From: Capsaspora owczarzaki ATCC 30864
Taxonomy: Eukaryota; Opisthokonta; Filasterea
Length of the DNA stretch: 64,000 nt
Assembly: GCF_000151315.2 (NCBI RefSeq)
Contig: NW_011887295.1
Location: forward strand, 1,605,914 to 1,669,913
Reading direction: 5' to 3'
Of the stretch, positions 1 to 64,000 are shown piece by piece (within the stretch, counting starts at the first letter, position 1; the number at the start of each line of letters is the position of its first letter). Position numbers and translations under genes: made by a program. The notes beneath the pieces are model-generated. The model did not search any database and was not told the DNA's origin. It saw only the letters and a program-made list of their open reading frames with translations.

Positions 1-2005
1 GCCAATAGGAATAACGGTGAGCTTTCCAAACACGAAACAAAACGTTTTCAGCACAAGTCTCAACGGGCGGTCGCTTCAATTACCCGTTTTCGGAAAAGAC
101 CACGCTGGTGATGGGCGCAGTGTGCTCGGAGAAGTTTAGCACGTTGGTCATTTCGTTGGCATCCCAGATACGGACAACGCCATCGACCGAGCCGGTTGCC
201 AAAATAAGACCGTCGGGGTGGAATTGGGCAGTGGTCAGACCTACAGCATGCGATGCAACACAAGGACGCGAGATGAGACACGGTCTTCGACGTGGCAGAA
301 AGCCCATTGCGAAAAAAAATTTTCTCGAAACAACAAAACAAAAGACTACCTACCGCTCGATTGAGGATCGTGTTGCTTGGCATACGTCGCGCCAGTTTCA
401 ATATCAGAGAATGCCCACTTGCCGTCCAGACCAGAGCTCACAACATACCGGCCCGTCGGCTGAAGGGTGACGGATGTGACTTCCTTGGTGTGAGCTTGGA
501 TGACTGTTCGGGTCACAAGGGTGTCAAAGACAGTCAGCCAAGAGCGTTGCAAAAAAAAAAAAAAAAATATGCAAAAAGGCAAAAAACCAATCCCAAAAAT
601 GCTTCACTCTTCGCGAAACATTTACCATGCTGGCAGCTCTCATTGCTGGACGTCCAAACGCGAACAGTGCGATCGGCAGAGCCAGTGACAACAACATCGG
701 AGGAGGGGTGGAAGAGCACGGACTTGACGGCGCCCTTGTGGCCCGACAGAGTTCCAGTGACCTGGCCAGAGGAGCGGTCAAACAGCTTGGCAGTCTTGTC
801 AGCGCCACCGGTGACGACGCGGAAGGGATCAGCGGCGTGAACGTCCAGCGCCAAGATGCCGGGCTGGCTGGCAGAGTGGATGCCACTGCGGGCCTCCGTC
901 TGTTGGAATTGGGCAATCGCGTCCTGTGACGTGAGGCCAGCGGGCTTCTTGCGACCGCGACGGGCGTCGGACAGAGGCTTGGAGGCCTCCTGCATCGCAG
1001 TCACGACCTGCGACGGGAGGGTAGTCGAGCCAGCATTGGCGGCAGCGGCAGCGTCGCCCTCCGTGTCCATCGCGGACGCACCAGCGTTGCTGGCGTGGCT
1101 GGACACCTGGACATTTGCCAGCGCTTGGCGAGCAGCGTCGCGCTCGCGGGTGAGACGGGCAATCACACGGCAGGCGGCGTCGTGCTGGTACAGCGTGTGC
1201 GTGAGTTCCTTCTGGGACTGGTCGTAGTGCTGCTTCAGCTTGAACGTCTCGAGCATGAGCGCGTCCCACTCGTCCTGGAGCGTCTTGAGCAACGCAGGGA
1301 TGCTTGTTGCAGACGGCGGGCGCGGGCGCACCGTCTTGGGCACCTTGACGGCAATGAGATCGTGCTCGCCCAGCGGCTCCTCCGTGAGTGGATCGCGGCC
1401 GTTCTCGGCGATATACTTGAGGATGAGCCTGCGCTCAAAGATGCCGCCCGACACGCGCGACACGACCGGCTCCTCGGGCGCCTCACCCGACACTGTGGAT
1501 CACAGAAAACAAAACAAAAAAAAAAAAAAAAAAAAAAGGTCAGAGAACAGCATTGCATTGAGTTTCATTCAAATCAGCATTAAAGCGAGCGAGCGATGTT
1601 GTGATGTCTTTCTTTTGTTGAATCGTTTGTGTGTCAGTTTGAATGAAAATGGACAAAGCATCAGATCTCTCAACCTTGATCGTCGTCGTTGCTTTCGTCG
1701 TCGTTGCTTTCGTCGTCGTTGCTGAAGCGTTTCGTTCTGTTGGCGAAAATCCGAGATCGCCTCGTTTTTTGTTGTGAGTTCTGCTTTTTTTTTCTTGCTT
1801 CTTGTGCTCTGGTGAGCGACAGGTGCGATCTGCCGCCCAATCGCATGTGATGCGTGACATCTACATCTGTAGCCTTGGGAAGCGGGGAGGGGGGGGGGAG
1901 CAGCAAGGCGGGGTTGGTGGGGATGGAGAAACGAACATTCACCCAAAGGGCGGGAAAGCACAGGCAGTCGCGTGCGAGCAGCCAAGTGAATGCAGCGTGC
2001 ATCGA

Positions 2006-2048
<43 letters not shown>

Positions 2049-2151
2049 CGCAATTGGGAGGAAGGGGGAGGTCGGTGGCTGACGCGGGAGTGAGGTCGGA
2101 AAGGGGATTTGAGTGGAACTGCAAGTGCTTACATCCACAGACAAGCGACAT
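1..2151 (-). CDS. PRPF19: Pre-mRNA-processing factor 19 (U-box/WD40 E3 ligase), C-terminus off the left edge
   Basis: Prp19 is the scaffold ubiquitin ligase of the spliceosomal NineTeen complex in the nucleus. Exons deduced (-): 2133-2151, 626-1492, 354-503, 84-240; joins keep frame and give about 397 residues. The tiny first exon encodes MSLVCG and joins to LSGEAPEEP, restoring the family's N-terminal U-box (human begins MSLICSIS). The U-box is followed by the conserved PPSATSIPALLKTLQDEWDA segment and the YQHDAACRVIARL coiled-coil region, then WD40 blades with GHKGAVKSVLFHP and QFHPDGLILATGSVDG. Roughly 100 residues (last blades) would lie beyond base 1; bases 1-83 are intron. The family is about 500 residues long, so only the end is missing. 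Donors are GTAAGC, GTAAAT, GTAGGT and GTAATT. Intron 1 (1493-2132) carries a GT microsatellite and, near its acceptor, a poly-T tract in transcript sense. Confidence 0.96.
2008..2046. repeat. (GT)n microsatellite in PRPF19 intron 1
   Basis: Uninterrupted GT dinucleotides, about 19 units, inside the first intron of PRPF19. Triplet runs of the TCG/TTG kind also occur nearby at about 1680-1722. Confidence 0.95.
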
Positions 2152-2631
2152 GAATGAATCAGGAATGGCTCGTGTTGCAAATCTGAGCTGATAAGAGATG
2201 ATAAAGGTCGCAAATGGAGGTTGAACAAGCAGGTGTTCTGATATCCAGGTCTTGGGGAACAGGGATTGAATGACATTCGTCGCGAAATCGGATTGTTTGA
2301 GCGCAATCGTTCAATCCGACATGTCGAACGATCGAGTCCTCCTAATCAATGCAGAGAGCTGGATTTGCAGTCAGTGGACCTTTGTGTTTGTTGTTGTCTG
2401 GTTGGTTTCGTTGCCCTTTGTTATGCACGTCCTTGATCTTGCTGCGCAATTTTGGAGCAGCAACCGGCTTTCTTCCTCCGTCTTGCAGAACACTGGCCCA
2501 CCACAATGACACGAGTTGGGGGAAATCCATAATCTATCTGTTCCACTTCCATAACTGTCTATGAACGCGTCTCAGTCCACTTACCTGACAGTAATCTGCA
2601 GCGACGCGACTCGCACGCATGGGCTCGAGGA
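2152..2631. promoter_or_regulatory. Divergent intergenic region between PRPF19 and PC-esterase gene
   Basis: 480 bases separate two head-to-head start codons, so the stretch must hold both 5' UTRs and promoters. No TATA box or repeated element stands out by eye. No ORF here has coding character. Confidence 0.5.
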
Positions 2632-4143
2632 ATGAAGCCACTCCGCGCGCTTCTGACGGCCCTCATTGTGGCCGGCGTGATGGCCATCAGCATGTCCATT
2701 CGCTGGGAGAGCATGTCGTCTGACAGTAGCCTCGCCATGGAAGAGAAGCCGCTGCTCCCGGAGGATCACCCTGTCGAACGTTCAATGCATCGCTCCACGA
2801 CTGAGACCGTGCAACGGCTGACACTATTGCCAAGGAGCCAATCATTCGAGCACGCTTCTGGGGTGTCAACACGAACCGATGGAGGTGACGATGGGATGAT
2901 CTCAACCACTGCGGCTGTTGAAACGGCGAACCCTTCCTATCCCACCCCGAGTCCAACCGGCACTCGACCTTCAGCGACTCCAAACACCAACCCGGAGCTG
3001 TCGCTAGGCACCTTCGTTTGGCGAAATGCACGCGACCGACCCGATCCTGCAGCGTTTGCGTTGGAAGCCGAGTTCTCCAATCGAGTGGGCTGGTGCGTGT
3101 TTCAAGATGTGACAAGTGAACAACGCCTACGTTACGATCACTCTGAGTATGTGCTGAGCACTGCCTCACACGTCCACATGCTACCAATGGCGGAGATTGC
3201 TTCCGATTCCAACGCGAATTCCGATTCCCCCGCGTCTTGCGAGAGTCCTGCCGCACCGCTGCAAACTGCCACTGCTGGAATGCTGGCAGTTGTCTGTGAC
3301 AAGCCATGCGACGACCGAAACACTTGCGTGTGGTCTACACTGCGATGGGTGGCCGATGGGTGCTCGCCCATGATGCCGAAAGTCGCGCCTCGTCCGAGCT
3401 ACACTCGCTCCTTGTCAGCCCTCCAGACGTGCATACAACTGCGCAAATCAATCCTGTTCCTGGGAGATTCGACCTTGCGTGGCTTGTACTTGCGACTGCT
3501 CGATTTAGTCGGCGCAGAGTTGCCGCCTCCTGCCTTTCATGCCAGTCACGCCGCGCGCAATGAAGATGTCTTGCTGTTCTACTCGTTCTGGCCGCATCTT
3601 GAGTGGTCGCAAAACCTTCCAGTTCCTCCATCCGACGAATCGTTTGAGGTTCACCTGCTCGAAACACTTGCCTTGTTCGAATCCACTCGCCAGCAACACA
3701 GCCCGACTTTGCGCGATTCTATCGAGGGCAACAGTCCTCTGACGATCGTGCTGTTTGGGCAATGGTGCAAATCAGCCCTCATCGAGCGCGCCCAGGAAAT
3801 CCTTGTCGCGCGGTACTCCAAAGATGGATTGCATCTGCCGACGTCGGTGCAAGTGATTGTCAAGTCCCACAGTCCAGGCTTTGACCATGATTGGATGGTC
3901 GAATCTCTTGCACAGCACGACACACTTCGTGCACACGTGCAGCGGCATCGCGGATGGAAGTGGCTTGATACGCTCACGACATCCTTGCCGGTCTGGTTTC
4001 GTTTCAAGCACGATCGCTGCCGCTGTCACTCGTACAGTCAAGTCAACACGGCCAGCGTTGCAAGCCGCGTCATCGGCGAAGTGAATGACGTGTGGTTTGA
4101 GCTGTTGATGCAGCTCGTTTGCGAGGACGAAGCGAAGCGATGA
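2632..4143 (+). CDS. Signal-anchored PC-esterase/SGNH-fold-like protein (NXPE or TBL-like)
   Basis: Single-exon ORF of 503 residues. The N-terminus has a short basic start followed by a hydrophobic stretch (LLTALIVAGVMAISM), which reads as a type II signal anchor, placing the bulk in the secretory lumen or outside the cell. A low-complexity Ser/Thr/Pro stem (about residues 30-125) follows. The C-terminal half contains a Cys-rich entry (CDKPCDDRNTC, then ADGC) and the block SILFLGDSTLRGLYLRL, which matches the GDS catalytic-serine block of PC-esterase/NXPE-type SGNH enzymes, polysaccharide or glycan O-acyl modifiers. A later acidic and histidine-containing segment (HSPGFDHDW) could supply the Asp/His pair. 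The GDS block is seen; the enzyme class is inference from family knowledge; the substrate is unknown. The start was chosen because it gives the basic-hydrophobic anchor. Confidence 0.6.
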   Translation: MKPLRALLTALIVAGVMAISMSIRWESMSSDSSLAMEEKPLLPEDHPVERSMHRSTTETVQRLTLLPRSQSFEHASGVSTRTDGGDDGMISTTAAVETANPSYPTPSPTGTRPSATPNTNPELSLGTFVWRNARDRPDPAAFALEAEFSNRVGWCVFQDVTSEQRLRYDHSEYVLSTASHVHMLPMAEIASDSNANSDSPASCESPAAPLQTATAGMLAVVCDKPCDDRNTCVWSTLRWVADGCSPMMPKVAPRPSYTRSLSALQTCIQLRKSILFLGDSTLRGLYLRLLDLVGAELPPPAFHASHAARNEDVLLFYSFWPHLEWSQNLPVPPSDESFEVHLLETLALFESTRQQHSPTLRDSIEGNSPLTIVLFGQWCKSALIERAQEILVARYSKDGLHLPTSVQVIVKSHSPGFDHDWMVESLAQHDTLRAHVQRHRGWKWLDTLTTSLPVWFRFKHDRCRCHSYSQVNTASVASRVIGEVNDVWFELLMQLVCEDEAKR

Positions 4144-5101
4144 AATGAAACAACATCGTGTTGCTTTGTTGCTTTGCTTTGTTGCTTTGCGGCGAGGAAA
4201 AGATGTACAATTTCACATATTTATTCATTTATTCTCTGCCTCACTCTCTTAGACCATTGACGACTCCCCATTGTTGGGATTGCCACTCCTTGAACTTTGC
4301 GCAGGTTGAGTTTCTTTGACTTTTCATCACAAAGAACCAACCCAACAACAACTTGCGCGTACAACCGTCCCTTTTCGCACCCACTCACCTTCCAGCCAAG
4401 CGGCAATTGCAATTCCCATTCACCACCCTCACCATTCCCTGCCTCGCCGCTGCCACCGTGTGTCCACCGAGGTGCGCTCGATCAGAGCAGAATCACTAAA
4501 AGCCCGCCACAATCGATCTGGGCCCACTCTCCCCCTTTTGGCTTCTGATCTCCAAACCCGCGCGCTACAAGCATGCCACAAGGGCATCAGATCGAGCAGA
4601 GTGATGACTGGCCACCGTGTGAGAGCGACGGACATTGGTCGGTCGTCGTAATGAAGAAGCAGAGTAAATGGATGGTGTGGGGTCTTTTCAATCCCCACTT
4701 ACGCCATTCGCCGCGGTCCCTCTCGTCTCTCTCTTTCACTCGCTCTCTCTCCTCCTTCTCTCTCTGTAGGGTGTAGCCCACTCACCAAACCAGATGCACA
4801 GAGGCGACCGCACTGCAACTCTTGCTTCGTTGGTGTTTTTCGCATCTCCACCCAAATTTAGCGGTGGGAAAAAGAGCGTGTGTGTCGGCCTTTTTGTTCA
4901 TTCAGCTGCTCATTCAGTTGTTTGGCGCTCACTTCATCATGTACGGCTCTGGTCTTTTGCTTGATGCATTCTAGTTCATTAGGTCATTAGGTCACCCAGC
5001 AAAGCACCAGCATCGGTTGTCTCAAGCCACTGCAGGATCGTTCGTTCGCATTGCAGCCTCGAGCAAACCTCTTCGTTTCTTGCTTCGATTATTGCAAACA
5101 A
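4144..5101. other. Intergenic region, 958 bases, no gene seen
   Basis: 3' flank of the PC-esterase gene and 5' flank of the next plus-strand gene. It contains a CT-rich stretch at about 4720-4765 and short TTGC/TTGCTT runs at 4160-4190. The ORFs here are short and biased by low complexity. Confidence 0.5.
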
Positions 5102-7804
5102 ATGTCGTCTCCGTTCATGAGTTCGTACAAGGAAGAATCGCAAGAGCACGAGCACGTGCAGACCTCCACCTTGAGCGGAATGCTCGACATCGAGCCTCGC
5201 CAGCATTCGCATTCGTTCATTCGTGAAGAAGACGAGGACGAAACAACAACAACAGTGACTGCGGATGGTCACAACTCATCGCCCGCCAAGGCCGTCGAGC
5301 ACCACGATCTCTCACACATTACTGGCTTGTCCTTGCACGTGCAAAAGTCCAACGACGCGGCTTCCGGGGTGTCCACGTCCTCGGCATCCTCGCACCAGCT
5401 CCGAGTGTCGTTCAGCGACGATCCGCCCACCAGTTCTCTGCCCGCAGATTCCGATACAAGCGCAACCGAGGCCCACAACAGCAAGTTTGGCTTGGCCGAA
5501 GGCCGACGCCTGCCACGGTACCGTCGAATGAACTTTGGCCACACTGCTCTGAGTCGCACCGTTTCCGAACCGCTTCGCCAGTCCGATGGCGACGGCAGCG
5601 ACACGACTGCGTCGTCGACNNNNNNNNNNNNNNNNNNNNNNNNNNNNNNNNNNNNNNNNNNNNNNNNNNNNNNNNNNNNNNNNNNNNNNNNNNNNNNNNN
5701 NNNNNNNNNNNNNNNNNNNTTCGACCTTCGCAGGCACACTCTCTCCGTGTCTCGTCTCGGATGACTGCGCCAGCTCAGCTTCTGGTCACGACACAGCCAG
5801 GCCCCAGCACTCTCGCCACCAACGACGCTGAGCACGGCAACCTTGAGCGCAGTAGTGCTTGCAACAGCCGCCGCGGCGGGCGTGCCCGATCTTTTGCCAC
5901 CTCACATTGTCAGCGCTGGCCACGCGGCTCAGCCATCCAGCACCCGGCTGTCCTTCACCATGCCTGCTGTCTCGATGAAAATGCGGTCTGTTGATCACAG
6001 CGAGCATGTCGAGCATGTGGATCACCTGTCGCACATTCCGCACCCTCCTGCACTGTCTCTTCCCGACGAGAACTCTGAAACCAAACAGAACGTCGAGTAT
6101 TCCCCGAATGACAGTCCAGATGGCAGCGTGCACGCCGCGTCCGCAAAGCCTCAGCGCCGACCCGCCCCACTGGTCTTGACCCCGGATTCCGACAATGAAA
6201 CGACGCAAAGCCCTGCCGTGACCGCGTCGCGCTCACCACGATCGCCACGCTCGCCACGCTCGCCCCGGTTCCCCAAGACTGTGCCGCTGGTTGCTCCCAC
6301 GCCGCCGACAACGGGCATGTCCAAACATGCTCGCCGTCGTGCATCCAGCGTAGCACGGGTGGAAAAGAACCGAGCTGGTCACGCGCGTCGTAAATCGCTC
6401 TTGCGCAGGTACCTTGCCATTGCGGCGGCAGTTTTCGTTGCGTGGCTTTTTGGGCTTTTGGGCCATCTACTGGAAATGCTGAAGCCTTTTGTGCCAGAGT
6501 ACCTGGTCTGGTCGCACCCCACCGCCTTCATCACTATTGCCACATTGCTGACCGTTTCCACGATCTACCGGCGAGCACTGGGACGCTTGATTACCTTCTG
6601 CGTGCTGTTAGCAGGACCATCGGGCGCCGAGCTGCTGGAAGACCCACACCTCCGCCTCTTCCCTTACGTTGTGAAGACGCACCTTCTGGACGCTGCAAGC
6701 ATGGCCGAGCTGTACTCGCTGGCCGACTCGCTCGTCGATGTCAACGACCGCGGTGCCAACGAGCAGAGTCGCGGGCCCGACTTGTTCCAAAAGTATGTCT
6801 TGTCCTTTGAGAACGTTGTCATTTTCCGCGAGCGCCTTGACGGCAGCTTGCGCGGCATGTTCCTGATCGGCCCAGATTCCACCATGCCTCGCGACGGCAA
6901 GTCGTGCATCGTCATGAAGGTCGGTTTGGCTCTCTTCCGTGACCGCTACCACGGAGGTCCCTGGTTTATTGTCGGCCTGCTCTTCATGCTCATTCGCGAG
7001 CAGCTCTTGCATCCCTTCTCGTCCATTTACCTGATCATGAAGTCCTACTCGGTCCGGTCGTATCTGTTTGCCGTGCGCAACTCTCGAGAGTGCTTCCCTC
7101 GCTACGACCAGCCCACCCCTGCCTGGGAGAAGGCCGTGATGGACAAGTTTGGCTCGGCCGTGGCTTCGCTGAACGAAGTCTACGACCCAGTGACCTGCGT
7201 GGTCAACCGCACAGTGTCGCACCTGAAGAAGGGTGTTGCTGCGATTTCCGACGAGGACAAGGAGCGGGATCCACACATTCGCTTTTTCGACGAGGTCAAC
7301 CCCAACTGGCAGCGAGGCCATTTGCTGGTCGTCATGGGCCGCATCTCTTTGAGCACTATCACGACGGCGTTGTCCAGCACCCTGCGGAGGTATCTGAACA
7401 ATGTCAGCTGGCGACTTCGTGCGCACCCGGAGCCCGAAAAGGCAGCCGAGCCTGTTGCTCCTGCTTCTGCTGTTGTTCCTGCTGCTGCTGTTGCTGCTGC
7501 TGCCACTGCTGCCACTGCTGCCACTGCTGCCACTGCTGCTGTTGCCGGTGCCGCTGCTGCTTCACAAGCCGAAAGCTCAGTGACCTTGCCCTCCATTCCA
7601 GTTGTCGCGGTTTCCTCGTCCGGTTTGCAAATTCCGACCAACTTTGAAACGCAGCCACCCCGACGCCGTGCCAACCGTAATCGGTCACTGTCTGAACACC
7701 TTCATACCCATCGCACCAACCTTGTCGACCCTTTTGATTCCACTTCCTGGCTGAGCATGCAGAGCTCATACACTGGGTCTCACGGGCGCAGGGTTGCACG
7801 TTAA
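5102..7804 (+). CDS. Unrecognised multi-pass membrane protein with disordered N-terminus; interrupted by assembly gap
   Basis: The first part (5102-5619) encodes a Ser/Asp/His-rich disordered segment ending in a poly-N gap. After the gap one long frame continues to a stop at 7804. The frame straight after the gap (to about 5842) is ambiguous: three frames stay open for a while, so an intron or a wrong gap length may lie there. The downstream part has SPR repeats (about 6226-6270), a basic stretch, then two hydrophobic segments (LAIAAAVFVAWLFGLLGHLL; AFITIATLLTVSTIY). A compact globular region of about 250 residues follows (about 6610-7380) with another hydrophobic stretch, GGPWFIVGLLFMLIREQLL. 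The tail holds an Ala tract written in GCT triplets (about 7470-7560) and a basic Ser/Arg end. I do not recognise the globular domain. Treating the two parts as one gene is inference. Confidence 0.6.
5620..5719. other. Assembly gap (100 N)
   Basis: Exactly 100 N, the usual placeholder for a gap of unknown size. It lies inside the unrecognised membrane-protein gene and probably hides coding or intron sequence, because the reading frame does not pass through cleanly. Confidence 0.99.
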
Positions 7805-8132
7805 TGTGTTTTGTCGATTCGACCATTGTTGACCTTGGGACGATCTTGCCGTCGAGCCAACCCAGCATCCGACAGATGCGCGATGGTTGGCAAGTTCAAG
7901 TTCGAGCCAACGGGGTTTTCCTTTGATGTGCGATTCGAATCTGTTTATGTCGGGATATGTCTGTTTGTTCTGAATTACAATATTTGCAGACACCACAGGC
8001 GACTTAAACCGAACGATTTTGCACTATCTCGGTTGTAGCAGGTAGGGGGTGAGATTGAAGAAAGGAGCTGCGACTGAAAACTAAAATTGAACATACCACC
8101 CAAAACAAATGCAATGACAACACAACTGCGCC
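7805..8132. other. Convergent intergenic region, 328 bases
   Basis: 3' flanks of the membrane-protein gene (+) and the channel gene (-). Nothing further is recognisable. Confidence 0.5.
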
Positions 8133-11100
8133 TCAAGCACGGGCGTTCAACTTTTCCAACTGACGAAGGACGGCATCGAGGCGAGCATCCAAGTGCGTCT
8201 CCACGTCTGCTAGACGTGAAGCGAGCGCTGCGACTGCGGCTTCGGCTGCCTGCTGGTGGGAGGAGGCGCTGTTGGCTGCAGCTGCTTTGGCTGCAGCTGC
8301 ATCCTGGACGGCTTGGGTCGGAACCACAAAGTGAACCCACTTTGGAGCCATCCGGGCGCGCTGCTTCGGAGTCATGGCCATTTCGAACTCGGCGATGATG
8401 CCGGCAAGCGAAATGCGCCATTCAACCTCTGCATTCTCCTTGACGTTTTGGTAACTGTCGGACAGAAGGGCTGGCAACCAAAACCGAGCAAATCAAGGGC
8501 AACCCAAAAATCAGCAAGTGAGCGGTGGTGCCCTTCATTGCCTCTGTCGCCAAAAAACTCCAACCCCGAAGCATCCCCCCCCGCAAAATCCAAATCAATA
8601 CGCACCAATCAACACGTTCAGGAGAATGACAGTCATCAGGGCTGTAAAGATGCCCCAGATGATCTTGGCCAGCACGGGAGTGATCGAGTCGTCGTATTCG
8701 CCAAAGTCGAAATCACCAAGAAGAATGCGATAGGACGTGACGACGGACTGCGACCATGTCTTGTAGCTGGGAACCGCGGGAGATCCGCCAAAGAGCACGT
8801 AGAAGGCGTGGCCAAAGCTCAAAATGAGTAGAATGAGCAGCGCCAGGAACATGACAATGTCTTGGATGATGCGCGAAAGCGCAAACACGAGGATACCAGC
8901 TTGCTGCGAGGCCTGGGCGAACGAAACAAGACGAAACCACAACAGCAGTCCTGCAACGGCCACCACGCCGGCCTCTGCCGTCTGGCATGTCGCTCGCAAC
9001 GGCACAATGGCCAGCACCAAAAGGGCCGCGATCATCTCGACGAGGTTCCACAATGAGAAGAACCACATCTTGCCCTGCTTGTACATTTTCACCAAATTGT
9101 ACCCGACCAGGTACAGGTCGACAAGCAGTGTCAGGCACTCGAATCCAAGCAAAATCCAGTCGCCCGCGTTTTCGAAAGCCGGGACAGTCGAATCGAATGG
9201 GAAGGACTCGCATCTGTTGAGGATTCGAGGAAGATGCGGCAAACAAAAAACCAAAGCAAATAAACAAACAAACGAAACACACACACAAAAACCCCACACC
9301 AACAATGAAAGAAAAATGAGATCAGCAAATCGCACACACAGCAATCACGGTCGACATTGTCGGTGCGAGACACACTCTCCCCAAGTCACCTCCCACAGAA
9401 ACTTACGTGGCGTTGCGTGAAATCGCAAGAGCAGTCACAATGGTATACAAAACCACAAAGCAGGTATACCACAGGAGCCACCAGAGGAAGCGGTTGCGGC
9501 CGAAGGCCTGCCACTTGTAATCCATCACGGCGTGCATGATACCAGTCCGGAAGATGTCCTTGTGGCGCGAGCGCAGGGCTGCATGCATGAACGTCTCGCG
9601 CAAGGCAGTCTTGTAGATGCGGGTGAAGCCTTCAGGATTGTGCGAATCAATGTTGCCTGTCGGAGGAACATTGAGAGATTTGCCTGTAAAGAGCGTGTTG
9701 ACGCGAGCAAAGAAATTGTTGCGGGGACGTCCGATGGTGGCCGAGTGTTCCGACATGGGCTTCGGGACGCCTGCGCCACCCAACGCGGCAGTGCTGGGAG
9801 GCGCCTCGACGGCTTCGGCAACCGCCGGGAGAGCACGGACCTGCGCGCGAGCATCAAACCCAAGAATGTACGGAAGGGGCACAACGCACAGCGAAACGGG
9901 CAGGCGCGTCTCGTACCAAAGACTGTCGTCATGCAGCTTGGCCAAGGCCTCGTCATCATCGTCATCGTCGAGCTGGCCTTGCTGGTGGGACAACTGTTGC
10001 GTGCCCTGCTGGTCAGACTGCACCTGGCGAGCGGTCGTGACGTTGGCGCGGCTGTTGGTCGCATCATGCTCTGCCACCAGATCCGACCAGACGGCGCTGG
10101 TGTCCATGAGCGAGTTGGACGCGCGAACCAGCCGTTCGTCTGGCTCAATGGGCGCGGTCAGGCCAGACTGCAGATTCTCGATGAGGGTTCCCACGGTCGA
10201 AAAGCTCGCGGCATCCACAATCGAAGGACTGGACCCGTCGGAGGTGGTGGACGCGTCCACGCGACCAATGCCAGCCGCACCAAGGCTCTGGAGGAAGGCC
10301 AGCGGGCGCTCATGGCGCGCCACCTCCAAGTAGGCGTGGGACACGCACGGGAAGAAGCTGAGCGGCCGCGAATCAAGCGGTGGCGCGCAAAGCATGTCCA
10401 GGTTCTCCAGAAGCTCTGTCGCAACGTCGGGGTACTTGCGAATCAAACGTGGAAGCAGTCGAGTGACTGCAAAGCCGTTGGATGGGTGCAAGCCAAACGG
10501 CGGCGTGTAGAGGCGACGAACAAGCAGCTGCACGGTCGACTTGTGGTTGCGAACCAACGCCACATCGATGGCAGTCTCGCCTTCGCTGTCCATGACAAGC
10601 AGGAACGGCGCATTGGCAGAGAGCAAGGCGCCAAGCAGGTCGTTGTTGCCACGCTCGGCTGCACGGTGCACGACGGTGCGACGTCCGTCGAGAAGCGGAG
10701 CGTTGATGGTGTGCGGGAACTCGCTTGTAATGCGGCGCAACGAGGCAAAGTCTTGCAGCTCGATCAGCAGTTCCATCGACGTGGTGGGCGGATCGCTCTT
10801 GGACACATCCATGACCGTGACTGCGCCTTCCTGCAGGGCGATGGCGACGACGACAACCCCCTGCAGCATGTGCTGCATCGAGCTGTTTGCAGCAGACACT
10901 GGCGCGCATGCCACACACTCTGCCTCGGACGACAGGCGGAAGGCCATCTCGCACACGAGCGACGAGCTCAGCAGCGACCACACCTTGAGCGTCCGGTCTC
11001 GACCGACGGTCAGCAGACGCGCTCCGTTGGACGAGAATGCGCTCGAGGTGACGGCATTGAGATGGGCCTGGTGGAGGGTAACAATGGGACTGAAGCTCGG

Positions 11101-13661
11101 GGTTGAAGTGAAGCCAGAGGCCGTGGCGTAGATGCCAATGCCGCCAGCAATGGTCACATCGTCGGCGGCGGGGGAATCAGTCGCTCCGCCATCGGAATCG
11201 AGCGACACGGCCTTGCCGCCAGCACCGCCTCGCATGCGTGCGAGCGCTCTGACGTCCCAGATCTTGACAGACTTGTCGAGCGACGTGGTTGCCAACCTCG
11301 ACCCGTCGGGCGAGAAGCTGGCAGAGAGAACAGAGTTGGTGTGGTCTTGCAAAACATTCAGAGGGTTGGTGATAATGGGCGGGGAGGAGGCGCCCACTCC
11401 AGCGGCGGCAACGGCGGCCAGGATCTGCGGGATTGACCAAAGACGGACGGATCGATCAAACCCACACGAGACGAGCAAGGTACCGTCGGGCGAAAACACG
11501 ACATAGTTGACGGCACCCTTGTGGCTGGCCAGAGTGGCGACAAGCTGCACAGTGACCGTTCCCCCGGCGGCAGATGAGGTGGCGTATCTCCACAGCTTGA
11601 TGGAGCCGTCGCCAGACGCGGTAGCAATCAGCGGATCTCTCGGTCCGAACGTCGCGTAGTTGATGGGCCCATCGTGGCCAGTACCTGTGGCCAAGCAGGT
11701 TCCCGTGTTGGAGTCCCACAGCTTGAATGTCTTGTCCCAAGAGCTCGTCAGAATCATTTTTCCAGTGCGTGGTTGGAAGCAGCAGGACTTGACCGTGTGG
11801 CTGTGGCCAGTGAGCTCGAGGAGGGTTTCGCATGTGGCCGCATCCCACACACAGACCGGCCCCAGCGCGGCGGAGCTCACCACGCGCTTCCCATCGGGAC
11901 TGAACGCGCAACAAACCACGGCTTTGACGTGTCGGTAAAAGTTTGGGGTGGGTTCGATCTGCGAGTCAATCACGCGCAAACCATAGTCCTCCGTCGCATA
12001 GCTGCACAGCAAGCGCGAGCCGTCGAGAGAAAAGACGGCGTTGAGCAGGCTGCCCAAAGCGGCAAGACTGGCCACAAAAGTGGGGTTGACGCCTCCGGAG
12101 ACGGCCGCACTCGCTGCAGAAAGGGCACTGCTGCCTGTGGAAAAGCCACCAGGGCTCGTCGGAGACTGTGGCATGGGCGATGCGGAGAAATCGCCGCTTC
12201 CCGAGTAGTCGCTAGCCGCGACAGGGATCAAGGCGTGAGTGGTCATGTCGAGGCGGCGCAGCATGGCGCCGCAGCTCACATCCCAAAGGAACACCAGACC
12301 AGAGGACGAGGCCGAGACAATCTGGGACGAGTCTGGGGAGAATTCAACCGTGATGCGACCGGACGTTGCAGGGGCATGGCCGTAGAAGGAGCGGATGAGC
12401 ACGCCAGACGCTGGATTCCACAGGCCCACAACACCGTCCAGCGAGGCGGAGGCCACCAACGGCGAGCTGATGGACGGCGACCACGCGCAGGCGACAACCG
12501 CTGCCGAGTGCCCGATCAGGATGTGGTTGCACTGGCCCGTTGCCGCCGACCAAATGCGCAGAGTCGTGTCCTTGGATGCGGTCAGAACACGGCGACCTCC
12601 CGGCGAAAAGCGACACATAATGATGGACGCCGTGTGGCCCGAGAACTGACGAATCTCTTGACCGGACGAGGCGAAAAACAGCGCCGCGACGTGCTGGCGC
12701 GCATCGGACGAGGCAGCCACCAGGAACGCGCCAGAGTCGTGGGTGGCATCAATGCCGTTCTCGTCCAGACGGTCTGTCGAGATGGGCGGGACAACCGACT
12801 CGAGTGCCTGGATGGCAGGGCTAAAGTGGAGCGAGGTCATGTTGACCTTGGCGGCCAAACCTCCGAGCTTGCTAACGCGGTTTCCGGTCGAAGCCTCGAG
12901 CACGTACACAGAGGTGTCCCAGGCTGCGGAGGCAATGCGCTTGCCATCGGGCGAGACGGCCACACTGTCCACACCCTCCGTATGCAGGCCACGCACAACG
13001 CTGACGGCCGGCGGCGAGGGACTGGCGGGTTTGCGCTCTGCCAGCTGCTGCTGGGAACTCGTTTCGACCTGGTCGAGCGGCTGGGCGGTCTGCGAGTGCC
13101 ACAGGCGCAAGGTCGTGTCGCGGGAGCCCGTCACAAGCCACGACTGGTCGGGTGCAAACACTGCCGACGCAATGGCCTTCGTGTGCCCTTGCCCAACAAC
13201 AACAGCAGCAGCAGCAGCAGCGGTAGATTTCGCATCGGGCGTGGAGAGCGTCGCTCCCGCCGCACCCGCCACACCTGCCGCCGCCGCAGCACCAGACCCC
13301 GCAGTCGCCGTCATGGCGTGCGAGTGCAGAGTCGCGGGGCTGTTTGTCGCTGCGTCGGTCAGGTTGTTGCTGTTGTTGTCGGCGAACAGCGGATTCGGCG
13401 AGTCAGGGCGTGAGAGTGGGCTGACGGTGCCGCTGCCAGGGTCGCCGCCACCCAGCATCACACCCGCGCCCGCGTCGCCCGCTGCTGCTGCTGCTGCTGC
13501 TGCTGCATTCGAGCGGTGGGTTGCAGCGAGCGAGCCCAGGAAGAGCTGCATCTTGACTGCGCGCACTCGCTGGATGGCTTCGATGCCAGCGGATACTTCT
13601 TCAGCTGCTGCTGTTGCTGTTGCTGCTGCTGCGGGATCCGCGTCGAGCTGCTTGAGCTCCA

Positions 13662-13695
<34 letters not shown>

Positions 13696-13704
13696 ATGAC
13701 TCAT
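8133..13704 (-). CDS. Double WD40 propeller - ankyrin - TRP-like cation channel fusion
   Basis: Three exons (9407-13704, 8606-9213, 8133-8470) splice in frame to 1747 residues. After a poly-Gln start and an Ala/Gly-rich linker come about 14 WD40-type blades (roughly residues 175-950; for example GHTASIIMCRFSPGGRRVL and GHSHTVKSCCFQP), enough for two seven-bladed propellers. Ankyrin-like repeats follow (GRRTVVHRAAERGNNDLLGA; DSEGETAIDVALVRNHKSTV). Next is a six-helix ion-channel region: S1 FLWWLLWYTCFVVLYTIV, S2-S5 in exon 2, then a pore loop containing ILLGDFDF and an S6 ending VILLNVLIALLSDSY with a post-S6 EVEWR motif. The GTGCGT donor at 8605 was chosen because it restores the TRP-family LNVLIALLSDSY motif and keeps frame. 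The product should be a plasma- or endomembrane cation channel with large cytosolic propellers. The TRP family is established; the WD40 fusion is what the sequence shows; gating and ligand are unknown. Confidence 0.9.
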
Positions 13705-13954
13705 TTTTGTAGATCAAAACAAGCAAAGAAACAGAAAGAAAGAAAAGAAAGAAAAAAGATAAAAAAGATCAAAAAAACCAAAACAAACACTGAAATCAGA
13801 TCTGTTATTTGTCTCTGTTTTTGTTCTTTTGAATGTTGATCATTTTGGAATGCTGTCATGCAAAAAAAAAAATAAAAGTTTGATCAAAGATTGGAAGAGT
13901 TTGAAAGAAAAAAAACCGAAGAAGAAGAAGAAGAAGAAGAAGAAGAAGAAGAAG

Positions 13955-13985
<31 letters not shown>

Positions 13986-14285
13986 TGTAAATCAACGAAA
14001 GGGAATGAACGGAATACTGTAAAAGCAATGCGAAAAGAGACGGATAGAGAGAGCAATCGACAACACACTCTCATCAGCTATCTATCTATCTCTCTCTCTC
14101 GGTGCACTGTTTGAGCGAAAGTCGGCATCTGGGGGGGGGGTGTCTGAGAATTCTGGAGCAACGACGGATGACTTGAGTCTTCAGTCTTCAGTCTTCTTCA
14201 CTTTTCCATCTCTCCGTACTCATCGTCTGAAATCTGAAAGAACACACACACTAACACACATTAACACACATTAACACACCCATCG
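13705..14285. promoter_or_regulatory. Divergent promoter region with (GAA)22 tract
   Basis: 581 bases between the start codons of the channel gene (-) and the phosphatase gene (+). It contains a perfect (GAA)22 run at 13918-13983, a TATC/CT-rich run at about 14078-14100 and a G9 run at about 14132. No gene is seen. Confidence 0.6.
13918..13983. repeat. (GAA)22 trinucleotide repeat
   Basis: 66 bases of perfect GAA, a purine-pyrimidine mirror tract able in principle to form triplex DNA, located between two divergent genes. Confidence 0.97.
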
Positions 14286-15223
14286 ATGAGCGACTCGAAG
14301 GGCATCTTGTTTGTCTGCTTTGGTAAGCCAAATCCGTTTTTTTGCCAAAGCGTCTCAGACATTGTCATCAAAACAGAGCTCACATCCCATTGCTGCTGGT
14401 GCAACAGGGAACATTTGCCGTTCGCCGATGGCCGAGGCGCTCTGTGCACACCTGCTTCGGGCGTCAGAGCAAGTGGAGCAAACCGCATCTGCATCAACAC
14501 AGCCGCACTCGCGGTCGCTGCGGTGGTTTGTGGGCTCGGCAGCCACCTCCGATTGGAACGACGGCCAGCAACCCGATCCACGGACATTTAAAATCTGCCG
14601 CCACCACGGCGTCTTCCTCTCGCACGTCTGTCGACAGGTATGAACATCGTTCATGCCTGTATCAGGAGTTTTTTTCGGGGGCGGGCGGTCGGCGGTGATG
14701 GCTTGAAGTGTGTCGAGTTTGGTGACTGACGCTCTTCGTGCTCAAACGTGGTTTCAGGTCGTCGAGGATGATTTCGATCACTACGACTTCATCCTGGCCA
14801 TGGACCGAGAAAACTACAAGTATTTGCAGACAATGAAGGTTTGGAGCTGAAGAGCTTTTGAGTGTTAATCGCTGTCAAGGCTGTTTTGGCCTATTTGTTT
14901 TCTCACCTCGTCTTGTTTGTCTCTCGCTCTCTCTCATTTAGGCTGGCTCGTCCAAAGGCGCACGACTTGAACTGCTGGGCGATTACGACCCTAAAGGCGT
15001 TCGTGAGATTCTGGACCCGTTTTATGCAAGTCGCCAATGATTGAAAGTTGTGTTTGCATTTTGTTTCCCCATCCGTTGATGTGTGGTTGTTGCTCACCCC
15101 GATCTTGCTGCTTTGCTTGTGTAGGGCGATGAACAAGACTTTGAAAATGTGTATCAGCACATATTGCGATGCCTAAAGCCATTTTTGACAAAGCACTGCA
15201 ATCGTCCGTTTGTGTTTCAATAA
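14286..15223 (+). CDS. ACP1: Low-molecular-weight protein tyrosine phosphatase
   Basis: Five exons (14286-14322, 14408-14637, 14758-14838, 14942-15025, 15125-15223) give 176 residues with every phase consistent. The catalytic P-loop CFGNICRS (C-x5-R-S, Cys11 to Ser18) is split by intron 1. The general acid is in the LGDYDPKG motif (Asp132), followed by REILDPFYG and DFENVYQHILRCLKPF, all standard for the family, which dephosphorylates phosphotyrosine in the cytosol. Compared with the usual length of about 158 residues there is an insertion of about 18 residues after the P-loop region (about residues 28-60). Intron 4 begins with GC (exon end at 15025) rather than GT. The stop codon TAA lies inside an AATAAA hexamer (15219-15224), so the polyadenylation signal may overlap the end of the ORF. 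Confidence 0.95.
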
Positions 15224-15443
15224 AGTCGGCGGATGGCCAAGGCTCCGTTTTTCACTCTGTTGTTACTTCAACACACATACATACACAAACACAAACACCA
15301 AAAACCCCAGCCCTACTGTGTGTGTTGAATTGTTGACTTTTTCCATCCTTCATTCCGATAAAAAAAAAATCATCCACAGAACAGAACACTTGACATGAAG
15401 GGAGGGCACAGCATTGTTCAAAAGAACAAAAAAGCACGTCGTC

Positions 15444-18400
15444 TTAGACTCGGGTGATGGAGAGCTGGAAAGTGCGGATCTGCATGGGCTGCAGAGTCAC
15501 CGAGATGCCAGCATCAATGGACTTGAAGAAGGCCTCCTGAGCCTTGTTCTCAGCGACAGCAGTGTGGCTCCACTGCAGACGCGAGACTTGAGACGAGCGC
15601 TGGTTGGCAGACAGGTTGTACTCGACGGCACTGGTGACAGTCAGAACAGAGGGGTCAAACAAGGTCGACAGGTCGAGCGTGACGGGGCCAGAGTACTTGG
15701 TGTCTTCGTTCACTTCGTAGAAGTGCTCCAGGCGAAGCAACACCTCCAGATGCGACGGGCCGTACGGGAGGATTTCGAAGGTGAGCAGGTGAATGTTCGG
15801 GGGCAGGGGGCTGTCCAGGGCAGTCCAGGACGTGACGTGGTTGGCAACGTAGGTGGCCACATCCGTGGAGAGGGGCGCAAGAGCCATAGCGACAGGGTGG
15901 GCGATGAGGACGGCAGAGGGGTGGACGGCACGCGGCGAGAGCGCGGCAGTCTCGAGCGTGACGTACATGATGCCACGAATGACAAGACCAGTGCCAAGCA
16001 GGCCCGTCTCGTTCAGCGGCTCGCCAACACCACGAGAATCGTCGTAGAAGAGGCGACGGTGGACCATGAGCTCGAGCTGGCCGTCGGCGAGGGAAGAGCC
16101 GCCCATCGAGCGGTCGGTCAGGATGGAGAGCTGACGGTTGTTGGTCTTGTCGATCGTGTGGATGCGCGAGTTGACGGGGTAGTAGTTTCCGGCAACCGGC
16201 TCGGTGACGTTGAGCTTCCAAGTGGGGCGGTAGTTGAGGTCACGGCGCTGCATCTCGCGGCCGTTGGCGTCAGTGTAGAACGTGCCGCCAGAAGCCAGAT
16301 CGCTCGAGAAGCGAGTAATGACCTCCTTGCCTTCCGGAATGTCGTAGGGAATGGGGCCGATGGTGTACTCAAACTCGACGTCGTTGTCGCCATCGTACAG
16401 GCGGACAATCTGGGTGACCCAGTTCGAGAAGACCTGGCGGACCTCCTGGAAGACGCTGCCGCGAACGACAGTCACGCCAATAGGGGCGGCATTGACGGGG
16501 AAGACGGCAGTGCGGTTGGGACGGAAAATGTACGCGCCAGACGCCTGCTCGTCGTCGGAGGTGCCCCAGGACGAGTTGTAGTAGAAAAAGTCTTGGGTGA
16601 CGGCAGAGGAGATTTGGCTAATCTTGTTGGTGAGGGACTTGAGGCGACCAGTGTTTCCGTCAAAGGTGACGATAACGTTCTGGTTCTCCATGGTCACGTC
16701 AGCCTTGGGCGCAAAGCTCTCGGCACCAGTGTCGATAAACTCCTCAGCGCTGCGAATCTTCTCGACAGCGGCAGTCTCGAGAGCGACATCCTCGCCGTTG
16801 GGGCCGGAAGTGCGGTTGACAAAGTAGGTGGCAAAGCCAAAGCCGGTGGTGGGGACGGCAAAGACAAGGAGGTAGTTGGCGGCAGCGGCAGCTTCCTCGC
16901 CGAGAATCTCGGCGCGAAGGCGCTGGGTCTCGAAAGGCATGCTCACGACCTGCGAGGGAATCACAAGGCCCTTCTCGTCATAGACAGCATACGAGCCGAA
17001 CGGGACGGGGAAGCGAGGAAGGTGGGCACGAGCAAAGCCAACGGGGTTGTAGACAACCAGGGTAAAGTTGGCGCTGGTCTCGCTCATTGCGCAAATGCTC
17101 ACGTTGAGCAGCGGGCACTGGACAAACTCGGTCACGCTGGGGCCAGAGACAAACGTCAAGTCGCCGAGAGCACGGTTGATGACAGTCTCGCACTCGGACA
17201 GACCTTCCGAGACGCGGCGAGCATAGTCGTAGGCAACGTGCTGCTTGGAGGTGCCAGAGACACCGTCGTGGTGCTGCAGGACGGCCACGGCCAGGTTGAG
17301 CTGCTCAGAGTTGGCGAGGTTGGAGTGGCCACGGACGGCCTCGAGCTGCTTGCACGACTGGAGGAAGGCGGACGACGTGCGCTCAAAGCCCTTGAGCGCG
17401 ATGCGCGAGGTAAAGTAGCCAGTCCAGTAGGCGTGCGGGCCGTCGGCGTACGGGAAAAAGTCGTCCGTCTTGTACGACCAGGTCAGGTTGGCGGCATGGA
17501 GCGAGTCGAGGTAGATGGACGGGGTCGAGTAGAAGACGTTGACGCGGCCATCGGCGTTCACGTAGTGGATGAGCTTGTCAAGGTTCTTGAACCACAGGCG
17601 AGCGTTCGAGTACTGGAAATCCGAGCCCATGGTGAGCTGGATGTTGTTGGTGCGGTAGTGCTGGGCCTGGTCGAGGCAGGCGGCAACAAAGTCGTTCACG
17701 CGCTCCTCAACGTTGACGTCCTCGAGGCGGAAGTCGTCCTGGATGGAATCGTCGCCGCAGTACTGGTCAAAGCAAAACCCATCCGGAGGGTTGTAGCCGT
17801 TGTAGTTGACGCCGGCAAAGATCTCCGAGGCGGCACCAAGCGACGAGCTGCCGCGCCAAATCATCTCCATGTCCTTGTCCTTGAGGCGGCGGTCCTTGTC
17901 CTGGTAGTCGATGCGGCCAAAGAAGAAGCCGTCAAAGCTCATCTGGGCAAACAGCGAGGCAAACTCGTTCGAGTGGCCGAACGGGTCAATGTGCCAGCCA
18001 ATGCGCGGCTTGACGCCGAACGTGTTGAGCAAGAAGCGATGGCCGAGCGTCATCTGATCGATGGTGGCAACGTAGTGGGTGGCGGCCTCGTCCGACATGA
18101 CAATGCCTCCGTTGATAAACTCGAGGCGGCCCTGCTGGACGTACTCCTTGACGCGCTTCTGCGTGTCCTCGTCCTGCTCCTGCCACCAGCGCGAGAAAAA
18201 GTAGATTTCGACGTAGATGAACTTGCGATCCGGGTTGAGCTCGAGCTCTTGCATGACCGTGTCGAGCACAAACTGGACCTTGGCGTCCTGGATTGAGTTG
18301 TTCAAGCCGGCGTAGTATTGGTCGGGGTTTTTGAGCCAGCCGCTGATCAGAGAGCAACACAAAAACAAAAAAGCGACGGGATTGGATGCAAGGTGAGTTA

Positions 18401-18904
18401 CAAAGTGCAACGTGCATGAGTGCATGAGTATTGAGTGGGATGTGGGATGGAGGATGGAGTGAGTGAAATGAGCAATCGAGTCACAAGCACCAATCTGATT
18501 CTCTTCGTCCCAACGCCGGGCACCGTGGCGTTTCTACTGCGTATTTATTGGGTTGATGTTACGGTCCACTGTGGAAGATGCACAGCCCGTGTGTCCGACT
18601 CGGAAAGAGAGGGCAAGTGAGGGGGTGACTTACACGTCGTCGTGAGTGTGTGCGACCAAGTGCACGTTGAGCTTGCCAGCCATCGGGCCGCCGGAGGTGT
18701 TGTACTTGGGGGCGCTCCTCGCAGGCAGCGCGAGCGAGCACTGTTACACAAGGGATGGGCAATGGATGAGAAAACGAGCAGAAAACAACCAAACAAAACA
18801 AAAAATCGATTAGAGGCGAGGTTGGCAAAACATAGCCGCGAACACAGCGAAAGAGTATCAAAGAAGCAGGTTTTAAACCACTAAACGATACCAACAATTT
18901 GTTT

Positions 18905-18948
<44 letters not shown>

Positions 18949-19524
18949 TCTTTCGTTTTGATTACAGAGCGCGATCGCCTGCCAAAAGCGCCGGCCACAC
19001 GACTCCACAAAACAACAACCCAGCTTCATAATTGAGAGTGAAGTCCACAAAGTGGTGATGGGGTGATGATGATGAGCCGCCGGCCATTGATAATTAAAGC
19101 CTCGTTCACGCTGCTCGAGCAAAAGCGGTTGTTGATGGGAGGGCAGTGCATGGCAGAAGTCTAGTGAAGAGCAGGACGAAAAAAACGATCGCACGTCTCT
19201 GCTTGATAAAGTCGCGGAACGGAGGAAGACGAGGATGAGGATGGATGAGGATGGATGAGGATGGAGGAGCGGGTCAAGGGAAAAACGGGTTGATGTTGAT
19301 TCAGCCATCGGCCAAATCATTAAAAGAAGCCTCGTCCCCCCCCCACGCCCGACTCGACCGTTCCCAAGCAAGACACACTCACTCACACAGATAGATAGAG
19401 ATGTGTATGAGCAGCAAGCGGAAACGCAGGCATAGGAGATGAAGAAGGGAAGAAAAGTAAGGTTTACCGTTGCAAGGGCAGCGAAAATGCACACTGCCAC
19501 AAATACAGCAGAACGCAATGTCAT
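15444..19524 (-). CDS. MAN2B1: Lysosomal alpha-mannosidase (GH38)
   Basis: Exons 19468-19524, 18634-18740 and 15444-18342 join in frame to 1020 residues, the usual size of lysosomal GH38 mannosidases. Exon 1 encodes a hydrophobic signal peptide (MTLRSAVFVAVCIFAALAT). The zinc-binding HTHDD (residues 50-54) is split from GWLK by intron 2. The nucleophile motif GWHIDPFGHS follows (Asp174), then DGFFFGRIDYQDKDRR, MGSDFQYSNARLWFKN and LQHHDGVSGTSKQHVA. The enzyme hydrolyses alpha-D-mannosides during N-glycan breakdown in the lysosome or vacuole. Several N-glycosylation sequons such as NLTW are visible. Intron 1 carries a 39-base T run (18907-18945) and GGATGA-type repeats at about 19230-19265. 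The downstream neighbour is convergent, so the 3' flank is only 220 bases. Confidence 0.96.
18907..18945. repeat. T39 homopolymer in alpha-mannosidase intron 1
   Basis: 39 consecutive T on the + strand, which reads poly-A in the transcript sense of the mannosidase gene. It is one of the longest homopolymers in the window. Confidence 0.9.
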
Positions 19525-19656
19525 GGTGAAGAAAGAAGAAAGAAAAAGATGGACTGAGTTTCTTACGAGACGACGAGACGTCGAGACTTTGAGAGCCGAA
19601 AAAAGGCAAAAAAGGTGTTCTTTTTAATGGTTATGACACATCAACAACAAAAGACT

Positions 19657-21112
19657 TTACAAAAAGTCGGGGCGAGTCAACGCGGGAATGCGCTTCATTT
19701 CAAGCAGGTTTTTGCCGTGTTTGAGCGCAACATCTCGTGCTGTCTGCTGCGAGTACAATGAAAACACGGTGGCTCGGACAATGTTGTGGTAGTTTCGCTT
19801 GCTGTTGATAACCGTGGCAGTCAGGTCGGAGATGCCGGCAAGTTCGGCAATCATGCGAATGACACCGTGGCAGACCAAGCCGTGGCCTAGATCCACAAAG
19901 CAACAGGACAAAAGGAAGAGTCAGCCACATGAGACATATCGCACAAGCAACCAGCAGTGAGTGCAAACAGCCGTGCGGAATTGCTTGCTCACCTTGAGGC
20001 GCAGGCCACATTTTGACCAGCGATCGGCCTTCCTTATTTTCCATAGGGTGGTAAATGGTGTGCATATTGAAGCGAGGAATGGGGTACAAGTTGTGACATG
20101 CTTGAATAATCGCCTTGTGCACGGCCTGCTGCGCAACAGCGTCCTGTCAAAGCGAAAACAGAAAAGACAAAAAAACAAACCAAAAAAATCGAGTCAACTG
20201 GCAAAACAAACAACTGCCCAGAAAACAAACAAGCGAGCATACCTTGGACATGCCAAAGCCAATCACACCGCGGCCATTGCCGACAAGCGCGAGCGCTTGC
20301 ATCATGTGACGACGACCCGTGCGCAGCATGGTCGACACACGTTTGACCTCAACCAGGCGGACTTGGAAGCCGCGCGAGATGACGTGCACCATGGCTTTTG
20401 TGCGAATCGACAGCGGGTTGGTTGGGTGGTAAATGTCTGCGGCGGCCTCAATGCGACGTGCGTGCGCCTCTTCGTCCGTGGGCATGGCCTAGTGGCGAGG
20501 ATGTTCAAAAAGAGAAACCGGTGATGAGCAACAACGACCGGGTGACACATACACACACACGCAAAAAGTGCGAAAACAGACCAACAACAAGAAATCTTCA
20601 CCTTGTCTTCGAGGGCTTTCAAATCAATCTGCAAGTCTTCCAGGCCAGAGCCAGCAAGACTGGATGTGCCGCGCGCCGAATCTGGCAGATTACGGAGCTG
20701 GCGAAGGAACTTGAGGTTTGGGAGGAGCTCCGAGCGCGATTTGGGTTCGTCGTCGGGCTCGCGCGCCTGGCTTTGCTCTTCGAGGTGGTCTCGGACAATC
20801 TCCTCGACGACCTGCTGGGACGGCCGGAAGACGACGTTGCGCTCAATTCGGTCTGTCAGGCGTCGGTTGCGCTGCTCGAGCGGCGTTGCGGCGTCCTGCT
20901 TGTTCCAGAGGGCGATCTGCTGCTTGCGACTGAGCGTCGAGGCAGCCTGGCCCCACTCGCGCTTGGTCGGTCTGCGCGCGGTCTGGCCCTCAAGTCCCGG
21001 CGCCTGCAATCCGCCCTTGTACGCAGCACGGACGACTGGGCGGTAGCTGCGTCGCGGGCCAGGCAGGGTGTCGCGCACCTGGCTGCTCTGCTGTGCTCCG
21101 GCTGCGCTCGTG

Positions 21113-21144
<32 letters not shown>

Positions 21145-21492
21145 AGGCGTTGATGATGATGATGATGCACCTTTCGATCCTAAGTCGCCGCACACACACA
21201 CAAACCGTCCGTCAATCCAAACGAAGCAAAACGAGGCAAAAAAAAAAAAAAAAAAAAAAAAAAAAGCGCGATCTCGACACATGCACTCTCCATTGCAGCT
21301 CCATTGGACTTCCATTGGACAGCGTCTCCGTTGACCGAACGAGCCGCACCAAGACCAAAAGCAACAAAACAAAAGCAACGTACCGGATGGGCCTGTGGTG
21401 CTGCCGGCGTGGGCGACAGAGCCAGCAGCGCATGTCCAGAGGCTTCGTCCACTGCTCAGCAGAACCAGCCGCGGTGGAAGACCGACCAGCAT
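19657..21492 (-). CDS. MRPS5: Mitochondrial small-subunit ribosomal protein uS5m
   Basis: Five exons (21384-21492, 20602-21179, 20243-20488, 19993-20143, 19657-19886) give 437 residues with consistent phases. The first exon is Arg/Ser/Leu-rich without acidic residues (MLVGLPPRLVLLSSGRS), as expected of a mitochondrial targeting sequence. The S5 N-terminal domain is FQVRLVEVKRVSTMLRTGRR through ALVGNGRGVIGFGMSK. The C-terminal domain follows from GHGLVCHGVIRMIAELAGISDLTATV. An Ala/Thr/Ser-rich linker and a charged alpha-helical extension precede the core, as in animal MRPS5. Intron 1 contains a long poly-T tract in transcript sense (+ strand A at 21240-21265). The gene lies 132 bases downstream of the mannosidase start in the same orientation. 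Confidence 0.93.
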
Positions 21493-21665
21493 GATAGAAA
21501 AAAAAAAAAAAAAAAAAAAGGGAACGAGTGAGCTTGCATTTGTAGATCTGTTGTGATGAAGGGTGAATATGACATGCATGTCAAATGAGAAAGCGGGGGT
21601 TTGCTGTGAAAGTACAGTATGCTATTAGTAGAATGTAAAAAGAATTAAAAAATCACGAAAAACTC

Positions 21666-21701
<36 letters not shown>

Positions 21702-21708
21702 GAGGGGC

Positions 21709-24700
21709 TCAGATGTCGGCGCGCGGGCTGGAGAGGGTGCGCCGGAAGACAACATCGAAAAAGCCTCGCTTGGGGACTGCACTGGGCGAATCGAGCGCGA
21801 CAGGGGAGCCGGGACCGGTGGAGGTGGCGAGACGACGCGAAAGGGCAGCGGGCGACGAATGGGCGCTGGACGACAGCAATGCTGGGACAGCACCGGAAGC
21901 AGCACCGTCCTCGGGGCTCAAAAAGGCCAGCGAGCTGGTCGACTCCGACCTCAGCATGGCAGCTTCGTCAAGCCGCTCGCGCAAGATGCGCTTGAACTCA
22001 ACCAGACCCGCCATCATGCCGGAAGACAGGGACAGGACGTGATGGCCGGTCGAGGGCATTTGGAATGGCAGGGGATGCAGCGGGTCGAGCAGCAGGGTGA
22101 CCACAGCGGAGCCGGCCGAGGCCGAAGTGACGAGCGCAGCGCCCGACGTGCCGCTAACACCAGCCGTGCTGCTATTCATGGCCGCGACATGGGTATGAGG
22201 GGTGCCAATGCCAAGCTCTCGCGACGCCACTGCGTTCGATTGGTGCAACTGAGCAATATACTGGGCCTGAACGTGGTCGGACGAGTCGGCGACTGCCACG
22301 CCCCACCGCAAAATGCCTTCTCGCGAAGCAGCAAGCAGCTGCGCATCTACCGCGTTCATGGTGCGTCCAACGACACAGTCAATCAGTGTGGCCGGCACAG
22401 TGTTCGCGCCTGCCGCGTCCTGGTCCCGGAACCGCTCGAGAAAGTGGCGCAACTGGACAGAATTGAGCTCGGTGCAGGTATCGCAGATCGGATCCATGTC
22501 TCCCAACGAAGACTTGTTCATTTGCAGCAGCTGCGCAACTTGAACAAGGACGCCAAGCTGACTAGCAGCGTTGCGCAAGCCCTTCGAGTTGGCCCAATCC
22601 TCAATCCGCGAAATATTGAACCGCAGTTGCATGCCCTGTTGCCAGCGGTACGCGAGATGCGCCACGGCTGCCGGGTTGGTGACAGCCAGCGTCGCACCAG
22701 AGGTCAAGCCGCCAGAGTTGCCTGCAAACTCTGGAAGCTGGGCCAGCAGGTGGCCGTAAAACGACATGACTTGCTGGTTTTGGACAGTCAGCTGCTGCGC
22801 GGATGTGCCTTGGGCGCGCATGACGGGAGAGGCAGGTGCGGACGACATGGAGGCGATCGGGGAGGCGTGAGGGCTGCTGCCAGCACTCGCCACCGCAGAG
22901 GTCGATGCGAGCAGCTGCTGGTGTTGCTGGAGAAGCTGCTGTCGGTAGGGCATTGTGTGGAGCATGTGCTGCTGCTTCTGTTGCTGCATGGACTGGTTTG
23001 TGCTGGCCGAGAAGGCCAGACCCTTGTAGACAATCAGATTAAACACGACGGCCGTAATCCAGTGGAAGAGCTGGGTGAAGAGCTGGGATGTAATCACGGG
23101 ATGAACCGTGCAGTCGTTGACAATGTCCAGCATGATGGTCAACGTCTCGAGCAGCAAATCCACGGAAAACGGCGACGGATCGGTCGCTCCTATGGCGACG
23201 CCACTGCCAGTAGTACTCGGCGAAGGGTCCAGCGAGCCATGCAAGAGGCCAGGAAGCAAGAGCAGAATGCGTGCTTGGATGGCCACCAGGAGGCTCTGGA
23301 AGGTGTCTTGCACAAAGTCGGTGAGCGAGAGCTGCGTTTCGCCCGACAGCGCCATCAGGTCAATGTCGCGCCGCAGACACTGCAGCAGCTCTGAGGCATT
23401 CGCAAGCCAAAAGCTGAGCATTTCCACGTCGCGCGTTGTGCGCCATCGCTTGTGAGACAGCTCGAGGCATCGGATGATGGACGACATGAATTCAATCATT
23501 TCGTCCTCAGAACTGTGGGCCTCCACGCAGTGGCGCAAAGTCATGTAGAGCAGACTGGCAGGAGTGAGACGGAATGGCACCATCCGCGTCGTCATCTCGG
23601 CAACAAGAATGCTCAGGATGGATTCGCGCTCGGCTTCCTTGTGCGCAAAGGAAAAGTGTCTCGTCAAGAACGGGTTGTCCATCGTCGACGTTGTCGACTG
23701 CGTTCTTGGCCGCGCCAAGCGCTGCTCGTGCCCGTCGCTCTCGTCGTGCGCGTCAGCGTCGCTTTTGGTTTTGTTGTCGGTGTCGTCGCCGTGGTCGTCG
23801 TCGCCACCGTCGTCGTTGTTGTCGTTGACCTCATCATCTGCCGAACGTTCCCCAGATTCAGAAATGTTTGAGAGCGAATTGGTGCTGCCATCAAAGCGAG
23901 GGGGTGGAGCAAACTGAGTCATCGTAGACGCGACATTGACTGGCATGCCAGAAATCGCATCGGTAAGGATTAGATTGTCAGCCGGTTGCCACCCGACGAT
24001 CGAGAAGGGGACGGCGCGACGTGGAGCAGGCCGTTTGGGTGGCGAGGTTGGCCTGATGCGGGCGCCAGCGTTGCTCGACAACGTCCCGTCCGAGAGGGCA
24101 GTCGCACCATCATCGCCGTCCGGCAGTGGCGGTGGCGACGACGCACTCGTCGTCAGCATCTCCAAGTCGTCGAAATCCTCATCGCCAAGATTGTTCCACA
24201 CAAGACTACCAAACACCAGCGCATCGCCATGCAAGCGTGCTGTGCCTGACGCATCCACTGCAACATAGGCAGAGCTTCCTGCCTCGCTGGAGCTGCAGCT
24301 TGTCATGGCGCGAAGCGGTGGCTGCGGCGAAAGCGGCCGCTGTCGACCGCTCTCGTTCGTTGGCGCCTCGAGCAAGTTTGTACTACTCGCCGTGACACTG
24401 CCAGACTGCGGAGAGCCGGGTCTTCCAGACAGCGACAACTCGAGAGCAGGGTTGTTGCTGGCGCTTCCAAACCCCAGCTTGTTTTTCTCGTACAGCTCTG
24501 AGGAAGCAAGGGCCCAGTCCATTGTACGCGTGGGTTGCGTGGAGTTCGACCGCTCGGCGCGCGCTTCCTCTGGGTGAACAAAGCGGAAGAGATGTCGACG
24601 CCCGATGGCGACCCGGTATCCCTGGTGCAGCCGGACCGGTCCAGCCTCGTTCTTGGCAATGTTGCCATTAATGTAGACCTCGGCACCGGGACAGGCGTGG

Positions 24701-26677
24701 ATGGTAACCACACCATCAACACACAGTATGATGCAGTGGATGGCTTGGACGGAAGAAGACATGAGCTTGATGTCTGCATCCTCGGCCGAGCCGATGGTCG
24801 TTTGCGGAATCCGTAGTCCGTACACGAGATATTCAGACATGAGGGGATCCTCGTTCAAATTGACAAAGTGGGGCCCTGACTGTGGTGCGTTCAGCGCCGT
24901 GACGCGAGAAGACGAGGAGGCAGAAAGCACATTGTCCGCCAGCATGGCCGTTGGATGGGCTGCCAAGGTTGAAACAGGGTGAGTGCTCGTGGCGCCCGTG
25001 TCGCCGTCAGCAGAGGCCAAAATACCGAGCCGGGTGAGCATGTGTTGCCGGTCGATGTGCATGTCGTGGGACTGCTGCACACGCTCATCCCAAGGAGCCG
25101 AGAGCTGCACAATGAGCTTTTCTGCCATTCGCAAGCGCTCAATGAGATCGTCACCAGTCTGTGGTGGCGAATCTGCCGTTGCCCCGGGAGACATCGGGCT
25201 GGTGCCACTGTCGAGTGCTGACGGCTGGGATTCGTCGTTGAAAACACGGCTGCTCCGGACTGTTCGTTCTCCATCATCCAGACCGTCGTCCAGTTCAGCA
25301 TTGCCGCCACTGTTGTGCGGGTCAGACGCAGTAGCAGCAGTGCTCGGCGCGGCAAGCGGGGCAACACCGCTCGTAATAAAACCTTGAAGTTGCTTTCGCA
25401 GCTCTTCAATTTCCGCGCGCATTTCTCGAATGAGCTTTGCGCGAGGATCTTCATTCACAACGGCACGGTTGACAATGCGCTTGGCCTGGTATGCATAGCG
25501 TAGGGTAGAAAGTGTTTCTTCGTAGTTTACGTCTGCAGGGCTCAGTGTTGCTGTCGAGGGCGGTGGAAACAGAATCCGTTTCAATCAAAGTCAACAACAA
25601 GCATTCTGAATGTTTCGCGAACAACGTTGTCGAGTGACTCCCATTCCGTTCCGCCCACCTCCCCTATCGCCCCTACCTCCGTCGCAAGAAACAAATATTT
25701 CGCACATTGCTCCAAAACCTCAAAGCCTCACCAATCATGACTGTTTTAGAGTTGCCGCCAAGAGAGTCCTTCAAGAGCCAGGTGAGCGTGGAATCTCGGT
25801 AGGGCACGTGCGTTTCCTTTGCCTTTTTGCCAGAGCCAATGTCAGCGAGCGCGGCGATGACCTTTCCAAGCGTTGAGAGCGACTTGTTGATGTTGGCGCC
25901 CTCCTTTAAGCGAGTACCCGTGGCACCCGTAGCGTCAGCGCGCTCGCTACCAGCAAGATCAACAAGACTGATGCGACTGGATTGGCCCAGCGCCATTCCG
26001 GTGGCGGGGTCGACGCGAGTTCGGGTGAGCAGAATGGTGAAGATGGCATGCGAACGAGAGCTGACTGCGTTCATGTTTGTCGAGCCAACAATGCGAATCT
26101 GCGTACAAGCAAGCAAGCAAGCAAGCAAGAGAGCAGAAAACAACGACGTGAGCATGATCGCAACATGCATGAGAGCGAGACTGATGCACCACCGGATGTG
26201 CTCTGTTTTACCTTGTTGCCTTCCTCCATCAGAGTCAGGATGTCTTGGAGAGAGGTGACGGCGTTGGTGGACAAGTCTTCGACGTATGGTCCGAGCAGTG
26301 GGTGTTCACGCAGCCGCAGGGTGTGCGACGACTTTGGATTGAGCAGATCGCGGACCTTCTCATTGTAAATTTCCATGTAGCTGACTTCGACCTTGAACGT
26401 TGTGGCTGTCTGCGTGGTCTGCTGCTCCGTTTCGATTCGAGCAAACAAGTCTTCGCAAAACCGAGGAATGATGCCTCGGTGCTCTCCACTGCCCGCGCCC
26501 ATCATGGCGTAGCTTTTGCCAGAGCCGGTTTGGCCGTAAGCAAACAAGCAAGTGTTGTATCCGCAAAACGCCTGCTCGAGCAAATCCTTTCCGAGTGACT
26601 CGTACACGCCCTTCTGGTCGACGAACGGCGCCATCGGCAAGCCTGCAATTGCGGGATCGACGTGGATGACTGGCTCT

Positions 26678-26714
<37 letters not shown>

Positions 26715-27126
26715 TGTTGCGAGCGGCTGGCTTGGTTCGCAATCCCGATCCGACTGAGCCAGCAGCAGCATTGGTACTTGCGGTCTTGCTACTTGCTTGA
26801 TGCTGGTCCCCTTGGTCATGGTGGTCATCTGGGTCATCTTCGGCATCTTGGTCACCAGCAGCGTTCGTGCCGCGCTGATTTGCGCTTGAGGCGACCATGT
26901 TTGTGTTTCCGCTCCACAGGCTGTGATCGAAGGCAAAGCGGTGGATTTTGCCCTGCGTGTACGGCGATGCAATGACTGTATCGACGCCACCAATGCTGCT
27001 GCCAGTGCTACCAGAGCTCGCGCTTGAGCCGGGGTCGACGGGCGGCATTGCAACCACACACAGCGCGCCCATCGCGAGCTCGCGGTCGTTCAGCGGCCGG
27101 CAGCGCACCGCCACCTTCACCGACAT
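21709..27126 (-). CDS. Kinesin motor protein with FHA and dilute (DIL) domains
   Basis: Exons 26212-27126, 25732-26098 and 21709-25550 give 1707 residues. The motor starts at the N-terminus ([15 protein letters not shown]); the P-loop GQTGSGKS is at about residues 198-205, followed by switch [14 protein letters not shown], switch [10 protein letters not shown] and the neck-proximal [19 protein letters not shown]. An unusual insertion of about 85 residues (acidic, His-rich, then poly-Ala) sits between FAFDHSLW and VYESLG. A short coiled coil ([17 protein letters not shown]) follows. Then comes an FHA domain (about residues 665-765) and a long Asp/Ser-rich linker. A large helical region (about 1065-1470) resembles the DIL cargo domain of class V myosins and afadin ([35 protein letters not shown]). 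Motor plus FHA is typical of kinesin-3; motor plus DIL is not something I can name in animals. The role is presumably plus-end transport of membrane cargo. Confidence 0.92.
26682..26711. repeat. (GCA)n triplet run encoding the poly-Ala of the kinesin motor insertion
   Basis: CAG/GCA triplets on the + strand, read as Ala codons on the minus strand, within the insertion between the early motor strand and the nucleotide-binding part of the kinesin. Confidence 0.8.
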
Positions 27127-27446
27127 GTGGAACTGACTGACTGAGGGTATGCCTGCGACGACCGAGATGCGAGAGTGAGTGCGTGAGTGTGAAAGGGGCG
27201 AGTGCGTGAGTGAGGTAAGTAAGGAAGGGGGAAAAAAAAAAAAAAAAAAAAAAGAGTAAGAAGCCGAGATGCAATGGAATTGATACGTAGGTTAGGAACT
27301 TTGGATCCTGAATACAGATTGGACATGAAAGCATCATAGACATTGCAGTGCTGCAAATGCACCATTCGTTTATTCGCTTGAAACAAAACAAAAAAAAACC
27401 CCCCAGTCTGAGCGCTCGAGTTTGTTTGGAAGTAATCTCGCGTTGC
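27127..27446. other. Intergenic region, 320 bases
   Basis: Upstream flank of the kinesin and 3' flank of the ubiquitin-like gene (both minus strand). It contains an A22 run at about 27233-27253. No ORF is supported. Confidence 0.5.
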
Positions 27447-28195
27447 TTAGCCGAGGTTGCACTTGCCGTGGACGCAAAGGAACTGGCACATGTTCCAGTG
27501 AGCGTCAATGCCGCAGTAGCAGCAGCAGCAGCGCTCCTTGAGCTCGAAATCCTTGAGGTTGACGTCGCAGAGACCGCCAGCACCGACGAGGGCCGTGCGC
27601 ATGTTGAGCGGGGTGTCGGCATCAATCTCGTACGAAGCGAGGGAGCGCTCGTCGTTCAGTGGCCTGCCTTTGAAGTACAGGTGCTGCATCTCGGCAGGAA
27701 TACCTGCAGTACCAAACAATTCAGCAAGAAGTAGTTGTAGCAAAAAAAGGGAAGTCGAAGGCATCAAGTGAGGATGAAATCAAAAACAAAGATCATTGTT
27801 GCTCTGATCATTCGTTTTCACTTCTTCAACGATTCACAAACGACGAAGAAATCATGGAAGAAATCAACGTTTTGCTCGCACAAACAAGAGCGAGAAAATA
27901 ATTTCAGAAACAGCTCAAAAATGCTTCCCAAAAAAAAAAAAAAGAAAAAAAAAAAGAAAGTCTTTCAATGGTTTTTTTTTTTTTTTTTTTTTTTGTTTTA
28001 TGAGGCATCCGTTGATCTTTTTGGGCTCGACACACTCGCTCGGCAATTGTCGCTCAAAACTCTGTCTGGCTCTCCAATCGCGGTCCACTCGCTCTGTGAT
28101 TCTTGCTCTGTTCAATGTTGATTTGGCAAATCTGGTGCGCAAGACGAAGCGACCAAAAGTGACGGATTGCTCAACGTGACCCCCCAAAAACCGCG

Positions 28196-28226
<31 letters not shown>

Positions 28227-28658
28227 TCCCATAGAATGAAGATTGATTTTGGCTTTTTTTTTTTTTTTTTTTTTTTTTTGTTCGGCGTTTTGGTCGTGTT
28301 GGTCGTGTTGTCTCGCTGCTCACACTCGCACATGCACTCATCACACTGACACTCGCTTTGTTGGTCTTCAGATCGACCATCAGCGCGCAGCAACACGCAG
28401 CAGATCGACAGAATGCGCAACAAGTGTTGGGTGTGTGGCACAAAAATTCGTCCACTTTTTGAACAATCAATGCACAGGAGTGCAAAAAGTCGTGATCACC
28501 CATGCATGCATGCTGGATGATGGTGATGGCGGATGATTGATGCGCAACCGACCTTCCTCGCGGTGGATCAGAGCCTTGAAGGCGCCCACGGTGGTCGCTT
28601 CGGCATCGACCTCGTACCAGAGCTGAGTGCCGCCGGGCTGGTTGACGCCAATGTGCAT
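27447..28658 (-). CDS. Ubiquitin-like protein with a C-terminal Cys-rich extension
   Basis: Exons 28553-28658 and 27447-27703 join in frame to 120 residues. The join creates HREEGIPAEMQHLYFKGRPL, which follows the ubiquitin pattern KEGIPPDQQRLIFAGKQL exactly in spacing, then DERSLASYEIDADTPLNMR. The ubiquitin-like fold ends at LVGAGG, in the position of ubiquitin LRLRGG. It is followed by 35 residues, LCDVNLKDFELKERCCCCYC and a further segment with CQFLCVHGKC, giving nine or more Cys plus His that could bind zinc. The layout is like the ubiquitin-ribosomal fusions (eL40, eS31), but the tail does not match either protein. Function is unknown; a metal-binding partner domain that may be released by cleavage after Gly-Gly is inference. 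The 849-base intron holds four alternating A and T tracts. Confidence 0.8.
27930..28279. repeat. Four alternating A/T homopolymer tracts in the ubiquitin-like gene intron
   Basis: A-rich 27930-27959, T23 27972-27994, A29 28196-28224 and T26 28254-28279. Neighbouring A and T tracts are complementary and could form long hairpins in the pre-mRNA. Confidence 0.9.
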
Positions 28659-28879
28659 GATTGTTGTTTGGAGAAGAAAAAAAAAAAAAGAGTGAGCTTT
28701 CCAGACATGGAAGCGTTACAAAGCGACTGAGAAAGATCATCGAGTCAATGAGATGCACAATAAAAATCTAATCTGACGGACCACTCTCAACAACAAGCAA
28801 CGAATAACAAGCAATCAAACAAACAACAAAGCAACAACAACAACAAACCATACAACCAAACATGCAAACATACATCCCT

Positions 28880-31395
28880 CTACAAGGTCGTCGAGGAGCG
28901 CGAGGCGTCGGAAGAGGTAGAGGGCGTGACGCTGGACGAAGGTGCCACCAGCTGGTATTGCACAGAGAACAGTGACGTCCCCAAATGGTGCTTTCTGAGG
29001 GGAATGATGTGCGGATTGTTGAGGAGCGTGTACGCCACTTGCCAACGAAGGCGCGCCTTGGTGTACCCTGCAGAATCGGGATCTCTCGGCCGAGCAATCG
29101 TATGGTACGAATTCTCCTCGTCGCTATGTGCGAGCAATGGGCGCGAACGCGGCTCGTAGGGGTCGTTGGATGTGCTTGTGGCTAGGACTCGGTTGGACAT
29201 CTTTTGGTGCAGACTCATTCGGTTGCGTTTGGCGGCGTTGTCGCCATTTCCGGAGCTGTTTCGCGTGCTAGCCGGTTGCATCAATGCTTGGTGCGAATCT
29301 ACGCTTTGATGGGAGGCAAAGTTGGCGACGGCAAGCACCAGGTACGGGTTGCCGTAGTAGTGATCGAGCATGAGGAATCCAATGTACGCACGGTAGCCTT
29401 GGTCCCACCCCTCGTAGTCGTTCAGTGTGACGCACTTGTCCAGACGAGAGAAGAAGAGCGCGATGAAGAGCAGTGCCTTGAGCACGCGCGCCAAGTACGA
29501 GAAGAGACCGACCACAATGTTGACGAAAATGTAAAAGTAGTCAAAGTTGTGCCAAAGCCGGCGATTGTCAATGCTCATCGACATGTCCACGCTGAAAACG
29601 AATCGGGCGAGGACATACTGGAAAAACATAAATCCAAACGAGACCAGCAGCGGGAAGAAAAAGTAGTTGAGCGCCCACGGCCAAAACACCTCGCGAATCG
29701 CATCGACAAACAAGCTCATTGCGATCAACGAGCAGACGAGCAATAGAACGATGGACGTGAACGCGAAACTGAGCATCATGTAGGCAATCTGATAGCCAGA
29801 GTATCGCACAGTGTCGCTCATGTGGCGCCTCTGTGCGAGAATGCCTGGTCGAATGAACGAGTAGTTGCCTCGACGCATCATGCAAATGTGGCTGCGGTAC
29901 GTGAGGATGGTCTGGAATGCACACCAGACCAGCAACAGGATCGTCAAGGCCATGGCAACGAGGGCGCACACTTTTGAAATGACTTGAATTTCGTCAAGCG
30001 TGTGCTGAGAAACAGCATTCCTGTACAACTCGACGAGCAAGTCCGACACCGACAAGGCGATAAACAGCAGGAGGATGAAGAGCTCGAACAGGATGACGCC
30101 CGTCACCACAAAGGTCGAGATGAGACGCGGAGAGTACAGAAATCCAGGAACGGTCTGGTAGAAGGGCAATGTGAAGGATTGGGGGCTGGTGGTGGTGGTA
30201 GAAGCCGTGGCGGGGGAAACACTCTCAAACCGCACAGGAAGGCTGCCTCTGGGTCGCAAGAGCGCCTTCATGCTGTCGTCATGCAGGAAGCGATCGATTT
30301 TGCCCGAACGCAGTCCTGGACCGTCAGAGGATGTTGGAGGTGCAAACCCAGCCCTGGGCGCGCCTGCACGAGCCACCAGCCGGGACTGGACATAGACTCG
30401 GTACTTTTCAAGCGTTTCGGCATGGTCGGATGCTGTCGAGCTCGAGTGTTTGGATGTGAGCAGGAAGAAAACTCCTTTGGTGAAATGCAGCACGACAATC
30501 GCCATGCAGATCAATGTAGGTATCACCGATACGGCGAACGGGAAGAAGTTTGCCTGAATGGCAGTGCTGTACACGAGCAGCGCGAACATGTACATGGAAT
30601 ACAGCCATCCGACGACCAGCATGAGCGGATGGTCGCGGTACGTGTGACAAACGAATAGCGGGTAGAATTGGAAGGCCACCTGAAGCAACAGCGCCATGTA
30701 GTAATACTGCACATAGTAGGTATTGACGCTGTCCGGGAGCGGATCGAAAAAGTACACCGAGAAAATCGAACTGCCCGCAGAGCCAAACAGAAATGCCGTC
30801 ATCAAGCGTTCGCTGCGATTTTCCAGAAAGTTCATTGGTCTAATAGCAAGCAAGAGGTAGCGTTCGGTACAAGTTGGACGATGCAAGTGAGTTGAGTGAT
30901 TGCAGCCATGCGAATTTGGATCCCAAACAATCAATCCCACGGCTCCCTCCAAACCATTTATTCACCCACAACCTTTTCATCCCATCCATACCACCACCAC
31001 CCCCCCCCCCAACATTCGCCATCGACCATGCGCCTTCTGCTCCTGAGCCAAGGCTTCCTGAGCCGAAACAATCAAAACAAACCCACTCAACCCTTTCACC
31101 TCCGCGCCCGCCCCCTCCCCAATCGCCTCCACCTCAATTGCATGGGGAGAATCACGCATGGAGCTTGCGCGATCGTGATGGCAACGATAGTGGACGTGGC
31201 TTACATCGGAACGGACGGTCCCATGTGTTTGAGGTGGGCTTCGCTCGTTCGCGGTTTCAGCATGACGCCAAGCAGCACAATGACACCCGCAGCAATGAGC
31301 CGGATGTCGTTCAGCACGGCAGGAACATAGTCCGGAGCGCCCGAGTCGGTCGTCGAGTTGCTGCCAGAGTCGCCAAACTCACCCTGGCCGAACAT
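28880..31395 (-). CDS. STRA6: STRA6-like multi-pass membrane protein (retinol transporter/receptor family)
   Basis: Exons 31205-31395 and 28880-30839 give 716 residues; the join (codon AT|A) reads GPSVPIPMNFLENRSERLM. Several blocks follow vertebrate STRA6 as I recall it: PMNFLENRSERL for human PVDFLAGDRPRA; YYYMALLLQVAFQFYPLFVC for FYYAALYYPLAAC; GYQIAYMMLSF for AYQTAFICLGL; WDQGYRAYIGFL for LDPGYYTYRNFL; and near the C-terminus RLRWQVAYTLLNNPHIIPLRK for [21 protein letters not shown]. About nine hydrophobic helices are visible. The N-terminus is a short extracellular-type segment with NST sequons followed by a first helix (IRLIAAGVIVLLGVML). STRA6 mediates cellular retinol uptake from its serum binding protein in vertebrates; that ligand would not exist in a protist, so the substrate here is open. 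Confidence 0.82.
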
Positions 31396-32118
31396 GATGT
31401 CACCAGGATCGTGCGTGATGGCAAATTAGATGGAGAAATAGACTGACTTGACAACTCCCGTTTTGGAGGAGCTTGTATGAGCGCTCAGGATAGACTTACT
31501 AAGGACAACGTGTTTGAACGAGTTTATAAAAAAAATGCTTCCATTTGAAATGAGCCAAAGAAGAAGATAACAAAATACAACAAATATAAGAAAAAAAAAT
31601 AAAAAAATGAAAAGATAAAAAGACATCAACATCAAAGTAATGGCGCTAAGAAAGGGTTGCTAAGCCAATAGTCAAGCTAAGAACGAAATAAGAGAGGGGC
31701 AAGAAGACGAAGAAAAGAATGGGGGAATCAATGGGGGAGTCGGAGAGGGGCGAAGGGAGTCAAAGACGACAACAAAGGGGGGGGGGAAATACCAAGAAAT
31801 AACAAGTCAAAAGAGAAAAAAGAAAGGAAAAGACAATACGAAGCCATAAAGTCAAACCACAAGGACAGGCCAAAAGCCGCCGTCCGCGAGCCAGATGCTT
31901 GTAAAAAGTAAGGGGAGGAAGAGGAGGGCACTGCGCTGGTCACAGCACTGGCTGAAAACAACTACCACGCGCGGCTACCAGAGAACGACGAGCGTCCTGA
32001 GCCATTCACGCTGCCATACCGGGTTCTGATGAACGCACAAGCACAAAACACCGCGGCATGAGTCAACTGGCATATGCACAGCCGCGCGCACGCACGCACA
32101 CAAAAGCGAAATACAAAA
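31396..32118. other. Intergenic region, 723 bases, AT- and A-rich
   Basis: Upstream flank of the STRA6-like gene and 3' flank of the helicase gene. Composition is distinctly richer in A than the coding DNA (many AAAAA runs, 31500-31860), with G9 at about 31777. No gene is seen. Confidence 0.5.
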
Positions 32119-33271
32119 TTACCTGTCAGTACTGCTAAAGGCGTCATCGCCAAACCCGTGAGCTTGTGGCGCGTGCTGGAGACTGGAGGCGGTGTAAGTA
32201 TCCCAGCTGTTCCAAGCAGAGTTGCTGGCGGCCGTCGGGTCTGCACCAGCAGCACCGTCGTCTCCCATGAAGCCCATCGCGCGATCGTCGAGCATGGTGC
32301 CGCCAATGGGATCGAACGCTGCGCTCGTCCACAAGTCGGTCTTGAGGCCAGGCAGGAAGGACGAACCGTTTCCGAAATCAAACTCGCTATTCTCGGCGAA
32401 GCCGAATGGCGGCTGCTGTTGACCAGGCAACGGCAGCGACGAAGACAGTTGTGTCGAGTGTTGTTGTTGCTGCTGCTGTTGCTGTTGTTGCTGCTGTTGC
32501 GATGGCATCAGGGACGACGGGTGACCATGCGAAGCAGAATGCAAATGTTGGCCATGATGAAGCTGCTGCGAGTGAAGCGCGGAGGCATGCAGCTGCTGCT
32601 GTTGCTGCTGCTGGAAGAGAAGCTGTTGCTGCTGATGCTGCTGATGCTGCTGGAGCGGCGTCAAATGAGACAGACCGGACGCAGACGCGGCGGCCGTCGC
32701 GCCATAGGCGTTTGGCAGACCCTTCATACCAGGGGGAGGCAAAATGCTCGTGTACATGGATCCAGGAGTGGCGAGCGGATGCATCAAGGGGCCGTTGAGC
32801 GCGCTCGGGCCGGAGGCTGCAGTCGTCGACGACACGCCAGCCGAAGCACCAACGAGGAGACCCTGCATCGAAGCCAGGCCATGGTTGAGTGAGATGAGCT
32901 TGATCAGCCTCTCACGATCGGACGCCTGCGACCACAGCGCTGCTGGAGCAACGTTCGGATCAGCAAGGGCAGCATTGCGCGCAGAATGCAGCAACAAGGT
33001 CACGATGTTGTGCATGTCCTTCAGTTGGACGAGCGCGAGCTTGGAGACTGGATTGTTCACTGCCGGCAGGTCAGTTTCAGCCAGCATTGGCAGCGGGGCA
33101 AGGCGTTTCGGAGGGCTGACAGAGCGCGATGCAGAAGCAAATCCAGAGCCGCTGGCAAAGTGCTCGGCACCGCCCTCACTCGATGGGTTGGCGTCGTTCC
33201 AGGCGTGCTCGCCAAACATGGCTTGCTGCGGCTGCACAGAATGGTGCTGAAGCTGCTGTTGCTGCTGCTGT

Positions 33272-33309
<38 letters not shown>

Positions 33310-36300
33310 CTGTTGTTGTTGCTGTTGCTGCTGCTGCTGCTGAACACGCGCCTTTTGGCCTTTCGACATGACGTGACTGGAGGACGCGGGAGGAAGGGTG
33401 GCCGCGTCCTTCAACGTGCCATGCTGCTCGCACCAGGAAACAAACTGCGGCCAAATCGTGCGCTGGAATGCAACGGGATGGCCTACGATCGTGACGTGGC
33501 GACGAGCGCGCGAGAAAGCCATGTTGATGACCTTGAAATCAGAGACAATCGGTGGCTCGGCTGGCAGAAGCTTGTCGGTGGGCACGGACGGATCGAACGC
33601 GGCAAGGTCGAGCTCGGGGCTCCATGTGAGAGAGATGACGAGGGCCTCGCACTCGATGCCTTGCAGGGCCTGCACGGTGATGACGCGCACATCCGACATT
33701 TTGAGCGAGCGCAGACGCTTGCGAATGGCCTGAACTTGCATGGTGAAGGGCGCGACAACGTAGATTTCGTCGTGCGAGCGCACAAGCTGTGCAAGGCGCT
33801 GGATTGTTGCCACGACGGCCTCGACCTCGGGAGAGTTGTAAAAGCTGACTCGGTTGGGGGTCAACGCGCCTGCCGGAACGGAAACGGCATGGATGGCATG
33901 GGTGTCGCCACGCAGCAGCTCAATCTTGGTGTTGCGCGCAAACAGCTGGCTCTCGTACAGAATGTGCGACGGCAAGCTCACGAGCTCGTGATGGCAGCGG
34001 TAGTTGTTGCGCAGCTGCACGGGGTTTGGCACGTGGTTGCGCTCGTTGGTTCCAACCAGACGCTCGAGCAGCGAGCGGCCCAGGAAGCTCACGCAAGAGT
34101 CGTTAAACACGTCGGGACCCACCTGCATGAAATCGCCCGCAAGAATGACTCGGGTAATGAGCGGGTTGGTCAGGGCGAGCGGGATGGCAATCTCGGGTTC
34201 CGACACTTGGGCAGCCTCGTCGCACAGAATGTGGGTCAGAGTGAGCTTGTTGGCCATGCTTGGATTGCCAATGTTGGCTGCGGTCACGGAGGCCGAGAAG
34301 AAGTCGCGAATCATGACGGACGAGACGGCAGTGCACACAATGACGGACGCCTGCTTGACCTCGTCAAGCGTAGGGCAGCGGTAGGCGGTGCCGGCCGCGT
34401 TCAGCACGGAGAAGCGCGCGGCTGGCGAGCCGCTGTCCACATTACGGTCCTCGGGGTAGACGCGCAAGAGCACGGGGCGGGAGCGCTGCGCCGGGTTGGA
34501 CGCCTCGCCAATGCCACGCATAAAGTCCTGCAGCTTTTCGACGTAGACGTCGGCTGCGTTGTGCGTGTGGGTGCAAACAAGGACGCGCGTCTGGAAGGTC
34601 GTGTTGGTTGCAAAGTTGGCCGATGCCGGGGCGGTGACAATGTTGCCCAGCTTGCAGAGCCGGCGGACTGCCTCAATCAGCGAAGACGTCTTGCCCGTGC
34701 CAAAAGGACCAGAGATCAGCACCGTGCCAATGTTGCTCGCCGCGTCCGTAATCAAGCCAACGGCACGCCGCTGGTCCGAGTCAAGGGTCTGCATGACGCC
34801 GTCGATCGACAGGTGGGCCGCGGCGGCTGCGGCGCTGTCACGCTTGGACTTGTGCTTGTTCAACTGGGGGAAGACAACTTCCATCGGGATGTCATCCACA
34901 GCGCGATGCTTGAGGCGGTATGTCAGTCGACTAAAAGTGAAGCGAACGTGGCAGTGCAGCAGGATGCGATCGGGCAGGCCGCTGGCACCAGACTCGCCAG
35001 CAGCTGCGGCGGCGGCGGCGCTAGTCGCGTCCGTGCCAGCTGTCGCCGAGCCGACACCACCAGGAGCAACGCCATCAGCCGAGAGAGCGGAGGAGGTGCG
35101 ATCGGGCTCGACGCCTGTGGCCGCGGCGTGGTACTGCAGCAGCGAGTGCAAGGCAGCCGGCAGCTCGAACGTGACCTGCTGCGAGTCGAGATCGATAATG
35201 CGACCCGTAAAGGAGATTGGGGCGGCACTGGCAGTGCTCGTCTTGCCGCGAGCAACAGGCCTGTATGCCTGCTTGCGTTGCGCGGGCGGAAGGTGGCTCG
35301 CGGCCGCGTCGCAGAACAAGGGCATAATGTCGACGCGATCGTGCACCTGAAGCGACGGGCGCGCTTCGCCAATGCGGAGATCCGAGCCGAGCGTCAGAGT
35401 CCAGCGCTTGGCGTCAAACTCGTCGAGCTCAATGACCGTGTCGTGAGCGGAAAACTCGCGGTATTTGCGGCGACAGGCCAGCTCGTCCAAAAAGAGCGCG
35501 TTGTGCATCAGTTCGGCATAATTCTCGGCCGTGAGGTTCGGGGTGTTGTTGCTGAAGGAGGCGGCAATGTCGGCGGAAGCCGATTCAAACTTGTCCGTCA
35601 AAAAGTACTGGTGCCGCGGCTCGGCGTTGATGGACTTTTCCAGCGTGGTCGCTGCAGTGGATGCGACCGTCTCCAGGCGATCGAGCTCCTTGGGCCAGCC
35701 GTCGGGTGAGTTACTAGCAGGGAAGACAAAGCCGGCGGGCTGAATCCCGATCTGGTCCCAGTCAATCCCTTCGACGGGGCGACCGGACGCACCCTGTGCA
35801 AGCGAGTGGTGGTGGTGATGGTGGTGCTTGCCAGCGTGCTGAAGCTGCTGCGAGGGGGTGCTCGAAGCACCGAGAGTATTAAGAGAGGAAGACGTTAACA
35901 AAGAGGAAGAAGTGGCTGCTGCAGATGCAGATGATGATGCAGACGATGCTGTTGCTGCTGGAGCGGCGGCGGCGTACGAAGTGTACGGGAGGTGCGCAGC
36001 CTCGTTGCGCGTCTTACCCGAGCCCGACGTCGTGCGCGGCCGGATGACATTGCCCGAGCCCGATGAGGTGCGTGAGCGCGAGGCAGCACTGAGATCTGCA
36101 GAGTCAGCGTTTGTCGGGGTGGTGCTGCCGCTGGTCGATGTTGGCGAGGTGTGGTGCGAGGCGGCTGTGCTGCTCGTGTTGGACGTCGCCATATGGCCGA
36201 CAGGAGGGTGACCCGCGTGATAGGCGGCTGTTGGTCCTGCTGCAGCAGCAGCACCAGAGGGGGGGAGTGGCGATGGCTGAGCTTGCTGCGGCAGCCCTGG

Positions 36301-37168
36301 ACCACCGTGCGGGGCGACGCCGCCGGCCGGGAAGATTGGCACGCCGTTGGCTGTTATCACACTGGTGGATCCGGCCGTGGTGGCGTGCTGTAACAACGGG
36401 AAGAGGCCCGGGTGGCGCGGAAAGTCGCGCTTGTCGCTGTGAGCGAATGCGCATCGTTTGACATCGTGGACGCCGTTCGGGTATCTACCAAATGAAAGGG
36501 GGTGGGGTTAGCGTCCCGAGGGAGGTGGGGTGGGGTTTGTGGAATGCGTACGTCCAAAGTGAGTGAGTGGGTGAGTGAGTGAGGCTTGCTGGTCTTTCAG
36601 CCGAGGTAGGGAGGGAGTAGGGGGCGCGTGCCAACAGGAATCACGCTCTTCTCTGTGTCTCGCTCGCGTGTGCTCTCTCTCTCTCTCTCTCTCTCTCTCG
36701 CTCTCGATCGACCGCTCGTCACAAAGCGCAGATTTTGATGCACTGCTTCGAACAAGCGAATCCACATCCAAAACGGGACTCTCACTTCCAAGCCATCTCA
36801 ATGAAAAAGCGAAACGACACACAAAAAGTGAAACAGGAATTAATCAAAAAAAAAAAAAAAAAAAACAGACCGCGTGGAAAGCAATAGAAAAAAAACCAAA
36901 AGCTTTTTTTTTTTTTTTTTCTGCATTGCGTTTGAATGGCGTTTTTTTAATTTTTATTCATTTTGCCACAGTTTCGCCTTTTTTTTTTTTTTTCTTTTGG
37001 GCTTGCAAACGTTCAATGTCGCCGCGCTTTCTCACTGACGCGCTTTTACTCGTCACATCGCCCTCCTGCTGTTCTGCGACTGCAGGGCACTCTCCACTCT
37101 CCACTCTGAGGATGCAACAGGAACACAAAGAACAAAGAAGAAGGGCGAAACGAATCGCAACTCGTGTC

Positions 37169-37208
<40 letters not shown>

Positions 37209-37822
37209 CCAATTGACCGTTCGCTTTGAACACCCATTTGCACTGACGTGGTGTGACAAATGCATCGAGACCGCACTCACCGGCGTTTGCTGGGCTCGCA
37301 CTCCATGGTCTTGTAGACGTGCGGGTGGAACTGGATTTCGGCGAGGGTGTGCGCGTAAAAGCAGGCGTCGCCGTCGGGGCAGGGACGGTTGGCGCGGCGA
37401 TGTTCGCACAGCGCGGGGAGGTAGAGCACGCCAGTCAGTGCCGCGTTCATGGGTGGCCGTCGACGGTGGCTTGCGTCGTGGTAGAACTTGCACGACGCCC
37501 AGTCAGCACACCCGGGGCACCGCTTGGTCTGGAAGGTCTGCAGGAAGAGCAGCGTTTCGCGTTCCGACGTGCTCGGCGTTCCAGTGGCCCCGCTGCCCGC
37601 TCCCGCACCCTGTTGCTGTTGGAGCTGCTGCTGAGGTGTCAGCTGTTGCTGTGGTTGTTGTTGTTGTTGTTGTTGTGAGCCGTGCTGTGGATGGTGCTGC
37701 TGCCCTGGATGGCTGTTGTGGTGATGCCCAAGGTGCTGGTTGGCAGCAGCATGGTGGCCATGATGGTGATGCCCACCGCTGCCAACCACGGCGCTACCCA
37801 GCTGGCCGTGATTGTGCGCCAT
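32119..37822 (-). CDS. Triple CCCH zinc-finger, SF1 RNA helicase (HELZ/Unkempt-like)
   Basis: Exons 37281-37822 and 32119-36484 join (codon CG|A) to 1635 residues. The His/Gln-rich N-terminus is followed by a three-finger array like that of Unkempt and plant RR-TZF proteins: FLQTFQTKRCPGCADWASC with KFYHDASHRRR, then ALCEHRRANRPCPDGDAC with FYAH and FHPHVYKTMEC. The third finger (KRCAFAHSDK) is completed only after splicing. The superfamily 1 helicase of UPF1/MOV10/HELZ type follows: Q-motif-like LDSDQRRAV, Walker A GPFGTGKTS (about residue 776), motif II DEAAQVSEPE (about 935), and later VQALQGIECEALVIS and NMAFSRARRHVTIVGHP. The C-terminus is long, Gln-rich and disordered, with Q30 (33253-33342) and further Gln runs. 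It is likely a cytoplasmic mRNA-binding helicase in decay or translation control. Intron 1 (about 800 bases) is full of A/T homopolymers. Confidence 0.88.
33253..33342. repeat. Q30 tract (CAG/CAA) in the helicase gene
   Basis: Thirty in-frame Gln codons, mixed CAG and CAA, on the minus strand; further short Gln runs follow at about 32460-32650. Confidence 0.97.
37170..37208. repeat. T39 homopolymer in helicase intron 1
   Basis: 39 T on the + strand, poly-A in transcript sense; other A and T runs lie at 36847-36865, 36905-36920 and 36979-36993 in the same intron. Confidence 0.9.
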
Positions 37823-38405
37823 TGGAACGACAACAGAATTAGAGCAAGAGAAATTGAGAAATAGAGAGAGAGAGAGGTTTCGAGTTTCTCAACGGGAGAG
37901 AGAGAGAGAGAAAAAGAGAGTGCGAGTGGAAAAAGCAATGGAAAAAGCGTTAAGAAAGCCGGAAAAAAAAAAAGAGAGAGAGAGAAAATTGAGACTGAAA
38001 CCAAATCGAGCAGCCAAAAAAAAAAAAAAAAAAAAAAAGTACTCCAAGTGTGTGGAATTGGAAATGGCAGTGTGGCGTGTTGTGTTGACAATGAACGGGC
38101 ATCTGGAACAAACGAACGAACTGGAGCGGCTGCTTTTGTTTGAAAGAGCTAAAGTGCGGTCTCAGTGGGCTCCAACCACACCTACAGAAACATGTACAAC
38201 AGCTCGTGCAAATACAGTATTGTGCGTCCGAAGATGAAAACTGCAATATGAGGTTGGAAATAGAAACGGACGATTTGGTTAAGCTCAGACTTGGCTCAGT
38301 TCACAATTTCGCTGCCAAACCCCCCTGTGCTCACAAAGACATCTCACAACCACCACCAACTTAACCCCCTCCGCGCGTACAGATTAGATCAGCTACCACA
38401 CAATA
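37823..38405. promoter_or_regulatory. Divergent intergenic region between helicase and VTC1-like genes
   Basis: 583 bases between two start codons. It contains GA-rich runs (37860-37985) and an A22 run at about 38016-38037. No gene is supported. Confidence 0.5.
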
Positions 38406-39200
38406 ATGGCAAAGTTCCATCGGTTGGAGGAGGACGAGCAGTCGAGATCAACGTTCGGACTGCTGGGAACGGACGGCGATGATCCTTTGCTGCTTGGGTC
38501 TGCACCGCCGGCATCGTCGTCGTCGTCGTCGTCGTCCAGGAACAAACTGCCAGCCACACATGCATCAAGCCAGCCGGGCGCCGCCGGGTGGAGCAGCGGC
38601 GACATGGGTGCCGGCAGCGCAGCCGTCGAGCTGGACATCACGTCGACGCGAGCCGCCAGCTTTGCCTCGGGCGGGCCGGCCAAGCTGGGCAAGAAAGGAG
38701 GCAAAAAGAACAAGGCAGCACGACAAGCAGAGGGGCAGGCACTCGGCAGCGACGATGACGACGACGGCCCGGCTGGCGCTGGCAATTCAACGCGAGTCGA
38801 CCTCGATGTCCTCCGACAACCGGCCGCGCTCGAGTTTATGATGGGCAAGGGCCTCGACGGTGTGGCCGACCCCAAGACCATGTTTGCCAACGAGCGGACA
38901 TTCCTCAGCTGGCTGTCCTTGACAACGTCGCTGGGCGCAATTGGCACCCTCCTCATCACCTTTTTTGACAACGCAGGCATGGGACTGGGATGCGCAATGT
39001 GGGCAATCGCGCTCGTCTTTATGCTCTATGCCGTGCGGGTGTTCCGGCGGCGCGCGCATGCGCTCAAGACGTGCGACCCCTCCGTGTCGTTTGACGATCC
39101 CACGGGACCAGTGTTGCTGGCAGGCAGCATCATTCTGGCCGTGGTTGTGTTTATCCTGTATTTTGCCATTCAGAATCCGACCGCCATGTTGACATTGTAG
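38406..39200 (+). CDS. VTC1-like DUF202 membrane protein
   Basis: Single-exon ORF of 264 residues. The N-terminal 140 residues are disordered: a Ser run encoded by TCG triplets (about 38515-38536), a Lys-rich stretch KLGKKGGKKNKAA and an acidic DDDDD. The C-terminal 110 residues are a DUF202/VTC1 module with the signature DPKTMFANERTFLSWL and three transmembrane helices (LGAIGTLLITFF, CAMWAIALVFMLYAV, VLLAGSIILAVVVFILYF). In yeast, Vtc1 is the small membrane subunit of the vacuolar polyphosphate polymerase complex. This protein lacks SPX and polymerase domains, so any polyphosphate role would need partners elsewhere. A 54-base A run starts 30 bases after the stop. Confidence 0.85.
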   Translation: MAKFHRLEEDEQSRSTFGLLGTDGDDPLLLGSAPPASSSSSSSSRNKLPATHASSQPGAAGWSSGDMGAGSAAVELDITSTRAASFASGGPAKLGKKGGKKNKAARQAEGQALGSDDDDDGPAGAGNSTRVDLDVLRQPAALEFMMGKGLDGVADPKTMFANERTFLSWLSLTTSLGAIGTLLITFFDNAGMGLGCAMWAIALVFMLYAVRVFRRRAHALKTCDPSVSFDDPTGPVLLAGSIILAVVVFILYFAIQNPTAMLTL

Positions 39201-39227
39201 CTGGCTTGGGCCACAAGCGAGGGCAAA

Positions 39228-39230
<3 letters not shown>

Positions 39231-39284
<54 letters not shown>
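39231..39284. repeat. A54 homopolymer 30 bases downstream of the VTC1-like stop
   Basis: 54 uninterrupted A, the longest homopolymer in the window, inside the 389-base convergent interval 39201-39589. The rest of that interval holds no gene. Confidence 0.95.
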
Positions 39285-39286
<2 letters not shown>

Positions 39287-39589
39287 TTCACAGTTTCCGT
39301 TTCTGTCCTGATTGATTTTGCTCTAAACAACGCGACCATTGGATTGCAATTTGAGAGCAAGCCCGGTTGTCCATTCTACATGTCGACTGCTCTAATGGAT
39401 GACTCTTCTTTTGGAGCGCTAGGTCGATTTTGCGTGAACAGTTTCGGATTTGTGTGTCACCACATGCTCGAGTGCTCAAACTTGAAGTGTTGGAAAAATA
39501 ACCCTCAACGAACACGACGAGGACAGCATTGTAATGTAGGCACTCAAAGGAGGCAAACCGATTGCCGAGGCACTTAAAGCGAACAAAAA

Positions 39590-41715
39590 TCACTCATGTA
39601 AACCAAATCCGACATAAAGAGATTCAAATGTCACATCTCGGCCAAACTCGCTGGCTCGAATTTGAACTTGCCAGCCCTCACGCATTTGTCGGACGATGGG
39701 ATGACTCGCCCGGCAAATTGTCGCATGTGTGAGGTTTGAATCAACGAAAGTCGGGTGCACAGCACATTCGTATCGAACAGCACCTTGTTCATCTCGGACA
39801 GTCAAATCGAAAGCACAGTCGTCGGTGTTGTCGGGACGGCTCCTCCAGTCACGAAGCACTTGAATTGCTTTCACACGGATTGAATTTCCTTGAGGCACAG
39901 TAACTTTCGGAACGCGCCTGTCTTCGATGTGAAAGTATTCTCGTTTGGTATTCTGCATGCCTTGCCAGCAATGCGCCTTGTCCATAATGAGCTCGGCAAT
40001 CTCGGTTGGTAGCGCTGGAAGAGATATGCGCTGATTCTCCAGCTCCAACCCGCTGGTCAGCACGCCGAGCACTTCTTGGATGTCTTCAGCACTCGCCAAT
40101 CGTGGAAGTAAGGAAAACGCAAGAGGGTTGACTCGAGAGCCGTGACTGTGCAACGAACAAGCGAGGCATATGATCTTTCAGTATGGCCACTCCATCGGTA
40201 GGAGGAACATTGTCTGAGCACTAATGGCTGTGATTGGCAAGAGTAAACTTACAAAGCCTGCAATCTGCGTTTGCCTGTGCATGCCCGATAGATTGCTTCA
40301 GACCCAAGGACGCTTATGCAATTATAGGTAAGGCTGTCAAAACATTGGGTGAGCAGGATGACAACGGAGCAAGGTATGGCTGACCCAGGCTCAATGTTCG
40401 ATACAAGCAACGCGCACAGCAACGCGCACAGCAACTTACTAGAGCTCAGTCAGCGTCTTATTCACTGTGAGTGCCTCAGCGATTGCCACCGCTCCAGCAT
40501 CGCCAATCCGATTGCAACTCAAACTGTCCTTCCCCTCATTGGTGAGCAATCTGAATTCCCTCTGCTGAAATCACCCACTCATATGCATCAGTCAAAGAAA
40601 GATGCCTTACCTGAGCCTAGTCAGAGTCTTGTTCACTTTGAGTGCCTCAGCAACGGCCTGCGCTCCAACATCACCAATCTGATTGTCACCAAGACTGTCC
40701 GTCTCCTCCCTCAGTGAGCATTCTGAACGCCCTCCGCTAGATGACTCGCTCGTGGATGCTTCAGTAACATTGAGATGCCTTACTCGAGCTGGGTCAGCGT
40801 CTTGTTCACTTTGAGTGCTTCAGCAATCGCCCGCGCTCCAGCATCGCCAATCTGACTACTCCATAGACTGACCGTTCCCTCCAACAGTGAGCATTCTGAA
40901 CGTCCTCTGCTGGATCACTCACTCATATATCAGTCAAAGTAAGATGCCTTACCTGAGCCTAGTCAGCGTCTTGTTCACTGTGAGTGCCTCAGCAACGGCC
41001 TGCGCTCCAACATCACCAATCGGATTGTCACCAAACCTGTCCATCTCCTCCCTCAGTGAGCATTCTGAACGCCCTCCGCTAGATGACTCGCTCGTGGATG
41101 ATTCAGTAACATTGAGATGCCTTACTCGAGCTGGGTCAGCGTCTTGTTCACTTTGAGTGCTTCAGCAATCGCCCAGGCTCCGCCGTCGCCGATCCGATTA
41201 CTGCCCAATCTGTCCGTCTCCTCCACCAGTGAGCATTCTGAACGTCCTCCGTTGGATGACCCACTCGTGGATGCTTCAGTAACATTGAGATGCCTTACTC
41301 GAGCTGGGTCAGCGTCTTGTTCACTTTGAGTGCTTCAGCAATCGCCCGCGCTCCAGCATCGCCGATCCGATTACCGCCCAATCTGTCCGTCTCCTCCACC
41401 AGTGAGCATTCTGAACGTCCTCCGTTGGATGACCCACTCGTGGATGCTTCAGTAACAGTGAGATGCCTTACTTGAGCTCAGCCAGCGGCTTGTCTTTGAG
41501 TGCTTCAGCAATCGCCTGCGCTCCAGCATCGCCAATCTGATTTGAATCCAGACTGTCCGCATCTCTCCGTCAGTTAGCACTCGTAATGCCATCTGCTGAA
41601 ATCACTCATATATCAAAGTAAGATGCTTTACTAGAACCAAGTCAGCGTCGTGTTCACCTTGAGTGCTTCAGCAATCGCCCAGGCTCCGCCGTCGCCGATC
41701 CGATTACTGCCCAAT
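39590..41715 (-). CDS. Leucine-rich repeat protein built of single-repeat exons; 5' end lost in a gap
   Basis: Ten exons are readable on the minus strand. Eight ribonuclease-inhibitor-type LRRs: 41632-41715, 41472-41552, 41299-41382, 41126-41209, 40953-41036, 40784-40867, 40611-40694 and 40440-40523. Then a degenerate repeat (40253-40333) and a final exon (39590-40145). Each LRR exon is 84 nt (81 in one and in the degenerate exon), with all introns in the same phase and GTAAG-type donors, and encodes one 28-residue unit (LGGNRIGDAGARAIAEAL then KVNKTLTQLE). The last exon adds 185 residues with LPTEIAELIMDKAHCW, reminiscent of a motif near the end of many fungal repeat proteins, and a beta-rich end I cannot name. 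No start codon is visible; the array runs into the gap at 41752. It is likely a cytosolic protein-binding receptor or scaffold; partners unknown. Confidence 0.82.
40440..41715 (-). repeat. Tandem exon-plus-intron duplication, about 172-bp unit and 342-bp higher-order unit
   Basis: LRR exons start at a regular spacing of 171-173 bp and the introns are copied with them (shared TGAGCATTCTGAACG next to acceptors on the + strand). Exons at 40611 and 40953 resemble each other more than their neighbours, as do 40784 and 41126, giving a two-unit higher-order period of 342 bp. Confidence 0.9.
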
Positions 41716-41751
41716 CTGTCCGTCTCCTCCATCAGTGAGCATTCTGAACGT

Positions 41752-41851
41752 NNNNNNNNNNNNNNNNNNNNNNNNNNNNNNNNNNNNNNNNNNNNNNNNN
41801 NNNNNNNNNNNNNNNNNNNNNNNNNNNNNNNNNNNNNNNNNNNNNNNNNNN
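41752..41851. other. Assembly gap (100 N) at the edge of the LRR array
   Basis: 100 N at the upstream end of the repeated LRR exons, probably an unresolved continuation of the tandem array. Confidence 0.99.
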
Positions 41852-41936
41852 ATCTGTTTCCTACACAGACTGCCCATCCAGTTCGTCAGCACACACGCTA
41901 TCACACTGTGATGTTCCAATCAACCTGGTTTTCTGC

Positions 41937-42638
41937 TTACTGGAGCGTTTCGCTCGCATTCTTGGCTTTGTCATACAACTCGCGCTGTTTCTCAGTCATA
42001 CTCTCATAGGACAGCATTGCAGATGAATCAGTGGAAGCAAGACTGTCCCTGTTATGATCAGAGATCGTCTTGCGTCGGATGTCCTTGGCATCTTCACGAC
42101 TCCCAGAGAAGCGTTCCACCTTGCTACCATGTCTCCTCAGATTAGTGCAGATGGCGGCGCTCGCCGGAGTGGTGCTTGTGATGGTCACATCCGGTGAACT
42201 GGTGGTGGCCACTGCCGTAGTGGAGACCGCATGGCTTGTTTCAGCGAGCTCAGGGGTTTCATCGTGCGCACCACGCTTGCCATGCTCGTCCATCCTCTTG
42301 AACACGGCTTCTTGAAACTGAGCAAACAGCAGCATGACTGATTGCTCGGTGACCAGTTCGCCCGGGGCACTTGTCGAGCTCGATGCGCCCGCAGCAGCCA
42401 TCGTACCTTCCGCACGGAGTGTTTCCTTGCGCATCGCATCCTTGACGACCTCCTGCGCCATGGAGACCATCTGCTCTCGAAACACTTGAGCCATCATTCG
42501 CATCATCTCTTGCGTGCTCATTGGTTCAGCTGGTACGCTTGTTGCGCTCGACGTGCTCGCCGTGGACGCCGTCGTATCATCGGCCTGCTCGTGATCGGCC
42601 ATTGCTTGATTCTGCCTTGCTGATTTACGCGACATCAA
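41937..42638 (-). mobile_element. Gag-like ORF, candidate LTR-retroelement fossil
   Basis: 233-residue ORF rich in Ser/Thr/Ala/Gln/Met with a Met-rich helical stretch (EMMRMMAQVFREQMVSMAQ) and a segment KVERFSGSREDAKDIRRK that recalls gag proteins of LTR retrotransposons. No pol is visible next to it, so any element would be partial. Long terminal repeats could not be delimited; the 460 bases on the 5' side of the ORF (42639-43100) could contain one. It could instead be an ordinary low-complexity host protein. Confidence 0.3.
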
Positions 42639-43100
42639 TTACTCGACCCTCGAGACTCGTCGCAGTGTGATGATCAGAGATCGTTCCACGAAGATACGAG
42701 TAATGGGTTGATGATGAGAGTAATAATAGGGAAACAAAAGACTTCACTGAAACAAAGCGAGTGAACACACTCCAAATACAGATACACAGCAATTCATAAC
42801 AGTCCCCCGCCCCAAAACTACATCACTCTCAGAGAGATCAACCTATTTTCGACTCAGCACTTTGCAACATCGTGCTCGGCAGTCATGCCCATAGTCGGTG
42901 AACAAAACGGAGCGGAAGACACGACCATCCACCAACAACGACAAAAAAGCTCAATCGCGCAATCCAGAGGCAGCATTACGTCGTCCAAAAGCAGCAAAAG
43001 CTTTGTATCAATTGGTGAACTTCAAAGTAAAATGTTAGAGTCATGTAGGAATCAAAACAAAGGCTGAAGCTGAAGGAAAAAAAAAATCTAACTGAAAAGG

Positions 43101-43218
43101 AGTTACAACAAGCAGTATTCCCGCGTGGTCTCCCACCGCAGTACTAACTACTCTCATGGTGGTTTAACTTCGCAGAGCGGAACGGGATGCGGTGCATTCC
43201 ACCAGATATGGCCGTAAC
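43101..43218 (-). rRNA. 5S ribosomal RNA
   Basis: About 118 bases on the minus strand. The ends GTTACGGCC and TTGTTGTAAC pair as helix I. Internal blocks match eukaryotic 5S: ATCCCGTTCCGCTCTGCGAA with GTTAAACC (loop A/helix III and box A region), then TTAGTACTGCGGTGGGAGAC (box C region). A TTTT Pol III terminator follows at 43095-43098, with a longer T run a little farther on. The gene stands alone in the window, not in an rDNA repeat, next to the gag-like ORF and the LRR array. Confidence 0.95.
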
Positions 43219-44674
43219 TGAAAGACAATGGTTGGGCACATTGCCGATATGCGAGCAGATCTGGATCATGGCCTATGAAACATAAAGTTCTATCACGTCT
43301 TCCCTACTGCTCACCGCAGTGCCAAACCCAGTCGGACGTCATTCTACTACATCACCTAACATGTCTTTGGCAAGGAGGCGGCAGAGTGCATGTCTACAGG
43401 CTGCACCATCATCCCGCCATTTTTTCTGCACAAAGTAGCACTGCTTCCACCGCAGGCACCTCCTCCGGCCTCCGAGTTTCTTGATTCGGATGGGCACATG
43501 TACATGTCATGCGAGGACCATGTCGAGGCGGCTGGAAAACTCGCTATGATGCAGCCAGACAACGACTTTGAATCAGAACACTCCCCGCAAAGTTCAGACA
43601 GCTCGAACTTGGAGAGCTCGAGGTGCTGTGCAGCAACACAACTGCTACGGACCCCGCCCCACTTCATTCTCTCCGGCTACAAAAGAGAAGCAAGCTGGCA
43701 ATGTCGGAAGGCTCGAAACGCAGTCGGAACACAAGCTCGACCGAATTGAAGAGTCGCCAGAACCGTTCTCCAAGACGCCGAGCACTTCTTTCAGCGGATC
43801 AAGAGAGATTCGGGCACTGGAAACAATTCTATGAGGGTTGGCGGGTTCGACACCGACTCGGAGACCCGGCACAACGTCGATGGCCTAGGCGACTTGACCG
43901 ACAATGGTTGCTAGCGTGTTGCCCTTTTTCGCGCTTCCACCGGCCAATAAATCAAAAATTCCACTACTGGGTGATTCACAATATACTTTCAAGTCAATTA
44001 TCTAGTGCGAACGTGCCCTTGCTTGCGTTGGGAGCGACAACAAACAAGGCCATTTTGAGCAAAATTCTCGGAGTTGGCGGAGCGACGATCGCCCATCAAG
44101 CCACACCCCCGCTCTCGCTTATTGTGATATTCCTATCATCTATGGTGTTGTTGTGCTCAAAATCAACGGTTTGGGCGAATTACATGACAAGATTGAACGC
44201 TAGGTCGGCTGAAAGTTAAGCTCCGATTTTTCCACAAGTGATGAAACCGAGTGGAGTTAAGTCTCGCCAATCTCGTTCGCCTTCTTCCCAAAGGCACAAA
44301 TAACTCACACAAGTAAATTAGAAGTGGAGCGGGGGTCGAAGAAGCCAACAGGACGGTGCTGTGTCATGGGTAATTGGCGATTGTCGCAGCAATACACAAC
44401 AAACTCGCCCCCTCGCGACCTGGTCGATTTTCATGCCCTATTTTTGCCATGGATCATTGATATCTATGGTATACTATCATAAAATGGTGGAATGGGGAAG
44501 AATAGGCCTCGCAGGGATTGGAAAAGCGAGCGGAGGCCTTAAATGACCAGCAAAAACATCCTACGAAGTTGTAGATCTACAGTACAATTCCAGCACGTCC
44601 TTTTGCCGATTCTCATCGCGACACCATTATATTTGACAATCCCTTCATTCCTACTAACTCAGTCGTCTTTCATC
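43219..44674. other. Gene-poor region between 5S rRNA and PGLS
   Basis: About 1.46 kb. ORFs of up to 198 codons exist (for example 43390-43749 + and 43623-44219 +), but overlapping frames stay open on both strands, none resembles a family I know, and no splice pattern makes one better than another. It may hold a decayed gene or element; not called. Confidence 0.4.
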
Positions 44675-45816
44675 ATGAGCCAGTACCAACACACACGAAT
44701 CAAGCATACAAACGCGCCGGCTGCGTTCGTGACCGAGAGCGCCCAGTTGCTGATCAAGCTCATCAACGACGCCATTGCCGCTCGTGGACGCTGCCTCTGT
44801 AACGCTGTTGTTGTGTTGGCTGACTGTGCCATTGCATGCAATACGAGCGAGGGAAGCGCGGACTGACGATTCGACTCTGTTTTGTGCTTGGTGATGGATT
44901 GCGCAGTGGGTCTGTCAGGTGGCTCAACCCCGGGCCCGATCTACACGGCACTCGGTACATCCAGCGAAGTGCAGTGGGACAAGGTGTTCCTGTTCCTGGT
45001 GGACGAGCGGTATGTGTTTGAGCTTTGGGTCAAAGTGAAAACACTCTTTGTTCCGCCAAAGTTGCAGTGCAGAATGCTTGGCGATATGGGCTGCATCGTC
45101 ATGATCAGTGTTGGCTATGCCTCTGATGAAATGTTCTTGTCGCGCAGATACATTGCCAAGGAGGACAAGAATGCAAATCACAACATGCTCCTCAACACGA
45201 TTCTCAAAGCCGAAAAGCCCATTCCCGAGGTATGGAAGGACCGTCCATCCGCAGGAAGCAGGACGCTGGCAGTCGTCTCTCTTGCTCTCAGATGCCTTGA
45301 TGCAGCTTGTTGATCCCCCCCCCCACCACACACACACACACACACACACATTGTTTTTTTGGGATCAGGCCACCTTCCTCACTAACTCGCGAATCAAACG
45401 TTCGATAGGCAAATCGCATCCTCCTCAACACCACCCTCCCGATTGCCGAGTGCGTGGCAGACTATGGGGCAAGGCTGCAAAAGCTCTTCCATGAGTATGG
45501 TCCGGCGGATGTGTTGACGCTCGGCATGGGCCCAGACGGGCACATTGCCTCATTGTTCCCGCCCGTTGTTCCCGCTGGCTTCCAAGCCGAGCCGTTGACC
45601 GTGAACACGCAGACAGAGCAGTTTGCCGTTCGCGAGCGTGTTTCTCTGACGCTGCCGGTCATTCAAGCTGCCCGTGCCCACGTGTTCTTCTTTAACGGGG
45701 CCGATAAGGAGCAAATCTGGAACACCATGTTGGAACACAGCTCCGAAGGCGCCACTCGCTGGCCTGCTCTCCCCGTCCTCGAGCAGGGCCGTACAACCGT
45801 CGTGTTCAACACATGA
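44675..45816 (+). CDS. PGLS: 6-phosphogluconolactonase
   Basis: Four exons (44675-44798, 44907-45009, 45148-45229, 45409-45816), 238 residues, phases all consistent. The enzyme hydrolyses 6-phosphoglucono-lactone in the oxidative pentose phosphate pathway in the cytosol. Diagnostic blocks are LGLSGGSTPGPIY, FLVDERY (completed across intron 2), KNANHNMLLNTIL and LTLGMGPDGHIASLFPP. The length equals the usual stand-alone eukaryotic PGLS, with no glucose-6-phosphate dehydrogenase fused. Intron 3 contains a C-run and a CA microsatellite at about 45316-45350. The gene is convergent with the SR protein gene; 155 bases separate the two stops. Confidence 0.96.
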
Positions 45817-45971
45817 CTGCCAAACCAGGTCTCTCACACTCGTGCGCGCCTTTGAATTCGAATCGGCAGGAATTTGTTCCAACGAAAAACAGTCTTGAAA
45901 TTTCAAGCGTCAACCCACAAGCCGGGTTTGTTTTATTATTGCACCACGTTTCTGAATACACACCCAAACGA

Positions 45972-48119
45972 TTAGTCGCGTGCGGGGGACGGGGAACGGG
46001 GAGCAGGCGAGCGAGGAGCCGGAGAGCGTGAGCGAGCACGGTTGCCATTGTCGTCGGCAGCGGAGCCAGCACCAGCACCATCGGCAGGAGCAGGGGACGG
46101 GCTGCGACGGCGCTCGTCACGACGGGGCGAGCGAGATGACGAACGGTCGCGGCGAGGAGAGCGGCTACGGCTGCGGCTGCGGTCACGAGGACGATCCTGC
46201 AAGGATAAAAGGAGCGAAAGGAGAGGGCACAAGTTTTGGTGCGCAATTAGCACGGAATAGAAGAGCGCCTCTTTTCACTGGAACAAAACCATAAGCCAAG
46301 CAGAGAGCCTGCTTACCTCGCGCAGGCGAATGTCACGGCCATTGAGGTCCTTGCCGTCAAGGCGGCGGATGGCGTGGCGCATATCGGTCGAGTTGGCAAA
46401 CTCAACGACGCTGCAAAAGCGCAACACCCCCCCCCCCCCAAAAAAAAAAAAAAAGCACAACAAAAAGACAACAGCATGAGCCACCGGACACATTCACGAA
46501 CGCCAACCGAACGGAAACATACCCAGTGCCATCGCGTTCACGGTGAGCGTCCGCAAACGTCACTTCAACACCGCAGGTGCGGACAAAGTCCTTGAGGTCC
46601 TGAAAATTTACGAATAGGCAGAAATCGGAATTGGATTCGGAGCGCAGGGAGCAAAAGAATGGATGCAGATGAGGGGTCACGTCCAAAGCGAGCAGAGAGC
46701 CAGAAAGATATCCGAACGATCAAGGAAGGTGGGGTGCGGGTCGAGCAAGTGGTAGTCCGTCAAAGCGCGCGGACGGACGGGCAAAGAGACAAGCCACATT
46801 GACAGTTGAACCAGTCCAGATCGAATTGCACCCCGAGTCCAGCAACGAGGCGATCCTCCTCTTTGTTTTCCATTGATTGATCCCCCAGGTAAACCCAAAA
46901 CCAAAACGCCTTGACGAAAAGAACAACGACAGCGCGACACTTGATGACCCATTCCCACCACGAAGAAGTCCAACGCCGTCGCAGCAACGCGCTTGGTGTC
47001 CACCTCTTTTTCATCGCCCAACGTAACGTCGCGTCGCGCCGGGTTGAATACGTCCCCCCGTGTGTCTCCGTTTCCAACGTTGACGGCAGTCCCACGCCAA
47101 ATCGCAGCAATAGCAAAAATGAAAACGAAAAAATCCCCGCTTCAAACAGTCGAGAAGTGCCAAGCGGCCCGAAGGCTGCACGTGCGTACCTGCCAGCTGA
47201 TGCGGGTCGACAAATTCTCAACCAGAACACGGTACTGGGTGCGGGTCGGGGGAGCGAAGCTGCATGACAAGTCCAACGTGAGTTGATTTTGAAGGCGATC
47301 AGAGAACAAACATTACGAATCTTACCGGCGCTCACGAGGCTCACCGCGGTCACGGCGGCCACCGCTGTTGGCACGCTCGACAATCAGGCTGTATGCCACA
47401 ACATAAACAACAACAACAACAACGTCAGGATGACGAGAGTGAGATGAGGGGTGGTCCTGTTTGCAACTGTTCAGCTGCTTGATGTAGTTACCGATCGCCC
47501 ATAAAATCACGGCCGTGGAGGTCGCGCATGGCATCGTCAGCATCGCGGACGTCATCAAACTCCTATTTCAGGGCAAAAACACAGCCAGTGCAAAAAGCAG
47601 GTGAGCGAGGCGCATTGCATGGTGGCGGCGCATTGTGCTGGATCGGCTCCGTCCCGACGCTGAGCTCCCTAGCACGCACACCAATACAAGCACAGTATGC
47701 TCATCAAACCGAGCCTTCGCTTGACTTGTAAACGCACAGACTGGATCGTCGCCAGCAAGCCCGGCTCATTCGATGCACCTGCGACATTGCAACGATCTTT
47801 GACTTTTTTCCAAGCCACTCTACTCTCGCTCTCGCCTCCCAGGCCACTTCCGCCCGCGCGACCCGCCGAAAGGCCGAGTGAGGAGTCAATTCACAGCGCT
47901 TTGGCATTGCAGTTCCAATGCAGCGTCAACGGATGGACGTGTCGATCGGGGGGAAGGCAGAGCAAAACCATCGCTCTTCGATCGCCCCAGACAACTTACG
48001 ACAAAGCCAAAGCCGTTCTTGAGGGTCACGTCGCGAGTGCGGCCGTACTTGCCAAAGAGATGCTCAACGTCGCGCTCACGAGCGTCGGCGGAAACGCGGC
48101 CAACATAAAGACGAGCCAT
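45972..48119 (-). CDS. SR-family splicing factor with two RRMs (SRSF4/5/6-type)
   Basis: Seven exons (48000-48119, 47492-47562, 47326-47388, 47190-47259, 46523-46599, 46317-46410, 45972-46196) give 239 residues, all phases matching. RRM1 starts MARLYVGRVSADARERDVEH with RNP1 KNGFGFVEF formed across intron 1. A short Gly/Arg linker follows. RRM2 is a pseudo-RRM with the family hallmark SWQDLKDF (created across intron 4), then the VVEFANSTDMRHAIRRLDG block. The tail is an RS domain (DRSRSRSRSPRRDRSSSRSP). It is a nuclear regulator of exon recognition, phosphorylated on RS repeats in known members. Intron 5 has a T15-G13 run (transcript sense) just before its acceptor. An alternative assignment is another two-RRM SR protein such as SRSF1/9, which shares the SWQDLKD motif. 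Confidence 0.94.
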
Positions 48120-48623
48120 TGTGTGTGAATTTAATTTGTAAAAGAAAAGAGTGGCTTTTGACGGTGATTTCCTTTTTTTTTTTTTTTTTTTTCCTGCACC
48201 CAAAGAAAACAAAAGAAAGAACGACAACAGACAAAGAAACAACAACACCACCAACAACTACAACAACAACAACCACCAGTCGAAACCAAAAGGCATGCAT
48301 CATTGGTCACAAGGATCATCCGGCGCATCCACAGGTGGATGAAGGTGCCACTTGGCAAGAAAGCCACCAATCAGTTTCCGCCGGTCAGTGCCGAATCCAG
48401 CGTCAACAAACGCCCACCGTAGAGCTGTTCGGGTTTGCGGAGGTAGTTTGTCGTACGATTGGCAGTCGGGATCAAGAGCGGAGATCACCTCGACACATCA
48501 ACATCAACATCGACATCAACATCAACATCAACATCGACAACCACTGAATCGCCATCCATGCGAAGCACAGGCAACGATCGGCCACGGGCAAAAGAGACGT
48601 TCACGCTTCGGCACGGGGACAAT
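48120..48623. other. Intergenic region, 504 bases, with CATCAA-type hexamer repeat
   Basis: Upstream flank of the SR gene and 3' flank of the nuclease-like gene. It has T20 at about 48173-48192, CAA-rich triplets at 48235-48275 and a CATCAA/CATCGA repeat at about 48497-48541. No gene is supported. Confidence 0.5.
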
Positions 48624-48787
48624 TCAGACGCTGGAAGAGCCATCATCGACCACAGTCGACTCCAGACGCACACGCTTGGCAAGCTGGCGAGGAGCGTCGT
48701 CGTCGAACTCCTCTTCATGCTCGCTCGAGGTCACTGAGTTCGACGTGCTCGCTTCCAATGCACCATGTGTGCGACGACGTTGAGTCG

Positions 48788-48826
<39 letters not shown>

Positions 48827-51433
48827 CAAAGACCGACAGGGCGGCAGGAGCATTTTGCTGTTCAGTAGGAGCGTCAACCACAACGTCAGGCAGAACGACA
48901 GGAGCCTCGACAGGAGCATTGCCAGGAACCTCGGCAGGAGCCTCGACAGGAGCCTCGACAGGGGTCTCGACAGGAGCAGACTCAGCGGAGGTCGAGGAAG
49001 CTTCAAATAAACAAGTGGCCCAAGCGGGTATCTCGCGCTTGAACTCACTCTCAGGGAAGATGGCAAACGACAGCTCTGGGACAGACTCCGTCCTCGCGTC
49101 CCCAAACACCTTGCTCTTGAACGCTTCACGGAGCACTTTCATAGCCTTTTCATCGTAGTGGTCTTGGGGCACGAGGTGTCCAGATGCGTAGAAGAGCCCC
49201 CGAATCCGGATTGGGATCTGTGCATCCACGCTTCGGAGCGGCATCAGCTGGAAGAGCGCAACGAACAGTGCCGAGCGAATCAGCAGCTGTCTTTCAGCAG
49301 CCTCACGTTGATCGGGATTCGTCTTGACCTCCAACAGCCGGATCCCAACACGAGGCTGCACAGGGTCATCAAGTGGTGCCATGGCATCGCACTCCACTTC
49401 GCCCAAATGCAGATTGAGCGTCGGCTTCAAGCGAGTGTAGATGTTGACGGCAACCAGGAGACCGAGCTTGCCGCAGAGCATGTCGTGAAGCTTGGGAGAC
49501 AATGGCGGCGGAAAGGCAGAGTTGGTAGCCTTGTTGCACATGTCCTGGAACTCTGTTGCAGCATCGCAAAGCAGCTTTTCAAAGACGGCGGCCTGGCTGT
49601 CGCAATTGTCAGACCAAATGATGTGCAACTTTGCCTTGAGGGCAGGTTGATCCACGAGGTCCGAGAACAGCCCGCGAGCGTCTCCGAGACTTGACTTGAT
49701 GTTCGCCCACCAATTGAGCGTAGAAGGAGAGCCGGGCTTGGCCATCTCGCCGAACAAGGCATTAGCCTTTGACTCGGCCTCCTTGAACAGAGCTGCAAGT
49801 TCCTCCTGCTTCAGCAAAGTTCCTACCACCGAAGGTAACTTTGCGACCACTGAGATGACTTCGTACATGAAACGCAGAAAGTAGCCAGAGTCCTGTCACA
49901 GGTTCAATAGTGAAGAACACGCAAGCAACGGTAAGCCGGACTGTGCGGACAACGATCGCCCTCACAACTTTCAACGTGTTGTGTTGACTTACGTAGAGCC
50001 GCTTGGCGATCTTGCGGGCGTGGCTCTGGACGTCCTTGAGCTCAAACAGGCTTGCACTCTGGGCATTCTGGTGAAACCAGCGATCAAAAGACGAAGGAAT
50101 GACGATGAGTTGCCAAGAACGCACAAACACCAACTGCAGCAAGCTATTCCTGGTAGTCTTACCGTTTTCAGAAGTGCGACACCGGCTTTGAGCGCCTTCT
50201 CGAGTGAAGCGAACTTCATGTTGTACACGAGCTGCGAGTTCCGCGTCAGCACCTCAAAGTGGGCTTCAGTCATCGCACCCTGCAGTATCTGCACATCTTT
50301 TACGTCTTTCTGCACGTCTGTGATTTGCGCTGTAATGGCGTCCACTTTCCGTGAAACGGCGTCCACTTTCTGTGAAACGGCGCCCATTTCCTCCCGCAAT
50401 TGACCAATCGCTTCCAGAATCCTGTATGATGCGTAGACAGAACAGAGTTTGTGACACATTCGAAGCATTTTGTGCGATTAGTCGCTTGTTCTCAAACACT
50501 CATCACCAACCAACTGCCGCTTGCCAACGAAATAACGAAATGACGGATAAACACCAACTTCCAACCTCGTCCCGTCCTCTCCCTCTGCCCCTCCTTCCCC
50601 TCCCCCCCCAAAAAAAAACCAAAAAAAGGAACAAAAACACAATCAAAATCAAAATGGTCAACAGAGCAACGGGATTACTGGAAGGAAAGCAGAAAAAGAA
50701 AGCAGAAAAAAAACCAAAAAAAACCACAATCAAGAAAACAATGGCGAAGCCCAACAGCGCATCGCGCAACCCTTGCGCCATAGCGACACCCAACAACATC
50801 AATCAGCAACACGCCATTCTGTCATAGACAGACAGAGAAGATCGTACATCCACGCATCTCACCACTGCATCATTGGGGTTTCATCCCATTTCCAGCATCT
50901 CTTTTCGCCATCCCCTCCTGCCGACCGTCGATTCCAACGGCGAGCAAGAACCATTAACAATCGCAACGCAATGCCAATGACACTTGATCAACGCATTGGA
51001 GTCTCGTCTCGACGTCTCCCAGGAGGCGTGGGTTGAGAAAAAAAACCGCGAAAAGATATGGCGGGAAATGAGTTGCAGATGAACGCGCGTTTTTGAAACA
51101 AGCGTTTTGAAACAAAGGACAGATTCACTGCCAGCATCACACTGCCCGCATCGCACTGCGGACATCCCTCCAAGATAGATCATAGTGCATTTAGTCAGCA
51201 GCGTTTGTCGGTTTGGGCGATGGGGGGAGGGGAAGCGGTGGACTGCTGCTCCCGAGGGACGGAGGGAGACACCGCGCTTCATTTTTTTTTCGCGCCTTCA
51301 ACCAAAGCCGCCAACGAACTCACGGGTTTGCAGGGGCCACAAGCTCCTCAGGTGTGGTTGCAGTGGTCATGCGAGTGTGGCCACGAGCGCCGCCACGAGC
51401 GCCGCCACCACCACGTCCCGAAGAATTGCTCAT
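48624..51433 (-). CDS. PD-(D/E)XK nuclease-like protein with coiled coil and NLS-like tail
   Basis: Four exons (51324-51433, 50163-50421, 49993-50067, 48624-49892) join in frame to 570 residues. The N-terminus is RGG-like (SGRGGGGARGGARG). Exon 2 encodes strict heptads (VSQKVDA VSRKVDA ITAQITD VQKDVKD), hence a coiled coil; the DNA there has 21-bp tandem repeats. A helical middle region precedes GEVECDAMAPL, about 12 further residues, then IRLLEVKTNPDQREAAERQL. This Asp, then Glu-x-Lys, then Gln arrangement is the core of PD-(D/E)XK nucleases. The tail has PVEAP repeats, an Ala tract (GCA triplets, about 48790-48825), an acidic cluster and AKRVRLES, which looks like a nuclear localisation signal. 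The fold call is inference from motif spacing; I know no named family for the whole protein. It is head-to-head with the NTPase gene at 52742. The 902-base first intron is chosen because it supplies an ATG and correct phase. Confidence 0.6.
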
Positions 51434-52061
51434 GATCGCCAAAAACACCAGAGAACGAGAGACGAAAAAAGTGAAAAGGCAATTGTCAAAAAAGAGCGAC
51501 TGCTCTCCAACTTAACACCCAAAACGGCGAGATAGGGATTGACAAGAATCGATGAAAGCGTTTTCAATTCGAGTTGAGGTGCGTTATGGGGTGGCCAAAT
51601 AATGCGAGGAACTTGCAGTTGTGTGTACGACTCGAGTTCGTCGTCGCAGTTAGTCCACTGGTCCTCGTCGTCATCTTCAGTGTATTGTGCCTCGCTATCA
51701 TCAACAGTAGCGGCGTCGTCGTGACAGGCAAGCTTGACGTCTTGACAGGCAAGCTCGAACGACGAATCGAGACTGCTGCTGTCCTTCGAGTCGGCATTCG
51801 TCGTCGGCTCTGACGAAGAGCTGGAAAATGTGTCATCCAGCTGTGTCAAGTATATGTCAAAAGATTGTTCATTTTAGAACGGTTCTCTGCAAGATAACAT
51901 GATGACAGCGTTGAGTTCAAGTTTTGCTTTACCGAGTGGGCCATCAAGGGCATGTCGAGAGGCAGAGGCTTCACTGCGTCCTCAGCCAGATGATGGAACC
52001 GCGTGTCCGGATGGTGTGTCATCTGCTCAGAAGCAGGGAGAGGCGATAGGATGGTGGTCAT
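51430..52061 (-). CDS. Weak hypothetical ORF between the nuclease-like and NTPase genes
   Basis: Possible exons 51933-52061 and 51430-51840 would give 179 residues. The first part is unremarkable; the second is Ser- then Asp/Glu-rich (YTEDDDEDQWTNCDDELESY), followed by QLQVPRIIWPPHN and a hydrophobic end. Its TGA stop overlaps the ATG of the nuclease-like gene (51431-51433), so on transcript grounds it may be a 5' UTR or alternative 5' exon of that gene and not a separate protein. I recognise no domain. Confidence 0.3.
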
Positions 52062-52741
52062 TCGAGCTGTCGACGGGCAATGGATGGAAAATGGTGGAAA
52101 GGCAGCTTTTTTGGCGCCAACCAGCAGCGGAGAACCCAAAGATGATCAAACAAGGAAATACAAAAAAAGACTGACTCTAACTTTCAAAATGTCAGTTGCT
52201 TTGTTTGGACGCGAGGTGCTGAATCTGCAGTCAGTTGCAACAGAGTTCGAACTCTGTGGTCAACATTCGGAAACCAATTCGGATATCACTGTCCCCGTCC
52301 GCCGCCCATTCAGAAGCAAACGAGAGTGATTCCAGTCCGCCTTGTGGAGTTAATAGTACACGATTTTACTGTTTTTGCATCCGTCCAAGTCGAACAGAGA
52401 GTTTGACCAAAACTAGCACGTCAGAAGCGAAGAAGGCCTTCATCGACAAACCCGGCGAGCATGGCCATCAAGTCGTCCGTTTATTGAACAGGACGCTTGC
52501 ACCGTACTTTTTTTTTATATCAGGGAACGATGGATTACAACAAAATTGAATCAATCTTCAAAGAATACTGGCATTGAGCTGCTAAAGAACCAGACCGGTG
52601 TTTGAGCCTCGCCCCACCACACTCTCGGACACTGCACCCTGCCACATTGGTTTCTTTCTAATCCATTCAACTCTAATAAATCACGATCGTAAACTGGCTG
52701 TGGAAGGTGAGGATCATTGTACTTCTGTTTTGTTTCGAAAA
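52062..52741. other. Intergenic region upstream of the NTPase gene, with an 18-bp palindrome
   Basis: 680 bases. It holds a perfect 18-bp palindrome at 52241-52258 (centre TTCGAA) and the short 5' flank of the NTPase gene. No ORF is supported. Confidence 0.45.
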
Positions 52742-55734
52742 ATGCGGAAACACAGCCGTGACGAAGAAAAGGAAGAAGACCCGAGCAACCCCGGCGACCC
52801 ACATCATTCGTCGAAGCGCATTCGCGTTGAAAAGAAGTCTATGACCTCTGTTGTACCGATGGACACCGCGTCGAGCAGCACTCAGGTAGAACGAGTTTTG
52901 CCGACCATCCAGCGGTTGTCTTTTTTCTCTGCCTTCTTGTTGGCAATGCTTCTTCTTTGTGATTCAGTCGTGTGATTGAGTGGTGTCGAGCTAGTGGTTG
53001 ACTGTCGTGTGTGTCGTGTGTGTCGTGCCACGTCTTGGCTGTTTGGTCTTGGTTGTTTGTCTTGGCGATGTGTCTACATTGAAGCGTCCCGCCCCGAGCG
53101 CGAGCGCACACACGACCCAAGCTCGCACGTCACGTCGACTTAATCTTCTTCCCTCGCGAAAGACGACGACGGCACCACCACCGACCCAAGTGCACAAAGA
53201 GACAGCAGCCCCACCACGAGATAGCTGGGCTTTGGTACGTATTTCATTTGTTTGTGCTGTCTTGTCCGCTCGTGCTCAATGCCGTGTCTCAAATTTGTTT
53301 TGTGATTGAGTGGGGTCTCCCCGTCGTGTGTGCTTGTGGTGTGTTGCTCACTGTGACGATGTGTGGCTTTTTTTGTTTCCTTCGCAGCCCTCCGGCAAAG
53401 TCGACGACGCTGACAACGACGACGACGACGACGCTGACAACGACAAAGACGATGAAGAGTCAATCGCGACGTCCTTTGCTGCTCAAGTTCAAGCTGAACT
53501 TCCGCCACTTCCCAAAATGCCGGATGGTATGTGAGCGCAGCATTGCAGGCTTACTTATGCTGAACCCACTCTCATAACCCTTTTGTGTATCCTTGATTTG
53601 TTGACCAGCATCTGGCCGTGATTCCGATTGGTTTGTGCAGACACTGCCCTTTGTCAATCGTCACGAGAGCTTGACAGCAGTGGTGTCACGACTTGCTTCC
53701 AAATCCAACAGCCTGAAAGGCATCCTGCTCGCTCTACCTCAAATGTTCGGCTCGGGCAAGACCAGCTTTGTGGAACACATCGGCAATGGGCGCAATCCCC
53801 ACGCTGCGGAAATCCTCGAATCGGCAAGGGAAGGCAACAAGCCGCTGTACGAGTCCGTCCTCAACGCGCGCTACATCCTCATCGATCTGACCCACTTCAA
53901 CCGCCTGAGTGAGATGTACGCTGATTGCCTGGAAGCGATATTTTTGAACACCTGCTCCAGGCTCGGCCTGCCACCGCTCGCAGTGCCGCGAGGACCCCTT
54001 GACTTAGTGATCGAGACTCTTCAAAAGCATGCCGGTGTCCCTTTGCTCCTCCACTTTGACGAGATGGGCGCCATCGAGAATTCTGACTTCGATCCGTGGT
54101 TCCCTGGTTCGGAGTACCGCTGTTCCAACCCGACTAACGTGTTCGCGCCGAACACTGGAGCCTTGCGTCGTCACTACACGTTTTGGTCGGATTTCCTTAC
54201 ACCGCTACTCAACCTCGACAATGTGTACATTGTGTGCTCCGGCAAGTCGGTCGCATTCAATCTCATTCGCCTCGGGCTTCTCAGGCCTTCAAACGACGCG
54301 CCTGTGGTCCCTGTTGCGGTCGTGCAGTCAGAATTGCAATCAATCATCCTGCCACCGCTTGGCAGCAACCACATTGAGGAGATTCTGACCCGCCACCATC
54401 CGCGTTCGAGCTCCCCAACGCTGCTGGTGGATGCCCTCGGTCTGGGCGGCGACGAGCACCACTCGCAACGCCTTGCCTTCACCGAACGCGTTCACGCCCT
54501 CACCGCTGGCGTCCCACGTCTGGTTGCTTTCGCGCTGCAAGTGCTCTGGACAAGTGGCATCGACTTTGGTGCCATGACATCCGACCAGATCCGGGCTTAC
54601 TTTGCCCTTCGGACCACTCACGCGTCGATTACCCAAGTCTTCCTCCAACACTCCCTTGAGCTGACCGACACGATTAGCCGCCCGCACGATCCACTGTATC
54701 TGGCGAGCGCCAACATCGTCCGTCGGGCGCTCGCAGGCGACGAGTTTGATCCCAGGTCGACAATCAGTGTTTCGGTTCCAGGAAGACGCGAGTCTGTCCA
54801 AGTTCCAGCTCTACTCCTGTTGGACAGACTTTTCTGCTACACCAAACCCGTGGGATCCGGTCAACTTCAAGTCATTGTGCCGCAAATTGCTGGCAGCCAG
54901 AAGGAACTGGCGCTCGCGAGCTTGGTCATCGAATTCGCAGGCCCCGTCGTCACGTCACAAACACTCGAGGGGCTGGCGGTGTGGGCCATCTTTGCTGCGC
55001 TCCACCGAGCCGCACTCGGCAATGCCAGCAGAGGCTGGCTGCTGGCGCAATCGAAAGACGTGCTTCCTCAAGCAGTACTCAACTCTACTGTCGTGCAGCA
55101 TATTCTCCGAGCGTCTGCGCCTCACCAAGGCATTGGCTTTGACGAGAGCACGCTTCACACGCATGCCGGCTCGTTCACCGTCTCCGTTGGCAAGGTGAAC
55201 AGCTCGAAGCGACGTGGCATCGATGCGGATGCACTTCCGGGCCTCTTGGTGGCACAACTCGTGGAACTGCGCAAGGCAATTCCGACTGGGCCTATTGCGG
55301 TTGTCGAGTGGATTGGCAAAGCGTCCCATTCGTCTGATGGAATGATTGCTGTTTGCACGGCCGCAACCCCGACAGTGCAAGACACTGTTTGGATTGGCGT
55401 TGCCTGCAAGCATTTCAATCGGCTCAATGAGGCGCGCACTGGTCCTGTCGTCGTGAATAGTGACATTGAGAAGCTGAGTCGCCACTTTGCTCATCTTGCG
55501 GAGAGCGAACGACCGCACCAGCTGCTCATCACGGTGTTGTCCAGGCCACCAGACTACCTCAAGCCTTTCATGAACGGCCGGCTGCTTGAAGGTCGGGTCT
55601 CAGTTCCGGCGCCAAGGAAGAAGATGGAAGTCATCGCGATTCCTGCAAAAATGCAAGTGGCAATGTGGGATCTCGATACTCTGAACAGTGTTGTCGATCC
55701 CTCTCGCAAGCTTACCTTTTCGGATGAGGCATAA
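52742..55734 (+). CDS. Crinkler/RHS-like P-loop NTPase with NLS-like N-terminus
   Basis: Four exons (52742-52885, 53085-53234, 53388-53526, 53609-55734), 852 residues, all phases consistent. The N-terminal 145 residues are disordered: acidic and basic patches with SSKRIRVEKKS (NLS-like) and a poly-Asp run (GAC triplets, about 53400-53455). An STAND/Crinkler-type NTPase follows: FVQTLPFVNRHESL lead-in, Walker A LPQMFGSGKTS (about residues 188-197), and Walker B PLLLHFDEMGAIE (about 289-300). Long helical regions come next. The last third includes SSDGMIAVC and TVWIGVACKHFN, which could be a diverged restriction-endonuclease-like core with Cys in the usual Glu/Gln place. Crinkler/RHS proteins of oomycetes, chytrids and other eukaryotes combine such an NTPase with a nuclease and act in the nucleus. 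Membership is inference; no typical N-terminal LxLFLAK header is seen, so it need not be secreted. Confidence 0.68.
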
Positions 55735-56136
55735 TCATTGCAGTTTTTGTCAACCGACAACGACTTTGCGAGGTCATGAAGCTCAGTTGCGGGTTGGCGA
55801 GTCCTTGCGTGCGTTGACCTATCCCACTGCGTGCACGACTGTCGATGCTCTCCTTCATGTGACGACGACTCGCACCAGAAGGGAATCAATAGAACCAATT
55901 TCCAATCAACTTCATTCACAAATGGACAATCATACCAAAATACAATTGTCGCGTGAAAACCAACCACCATACAGCGCATTCTTCCCGTATTTCGATATTG
56001 CTCCATGATCTGGCTGATTTGACCTCTCGAGGTGCGAGCAGGACTGGTTGCTCCAGAATGACCGACTGTCCGCCTTTTTTTTTTTTCATACGAGGTAAGG
56101 CTTTGAACCGCTTCTTTCATTGCGCTTGGACATGCA

Positions 56137-56172
<36 letters not shown>

Positions 56173-56545
56173 ACCAAGTGTGCTGGGGCTAATCGCCCTC
56201 TACTGCGGCCCGATTATTGTTGGACAAGATGAACCCGCAACAGAATGTAGCAGTGGCACAGATTGAGGGCTGGGAAAAGCTTGGCTGAGAAATCACACCG
56301 CGACACAAACCGCTCCTTTTCTCGCTCCGCCCCGCCGCCCAACGCACTTCCGCTGCGCTCCCGACCCTCGAGCACACTGATGACATGGTGTAAACCACAC
56401 AATCAGAGCACCAGCGGCGGAAAGCGACGTAGGACACGGTGGTGGATATGAACGACATATTTTGGGGGTTTCATGCTACCTTTTTCAAAAAACAGCCTGT
56501 GTATACACAGGACAAGGACAACAACAAGACAACACGAGCACATCA
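55735..56545. other. Convergent intergenic region, 811 bases
   Basis: 3' flanks of the NTPase gene (+) and PEX2 (-). T tracts lie at about 56077-56088 and 56142-56171. ORFs are short and low-complexity; no gene seen. Confidence 0.5.
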
Positions 56546-58166
56546 TCAGGCTACGTGCCTTGCAAGGGATGAGGACGGCGATGCGGGAGGCGAGGGCGGG
56601 ACAAACCGTTCAAACTTGTTGTCGACAGGGGCATTGCAGCGCAAACAGCGATACCCACTATCCGCGAGGCAGTTGGATGCAATGCACACGTAGCAATACA
56701 CGTGTCCGCAGGGAACGACGCTGGGCGTGCCGATGGGCGACTCACCGCAGATTCCGCAAGGGCCTTCAAAGTCGCGCAGGCGTTGTTGTCGCTGAATCTC
56801 TAGTGCAGCCTTCGGATCGAGCTGTTGTCCCTTTTGGTGGAGTTGCTTTTGGAGCCGTTGTTCGCGCTGCTGCTGCTGCATGGAGGTCGTAAAGTACAAT
56901 ATCCGCAGCGCCACATTTTTGATCTTTTGAAGGTTGATCAAGGGAAGCAAAAAGAGCAAAAACTCGGCAAACCCGTGCCAGAGGAGCTGGCGGTTCATAA
57001 ACTCGTAGCTCACTTGGCGGGACAAGGAGCCTGTGGAATAGACTTGGCGAATTCGGAGAATCCGGTCGATTAGGAAGGGGAATCTGTGAGAATGAGGGGG
57101 ATGGTTTGACCAGAAGAGAGTAGGAGTTGATGGTGATTTAAAGGAAGGGAAGGCAGATGCATGATTTGGCAAATGAGCGGGAGAAACATGGACACGTTTT
57201 GACGGCAACTTGCCAAAGGCCTGCTCACCTCCCATCGCGCAAGAATAATATTGTGTTGAGCACGGTTAAAAATTTGTACAACTTGTCGAGGTTTTCTTTG
57301 AGCCGCCACAGCCTCTTGAGCGGATCGTTCTGTTAAAACAAGAAAAAAACCCCAAGCAAACAGGCAAACAAGCAAACAGGCAAACAGTATTCACGATGAG
57401 CAAAAAAAAAGGCACCAACAGAGCTCTGTTGTGCCGCGCGTGATAGCTGTACCTCCTCACGCTCGCTCCATTGCCAATATGAGCTAATATCATTGACACG
57501 CGTCCAGGCCCATTTGCCACCGATATATGCAAGTCCGTAAAGCACCTTTTGCCACTTGGTTAAACCTTGAAGGGGCGGGGGCGGGTTGAAAGGGTAAAGT
57601 GTAAAGTGTAGCCGTTCAGACTTTGACATCCAACCCGTCATGCCGATGGTCTCATGACCATCATCAATCATCATCATCATCGCAATCATCGTCAACAGCA
57701 CCGACCCACCTGCAGAAGCACCCATCGTAGCCGCAGAGGCGGCAATCGGCATGGCCGTTCGGAGCGGGCTTGCGTCGTCTTCGCGGAGTCTTCGGGCGTC
57801 TGCATACTTGAGACTGAGCAGACCTTGGCCATACGTGGCGTCCTTTGCATAGACCGAGAGTCGGTAAATCATGAGGTGGACGAGCGCGTCGAATTCGGGC
57901 TCAAACTTCTTGGCGACCGACGGCTGCACAGCGAGTCCAAAAGTCAGCCATACTCCAGCAATCAAACAGCAAACAAGCAAGCAAGTGCATTGAACCTTCT
58001 TGCAAATCCAACAACAGCTACACAGGGACCGATGGGTGGGCTGTACCATGAAAAAGTCAAAGAGCTTGAGGAATTGGCCGCGCATGAGCTGTGCATGAGC
58101 TGTGCAAGCTCTGTATCGAGGCGCATAGCGTCGACTTGGCTGACGCGCAACACGAGCGGGACCCAT
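56546..58166 (-). CDS. PEX2: Peroxin-2 (RING-finger peroxisomal E3)
   Basis: Exons 58047-58166 (5' limit uncertain), 57710-57923, 57453-57565, 57229-57329 and 56546-57083. Joined exons read KKFEPEFDALVHLMIYRLSV, GLTKWQKVLYGLAYIGGKW, LNTILFLRDGRFPFLIDRIL, NRQLLWHGFAEFLLFLLPLI, then a C3HC4 RING (CGICGESPIGTPSVVPCGHV with YCYVC and CLRC). PEX2 works with PEX10 and PEX12 in the peroxisomal membrane to ubiquitinate the PEX5 import receptor. Exon 1 contains an 11-bp tandem duplication at 58082-58103. Before it the conserved frame reads VLRVSQVDAMRLDTELAQLM; after it RGQFLKLFDFFM is in another frame. With a single copy the two would be continuous. As it stands the ATG at 58164-58166 opens a frame with an unrelated N-terminus. 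The true start codon was not found. Confidence 0.92.
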
Positions 58167-58592
58167 GCGTAGAGTGATGCGATCGGCTGTGGTGGTTGCT
58201 GGGTCGACGAAGGCGGATTGCCCGCTGCAACCGGCTGCTCGTCCCCCCCAACGTAGACCTTTGTTGCAGCGCGATTCTCAGCTCAAAATTATTGCAAAGA
58301 AACGATGTGGATCGAAGTGCAATCTGAGTATGTTGTGGAGGATTTTCGCCTCAAAGTGGACCAAAGCACAAAGCCAAAGCCAAAACTCGAAATGGCGACT
58401 GAACAACAAAGACTGCTTCTTTCTTTCTAACATCTACGACTGGATATCTGGTATGCCATTCTATCGATGCTGTAGTGAATTGCTGTTTATTTTTGATTTT
58501 TTTGATTTGCCTTTTCAATGATCTTGCTTTGTCTGAGCAGCTCACTTTTTTTTTTTTTTTTTTTTTCCCTTGTTTGTTTGTTTGCTGTTTCA
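58167..58592. promoter_or_regulatory. Divergent region between PEX2 and the RAVER-like gene
   Basis: About 430 bases, partly occupied by the unresolved PEX2 5' end. A T20 tract (58547-58566) sits 27 bases before the RAVER-like ATG and, with the CAG at about 58540, may belong to a 5' UTR intron. No separate gene is seen. Confidence 0.4.
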
Positions 58593-61500
58593 ATGGCGCG
58601 GTTGACGAAGGCGCAACAAGCCAAGGCTGCTGCGGCTGCTGCTCAAGCTGTTGCTGCTGCTGCTGCTGCCGCTGAAGCACAGGCCGCCGCCGCCGCTGAA
58701 GCTGAAGCACAAGCTGCTGCAAACAACACACAGAGCGACGCAATGGAAACCAGCGATCGCAGTTCTGCCGCTGATGATGATGGTGCTGCGACCGCGACAG
58801 AGCCCACGGCCATGCACGAGGACGCGCCCGAGCAGAGCCAGTCAGAGCAGCACGAATCCCACAGCGGCTTCCATGCGGAGGGCGACGAGGGCGACGACGA
58901 CGCGGACGACCAGGACGATCACGACGCGCAAGAGGCGGCTTTCTACGCCCAGCAACGACGCGATGACGATCACGATGCGGCGGATGAGACTGGTGCTGCT
59001 GCTGGTGCTGATGCTGGTGCTGCTGCTGCTTCTACTACGACTGCTGGCGGTGCGGACGAGATGGAGGTTGACGACGACGACGAAGAGGACAGCAGCGCTG
59101 CTTCGACCGCCACTGGATCGGCTGCAGCTGCGTCTGGCGTGGCTGCAGATGCCACAGAGCCAGCTGCCTTGACAAAGTCTGGCAAGAAGAAGAAGCGACT
59201 ACAAGCCAAGAAGGCAAAGGCCGCGGCTGCTGGCGGAAGCGATTCCTCTGCTGCGGCTGCTGCTGCTGGTGGTCGTGCTCGCACCGTCTCTGGGAGCAGC
59301 ACTGGCGGCTCGGCCCAGTCATCGACACCCTCCGACTTTGCTCTCCAGCATCTGGACAGTATGGCAGAGGGCGAGGCCAAGGACGCGTTGCAGCGGTTCA
59401 AGGCCGAATTCCACAACCAGCGGCTGGTGGCGCTGTCCGGGTTGCCTGCGCTGAGCGAGGAGGCGTTGCGCACCAAGCTGTTTGCCGACAATGCCGCCGA
59501 TGATGTGCTCTTCTTCAAGTATTTCGCCTCAGAGAAGCGCGCACGAGTTCTGTTCCGCACCCGTCAGTTGTCCGAAGCATTCATTGCCAAGTGGGACGGC
59601 CACGTCATGGAAGGCACTCCACGCGTCGCCGCTGAACGGCCCCCGTGCGACAGCCTGCTCTTCATCGGCAATCTTGCACAGGATGTCACCCCCGCACGGC
59701 TGCGCGAGTTTGTGACCCGCTCCATCGTCGCGGGCCGCGAGCCGCGAAAGTTTGGACGCGACCGCAAAAAGTCAGACTCGTCTTCCAAGGATGCCGCCGA
59801 GTCCGCCAAGGATGTTGCCGAGGTCGATGGCTCGGCAGAGACTGCTGATGCAGTTGCAGAAACAAAGTCAGAGCCTGCTGCTGCTGCTGCTCCTGCTGCT
59901 GCCGAGCCTGAGAGCACTGAAACCGCGCCCGAGACGCCCGCCTCGACGACACCCGCTGCCATCTCGCGTTGCTTTGTCGTCATGAATGTTCGCACGGGTC
60001 TCTCGAAAGGGTACGGCTTTGTCGAGTTTGCCACACGCGAGCTGGCCGTCGACAGCCGCAAAATCCTGGCGGTCAAGCAACTGAACAACCGCGCCATCCG
60101 TGTAGACGTGGCTGATGCCTCGGCCGCATCCCTGGCAAAGCTCCAGTCGCGCACACTGTTTGTCAACGGGCTCCCGACCGAAATGATTGACAATGCCATT
60201 TTGAGCCGTCTGCTCGATCCTTCTGGCAAGCACATTCGCAACTGCCAAATTATGCTGGCTCGCTCGCACAACGCCAACCGCGGCTACGCACTTGTCGACT
60301 ATGCTTCCATCGAGGAGGCAGAGCGCGCCCAGGCCCAGTTTGACGGCTACAAGCTTCGCGGCTCGGAATTCAAGGTCTCGTTCGGCAATCCTTGCAAGTC
60401 AGCAGCGCCTGTCCAATCTGGCATCATGGGTCTGGCGTTTGGCGACCGACGCGGCTCTCAGCGCAACAGCGGCCTCTTCCCCACACCCGGCGGTCGCGTT
60501 CAGCCCGGTCTTGCTGGCGCAGCGCCTGGCATGCCCTTCGAGCGGCAACCCTTCCCGCGCGACGGTCCGTTCCACCGCGATGGTCCTTTCCCGCGCGATG
60601 AGCACTTCCGTGACGGTCCGTACCGCGATCGTCGTGATGGTCCTGGCTTCCGCGATGACTACCGTGGCGGTTCCTTCCGCGATGGCCCCTTCCGAGACGG
60701 TCCTTTCCGTGATGGTCCTTTCCGTGATGGTCCATTCCGTGATGGCCCATTCCGTGATGGCCCATTCCGTGACGGGCCCTATCGTGACGACCCCCATTTC
60801 CGTGACGCTCCCCGCGGCCCGCGTGACGCACACTTCCGGGAAGGAGGTTTCCGAGACGGCCCCTTCCGTGATGGCCCGCGCCGCGACGGTCCGCATCGCG
60901 AGGCTCCCCCCTTCCGTGATGGTCCGTTCCCCCGAGACGGCCCGTTCCCCCGCGATGGCCCCTTCCAGCGAGATGGCCCTCCGCACTACCGCGACGAGCG
61001 CGACGCCTCTCCTCATCGAGGCCCGCGCGACATGAATGGCCCACCTGGCAAGCCTTCGGTACGCCCGCCTCTTCACGCAAACAAGACTTACCGTCGTCCC
61101 GATGCAGATGCCGCGGCCGCGCCCAAGCCCGAGGCTGCCGCTGCCGAACCAAATTCCGCGTCGACGCCCTCCTCTGCCCATGCCCATGCCCATGCCCATG
61201 CCCCTGCCCCTACGGCTGCCGCTGCTTCGAGCGCGCCTGCTGCGGCAACTCCCCAATCTCGACCGCCTGCATCCCGCGGCCTGCACGGAGATGCCCCAGC
61301 TGCTTCGCCGCAACCCCAGCACCCTTCTTCACGCCCGCCTCAACCACCTGCGCCGCACCATGCTCACCCACCCCCGCGTCGTGACGCGTCGCCTGGCCTG
61401 CCGTTTTCTGGCCCGGGATCCGCGCGTCGCGATGACGGCTATTCCGCTCGTCGTCCCGACTACGACCAGCAACGCGGCCCTCCGCCACCGCGTTACGATG

Positions 61501-63391
61501 ATCGGCCGCCGCACCACCAGGGTGCGGGTCGCTACGACGATCGCCCTCGCGGCCGACCCGAGTTTGACGCACCACCACCACCGCCGCCGCTCGCGCAGCC
61601 CCCTCGCTTCAACGGGCCTCCTTCCTCCGGCCCGCACGCACACGGCGGTCTGCCTCAACGCGGTCTTTTGGATCAGCCACCAGGACCGCAGATTGGCGCT
61701 CCATCCTATGACCATCGCCGAGGCCCCGGCGCACCCTACGGCGGTCCCGCCGGCAACCCGCCAATGCACCACCTCCAGACACCGCCCCCGTCCGCTCTCG
61801 GCCAACGACCACCTTTCGACGACCGATATGGCGCGCCCCCGCCCGGGTATGCCCCGCCGGCACCCATCCACGGTGATCCACAGATGCAATTTGAGGAGCG
61901 CAGGCGCTTGCAGGAGGAGCAGGATCGGCTCAAGCAGCAGCGCGACGCTCAGGCGCTGAAGGAGGCCGAGTACAAGCAAAAAGAAGAGCAGCTTCGTCGC
62001 CAGCAGGAGCAGCTTGCCCAGCAACAGGCACAGCTGCAACAGCAACAGCACCAGTTTGCCCAGGCGGAACACCAGCAACGCCAAGCTGCCGCTGCAGCTG
62101 CTGCTGCGGCCGCGGCAGCCGCGTCGCGTGCTCCGCCCCCGCTGACTGGCTACTCGAGTGTGGCGCAGCCGGCAGCACTGTACTCTTCCTACCCACCCGC
62201 CCCCGCTGCGACCGCCGCGGCGCCTGCCGCTGCCGACTATTCGCAGTACGGGTACTCTGCCAGCAGCTACGACACTGTATGTATTTTTATTGGCTTTGTT
62301 TGATTTGATTTGGTATGATTGGATTTGGTTTGTGGAGCGACTCTTCCTCGAGTTTTCTTGACGTTTTGTTGTTCACCATGTCCCTGTTGCTTCATTGTCC
62401 TCCCCCCCACTTTGGTTTGTGTGCGCTTCTCTAGCAGGCCGGAACCTCCGATTACAACACTGCCGTCGCAGCTTGGAACAACTACTATGCCCAAAACGGC
62501 ACTGCCGCTACTCCCGCTGCTGCGACCGGCTATGGTGCTTCGGCATACTCTGCGGGAGCTGCCCCGACCCAGCATTCCTATGCTGCTTCTGCACGGCCGG
62601 CGGCCATCAGCGCTGCCGCCGCCGCTGTTGAACGCGCTCAAAGCGTGTCCAACTACTCGAGGCTGCCCCAGCCAGCTGCCGCCCCTGGTGCAGCAGGACT
62701 TGCCGGATATGCACCTGCTGCGCACCAGTATCCTGGTGCCGTTCCTGCACTGTCGTATGGAACCCCACAAACGGAGGTATCGTAAACACTTTTGCTCGCT
62801 TTGGTGATGTGGGTATGAGAGGCGGTGGGGAGAGTGTGGCCGAGTGTGATTTGGCGTGGCGGTTGAAGTCGGGTTTGTTGGGGCGTTTTTGGTCGGCGCC
62901 AGCCCTTGTCTGACCATTTTTATTTATTGATTCTCTTCTGGCACTTTTTTTTTTTTTTTTTCGTTCCTGCTTCACCCGGTTTTCATCCCGCGCTTTTTCT
63001 TCGTCTTCTTCTTCTGATTATTATTTTTTACTTTCCTGTTTTTTTTTTTTAATTAATTCGGGCTTTGTATCTTTCGTCGGGGGTGCGTGGTTTTTTTTTC
63101 TACTTTTTTGTTTTCCCGCTCTTTGCTGACTTTTTCCGTCCTGATTGTTTTTCGGACTTCCACTTGTTTCGCTCTTCTTTGGCATGACCCTTGTGTCATT
63201 CTTGCTTTTTGTTTTTTTTGCCAAATCCTCCTCCTCCTCCTTCCCCCCCCCCTACCCTGCACACTGCTTTTTTCTTCTTCAAACAGCAAACGATGCCTCG
63301 CCAAAACATGAAGCGACCTTATCAGCAGTCGGCGGCTCCGCAGGGCCCTGCCGGCAACTACTCCGATCCCAACAAGCGTGCGCGCTACTAA
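58593..63391 (+). CDS. RAVER-like RNA-binding protein (three RRMs, RDGPF repeats)
   Basis: Exons 58593-62276, 62435-62776 and 63287-63391, 1376 residues. An Ala/Glu/Asp-rich N-terminal 270 residues precede three RRM-type domains. RRM1 (about 275-350) starts NQRLVALSGLPALSEEALR. RRM2 (from about 352) starts DSLLFIGNLAQDVTPARL but is interrupted by about 70 Ala/Glu-rich residues before SRCFVVMNVRTGLSKGYGFVEF. RRM3 (about 519-600) starts RTLFVNGLPTEMIDNAI. The order and the GLSKGYGF block resemble RAVER1/2, PTB-binding splicing co-regulators. Then come RDGPF repeats, a Pro/Ala-rich stretch, a Glu/Gln coiled coil and a Tyr/Ala-rich prion-like tail. The last exon ends NKRARY. Intron 1 ends TAGCAG, a tandem acceptor that would add or drop one Gln. 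Reading through intron 2 gives only two more residues. The start follows a T-rich tract; an in-frame ATG at 58518 precedes it but lies in what looks like intron or UTR. Confidence 0.83.
60674..60785 (+). repeat. 15-bp tandem repeats encoding FRDGP units
   Basis: About eight consecutive 15-bp units with TTCCG(T/C)GATGG(T/C)CC pattern, encoding eight FRDGP pentapeptides in the RAVER-like protein; looser copies extend to about 61010. Confidence 0.9.
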
Positions 63392-63762
63392 GTACTTTGT
63401 TCCACTCTGATGATCAGAGAAGCGGGAGCAAACAACGCAGACTTTTCTTTTCGGTTTGTTCTTTTTGGATCGGCCCGCTTTTGTGTTTTGGGTTTCCTTT
63501 TGATTTCTCTCGGTTTTTGTTGTTCATTCCGCTTGTGTAGTTTGATGCACTTGGTTCGTGTTCCTTTTTTTGCCCTTTCGTCCGCACTTTGCGAACCTCG
63601 CTGGTTTTCGAGTGATGGCCGTATCTTTTTTTGAGGTCTTTTTTTTTTTTTTTTTTTTTCCTCTCTCTTCTCTCTGTCTCGCTTTCTTGTTCTTTGTACC
63701 TTTTCTTCTCTTTGGCACACTGTTTCTTGTTCTCAAAACAATTCATTTGACAAACACTGCCA
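63392..63762. other. Convergent intergenic region, 371 bases, T-rich
   Basis: 3' flanks of the RAVER-like gene and the right-edge gene. It contains a T21 run at about 63639-63659 and CT-rich sequence. No gene seen. Confidence 0.5.
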
Positions 63763-64000
63763 TCAAGCATCGTCCTCCAGCGAGTTGAGAGTGCCGTTCG
63801 ATTCGTCGTCGTCTGGCATCGGGACAAACCCCCAGATTTTGTCGAAAAGATTGCGCTTCTTGAGCGTCACAGAGCCTGGGACGAGGGAGCCGCCATACGA
63901 CAACAGGCCAGAGTACAATTGCCCTACATGGTTGGAAAGCAGGGAGACGGCGTGTGTGTGGCGCAAGTAAGTGTGAGCGAACAACAACGCCTTTTCATCT
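63763..64000 (-). CDS. C-terminal end of an unidentified gene, continuing off the right edge
   Basis: The minus-strand frame ends with LYSGLLSYGGSLVPGSVTLK, KRNLFDKIWGFVPMPDDDE and a short acidic tail before the stop at 63763. A CCATGTAG acceptor would start this last exon at 63923. I do not recognise the family. The ordered, low-repeat composition and the splice site argue that it is coding. Confidence 0.5.
   Translation of the reverse strand, partial: DEKALLFAHTYLRHTHAVSLLSNHVGQLYSGLLSYGGSLVPGSVTLKKRNLFDKIWGFVPMPDDDESNGTLNSLEDDA

Follow-up and report, generated by a model that had tools for sequence, protein, structure and literature searches.

TRP channels differ from one another largely by the modules that are attached to a common pore. 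In TRPV channels the attached module is an ankyrin domain, normally of six repeats, and Inactive (9nvn chain B), which is taken here to be a fly TRPV, has such a domain and lacks propellers. Propellers of the WD40 type serve generally as platforms for interactions. Two consecutive propellers are carried by APAF1, a cytosolic apoptosome protein, and by 2ymu, a highly repetitive propeller. According to protein databases, architectures with WD40 and Ion_trans exist in some early-diverging fungi; these entries are unverified, and if they are right, the novelty of the architecture described below is lower.

Regarding published TRP repertoires, PMC7312350 reports a TRPML in Capsaspora and, citing Cai and Clapham 2012, TRPP and TRPV channels in Thecamonas, while PMC10770216 gives ten predicted TRP channels from five families, including TRPV, for Salpingoeca. 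A TRP-N-centred survey of TRP channels took in the Capsaspora genome (PMC4494053), and another report describes TRP-CC expansions in Glomeromycotina (PMC8778642); in the passages covered, neither paper mentions WD40. Among the matches listed for open-licence PMC papers, no title or abstract start refers to a WD40-TRP fusion, which is weak evidence of absence.

The window analyzed here, a stretch of 64,000 nucleotides, contains on its minus strand (13704-8133) a gene whose predicted product combines a double WD40 propeller with a TRPV-type pore. This architecture is unusual and appears to be new, the kind of channel being already known.

Gene model and positions of its parts

The gene has three exons and encodes 1747 amino acids followed by a stop, with no internal stops (Table 1). 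As the sequence-only reading had claimed, its first exon runs without interruption from the WD40 repeats through the ankyrin-like repeats into S1, in an open frame of 1432 codons. Because this single frame spans WD40 to S1, a mis-joined pair of genes is rejected, as that reading also held, and a split gene is ruled out on the same grounds. The unspliced frame stops at a TAA made by bases 2-4 of intron 1. The positions of both splice junctions are predicted. Intron 1 has a clearly higher AT content than the exons on either side (GC of 0.446 vs 0.625 and 0.544), while for intron 2 the difference is slight (0.526 vs 0.544 and 0.595 in the flanking exons). Joining exons 2 and 3 yields NVLIALLSDSYQNV, i.e., the end of S6 and then the TRP helix, and restores the post-S6 motif, as stated by the sequence-only reading.

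Table 1. Parts of the gene and of its predicted product, in window coordinates
Feature	Positions	Strand	Residues or length	Content or basis
Exon 1	9407..13704	-	residues 1-1432 + two bases of codon 1433	uninterrupted frame; low-complexity N-terminus, both propellers, ankyrin-like repeats, linker, pre-S1, S1
First WD40 propeller	11935..13188	-	residues 173-590	blades 1-7 (3, 7 degenerate); Pfam WD40, hand segmentation
Second WD40 propeller	10792..11934	-	residues 591-971	blades 8-14 (14 degenerate); Pfam WD40, AlphaFold2, Foldseek
Ankyrin-like repeats	10519..10686	-	residues about 1007-1062	Pfam Ank_4, Ank_2; PDB ankyrin proteins
Intron 1	9214..9406	-	193 nt	GTAAGT...CAG
Exon 2	8606..9213	-		S2 to most of S6; hydropathy peaks, Ion_trans
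Pore filter ILLGDFDF	8726-8703	-	residues 1596-1603	motif position
Intron 2	8471..8605	-	135 nt	GTGCGT...CAG
Exon 3	8133..8470	-		S6 end, TRP helix (EVEWRISLAGIIAEFE), C-terminal tail, stop at 8135-8133
Possible C-terminal coiled coil	8148..8234	-	residues 1715-1743	heptad a/d hydrophobic 7/9

The presence of two antisense open frames (524 and 579 amino acids) in this GC-rich region would fit a gene-model or assembly artefact, with the WD40 and channel genes in fact separate. Such an artefact, however, appears extremely improbable given the common frame of WD40, ankyrin, pre-S1, and S1, the GT-AG ends of both inferred introns, and the alignment of the spliced S6/TRP helix with known TRP channels. 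Codon usage common to the WD40 and channel parts also speaks against it (r = 0.90 over 59 codons, with these two parts compared only); common codon preferences fit one gene and do not prove it, and this evidence is weak because the comparison took in no other gene. By all the sequence evidence, the WD40-channel fusion is a single gene.

Propellers and ankyrin-like repeats

The Pfam WD40 model matches the whole protein with an E-value of 2.8e-81, and 11 stretches pass. Counting by hand, with blade borders set by the author, gives 14 blades over residues 173-971, of which 11 are canonical and 3 degenerate (blades 3, 7, and 14); this agrees with the figure of about 14 proposed by the sequence-only reading. 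The region is consistent with an arrangement of seven plus seven blades. Among PDB sequences the best match of this part is the WD40 repeat protein 2ymu (8.5e-81), and designed WRAP propellers, the dynein assembly factor DAW1, and APAF1 are matched as well. As for a clean duplication of a whole propeller, the in-register pairing scores lowest of the seven rotations (256 vs 275-336, without a shuffle control), and a recent event of this kind finds no support.

The single-sequence AlphaFold2 model of residues 172-1145 is unusable, with a mean pLDDT of 35, and the first propeller is without a usable model. A second model was built from a five-sequence alignment. Two of its sequences were the second propeller with the ankyrins and the first propeller; the other three came from loci of the same genome (L022, L025, and L030), selected for their clean WD40 frames among 11 loci that were read on the forward strand only. 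The remaining eight loci were excluded, five for a reverse-strand match, two for a wrong frame, and L027 for intron-like stretches. Reading of the reverse strand gives WD40-like frames in L021, L023, L026, and L029 and none in L031; these stand outside the alignment.

The alignment-based model has a mean pLDDT of 66.3 and a pTM of 0.62. In ten-residue blocks, blades 8-13 mostly reach pLDDT values of 79-98, a long inserted loop being the exception, and values fall below 50 for blade 14 and nearly all residues after it, the ankyrin part being of low confidence. Foldseek places the second-propeller model among designed and natural seven-bladed WD40 structures (best E-value 1.9e-22), and the predicted fold is like that of solved seven-bladed domains, confidently so over about six blades. 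WD40 repeats are found in both halves; the seven-bladed fold is modelled for the second propeller and assigned to the first by sequence only. The claim of two propellers is borne out by Pfam and the hand segmentation, with the model backing the second.

Regarding the ankyrin repeats of the sequence-only reading, they are present, being matched by Ank_4 (1.5e-6) and Ank_2 (2.9e-6), both above cut-off, and by PDB ankyrin proteins; the part is small, however, and confined to the stretch given in Table 1. The single-repeat models Ank and Ank_3 score below cut-off. About two repeats are recognizable, compared with about six in the N-terminal domain of a TRPV channel, and because of this the name TRPV-type is used, not canonical TRPV. 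A linker of ~300 residues, partly of low complexity, follows up to pre-S1.

Channel core and other loci in the genome

When the channel part alone is scanned, Ion_trans covers residues about 1408-1649 (E-value 4.3e-17, 62.6 bits vs a cut-off of 25), and PKD_channel is also above its cut-off (1.7e-14). A domain scan had been set beforehand as a possible refutation, and it accepts the ion-channel region. In the scan of the whole protein, Ion_trans is absent from the best 25 of 54 families, which are mostly of WD40 type. Six hydrophobic segments and a pore loop, as expected of the TRP superfamily, are found by Ion_trans and hydropathy, and NVLIALLSDSYQNVKENAEVEWRISLAGIIAEFE, the TRP helix with its TRP box after S6, aligns with its counterpart in Inactive and TRPV3. 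The heptad pattern of the 47-residue tail is matched by 7 of 5000 shuffles.

According to the PDB search, 305 sequences match the channel, with Inactive the best at 1.5e-26, followed within the best 60 of the 305 by TRPA1 (1.9e-14), TRPV3 (4.4e-14), polycystin-2 (5.7e-14), and TRPC3 (2.4e-13). In a pairwise comparison with the printed segment of Inactive, identity amounts to 28% over 335 columns; a phmmer search recovers this segment and 0 of 200 shuffled decoys. Composition is ruled out as the source of the match, since reversed residues 1161-1747 give 0 matches among 177635 PDB sequences at E-values up to 10. A voltage-gated channel is rejected as well: the S4 peak (AGVVAVAGLLLWFRLVSFA) contains one arginine and therefore would not be a usual voltage sensor, and the best 60 of the 305 PDB rows consist of Inactive, TRP channels, and polycystin-2. 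Thus the TRP-type channel proposed earlier holds, and its core can be specified further as TRPV-type, an identity that appears quite probable. For Inactive, TRPV3, and TRPV6, the best-matching stretch starts before S1, no later than the pre-S1 helix (DYKWQAFGRN), and continues through the TRP helix. Over this span TRPV channels are the closest relatives among PDB sequences, a comparison made without a tree.

The core might instead represent a separate, divergent class of TRP channels outside TRPV. This would agree with the missing full TRPV ankyrin domain, with E-values of TRPA1, PKD2, and TRPC3 that are near that of TRPV3 (TRPA1 even being ahead of it), and with NCBIfam TIGR00870 (trp), where the match (E-value 3.7e-25) reaches 88.1 bits, far under the cut-off of 498.75, over model positions 343-645 of 747 and with the 389-residue channel part as the only query. 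By its E-value, the TIGR00870 match is also counted in favour of the TRPV-type reading. Inactive, moreover, is ahead of the other PDB matches by about twelve orders of magnitude. The TRPV stretches start before S1, whereas those of TRPA1 start at S3 and those of PKD2 and TRPC3 at S4; a second TRPA1 stretch over pre-S1 and S1 is insignificant. In addition, the same contig contains a tandem pair of TRP genes (G000 C4, about 1.136 and 1.140 Mb) with 24 and 22% identity to the present channel core (E-value about 1e-5). For the pore exon of one of them, the preferred PDB matches are 6pw4 (a TRP-like ion channel), TRPM2, and YVC1, at weaker E-values from 7e-6; this comparison is rough, the query being shorter and without pre-S1. 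A separate class therefore seems unlikely, and the TRPV-type assignment is retained.

Profile searches of the genome (27,456,641 bases in 29 contigs) find Ion_trans at 11 places (12/12 candidates scored), several of which are exons of one gene, PKD_channel at 4 places (6/6 candidates scored), and WD40 at no fewer than 61 places (at least 61; 55 of 124 candidates scored). The channel frames read by eye look like IP3-receptor-type, two-pore, Kv-type, and TRP channels, and the PKD_channel place on contig C1 is not among them. No other channel place was found within 10 kb of these WD40 places, and in the nearest other pair about 13.6 kb separate the two places, which are on opposite strands of contig C7. 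A separate Prp19-like WD40 gene lies about 8 kb from the present channel core. The genome search gives no close paralogue of the WD40 region; the best other place has 68.9 bits and 35% identity over 141 residues, and by eye its frame resembles a RACK1-type WD40 protein, with 302 residues and without a strongly hydrophobic segment. In viral and prokaryote contigs, scans whose reach is limited to close relatives confirm none (0 pattern matches in one scan and 14 in the other, of which 0 were confirmed). T-box matches occur at six places on two contigs.

Proposed role and comparison with known systems

With a probability of roughly 0.55, the protein is a TRPV-type cation channel subunit in which partner-bound propellers both anchor the channel and bias its gate. 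Four subunits would assemble into a calcium-permeable channel, perhaps aided by the C-terminal coiled coil, and the tetramer would carry eight propellers, all on its cytosolic side. Binding of a cytosolic protein to the propellers could anchor the channel and could bias the gate via the ankyrin/linker region and a pre-S1 helix that packs against the TRP helix. Sensing or docking, for which other TRP channels use a long ankyrin domain, would then fall to the propellers. Counted against this explanation are the first propeller and the ankyrin part, both without a confident model, and the matches of TRPA1, polycystin-2, and TRPC3 to S3-S6 or S4-S6 at 1e-13 to 1e-14.

As for the individual parts of this explanation, cytosolic binding or anchoring via the propellers seems to be their likeliest role, while a gating role and pure scaffolding are about evenly balanced. 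The role in gating or localization that the sequence-only reading suggested is thus a reasonable hypothesis. Mechanical coupling of propellers and gate is not evident from the sequence because only about two repeats are recognized and the long linker follows them. The same linker before pre-S1 would decouple the propellers mechanically, which, together with the general use of WD40 propellers as interaction platforms, favours a function restricted to localizing or scaffolding the channel (e.g., at cytoskeleton, adhesion, or trafficking machinery) with gating untouched. The second propeller, however, adjoins the ankyrin-like repeats, and scaffolding as the whole function is regarded as a tentative, less probable alternative to anchoring combined with gate bias. 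A distinct TRPV branch with the double propeller as cytosolic sensor in place of most of the ankyrin domain, where calcium entry in a unicellular relative of animals would be gated directly by a bound intracellular partner, is very doubtful.

A double propeller before a TRPV-type pore would show that sensory modules were exchanged in the broader lineage surrounding animals; the architecture would also offer a natural test of whether cytosolic protein binding can drive TRPV gating. If the host is unicellular and closely related to animals, which the T-box matches suggest, the gene would also enlarge the set of TRPV-like channels that preceded animals.

In comparison with known systems, the tandem TRP pair has an Ion_trans channel core, as here, and inspection of its upstream frames by eye shows ankyrin-like residues, although a domain scan of one upstream exon matches no family; unlike the present gene, it has no WD40 within 200 kb among the matches listed. 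APAF1 and 2ymu are among the top PDB matches of the WD40 part and, unlike the present protein, have no channel part. Inactive is alike in pre-S1, S1-S6, the pore, and the TRP helix with its Trp, its match being limited to the channel part. Vertebrate TRPV3 and TRPV6 have the same core, with best stretches from before S1 to the TRP helix; they carry an ankyrin domain of six repeats, whereas the protein described here carries two propellers and about two repeats.

Other genes of the window

Features of the window
Feature	Position	Strand	Basis
Prp19-like splicing factor frame	534-1493	-	
Open frame containing NICRSPMAEAL	14311-14643	+	read by eye
GH38 alpha-mannosidase	15444-18425	-	
Kinesin motor, kinesin-associated, FHA and DIL domains	21709-25584 + 26071-27126	-	adjoining frames
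RBP_receptor (STRA6-type retinol-binding-protein receptor)	28880-30952	-	E 1.7e-42

Taken together, the unjoined kinesin frames look like a gene of the kinesin-3 type whose DIL tail resembles that of myosin-V/afadin. As for the STRA6-type match, it is found in an apparently unicellular eukaryote. The NICRSPMAEAL frame lies on the strand opposite to the TRP gene and upstream of it; judged by eye, this motif resembles the catalytic loop of a low-molecular-weight tyrosine phosphatase.

Long channel frames elsewhere in the genome

According to the genome-wide search for the channel domain, this domain is C-terminal in three very long open frames on contigs C7 and C17 of the Capsaspora genome (G000), namely loci L033, L034, and L003 (2734, 3113, and 6429 aa, respectively). 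By visual inspection of their sequence, they appear like IP3/ryanodine-receptor-type channels.
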